Source of the DNA: Candidatus Portnoybacteria bacterium CG02_land_8_20_14_3_00_45_8
GTDB lineage: Bacteria > Patescibacteriota > Minisyncoccia > Portnoybacterales > GWB1-42-6
Assembly (NCBI GenBank): GCA_002780785.1
Contig: PEUE01000031.1
Span: 1-10,882, forward strand
DNA: 10,882 nucleotides
Direction of reading: 5' to 3'
Part shown: piece after piece, positions 1 through 10,882 of the stretch
Numbering within the stretch: the first letter of the stretch is position 1
Layout: the number at the start of each line of letters is the position of its first letter
Made by a program: the position numbers and the translations under genes
Notes under the pieces: generated by a model
Databases searched by the model: none
Seen by the model: only the letters and a program-made list of their open reading frames with translations
Told to the model about the DNA's origin: nothing

Positions 1-636
1 AATTTTTATATTTTTAAAGCCCACTTCCTCAAGAGATTTTTTAAATTCAGATTCAACTGCAAGATTTGAGAGTGCCATGCCTTCTAAAAAAGCACTAAGG
101 TCTTTTTCTTCGTGCTTATCTTTCGGCTGACGTAACAGAAAGCCATCATCAACAACCAATCGCTCACCATTTTTGAGCAGCCGATATGCTTCTTTGAGAA
201 AATCTTTTTTATCCTCGGCATGGCACACGCTTTCAATCGCCCAAACCACACTGAAAGATTCATTGTCAAAACCTGAATTTAAAAAATCTTTTTTATAAAA
301 ATTCGTGGCAAGGTCAACTTTATTTTTGAGTGATAAATTTTTGGCCTCCTCAAGTTGTTTTTCACTTATGGTTATACCGACAACCTTAGTATCATAGTTT
401 TTTGCCAGCCAGATAGCACTACCTCCAATTCCACAACCAGCGTCAAGAATTACATCGCCTGATTTAACGCCAACTGCTTCCGCCAAAAATTTATTCACAT
501 TCAATAACGCTTCCGTATGGTTTTTAACGCTCTTATCCCAAAATCCATAGTGAACTGCGTTGCTCTCTTTGTGATAAAAAAATCTATAAAATGGTAATGT
601 ATAATCGTAGTATTCTTTTATAACTTCCTTATCCAT
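1..636 (-). CDS. Class I SAM-dependent methyltransferase (sterol/tocopherol methyltransferase-like), 3' end outside window
   Basis: The frame is open from an ATG at 636 to the left edge (212 codons seen), so the C-terminus is missing; relatives are usually about 270-290 residues. Visible motifs are HYGFW (29-33), the SAM-binding motif I DAGCGIGGSA (65-74), the following strand VVGITIS (85-91), motif II VVWAIESVCHAEDK (130-143) and motif III around AYRLLKNGERLVVDD (150-164). The pattern HYGFW, GITIS and WAIESVCH is typical of the ERG6/tocopherol methyltransferase branch, which methylates lipid-like or small-molecule acceptors; the actual substrate cannot be read from the sequence. No signal peptide or membrane segment is seen. 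The gene is visibly more AT-rich than gatB next door and lies beyond a dif-like inverted repeat, so it may be accessory. Family call is strong, substrate unknown. Confidence 0.88.
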   Translation of the reverse strand, partial: MDKEVIKEYYDYTLPFYRFFYHKESNAVHYGFWDKSVKNHTEALLNVNKFLAEAVGVKSGDVILDAGCGIGGSAIWLAKNYDTKVVGITISEKQLEEAKNLSLKNKVDLATNFYKKDFLNSGFDNESFSVVWAIESVCHAEDKKDFLKEAYRLLKNGERLVVDDGFLLRQPKDKHEEKDLSAFLEGMALSNLAVESEFKKSLEEVGFKNIKI

Positions 637-656
637 AAATTTTAAATTGAAAATAA

Positions 657-685
657 ATTTCACATAACTGGTTATTATGCGAAGT
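657..685. other. dif/Xer-like inverted repeat (possible recombination site)
   Basis: Two 11-bp arms, ATTTCACATAA (657-667) and TTATGCGAAGT (675-685), flank a 7-bp centre. The inner 9 bp are inverted repeats with one mismatch. Against the E. coli dif site in the same orientation the arms match at 10/11 and 8/11 positions, but that site has a 6-bp centre. Further half-site-like words lie nearby: TTCGTATAA at 689-697 and a second TTATGCGAA at 716-724 within an 11-bp direct repeat (673-683 and 714-724). This spacer, 637-737, holds no gene. The site could instead be part of the methyltransferase promoter region. Confidence 0.4.
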
Positions 686-737
686 ATTTTCGTATAAGAT
701 ACGATTTTTTATCTATTATGCGAACAATTTAACAATC

Positions 738-2249
738 TTACTTTTTTCCCAGCTCCCCTTTCAAAATCCGAATAACAATCTGCGGATTGGCTTTGCCGCG
801 AGTCGCGGCCATAACTTTACCGACCAGAAACATCAGAGCGGGTTGCTTGCCCTTTTTATAATCGCCGACCGGGCCGGGATTTTTACTTATAACGTCCAGC
901 ACCGCGGCGTTTAATTCTTCTTCATCGCTCACCTGCGCCAAGTCCTTTTCCTTAACAATATGCGACGGGTCGCTACCGGTGGCAAACATTTCAGCCAATA
1001 AGACCTGCGCTCCGCTGGAATGAACCACGCCTTGAGCCGTCAATTTTACAAACTCGGCAAAATTTTCCGGAGTAATTTTTATTTTCTCAAAGGCCGCGCC
1101 GGACTGATAAATAAGTTTTTGCAATTCGGTAATTAAATAATTAGCCGCCAATTTCACGGCTTTAGCCGGGTCAATTTTGGGCTCGGCATCCTCGGCCCAG
1201 CTTTTTATTTCGCTGACAACTTTTTCAAAATAATCGCCCAACTCAAAGTTTATGACAAAAATTTCCGTGTCGGCGGCAGACAATTTATATTCCTTGGCAA
1301 AACGCTCTCGCTTTTGCGCCGGCAGCTCGGGCAGCTCCGATCGCAGCCGTTCACTTATTTCAACCAAGCCCGTTAGCGGCGGCAAATCCGGTTCCGGAAA
1401 ATAACGATAATCGTGCGCCTCTTCTTTGGTGCGCTGGCTCACGGTAATGCCTGCCGCATCATCCCAGCCGCGGGTTTCTTGGATGATTTTTTCTTTTTCC
1501 TCCAAGGCCTCACCCTGTCGCTTGATTTCGTAATCAATTGATTTTTCCACCGCCCGAAAAGAGTTTAAGTTCTTTATTTCGACTTTTGTTCCTAATTTTT
1601 CCGCATTGTTCCGCGCTCCGGTTCCGCGTTGTTCTGCGATTTCGCGAAGCGAAATGTTAACTTCACATCTCATCTGACCTTTTTCCATATCCGCATCCGA
1701 AATTCCTAAATACCGGAAAATCATCTGTAATTCCTGGCAAAACTTGCGCGCCTGGCTACCCGATTTTATATCGGGCTGCGTCACCAATTCCATCAACGGC
1801 ACACCGGCTCGGTTTAAACTAACCAAAGAATAATCGGCGCCGGCCGGATGATTTAAGCTCCCCGTATCCTCTTCCAAATGAATTCGGGTAATGCCAACTC
1901 GCACCAAACCAGAACCATTATCTACATCCAGCCAGCCGCCCTCAACCAGGGACTTATCATACTGCGAAATCTGATAGCCCTTGGGCAGGTCGGGATAAAA
2001 GTAGTTTTTGCGGTCAAACTTAGCCGAATCGCCAATTTGACCATTAAGCGCCAGGCCGGCTTTGAGCACCATATGCACCGCTTCCTCATTTATCACCGGC
2101 AAAACTCCGGGTTGCCCCGTGCAAACCGGACATACGTCCACATTGGGCTCGCGTTCCAACCCAAAACCATTGGGACAAGAACAGAACATCTTGCTCTTAG
2201 TTTTTAGTTCAACGTGTATTTCTATGCCAATAGTTGGTTCATACTTCAT
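738..2249 (-). CDS. gatB: Aspartyl/glutamyl-tRNA amidotransferase subunit B
   Basis: GatB is the kinase/transamidation subunit of GatCAB, which converts mischarged Glu-tRNA(Gln) and Asp-tRNA(Asn) to the amidated forms in the cytoplasm. The 503-residue product shows the family start KYEPTIGIEIHVEL, a zinc-site pattern Cys23-X-Cys25 and Cys40-X2-Cys43, NYFYPDLPKGYQISQYD, HLEEDTGSLNHP, LNRAGVPLMELVTQPD, MRCEVNISL and YRYFPEPDLPPL. The C-terminal helical/YqeY-type tail ends in PQIVIRILKGEL. Length is normal for the family. A GTG six codons upstream (2267) is in frame, but ATG 2249 gives the conserved N-terminus and is preferred. There is no good Shine-Dalgarno; an extended -10-like site lies just upstream. 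gatA and gatC are not in the window, so the subunits are not encoded together here. Confidence 0.97.
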   Translation of the reverse strand: MKYEPTIGIEIHVELKTKSKMFCSCPNGFGLEREPNVDVCPVCTGQPGVLPVINEEAVHMVLKAGLALNGQIGDSAKFDRKNYFYPDLPKGYQISQYDKSLVEGGWLDVDNGSGLVRVGITRIHLEEDTGSLNHPAGADYSLVSLNRAGVPLMELVTQPDIKSGSQARKFCQELQMIFRYLGISDADMEKGQMRCEVNISLREIAEQRGTGARNNAEKLGTKVEIKNLNSFRAVEKSIDYEIKRQGEALEEKEKIIQETRGWDDAAGITVSQRTKEEAHDYRYFPEPDLPPLTGLVEISERLRSELPELPAQKRERFAKEYKLSAADTEIFVINFELGDYFEKVVSEIKSWAEDAEPKIDPAKAVKLAANYLITELQKLIYQSGAAFEKIKITPENFAEFVKLTAQGVVHSSGAQVLLAEMFATGSDPSHIVKEKDLAQVSDEEELNAAVLDVISKNPGPVGDYKKGKQPALMFLVGKVMAATRGKANPQIVIRILKGELGKK

Positions 2250-2257
2250 ATAAAATA

Positions 2258-2266
2258 ATCTTACCA
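2258..2266 (-). promoter_or_regulatory. Possible extended -10 promoter for gatB
   Basis: On the minus strand the sequence reads TGGTAAGAT, a TGn-extended -10 with TAAGAT (4/6 to TATAAT), 8 nt before the gatB ATG. No -35 match is seen. If used, transcription would start almost at the ATG and the mRNA would be nearly leaderless, which fits the missing Shine-Dalgarno. It sits just after the folD terminator hairpin. Confidence 0.35.
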
Positions 2267-2282
2267 CAAAATTGGATTTTTA

Positions 2283-2306
2283 AAAGGCGAGGGAATCCCC
2301 GCCTTT
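2283..2306 (-). terminator. Intrinsic terminator after folD
   Basis: The arms AAAGGCG and CGCCTTT close an inner GGG/CCC stem with a one-base bulge and a 3-nt loop. In minus-strand transcription the stem is followed by a short T run. It lies between the folD stop and the gatB start and would separate the thymidylate/C1 block from gatB. The T tract is short, so termination may be partial. Confidence 0.6.
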
Positions 2307-2333
2307 GCGTCTCTTCATAATAATGAAGAGCGC
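2307..2333. repeat. Perfect 8-bp hairpin next to the folD terminator
   Basis: CTCTTCAT (2311-2318) and ATGAAGAG (2323-2330) pair perfectly around a 4-nt loop. Outer GCG/CGC bases (2307-2309, 2331-2333) extend the stem across a one-base bulge. It directly abuts the terminator hairpin, giving two tandem hairpins in the 105-nt folD-gatB spacer. No T run follows it on either strand, so it is more likely an mRNA 3'-end protecting or processing structure than a terminator. Confidence 0.5.
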
Positions 2334-2354
2334 CACCAATATTATAGCAAACGT

Positions 2355-3209
2355 TCACTTTCGGACAAGACCCTTAGTCGCCAAGTAAACATTCCGCAAG
2401 AGCAACGCCACGGTCAAAGGACCAATACCGCCGGATGCGGGCGTCATAAAGGCCGCTTTTTTTTCTACACTCTGCCGGTCAACATCCCCCATCACCTTGC
2501 CGTCGTGGTAGTGAGTAATGCCCGCATCAATTAAAATTGCCCCGTCTTTTATCATCTCTCCCTTAATCATTTGCGGACAGCCGCAAACCGAAATTATAAC
2601 ATCGGCCGATTTTATTTCTTTTTCCGAGCCAAACACCACACAGGTATTGCGCACTAAATAATTAATCTTAGCGCCTCCCCTCTCCAAAATAATCTTCAGC
2701 GCCCGTCCAAAAAACTCTGAATTTACCAACGCAAAAATTTCCTGACCGGCTAATTTATTGCTGGTCGCCACCGACAAAGCAGCTAAAATAGCCGATGGTA
2801 AAACCGGAACTAAATTCTCTTTGCCTTTCTCAAGTAGCTTAAGATTTTCTTTATGGAAACCATCAACGTCCTTGGCTGGGTCAATGGCCTCAATAATTTT
2901 ATCGGTATTAAAAACCGCCGGCAAAGGAAGCTGCACAATTATGCCGCTTATATTTTTATTTTCATTAAGTTCTTTTATTCTGCCAATAATCTCCTCCTCT
3001 TTCGCCTGGCTGTCAAAAACATAACTTTCAAAATTAATCCCCACTTTAGCCGCTGCCTCTTTTTTCAATTTCACATAAAGTTTAGAGGAAGAGTCATCGC
3101 CAACCAAAATCACGGCCAACCCGGGCCGTAATTTTTCTTTTTTTATATTTGCCGCCAGTTCTTTCAAAATTTTACCAGCGGCCTTTTTGCCGTCAAATAA
3201 CTTCATCAT
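2355..3209 (-). CDS. folD: Methylene-tetrahydrofolate dehydrogenase/cyclohydrolase-like protein (divergent FolD)
   Basis: FolD interconverts 5,10-methylene-, methenyl- and 10-formyl-tetrahydrofolate with NADP. The 284-residue length and landmarks fit: KLFDGKKAA at the start, GDDSSSKLYVKLKK (37-50), GIIVQLPLP, KDVDGFH, SADVIISVCG, GAILIDAGI, MGDVD and GGIGPLTVALLLRN near the end. Key deviations are visible. In the YVxxKxK motif the second lysine position (E. coli Lys56, catalytic) is Glu51. The usual nucleotide-binding GRSxxVGxP is replaced by VNSEFFGRALKI, and PGGVGPMT is ASGGIGPLT. ATG 3209 and ATG 3206 are both possible starts; either overlaps the glyA end (17 or 14 nt), suggesting translational coupling. 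The fold assignment is firm; full bifunctional activity is uncertain. Confidence 0.88.
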   Translation of the reverse strand: MMKLFDGKKAAGKILKELAANIKKEKLRPGLAVILVGDDSSSKLYVKLKKEAAAKVGINFESYVFDSQAKEEEIIGRIKELNENKNISGIIVQLPLPAVFNTDKIIEAIDPAKDVDGFHKENLKLLEKGKENLVPVLPSAILAALSVATSNKLAGQEIFALVNSEFFGRALKIILERGGAKINYLVRNTCVVFGSEKEIKSADVIISVCGCPQMIKGEMIKDGAILIDAGITHYHDGKVMGDVDRQSVEKKAAFMTPASGGIGPLTVALLLRNVYLATKGLVRK

Positions 3210-4437
3210 AAAATTTGAAGTTTTTATAAATCGGGAAGTTCTTAGCTAATTTTTGGACTTCTTTTTTAATTTCTGCCTTAGTCCTTTTATCCTCAAAATT
3301 TTTAATGAGCTTGGCAATCAATTTAGCCACAATTGCCGCATCCTTTTCTTTAAAACCGCGGGTGGTAATGGCCGGCGAACCTAACCGAATTCCCGAAGGA
3401 TTATATGGCGGCCGCGGGTCATTAGGAATAGCGTTACGATTAACATAAATGCTCAACTTATCCAACTCGTCTTGCACTTTGCGAGATTCAAGGTTGGTGC
3501 CAGTCAAATCCAAAACCATCAAATGATTATCCGTGCCCCCACTCACCACTCTTATCCCCTGCGCCGTAAATTCATCGGCCATGGCACGGGCGTTTAAAAT
3601 AATTTGGCGCTGATATTTTTTAAAAGCCGGCTGCAGCGCCTCATAAAAACACACGGCCTTGGCCGCAATAATATGATCCATCGGCCCGCCCTGTATGCCC
3701 GGAAACACGGCTTTATCAATTTTTTCCGCTAATTCTTGTTTACATAAAACCAGCCCACCGCGCGGCCCGCGAAGAGTTTTATGCGTGGTCGTCGTCACCA
3801 CATCACAATAAGGAAACGGGTGCGGGTGTTCGCCGGCAATAACCAGCCCCGCAATATGAGCAATATCGGCCATTAAATACGCGTTAACTTGTTTGGTAAT
3901 TTTACTAAAGCCCTCAAAATCCAAAAGGCGAGAATAAGAAGTTGTGCTGACCAAAATTATTTTCGGCTTAAATTCCAGCGCTATTTTTTCAACTTGCGCC
4001 AAATCAATTTTCTCGGTTTTAGCATCCACGCCGTAAAAAGCAAAATTATAGGTCAAGCCGGAAAAATTAACCGGCGAGCCGTGGGTTAAATGCCCACCGG
4101 CTTTCAAATCAAAACCTAAAATTTTATCGCCGGGCTTGAGCAACGCCAGATAAACCGCTGCGTTGGCTTGGGAACCCGAATGCGGCTGGACATTGGCGTG
4201 TTCAGCTTTAAATAACTTTTTGGCGCGCTCAATGGCAATCGCCTCAATTTGGTCAATAAATTCATTGCCCCCATAATAACGCTTACTGGGATACCCCTCC
4301 GAATATTTATTGGATAACGGCGTGCCCATCGCCCGCAAAACTTCCTCGGAAGCGTGGTTCTCGGAAGGAATCAGAGTCAGTCCCTCGCGCTGGCGGATTA
4401 TTTCTTTTTTTATCAAAACGTTGATTTCTGTGTCCAT
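3193..4437 (-). CDS. glyA: Serine hydroxymethyltransferase
   Basis: This PLP enzyme converts serine plus tetrahydrofolate to glycine plus methylene-tetrahydrofolate, the one-carbon donor for thymidylate. The 414-residue length is typical. Visible motifs are LTLIPSENHAS (21-30), SNKYSEGYPSKRYYGG (42-57), GGHLTHG (114-120), DIAHIAGLV (191-199) with the PLP-contacting Asp and His, and TTTTHKTLRGPRGG (215-228) with the Schiff-base lysine Lys220, followed by FPGIQGGP and RLGSPAITTRG. All main catalytic residues appear present. The start is 20 nt after dut, and the stop overlaps the folD start by 17 nt (…GTTATTTGA). A good extended -10 lies in the last codons of dut, so glyA-folD may also be transcribed separately. 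Confidence 0.97.
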   Translation of the reverse strand: MDTEINVLIKKEIIRQREGLTLIPSENHASEEVLRAMGTPLSNKYSEGYPSKRYYGGNEFIDQIEAIAIERAKKLFKAEHANVQPHSGSQANAAVYLALLKPGDKILGFDLKAGGHLTHGSPVNFSGLTYNFAFYGVDAKTEKIDLAQVEKIALEFKPKIILVSTTSYSRLLDFEGFSKITKQVNAYLMADIAHIAGLVIAGEHPHPFPYCDVVTTTTHKTLRGPRGGLVLCKQELAEKIDKAVFPGIQGGPMDHIIAAKAVCFYEALQPAFKKYQRQIILNARAMADEFTAQGIRVVSGGTDNHLMVLDLTGTNLESRKVQDELDKLSIYVNRNAIPNDPRPPYNPSGIRLGSPAITTRGFKEKDAAIVAKLIAKLIKNFEDKRTKAEIKKEVQKLAKNFPIYKNFKFYDEVI

Positions 4438-4457
4438 ATTTTTAATTTATAGCTATA

Positions 4458-4883
4458 TCACATTATACCACTGCTGCCAAATCTTGCTTCGCCGCGGTTT
4501 GTTTTAGAAAGTTTATCGACCTCTTTTATTTGAGGGGTCTCCATTTTTTGCACTAAAAGCTGGGCGATTTTTTGGCCTTTTTTTATTTCAAAATTTTCTT
4601 GGCTTAAATTTACCAAACCAATAAGATATTCGCCTGTATAGTTGCTGTCATACACGCCGCCCAATGTCTTTATGCCGAATTTATGCGAAAGACCGCCCTT
4701 ATCCCAGATTAAACCCACGCAACCCTTAGGAATTTTAATGGCCAGGCCAGTTCGGCAAGAAATTCTCTGACCGGGTTTTAAAACCGCGTTTTCAATAGCA
4801 TATAAATCCATACCGGCATCCCCCGCCCGGCTAAAAGCCGGCAGTTTTGCCTTAAGTGTTAATTTTTTAACGAGTATTCTCAT
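4458..4883 (-). CDS. dut: Trimeric dUTPase-family protein
   Basis: dUTPase hydrolyses dUTP to dUMP and pyrophosphate, keeping uracil out of DNA and feeding dUMP to thymidylate synthesis. The 141-residue protein shows the five family motifs in order: I, AGDAGMDL (20-27); II, WDKGGLSHKFG; III, LGGVYDSNYTGE; IV, KKGQKIAQLLV; V, RGEARFGSSG at the C-terminus. Motif II departs from the usual PRSGLA: Arg is Lys and the phosphate-contacting Ser is Gly. Motif V has AR in place of GG. Its ATG overlaps the end of the upstream kinase gene by 17 nt (…ACTCGTTAA), a coupled arrangement. dCTP deaminases share this fold, but the motif III Asp-Ser-x-Tyr and the full motif V favour dUTPase. Confidence 0.85.
   Translation of the reverse strand: MRILVKKLTLKAKLPAFSRAGDAGMDLYAIENAVLKPGQRISCRTGLAIKIPKGCVGLIWDKGGLSHKFGIKTLGGVYDSNYTGEYLIGLVNLSQENFEIKKGQKIAQLLVQKMETPQIKEVDKLSKTNRGEARFGSSGIM
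4462..4470 (-). promoter_or_regulatory. Extended -10 promoter for glyA-folD inside the end of dut
   Basis: The minus strand reads TGGTATAAT, a perfect TATAAT preceded by the TGn extension, encoded by the last codons (Gly-Ile-Met) of dut. It lies 24 nt before the glyA ATG, predicting a leader of about 18 nt. No clear -35 is seen 16-18 nt upstream, which is acceptable for an extended -10. Confidence 0.5.
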
Positions 4884-5421
4884 TGACTATTTTATCTAAT
4901 TGCACATATAAATCTTCGGGCGACCCGTTATTGTCTATCAAAAAATCGGCGTGATTTTTTAAATCACCGATCTGCAGTTCAGATTCGCTGACGTGCTCTT
5001 TTTTGAAATCACCAAGGGTCTTTTGAGCATCGTCCGTATTTTCCCCTCTTTTAACTATACGCTCATGGCGTCTCTCCAGTTCTGTTTCAATATACACCAA
5101 TTTAAATTCCGGCAATCCGCTTAAATATTTTATATCGGCCAATCGGCGAACTCCGTCAATCACCACAATCTCGGCTGTATCTTTTTTGACATCCTCCGCC
5201 ATAACGCCGGCTAACAAATCATCGCTAAAATTTTTCCGTAAAATAGTGGAAAGTTTTTGTATGTTCTCACGCGATTGTTCCAGACACAGCCGGTCCAACA
5301 CATCGCGTAAAATCGTTGAAAAACGAAAAGAGCCGGCGTCATATTTTTTAACTAAATACTTGACGGCAGTTCCTTTGCCGCAAGCCATTTCTCCGGCTAA
5401 ACTCAAAATCAATTTTGCCAT
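4867..5421 (-). CDS. P-loop NMP-kinase-like protein (UPF0200/dephospho-CoA-kinase-like)
   Basis: The 184-residue product begins MAKLILSLAGEMACGKGTA, with a Walker A-type loop at 10-18 (Lys16). IVVIDGVRRLADIKYL (85-100) looks like the Walker B/substrate strand, and KLVYIETELERRHERIVKRG followed by NTDDAQKTLGDFKKEH (about 107-143) looks like a lid. A C-terminal ADFLIDNNGS (158-167) follows. This order (DGVR, RRHERI.KRG, TDD, ADF.I.NNG) matches the UPF0200/dephospho-CoA-kinase-like group of small P-loop kinases as I remember it; the substrate of that group is not established. A TTG three codons upstream (5430) is in frame, but the ATG gives the natural P-loop N-terminus. Position between thyX and dut suggests, without proving, a nucleotide substrate. 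It is not a clear match to Tmk, Cmk or CoaE. Confidence 0.75.
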   Translation of the reverse strand: MAKLILSLAGEMACGKGTAVKYLVKKYDAGSFRFSTILRDVLDRLCLEQSRENIQKLSTILRKNFSDDLLAGVMAEDVKKDTAEIVVIDGVRRLADIKYLSGLPEFKLVYIETELERRHERIVKRGENTDDAQKTLGDFKKEHVSESELQIGDLKNHADFLIDNNGSPEDLYVQLDKIVNENTR

Positions 5422-5437
5422 AAATTTCAAAATTAAA

Positions 5438-5475
5438 GGGCTTTCTGTTGTTTTTTATCTTACAACAGAAAGCCC
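5438..5475 (-). terminator. Strong hairpin after thyX, probable intrinsic terminator
   Basis: A perfect 14-bp stem (5438-5451 with 5462-5475, arms GGGCTTTCTGTTGT and ACAACAGAAAGCCC) encloses a 10-nt A/T-rich loop. In minus-strand transcription it starts 6 nt after the thyX stop and is followed by TTTAATTTT, a moderate T tract. It ends 16 nt before the kinase ATG, so it would reduce read-through from the deaminase-tmk-thyX group into kinase-dut-glyA-folD. Confidence 0.6.
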
Positions 5476-5485
5476 CTTGAATCAA
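5457..5485 (-). promoter_or_regulatory. Possible promoter for kinase-dut, overlapping the thyX stop and hairpin
   Basis: On the minus strand TTGATT (5480-5485) and TAAGAT (5457-5462) are separated by exactly 17 bp; each matches its consensus at 4/6. The -35-like box overlaps the thyX TGA and the -10-like box lies in the hairpin loop. The predicted start near 5450 leaves a leader of about 30 nt. Weak evidence, since both boxes are imperfect. Confidence 0.3.
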
Positions 5486-6864
5486 ACTTTTCTCAATGGA
5501 AAATAATCGCCTTTTTGGCGGACGGCGATGAGCCGGCCGCAATAACGCCCACCCTCCGCGCATTTACCGGTTCTGAAACAATATGGCTCTAGCGCCCGGG
5601 CGAAACGCGACTTTTTATTTTTTTCCAAAATTGCCGCCCGCAACGCGCGGCCCAAATGATAAATTTCCTCCTGCGCGCACCAGCAAAGCCGTTTATTCTG
5701 CTCATGCAATACCGCGTTAAGCGACCCTGATTTTTTATAACGAGCCATTGCTCCATATGGCGCAATGGCTTGGGCTAGCGAAAAAGGTAAACTCCGCGTC
5801 AAATCCATCCACTGCCACATTAAATCAAACGCTTCCCGACTAAGACCCAAGGATTTGGGCACCGGCGGTAAATAAAAATTGCCGGTAAGGCGCGGCCTGC
5901 CCCGTCTAATTGTCCGATGGCGCTGATCTTGCCCCATGCAAGCCAAAGAAAGTTCAACCTCGGTTTTGATATTGCCAACGGAATTATCCATCATTGACGG
6001 CAAAAAATGAAGCAAGTCCAATGGCCACATATCTTCGGGCTTTGGCTCCACAAAGCCGGATTCATCAATCTCAATCAGCTTAAAACCCGACTCCGAAATA
6101 ACCTGCGGATCCATCACATTTTTGATAAAAGAAAGATCACCGAAAGACGCTTTTTTATTCCGTTTAAACATATAAGCAATCTCCGGAAATCTTTCCAATA
6201 CCAGATATGCCATCTTTTGGGTAAAAAATAACGTCTCTGGGCTCCAGGCCGCTGCATACATCGCCGCTAAAGCCGAAAGGTTAACGGTGAAATCAAAACC
6301 AGTCGGGAAAATCGTAGAGATAAACACTCGCAGCTGTTCTTGAGCAATCTTTGGCGCATTGGTTTTAATGTAATCGTCGTTCGCAAAAGGCCGTTCTTGT
6401 CCGATAAAATTAGCTGCCATCTCCGTCGCCAAAACGATATTCTCTTGATAAATCCTAACACCTTTTTCTACAAAACCCATTACCGCTTTTCTTTTAGCAA
6501 AACATAACCTTGGCCAAAAAATCTTAATATACGCCTCAATCTCAGCCAGGTCCGGCTCAACAAACATCTTGGCGCAAAAACGCCCGCTCCGCTGGTCGGA
6601 ATTATAAAAAGGACTGACCAGATGCATGCCCAGTGTAATCGCAGAAACCCCCAGCCCTTCAACATTAAAAGTAAAGAAATAATGTTGAAGCGTAGTATGG
6701 TGGCCAGTGCCAAATAGCCGATTTTCAACATCAATCACCTTGCCAAGTTCCGGTGGCTCTGACTGATAACATTCCAGCGCCGCGTGACTGGCTAAGGCCA
6801 AAAAATCGCTATTCGCTTGGCCATTCACAATTTTTGTTGCCGCAAGTAATTTTACGCTTATCAT
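5482..6864 (-). CDS. thyX: Double-length ThyX-family protein (flavin-dependent thymidylate synthase-like)
   Basis: ThyX uses FAD, NADPH and methylene-tetrahydrofolate to methylate dUMP to dTMP, releasing tetrahydrofolate. Ordinary ThyX is about 220 residues; this is 460, and both halves resemble one. First half: GHHTTLQHYFFTFNVEG (54-70), then FYNSDQRSGRF (86-96) in place of the RHRxxSxNxxSxRY signature, then FDFTVNLSALAAMYAAAWSPE (190-210), where the catalytic LR and AQxE residues are lost. Second half: GQDQRHRTIRRGRPRLTG (311-328) keeps RHR but not the serine of the signature, and KRLCWCAQEEI (391-401) keeps the Arg, AQ and Glu. The C-terminus carries Cys429, Cys435 and Cys442. The start has a strong Shine-Dalgarno inside the tmk end. 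Location between tmk and dut supports a thymidylate role. Family call firm, catalysis inferred. Confidence 0.85.
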   Translation of the reverse strand: MISVKLLAATKIVNGQANSDFLALASHAALECYQSEPPELGKVIDVENRLFGTGHHTTLQHYFFTFNVEGLGVSAITLGMHLVSPFYNSDQRSGRFCAKMFVEPDLAEIEAYIKIFWPRLCFAKRKAVMGFVEKGVRIYQENIVLATEMAANFIGQERPFANDDYIKTNAPKIAQEQLRVFISTIFPTGFDFTVNLSALAAMYAAAWSPETLFFTQKMAYLVLERFPEIAYMFKRNKKASFGDLSFIKNVMDPQVISESGFKLIEIDESGFVEPKPEDMWPLDLLHFLPSMMDNSVGNIKTEVELSLACMGQDQRHRTIRRGRPRLTGNFYLPPVPKSLGLSREAFDLMWQWMDLTRSLPFSLAQAIAPYGAMARYKKSGSLNAVLHEQNKRLCWCAQEEIYHLGRALRAAILEKNKKSRFARALEPYCFRTGKCAEGGRYCGRLIAVRQKGDYFPLRKV

Positions 6865-6866
6865 CT

Positions 6867-7487
6867 CTACTCCCTCCTTTTTTGATTATCGGCTAAAACC
6901 GATAAAATTTTCTGATGAATTTCTTTAATACTTTTTTCGCCATCAATCACCTTAATGTCTGAAAATATCTTTATAATTTCTCCGTAATTTTGAGCAATTT
7001 TTTGCAGTTTTTCCATTTTTTCAAAAAACTGCGCGCCCTGGCCTCGTCGATTAATCCGACTCATGCAAACCTCCGGTCGCACTCGCAAAAAGAATGTCTG
7101 ATCGGGATAAATAAATTCATCGTTCATTTGGACTAATTTATCTATTGACGTATCTAATCCGCCAAAAGCTATCGTGGAAAAAAAATAACGGTCGCAAATC
7201 ACAATTATCCCTTGGCGCAACGCCGGTATAATTTCCCTCGCTAAATGCTCGGCCCTATCCGCTACAAATAATTCCTGAAGTTTTAAAGGAGCTATGCTTT
7301 CTTTTTCGTCTAAAATTTCTTTAATTCTCCTTCCGTCCTTCGTCCAGAGAGTCGGCTCTTTTGTTAAAAACACCCTTCTGCTTTGCGTTAAAAAATATTC
7401 TTTTAGCAGCGCCGCTTGGGTACTCTGACCTGAACCATCCAATCCCTCAAAAACGATAAATAATCCGCCGTAAGAATTTTTTTTCAT
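6867..7487 (-). CDS. tmk: Thymidylate kinase family protein with Gln in the Walker A lysine position
   Basis: Tmk phosphorylates dTMP to dTDP. The 206-residue length is typical. FIVFEGLDGSGQSTQ (10-24) is the P-loop, but the invariant Lys is Gln21 (codon CAG). LTKEPT (41-46) corresponds to the TREPGG region, LFVADRAEH (73-81) to the helix before the DRY motif, and ICDRYFFSTIAFGG (97-110) holds the dTMP-site Asp-Arg-Tyr. RINRRGQGAQFFEK is the lid region and FSDIKVIDGEKS the final strand. All other motifs look intact, so this is probably a real family member rather than a decayed gene. It lies 23 nt after the deaminase gene and 2 nt before thyX, so it is cotranscribed with both. dTMP kinase activity is likely but the Gln leaves doubt. 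Confidence 0.9.
   Translation of the reverse strand: MKKNSYGGLFIVFEGLDGSGQSTQAALLKEYFLTQSRRVFLTKEPTLWTKDGRRIKEILDEKESIAPLKLQELFVADRAEHLAREIIPALRQGIIVICDRYFFSTIAFGGLDTSIDKLVQMNDEFIYPDQTFFLRVRPEVCMSRINRRGQGAQFFEKMEKLQKIAQNYGEIIKIFSDIKVIDGEKSIKEIHQKILSVLADNQKRRE
6870..6877 (-). promoter_or_regulatory. Strong Shine-Dalgarno for thyX inside the tmk end
   Basis: GGAGGGAG lies 5 nt before the thyX ATG and is built from the last codons of tmk (Arg-Arg-Glu). It fixes the thyX start. It is the only strong Shine-Dalgarno in the minus-strand gene set; most other starts here lack one. Confidence 0.8.
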
Positions 7488-7510
7488 GCACTATCCGTAA
7501 AAATTATTTC

Positions 7511-8026
7511 TTATTGCCTTGAATAATTTTCAACATTTTTGTCAATAATAACGAGTTTTACGCCCGCTCTTTTAAATAACTCCAAAGAAAGCTTATCGGC
7601 GTGATATTTTTTCTGCGCCACCACCCTTTTTATGCCCACGCGTACTATTCTCATAGCGCAATTATAGCAAGGCGTCATCTTGCAATAAAGCGTCGCACCA
7701 CCAATCCTAGTGCCGTCTTTTGCGCCCTGCAAGATAGCGTTCTCTTCCGCGTGCAAGGTGCGAACGCAATGTTGGGACTCGTTGCCTTTTTCATCAAGCA
7801 CTTTCCTCATCAAATGCCCCGCTTCATCACAATGCGGCTGGCCGGGCGGCGAGCCGACATAACCGGTAGCCAGAATAGTGTTTTGTGAGCTAACAATTAT
7901 CGCTCCGCTCCTGCCCCGATCACAAGTAGCCCGTTTGCTAATTCCATCCAGCAATCCCAAAAAATATTCATCCCAATTTGGCCTTTGATGATTATTTGAC
8001 TTTCTTGATCTTTTGTTTTTTGGCAT
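7511..8026 (-). CDS. dCMP deaminase (ComEB-type, zinc-dependent)
   Basis: The enzyme deaminates dCMP to dUMP, the substrate of thymidylate synthase. From ATG 8026 the product is 171 residues. RPNWDEYFLGLLDGISKRATC (15-35) is the usual dCMP-deaminase N-terminus. GAIIV and ATGYVGSPPGQPHCDE follow; this region carries a His-Cys often used for an extra zinc in the family. LHAEENAIL (91-99) has the zinc His92 and proton-shuttle Glu94, and TPCYNCAM (118-125) has zinc ligands Cys120 and Cys123. A GTG three codons upstream (8035) is in frame; ATG is preferred. First gene of the thymidylate block, 23 nt before tmk, with a plausible promoter between it and the terminator upstream. The catalytic set is complete. 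Confidence 0.94.
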   Translation of the reverse strand: MPKNKRSRKSNNHQRPNWDEYFLGLLDGISKRATCDRGRSGAIIVSSQNTILATGYVGSPPGQPHCDEAGHLMRKVLDEKGNESQHCVRTLHAEENAILQGAKDGTRIGGATLYCKMTPCYNCAMRIVRVGIKRVVAQKKYHADKLSLELFKRAGVKLVIIDKNVENYSRQ

Positions 8027-8049
8027 ATTTTTCACTTAGCCGTTTCTAC

Positions 8050-8077
8050 ATTCTAACAAATCCAAGCTAAAAAGCAA
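8050..8077 (-). promoter_or_regulatory. Possible promoter for the dCMP deaminase-tmk-thyX group
   Basis: Minus-strand TTGCTT (8072-8077) and TAGAAT (8050-8055, 5/6 to TATAAT) are 16 bp apart, 24 nt before the deaminase ATG. The -35-like box falls within the terminator stem of the preceding operon, a compact arrangement. The -10 is good and the -35 weak. Confidence 0.35.
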
Positions 8078-8101
8078 GGCCGGTTTAATGCCTCGCTTTT
8101 T
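8069..8101. terminator. Intrinsic terminator between the rplK operon and the deaminase gene
   Basis: AAAAAGC/GCTTTTT and AGGC/GCCT form an 11-bp stem with one internal mismatch and a 9-nt loop (8081-8089). The A/T ends give a T tract on both strands; on the minus strand the stem ends in TTTTT, terminating secE-nusG-rplK transcripts. It follows the rplK-tail remnant by 13 nt, so it was probably the native terminator of the older rplK copy. Confidence 0.75.
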
Positions 8102-8114
8102 GATAAGCTGGGCC

Positions 8115-8162
8115 TTATTCCACCTTAATTCCCATACTCCGCGCCGTTTCTTTCCCGATTTT
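8115..8162 (-). pseudogene. Remnant of a second rplK 3' end (15 codons plus stop)
   Basis: The minus strand encodes [15 protein letters not shown] followed by TAA. The intact rplK just upstream ends [15 protein letters not shown] and TAA: the last ten residues are identical. The DNA is not: 7 of those 10 codons differ synonymously (for example CGG versus CGT for Arg, AGT versus TCT for Ser). The homology begins exactly where the palindrome at 8157-8190 ends. There is no start codon and no upstream L11 sequence, so it is a truncated tail. Synonymous-only divergence means the source was a functional but distant rplK allele rather than a recent copy of the neighbour. Confidence 0.8.
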
Positions 8163-8190
8163 GTTCCCGCCAAGGCGGGATTACAAAATC
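8157..8190. repeat. Palindromic element (REP/MITE-like hairpin)
   Basis: GATTTTGT (8157-8164) pairs with ACAAAATC (8183-8190), and TCCCGCC (8165-8171) with GGCGGGA (8174-8180), leaving a 2-nt tip and a TT bulge: 15 base pairs in 34 nt. No gene overlaps except the last codons of the rplK remnant. I associate TCCCGCC/GGCGGGA palindromes with dispersed repeats of Patescibacteria, but that is recall, not a search. It may mark the recombination joint of the rplK remnant. Confidence 0.6.
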
Positions 8191-8195
8191 GAGGA

Positions 8196-8228
8196 CCCCG
8201 TTATCTCGCACAGCAGGATTTTACGGGG
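8196..8228. repeat. CCCCGT/ACGGGG stem-loop directly after rplK
   Basis: CCCCGT (8196-8201) and ACGGGG (8223-8228) are inverted around a 21-nt loop. GATTTT at 8217-8222 could also pair with AAAATC at 8185-8190, the right arm of the neighbouring palindrome, so the two structures compete. It starts 7 nt after the rplK stop. Together with 8157-8190 it fills the rplK-remnant gap. Confidence 0.4.
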
Positions 8229-8235
8229 CTAACCT

Positions 8236-8658
8236 TTATTCCACTTTTATACCCATAGAACGAGCTGTTCCTTCTATTATTTTACAGGCCTGCTCAACAT
8301 CATTGGCGTTTAAGTCCGTCATTTTTTTCTCGGCAATGGCGCGAATTTGCGCTCGCGAAACTTTACCAACTTTTTCTTTTAAGGGATTGGCCGCGCCTTT
8401 CTCAATACCGGCGGCTTTACGCAATAAATCAGCCGCCGGCGGAGTTTTGAAAGCCAGGTCGTAGGTTCGGTCTTCGTAAATTGTCACTTCCACCGGAATA
8501 ATATCGCCGATGTTGTTTTTCGTGCCGTCGTTAAAACGCTTGCAAAATTCCATCAGATTCAACCCGTAAGGACCCAGGGCCTGACCGACTTTTTGACCGG
8601 GCGTGGCCTGGCCAGCCGGCAACTGCATTTTTAATTTGTTTTTAACTTTTTTAGCCAT
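8236..8658 (-). CDS. rplK: Ribosomal protein L11 (uL11)
   Basis: L11 binds the GTPase-associated centre of 23S rRNA and, with the L7/L12 stalk, serves elongation and release factors. The 140-residue length is normal. The N-terminal domain has [19 protein letters not shown] (8-26) and [12 protein letters not shown] (32-43); the C-terminal RNA-binding domain has [32 protein letters not shown] and [11 protein letters not shown]. In the segment that is usually ANPxPPVGPALG, the prolines at positions 22, 23 and 26 are Gln, Lys and Gln. These are the proline-rich helix positions tied to thiostrepton-type antibiotics. The usual downstream neighbour rplA (L1) is absent here; a second rplK tail and a terminator follow instead. 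Cotranscribed with nusG and the gene between them. Confidence 0.96.
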
Positions 8659-8665
8659 GGCAATA

Positions 8666-8696
8666 AGTAAACCCGTGAACAGGTAAATAAGTAAAC
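8666..8696. repeat. Inverted repeat, rplK-side arm (four octamers)
   Basis: The arm reads as four consecutive 8-mers of consensus NGTAAACM: AGTAAACC, CGTGAACA, GGTAAATA, then AGTAAAC plus C. It matches the reverse complement of the 9073-9102 arm at 26 of 31 positions with one gap. Confidence 0.75.
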
Positions 8697-8706
8697 CAGT
8701 TTAGAA

Positions 8707-9072
8707 TTAATTTTTCTGAATATGATAATTAATAAAACCGTTTAATAATTTGCCTGTTTCACTTCGTTTCAAGTTTAGTTCTTTATGTTTTTCGTTACTA
8801 AGATACTTTAATCTATGCGCTAAATCAATATAATATTCTAGCTCTGCCAAAGAACCCTTAGCAATGTAGTAAAATTGTAATCGTTCTCTTTTATTGTTTC
8901 TGCTATAACCTTCAACAATATTAGCCGGGACAGAAACGGCCGCGCGCCTCATCTGGGAAGTCAAACCAAATACTTCTTCTCTCGGGAAATTCCCGGTATG
9001 TTTATAAACTAAAAATGTCAGTTCGTCGGCCTTCTGAAATAAACTTAACTTTTTGTAACCTGCCCCCTCCAT
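8707..9072 (-). CDS. Four-helix-bundle protein, 23S rRNA intervening-sequence (S23/IVP) type
   Basis: The 121-residue product has the family pattern: YKKLSLFQKADELTFLVYKHTGNFP at 6-30, FGLTSQMRRAAVSVPANIVEGYSR (35-58) and ERLQFYYIAKGSLAELEYYIDLAHRL, a run that marks the S23/TIGR02436-type four-helix bundle. Related proteins are encoded in intervening sequences of 23S rRNA genes in spirochaetes and others; their biochemical role is not settled, though a nucleic-acid-binding pentamer is plausible. The ATG follows directly on the inner end of the inverted repeat, so there is no Shine-Dalgarno upstream; no other in-frame start gives the conserved N-terminus. The stop is 10 nt from the other repeat arm. 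The protein is intact and full length, so it appears maintained. Avd of diversity-generating retroelements shares the fold, but no reverse transcriptase is here. Confidence 0.9.
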   Translation of the reverse strand: MEGAGYKKLSLFQKADELTFLVYKHTGNFPREEVFGLTSQMRRAAVSVPANIVEGYSRNNKRERLQFYYIAKGSLAELEYYIDLAHRLKYLSNEKHKELNLKRSETGKLLNGFINYHIQKN

Positions 9073-9102
9073 GTTTACTTGTTTCTTGTTTACGTGTTTA
9101 CT
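9073..9102. repeat. Inverted repeat, nusG-side arm (four octamer-like units)
   Basis: On the minus strand the arm reads AGTAAACA, CGTAAACA, AGAAACA, then AGTAAAC: three octamer units and one 7-nt unit. Its outer end includes part of the nusG TAG stop codon, and its inner end touches the ATG of the four-helix-bundle gene. It is complementary to 8666-8696. Confidence 0.75.
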
Positions 9103-9643
9103 AGATTTTCTTCACTTGTAAAAAGTCCAATTCCACCGGCGTTTCGCGGCCAAACAGAGAGATTAAAATTTTCACCCGACCTCGCTCCTCATCAATCTCC
9201 GCCACTTTGCCGTCCGTATCTTTGAAGGGGCCATCGGTTATCTTAACCGAATCACCCAGCGCAATGTCAATTTTATACTTGGGTTCCTCAATGCCCATAC
9301 GCTTTTGCAAGTCCTTTATCTCTTCGGGCGAGACAGGAGTGGGAGTGGTGCCCGAACCCACAAAGCCGGTCACGCGCGGAGTATTGCGCACCACGTACCA
9401 GGAATCATCCGTCACAACCATTTCTACCAGCACATAGCCCGGATAAATTTTTTCTTCCACCACTTTGCGTTTGCCTGCTTTGATTTTAATTTTTCTCTCG
9501 GTCGGCACTAAAACATTGAAGATTTTATCTTCCATGCCCATGGATTCAATACGTTGGCGCAAATTGCGCGCCACCGCTTTTTCATACCCCGAATAAGTAT
9601 GCAACACATACCAGTTCCGACCCCGAGAAACTTGTTTAGCCAT
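9101..9643 (-). CDS. nusG: Transcription termination/antitermination factor NusG
   Basis: NusG binds the RNA polymerase clamp to increase processivity and links it to Rho or the ribosome. The 180-residue length is typical. The NGN domain starts at NWYVLHTYSGYEKAVARNL (10-28) and includes VLVPTERK, KIYPGYVLVEMV (65-76) and VVRNTPRVTGFVGSG (84-98). After a linker (PVSPEEIKDL), the KOW domain runs from about 128 with GDSVKITDGPFKDTDGKVAEID and ends VELDFLQVKKI. It lies 6 nt after secE, the conserved bacterial secE-nusG pair. The last codons and stop touch the inverted repeat of the four-helix-bundle cassette, and rplK follows that cassette. No Shine-Dalgarno is visible. Confidence 0.97.
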   Translation of the reverse strand: MAKQVSRGRNWYVLHTYSGYEKAVARNLRQRIESMGMEDKIFNVLVPTERKIKIKAGKRKVVEEKIYPGYVLVEMVVTDDSWYVVRNTPRVTGFVGSGTTPTPVSPEEIKDLQKRMGIEEPKYKIDIALGDSVKITDGPFKDTDGKVAEIDEERGRVKILISLFGRETPVELDFLQVKKI

Positions 9644-9649
9644 AAAAAA

Positions 9650-9844
9650 TTACGAGATTAAAAACTTATTAATCAGCCAGAAAAAAAGAAAATCCAGCAA
9701 ACCCAAAAAGAGAGCTACCGCCAAAGAAATACCAATAACCATCAAAGTATAATTGATAGTTTCCTGACGTGATGGCCAGGTAACTTTTTTAAGTTCTAAT
9801 CTTACCTCCTTAAAAAATTTACCGATACGGGAAAAAATATTCAT
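9650..9844 (-). CDS. secE: Preprotein translocase subunit SecE
   Basis: SecE is the small essential clamp subunit of the SecYEG channel in the inner membrane. The 64-residue product is the short single-span form: an amphipathic N-terminal helix FSRIGKFFKEVRLELKKVTWPSRQET (4-29) with the hallmark KKVTWPSR, then one membrane segment, about residues 33-57 (LMVIGISLAVALFLGLLDFL and following). It heads the secE-nusG-rplK run. Upstream neighbours common elsewhere (tuf, rpmG, tRNA-Trp) are not seen; an IS110 gene lies divergently 69 nt away. No convincing promoter is visible in that gap, so its transcription start may lie in or near the element's end. Confidence 0.95.
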   Translation of the reverse strand: MNIFSRIGKFFKEVRLELKKVTWPSRQETINYTLMVIGISLAVALFLGLLDFLFFWLINKFLIS

Positions 9845-9874
9845 AATGCTATAAAACCCTTAAGATCCTCGCGT

Positions 9875-9895
9875 CTGGTAAAATGAATTTACCAG
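9875..9895. repeat. Perfect 8-bp inverted repeat in the IS110 left flank
   Basis: CTGGTAAA (9875-9882) and TTTACCAG (9888-9895) enclose a 5-nt centre. It lies between secE and the transposase, and its right arm runs into the Shine-Dalgarno. It may be a left-end structural signal of the element or a hairpin in the transposase leader. No T tract suggests termination. Confidence 0.5.
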
Positions 9896-9907
9896 AAAGG
9901 AGGTGAT
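9894..9907 (+). promoter_or_regulatory. Very strong Shine-Dalgarno of the transposase
   Basis: AGAAAGGAGGTGAT is complementary over 14 bases to the conserved 3' end of bacterial 16S rRNA, ending 6 nt before the transposase ATG at 9914. This fixes the start and contrasts with the near absence of Shine-Dalgarno sites at the housekeeping genes here. Confidence 0.85.
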
Positions 9908-9913
9908 TAAGAA

Positions 9914-10882
9914 ATGAATCAAATATATATTGGAATGGATTTGCACAAAAACACATCTACGTTTGCGGTTAAGGACAAAGACGGGCAGGTTATTGATGAA
10001 TGTAAAATCGCCACCGAGCCATCAGCCATCAAAGGATATTTGAAACAATATCCGGATTCCTCTTTGGCGGTTGAACCGGTATCACAATGGTATTTTTACG
10101 GCGATCTGATTCAGGGCTTGGGCATTGACGTGCATCTGGCCAATCCTTTAAAGGTTAAAGCCATTGCTTCAGCTCGGGTCAAAACCGATAAGATTGACGC
10201 CTCTGCGCTGTGCGATCTTTTGAGAAGCAATCTTTTGCCCGAAGCATATTTTGCTTCAGCCGATGCCAGATACTGGAAAGAAATGGTCCGCTATCGCTCA
10301 TCGCTGATTCGCTTGCGCACCCAGATTAAAAACAAAATTCACAGCATTCTGTTTCGCAACGGCCTGCGGCATGATTTTACCAATCTGTTTGGGGTCGGCG
10401 GCAGAAAATGGCTGGACTCTCTTGATTTGGCCGAACACTTTGCTTTTAATCTAAAACATTATCTGGGATTGATTGACGCGTTTGGACAATTAATCAAAGA
10501 AGCAGATGAACGGATAGAAAAGGTGGTCGGCGACAATCAGCCAGCCAAACTGCTAACCTCAATCCCTGGCATCAGCTACGTTTCGGCTTTGACCATTATG
10601 GCGGAAATTGGGACGGTTGAAAGGTTCGCCTCAGCCAAGAAGCTGCAGGGCTACGCCGGTCTTGTGCCTTCAACCTATGCCTCCGGAGACAGAATGGTTC
10701 ATGGCCGATTGACCAAGCAGGGTTCCCGCTGGTTAAGGTGGACAATGATTGAAATCGCTCAAAGACAGCTATTGTGTAAAAAGAAACCGGGATTTGGCTG
10801 GTATTATCAACGAATCAAACAGCGAAAGGGTTCGGGCGCGGCCGCCGCAGCCACGGCAAGAAAACTTTTAGCCGTGGTCTGG
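9914..10882 (+). CDS. IS110-family transposase (DEDD recombinase), 3' end outside window
   Basis: IS110 transposases recombine DNA with a RuvC-like DEDD domain plus a C-terminal serine, guided in studied members by a bridge RNA encoded in a non-coding end of the element. The frame is open from ATG 9914 to the right edge (323 codons). MNQIYIGMDLHKNT gives Asp9, LAVEPVSQWY gives Glu54 and KTDKIDASAL gives Asp92 and Asp95, completing DEDD. A helical linker (about 120-205) precedes the helix-hairpin-helix-like LLTSIPGISYVSALTIMAEIG (213-233). YASGDRMVHGRLTKQGSRWLR (255-275) carries the likely catalytic Ser257, and PGFGWYYQRIKQRKG follows. Only a short C-terminus is missing. The gene looks intact. 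The left flank to secE is just 69 nt. Confidence 0.95.
   Translation, partial: MNQIYIGMDLHKNTSTFAVKDKDGQVIDECKIATEPSAIKGYLKQYPDSSLAVEPVSQWYFYGDLIQGLGIDVHLANPLKVKAIASARVKTDKIDASALCDLLRSNLLPEAYFASADARYWKEMVRYRSSLIRLRTQIKNKIHSILFRNGLRHDFTNLFGVGGRKWLDSLDLAEHFAFNLKHYLGLIDAFGQLIKEADERIEKVVGDNQPAKLLTSIPGISYVSALTIMAEIGTVERFASAKKLQGYAGLVPSTYASGDRMVHGRLTKQGSRWLRWTMIEIAQRQLLCKKKPGFGWYYQRIKQRKGSGAAAAATARKLLAVVW

Follow-up and report, generated by a model that had tools for sequence, protein, structure and literature searches.

The window, by which we mean the whole 10,882-nt stretch analysed here (contig PEUE01000031.1 of a Candidatus Portnoybacteria genome), carries between nusG and rplK a gene of the S23/IVP family, a family otherwise met in the intervening sequences (IVSs) of rRNA, and this gene is enclosed by inverted repeats. 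The locus therefore raises the question of whether the enclosed gene is a settled member of a ribosomal-protein operon, part of a regulatory stem, or an element inserted there. Genomes are referred to below by G-numbers (G000 being the genome of the window) and fetched loci by L-numbers.

The S23 cassette at the nusG-rplK junction

The open reading frame (ORF) between nusG and rplK belonged to PF05635 (23S_rRNA_IVP; E 6.4e-36, 123.2 bits against a cut-off of 33.8) and to TIGR02436 (four helix bundle protein; E 5.3e-34, 116.7 bits against a cut-off of 24), and its product matched XCC0516 in PDB entry 2gsc (E 1.1e-17). The inverted arms, of 29 and 30 nt, were identical at 26 of 30 positions in an alignment that needed one gap, so that the initial description of an intact S23/IVP gene whose inverted repeats fill the junction was correct (Table 1). 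Each arm was built of an 8-nt tandem unit, GTAAAC plus two bases (GTAAACAA-like). The arm score of 35 exceeded all 119 shifted-flank controls (maximum 26), and the upstream arm ranked its own partner first among 90 downstream flanks; a generic repeat search of the window missed the arms, the gap being the probable reason. S23 was the sole gene between the arms, no gene for a transposase, reverse transcriptase or endonuclease being found in the cassette, and PADLOC gave no match. The nusG stop codon shares its last base with the outer end of the upstream arm, and the cassette stops just short of the rplK start, so that neither protein is altered.

Table 1. Features at the nusG-rplK junction of the window
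Feature	Position	Strand	Matches and remarks
S23/IVP four-helix-bundle gene, intact, 121 aa	8707..9072	-	PF05635, TIGR02436, PDB 2gsc matches
Upstream arm	9073..9101	-	GTAAACAC GTAAACAA GAAACAA GTAAAC; 8-nt tandem units, one short
Downstream arm	8667..8696	-	GTTTACTT ATTTACCT GTTCACGG GTTTAC; upstream array in inverted copy
nusG, upstream host gene	9101..9643	-	PF02357; stop codon at cassette edge
rplK, downstream host gene	8236..8658	-	PF00298/PF03946; start 8 nt past cassette

Elsewhere in the window, next to the L11 operon, positions 4458-8035 carry what by reading is a dTMP synthesis cluster, with adjacent genes for dUTPase-like, kinase-like and ThyX-like proteins, for thymidylate kinase and for dCMP deaminase.

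By alignment and RNA folding, the terminal inverted repeats can form a stem like that of an rRNA IVS, at a location that is not an rRNA gene. When the minus-strand RNA was folded, as the sequence-only reading had proposed, the arms paired at the base of the structure, while the overall energy was no better than that of shuffles (z -0.96; 19 of 100 shuffles folded as well). The same reading had suggested that RNase III cutting of such a stem tunes rplK relative to nusG. The pairing of the arms across the junction, the RNase III gene present in this genome and the excision of the Coxiella IVS by RNase III, as given in the accessible part of PMC4990558, are all in keeping with such tuning, and the junctions of related genomes speak against it. 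The rplK gene was found in 54 genomes and the junction was fetched for 39, one of which had no nusG, leaving 38 examined. S23 cassettes occupied five of these, with three arm types (GTAAACAA in G000, GACTACC in G002 and G010, CAGTTTAT-like in G004 and G006), and the other 33 had none. The gene is thus not carried here by all relatives, a pattern on which the sequence-only reading had staked its mobile interpretation. The closest relatives by rplK without an ORF at the junction, G007 (86% identity) and G005 (76%), have gaps of 50 and 45 nt, and at the window's own site the closest empty relative has only 86% rplK identity. A conserved regulatory stem at nusG-rplK was rejected on the 33 junctions without S23; together with the variable occupant of the junction they make a conserved regulatory role, and with it the tuning of rplK, unlikely, while the cutting itself may happen.

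The occupant indeed differed between genomes. Three junctions carried a GxxExxY gene (G003, G008 and G012; TIGR04256 in G003 and G008, PF13366 in G008, by reading in G012), and G008 has the same 86% rplK identity as G007. These GxxExxY/PDDEXK_3 inserts have, by reading, inverted ends of the type AGAAGCAAATTTACGC / GCGTAAATTTGCTTCT and represent a second ORF family with the same habit. The junction of G043 held a GIY-YIG gene (PF01541), a third ORF family, between inverted hairpin ends (ends by reading). No gene was recognised in the other 29 junctions, of which 21 had gaps of <30 nt; those of G015, G029, G031 and G033 look by reading like ORF-less hairpins or palindromes, that of G015 being filled by a near-perfect palindrome, GGGTCAGACCTTGAGGAGACGACCTTAAGGTCG... 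The nusG-rplK junction is tolerant of hairpin inserts.

Inverted arrays of short units around S23 genes

Five S23 genes of the window's genome scored over the cut-off, and they were flanked on both sides by inverted arrays of 7-8-nt units that differed from gene to gene (AGTGATA at C44, CTCAAAA-like at C30, AAAATTC-like at C37:4003); at C37:5691 (L006) the array was clear upstream only. A profile search found S23 matches in 42 of 55 genomes, in 40 of them over the cut-off. It returned 100 rows over the cut-off and 14 below, of which 93 and 1, respectively, were used, the seven unused over-cut-off rows being partial or near contig ends. From the 94 loci fetched, four were left out of the arm test for a short flank or a run of N, so that 90 were tested; L057, which is mis-framed, was kept in the counts.

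Across these 90 loci the mean score of own arms was 37.4, against 18.6 for permuted partners (sd 0.55; 10,000 permutations, maximum 21.1). The 99% point of the shifted controls was reached by 74 loci, which disposes of the possibility, raised by the sequence-only reading against itself, that inverted repeats are absent around other family members, and in 64 loci none of 200 Markov shuffles equalled the real arms. The own partner ranked first in only 36 of the 90 because some units are common to several cassettes. Identity at lag 7 was 0.43 upstream and 0.40 downstream, compared with 0.273 in 297 control segments, and 7 was the best lag in 61 upstream and 49 downstream flanks. Among the 16 loci below the 99% control line, L053, L057 and L118 are truncated or mis-framed. 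A subgroup of the 16 (L048, L050, L052 and L104) has a conserved upstream flank without clear inverted arms. Chance complementarity of the arms was ruled out by the shifted and permuted controls. Three-frame stop codons were considered as the cause of the 7-nt period and showed a mild excess only (upstream 94/167 against 72.4 expected, downstream 66/168 against 56.2 expected).

The same arrangement was found in a scan of named genomes, for which the best 80 of 584 confirmed S23 loci were taken and two were dropped for short flanks. By record titles, the best 80 of the 584 span Bacteroidota, Chloroflexi, Acidobacteria, Planctomycetes, Omnitrophica, Deltaproteobacteria, Nitrospirota, Verrucomicrobiales, Elusimicrobia, Bacillota, CPR groups and others. 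In the 78 loci retained from these best 80, own arms scored 36.7 against 16.6 (5,000 permutations, maximum 19.3), the own partner ranked first in 43, 50 scored at least as high as the 99% point of all mismatched pairs, and identity at lag 7 was 0.41 on both sides.

The unit thus differs between cassettes, and the two arms of one cassette mostly match. In 17 pairs of loci at the same site in different species, own arms had a mean score of 41.6 and cross-species arms 25.1. Cross arms equalled or exceeded own arms in L051/L111, L120/L127, L034/L101 and one direction of L046/L047, either because both cassettes use one unit or because their arms are weak. In a Hymenobacter pair (L205/L212), S23 is kept at one site with units that are unrelated by reading; the arm score of L205 is only 19, since its downstream array falls inside the reading frame, ahead of the downstream window. 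Both arms of a cassette therefore mostly turn over together.

Arrays of these units also occurred without a gene. The sequence-only reading had called for a search of the genome for its repeats, and the window's genome matched a pattern of three window units, with up to 3 mismatches allowed, 7+4 times, compared with 1+1 for the reversed pattern. Four of the 11 were the window's own arms, and the seven outside the window had no S23 gene: four overlapping matches at C19, where positions 2402-2475 form a hairpin of the window's unit with ftsE and prfB (by reading) as its neighbours, and incomplete arrays at C10, C18 and C27. With up to 2 mismatches the pattern was found in 5 of 55 genomes, namely G000, G004 with a local inverted array, and G007, G010 and G044 with one or two scattered sites each. 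The AACTGATA unit was limited to five genomes, all of the family of the window's genome; S23 cassettes with this unit were present in G004 and G006, and none was seen in G001, G003 and G008, though arrays of the unit were present. Sharing of units between solo arrays and resident S23 cassettes is weak. An AGTGATA pattern search of the window's genome was matched 13 times by its reversed control as well. Long perfect AGTGATT arrays lie at G000:C48:7-55 and C58:6187-6256, one of them at a contig start, and may have broken the assembly.

In cyanobacterial plasmids, a 172-nt ORF-less hairpin at positions 884-1055 of L258, where it interrupts an S23 gene, has heptamer arms like those of the cassettes L242 and L243. 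It matched at 85 places in 42 plasmid records, of which short matches may be cassette arms, and 28 of the 42 records hold at least 80% of it; the hairpin has the look of a MITE-like family. ORF-less hairpins with the same unit therefore exist beside cassettes.

Heptameric repeats are over-represented in bacterial genomes, as stated in the accessible part of PMC4692102, and the ORF-less arrays show that they occur in the genomes analysed here too, as would be expected if the arrays were general slippage-prone intergenic repeats near which S23 genes tend to land. We regard this explanation as very improbable. The arrays stand in inverted register on both sides of S23 and are cassette-specific, shifted segments of the same loci have no lag-7 signal, and the empty sites described below are free of arrays, which come with the gene.

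Filled and empty sites

Movement was sought among relatives of the window's genome by DNA alignment of locus pairs with mostly 600-700 nt of flank available. Across the whole S23 gene 49 pairs aligned, and in 35 of them the alignment extended no more than 100 nt on both sides. In 33 of these cassette-limited pairs the two loci have no flanking-gene cluster in common (two of these pairs involve a locus that lies outside the clustering). In 25 of the 33 the aligned DNA reaches at least 40 nt upstream and 30 nt downstream and so takes in the arms. As an example, L123 (G016) and L125 (G018) have 116 of 119 residues identical and 86% DNA identity over 492 nt with different neighbours, and L121, at the same junction as L125, matches L125 at 64 of 112 residues. 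Upstream genes fell into 13 clusters comprising 31 of 93 loci, the other 62 being single. S23 cassettes thus occupy many unrelated junctions.

Cyanobacterial plasmids were examined as well. An S23 match was present in 31 plasmid records, of which 12 were fetched (L240-L243 and L264-L266 from S23 matches; L248, L255, L256, L258 and L259 from later searches); phage records gave no S23 match. Five plasmid sites were found both filled and empty, with 85-98% identity between the filled and the empty form. At site 1, the cassette is present in L242 and L248 (Trichormus, Scytonema) and absent from L244-L246 (Aulosira, Nostoc carneum, Tolypothrix), which are ~97% identical to the filled loci and have the junction sequence AAAAAGTAATTAAC; in the filled loci GTAAT stands on both sides of the insert as an exact 5-bp duplication, and Nostoc C052 (L247) retains, by reading, a truncated cassette copy. 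At site 2, L240 and L241 are filled and L249-L251 empty (~90% identity). At site 3, L243, L258 and L259 are filled and L252-L254 empty (~91% identity); the insertion point lies behind the TA of the stop codon of the upstream gene, so that TAG becomes TAA, and a probable duplication of TTCTA differs in one base. In another plasmid of the L243 strain (L255) the site-3 junction is empty and a different cassette, with ~45 extra nt on its right side, lies in the next junction of the same operon. At site 4, L256 is filled and L260-L263 are empty (91-93% identity); the insert interrupts the upstream gene within its final codons and provides a stop codon for it, and no target duplication was seen. Target duplication is thus unambiguous at one site only (GTAAT, 5 bp). 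L264 carries a cassette antisense between two ribonucleotide reductase genes, absent from the 85% identical L267. The cassette of L266 is also antisense, and its relative L268, without S23, has a spacer too divergent to place the junction. The resolved empty sites have no arrays, which arrive together with the S23 gene. At several plasmid sites, therefore, the cassette is either there in its entirety or missing.

On a plasmid of Pseudanabaena galeata (L265, positions 1270-1965), S23 lies between cas6 and cas4 with long AAAAGCT/AAAAGCC arrays on both sides that look partly direct rather than inverted. IVP genes occur in cas loci according to the accessible part of PMC3936711, and such occurrences may reflect insertion of S23 cassettes.

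These sites bear on whether S23 is a stable ordinary operon gene whose arms have been retained by selection as a stem with a regulatory or processing role. A stable host gene would account for several observations: most loci have an intact S23 gene, 31 of 93 have an upstream gene in common with another locus, own arms outscore cross arms on average at the 17 same-site pairs, and by a crude longest-frame criterion S23 runs in sense with both neighbours in 71 of 94 loci and antisense to both in one. It would not account for empty sites at ~97% identity, for the 62 of 93 upstream neighbours that are unrelated to one another, for homology limited to the cassette, or for insertions in a coding end (L256), in 16S rRNA and in antisense orientation. 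An ordinary conserved operon gene was rejected on the empty sites, and selection for the arms as part of such a gene appears quite improbable. In relatives of the window's genome the cassette is almost always in sense with its neighbours, a bias that we read as selection for co-transcription. In the wider set (the best 80 of the 584 scanned, same crude criterion) both neighbours were sense in 46 of 78 loci and both antisense in 6. The antisense copies (L264, L266 and these 6) indicate that host-transcript sense is not required, and argue against strictly RNA-templated insertion.

If the cassettes are mobile, they might be non-autonomous passengers of a known transposase or reverse transcriptase, with S23 as cargo or accessory factor. 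S23 is related to Avd, an accessory protein of reverse transcriptases: the S23 of the window matched bAvd (PF22296, E 3.7e-13), and scored 50.9 bits with DivGenRetAVD, below that model's cut-off of 80. One empty site with a 5-bp duplication recalls known transposases, ORF-less hairpins are dispersed too, a Y1-transposase match (E 2.4e-6) lies at C27:2121 in the window's genome, and Y1 transposases and reverse transcriptases occur in 32 and 20 of the 55 genomes, respectively. Against this, neither PF00078 nor PF01797 was matched in nine of the 42 S23-matching genomes (in one of the nine the S23 match is below the cut-off), including G029, G039 and G045, which are 100% complete, and a Y1 transposase is thus not obligatory for S23 cassettes. 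S23 was present in 16 of 20 genomes with reverse transcriptase and 26 of 35 without, so that no link between the two was seen across the 55 genomes, and the window's genome, 76% complete, had no match to the reverse transcriptase PF00078. Two Avd-like genes were found next to a reverse transcriptase: arms are absent from L147 (score 18) and borderline in L146, whose score of 26 exceeds the 99% line, so that the contrast is weak. We consider the passenger explanation possible but doubtful. Taken together, these observations favour a mobile cassette in which no transposase is recognisable, with S23-bearing intervening sequences representing its form in rRNA, and we put the probability of this reading at about 70%.

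Relation to rRNA intervening sequences and other repeats

The sequence-only reading had taken the insert for the same kind of element as an rRNA IVS, placed in an mRNA, and for an exception to residence in 23S rRNA. The rRNA location of the 94 relatives' loci was judged by reading, with Rfam applied to L055 and the window, and one of the 94 was recognised in an rRNA gene. That locus, L055, has its S23 cassette within a 16S rRNA gene of the same orientation; the match to RF00177 spans the full model, and the arms score 52. Kinship with the rRNA element is supported by this locus, by insertion as a unit and by the anatomy of the Coxiella burnetii IVS, while the non-rRNA position proved to be the usual one rather than exceptional. 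As described in the accessible part of PMC4990558, the IVS at helix 45 of Coxiella 23S rRNA has tandem heptamers (GACAGAT) ahead of the S23 start and a 28-bp terminal stem, and is removed by RNase III. Its likeness to the cassettes, on the same part of that paper, extends to a single S23 ORF, a length of ~430 nt and terminal inverted repeats, and it was termed selfish there. The window cassette differs in lying in a protein operon with arrays on both sides, and empty sites, solo copies and a broad spread are added here, for cassettes known from their DNA sequence. In CPR bacteria, rRNA insertions with 23S_rRNA_IVP ORFs in 16S and 23S are given in the accessible part of PMC11270868, a survey that in that part covers rRNA genes with a focus on homing endonucleases.

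In our proposal, the window segment would be a mobile cassette of ~435 nt with one S23 gene between inverted arrays of a cassette-specific 7-8-nt unit. The S23 protein of Xanthomonas is a homopentamer of four-helix bundles, and Avd of diversity-generating retroelements binds nucleic acids. The S23 protein may recognise the hairpin of its own array and recruit host or resident enzymes, which would copy the cassette into new sites using a short staggered cut. Within the transcript the arms would pair, and RNase III could cut the stem and leave the flanking cistrons or the rRNA usable, which would make the insertion nearly harmless. S23-bearing rRNA intervening sequences would be the same element in rRNA. 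To a wider proposition we give roughly even odds: that S23 cassettes form a pan-bacterial mobile class with self-matching heptamer-array ends and no recognisable transposase, have seeded much of the heptanucleotide-repeat excess of bacterial genomes and have rRNA IVSs as their copies, with recognition of the own unit and renewal of unit and arms together.

REP/REPIN-RAYT systems consist of a gene-bearing unit and ORF-less hairpins that share its end sequence. The S23 cassette and its ORF-less hairpins would by analogy resemble REP hairpins and their transposase gene, but the window cassette has no Y1 transposase ORF, the one Y1 match lying elsewhere in the genome, and the ends of S23 cassettes are 7-8-nt arrays that differ per cassette. 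Heptanucleotide repeats of cyanobacteria are named STRR. The TAACTGA repeats of Beggiatoaceae are 7-nt tandem units, intergenic and often just ahead of start codons (accessible part of PMC4679880), and these and STRR share the tandem intergenic 7-nt unit with the arms of S23 cassettes; inverted pairing around a gene is a feature of the cassettes and is not described for those repeats in the part of the source covered. The term 'S23' is absent from PMC4679880 and PMC4692102 as far as their accessible text goes. The arms of L181, L198 and L226 (CAGTTAT/TGTCAGT type) resemble the TAACTGA repeats that the same part of PMC4679880 places in Beggiatoaceae, Cyanobacteria and Bacteroidetes, and those repeats may be traces of S23 cassettes.

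In the open-licence PMC literature searched, no work was recognised that describes S23 genes in inverted heptamer arrays outside rRNA, or that joins rRNA IVSs, IVP genes in cas loci and heptamer repeats. S23 cassettes look like an unrecognised class of mobile element related to rRNA intervening sequences. The S23/four-helix-bundle family is widespread and has no known function in the literature covered. The filled and empty plasmid pairs in culturable cyanobacteria offer exact, testable sites, and genes annotated 'S23 ribosomal protein' or found in cas loci could be reread as insertions. If the proposal is true, one class of element would join the function of S23, the origin of rRNA intervening sequences and the origin of bacterial heptamer repeats.
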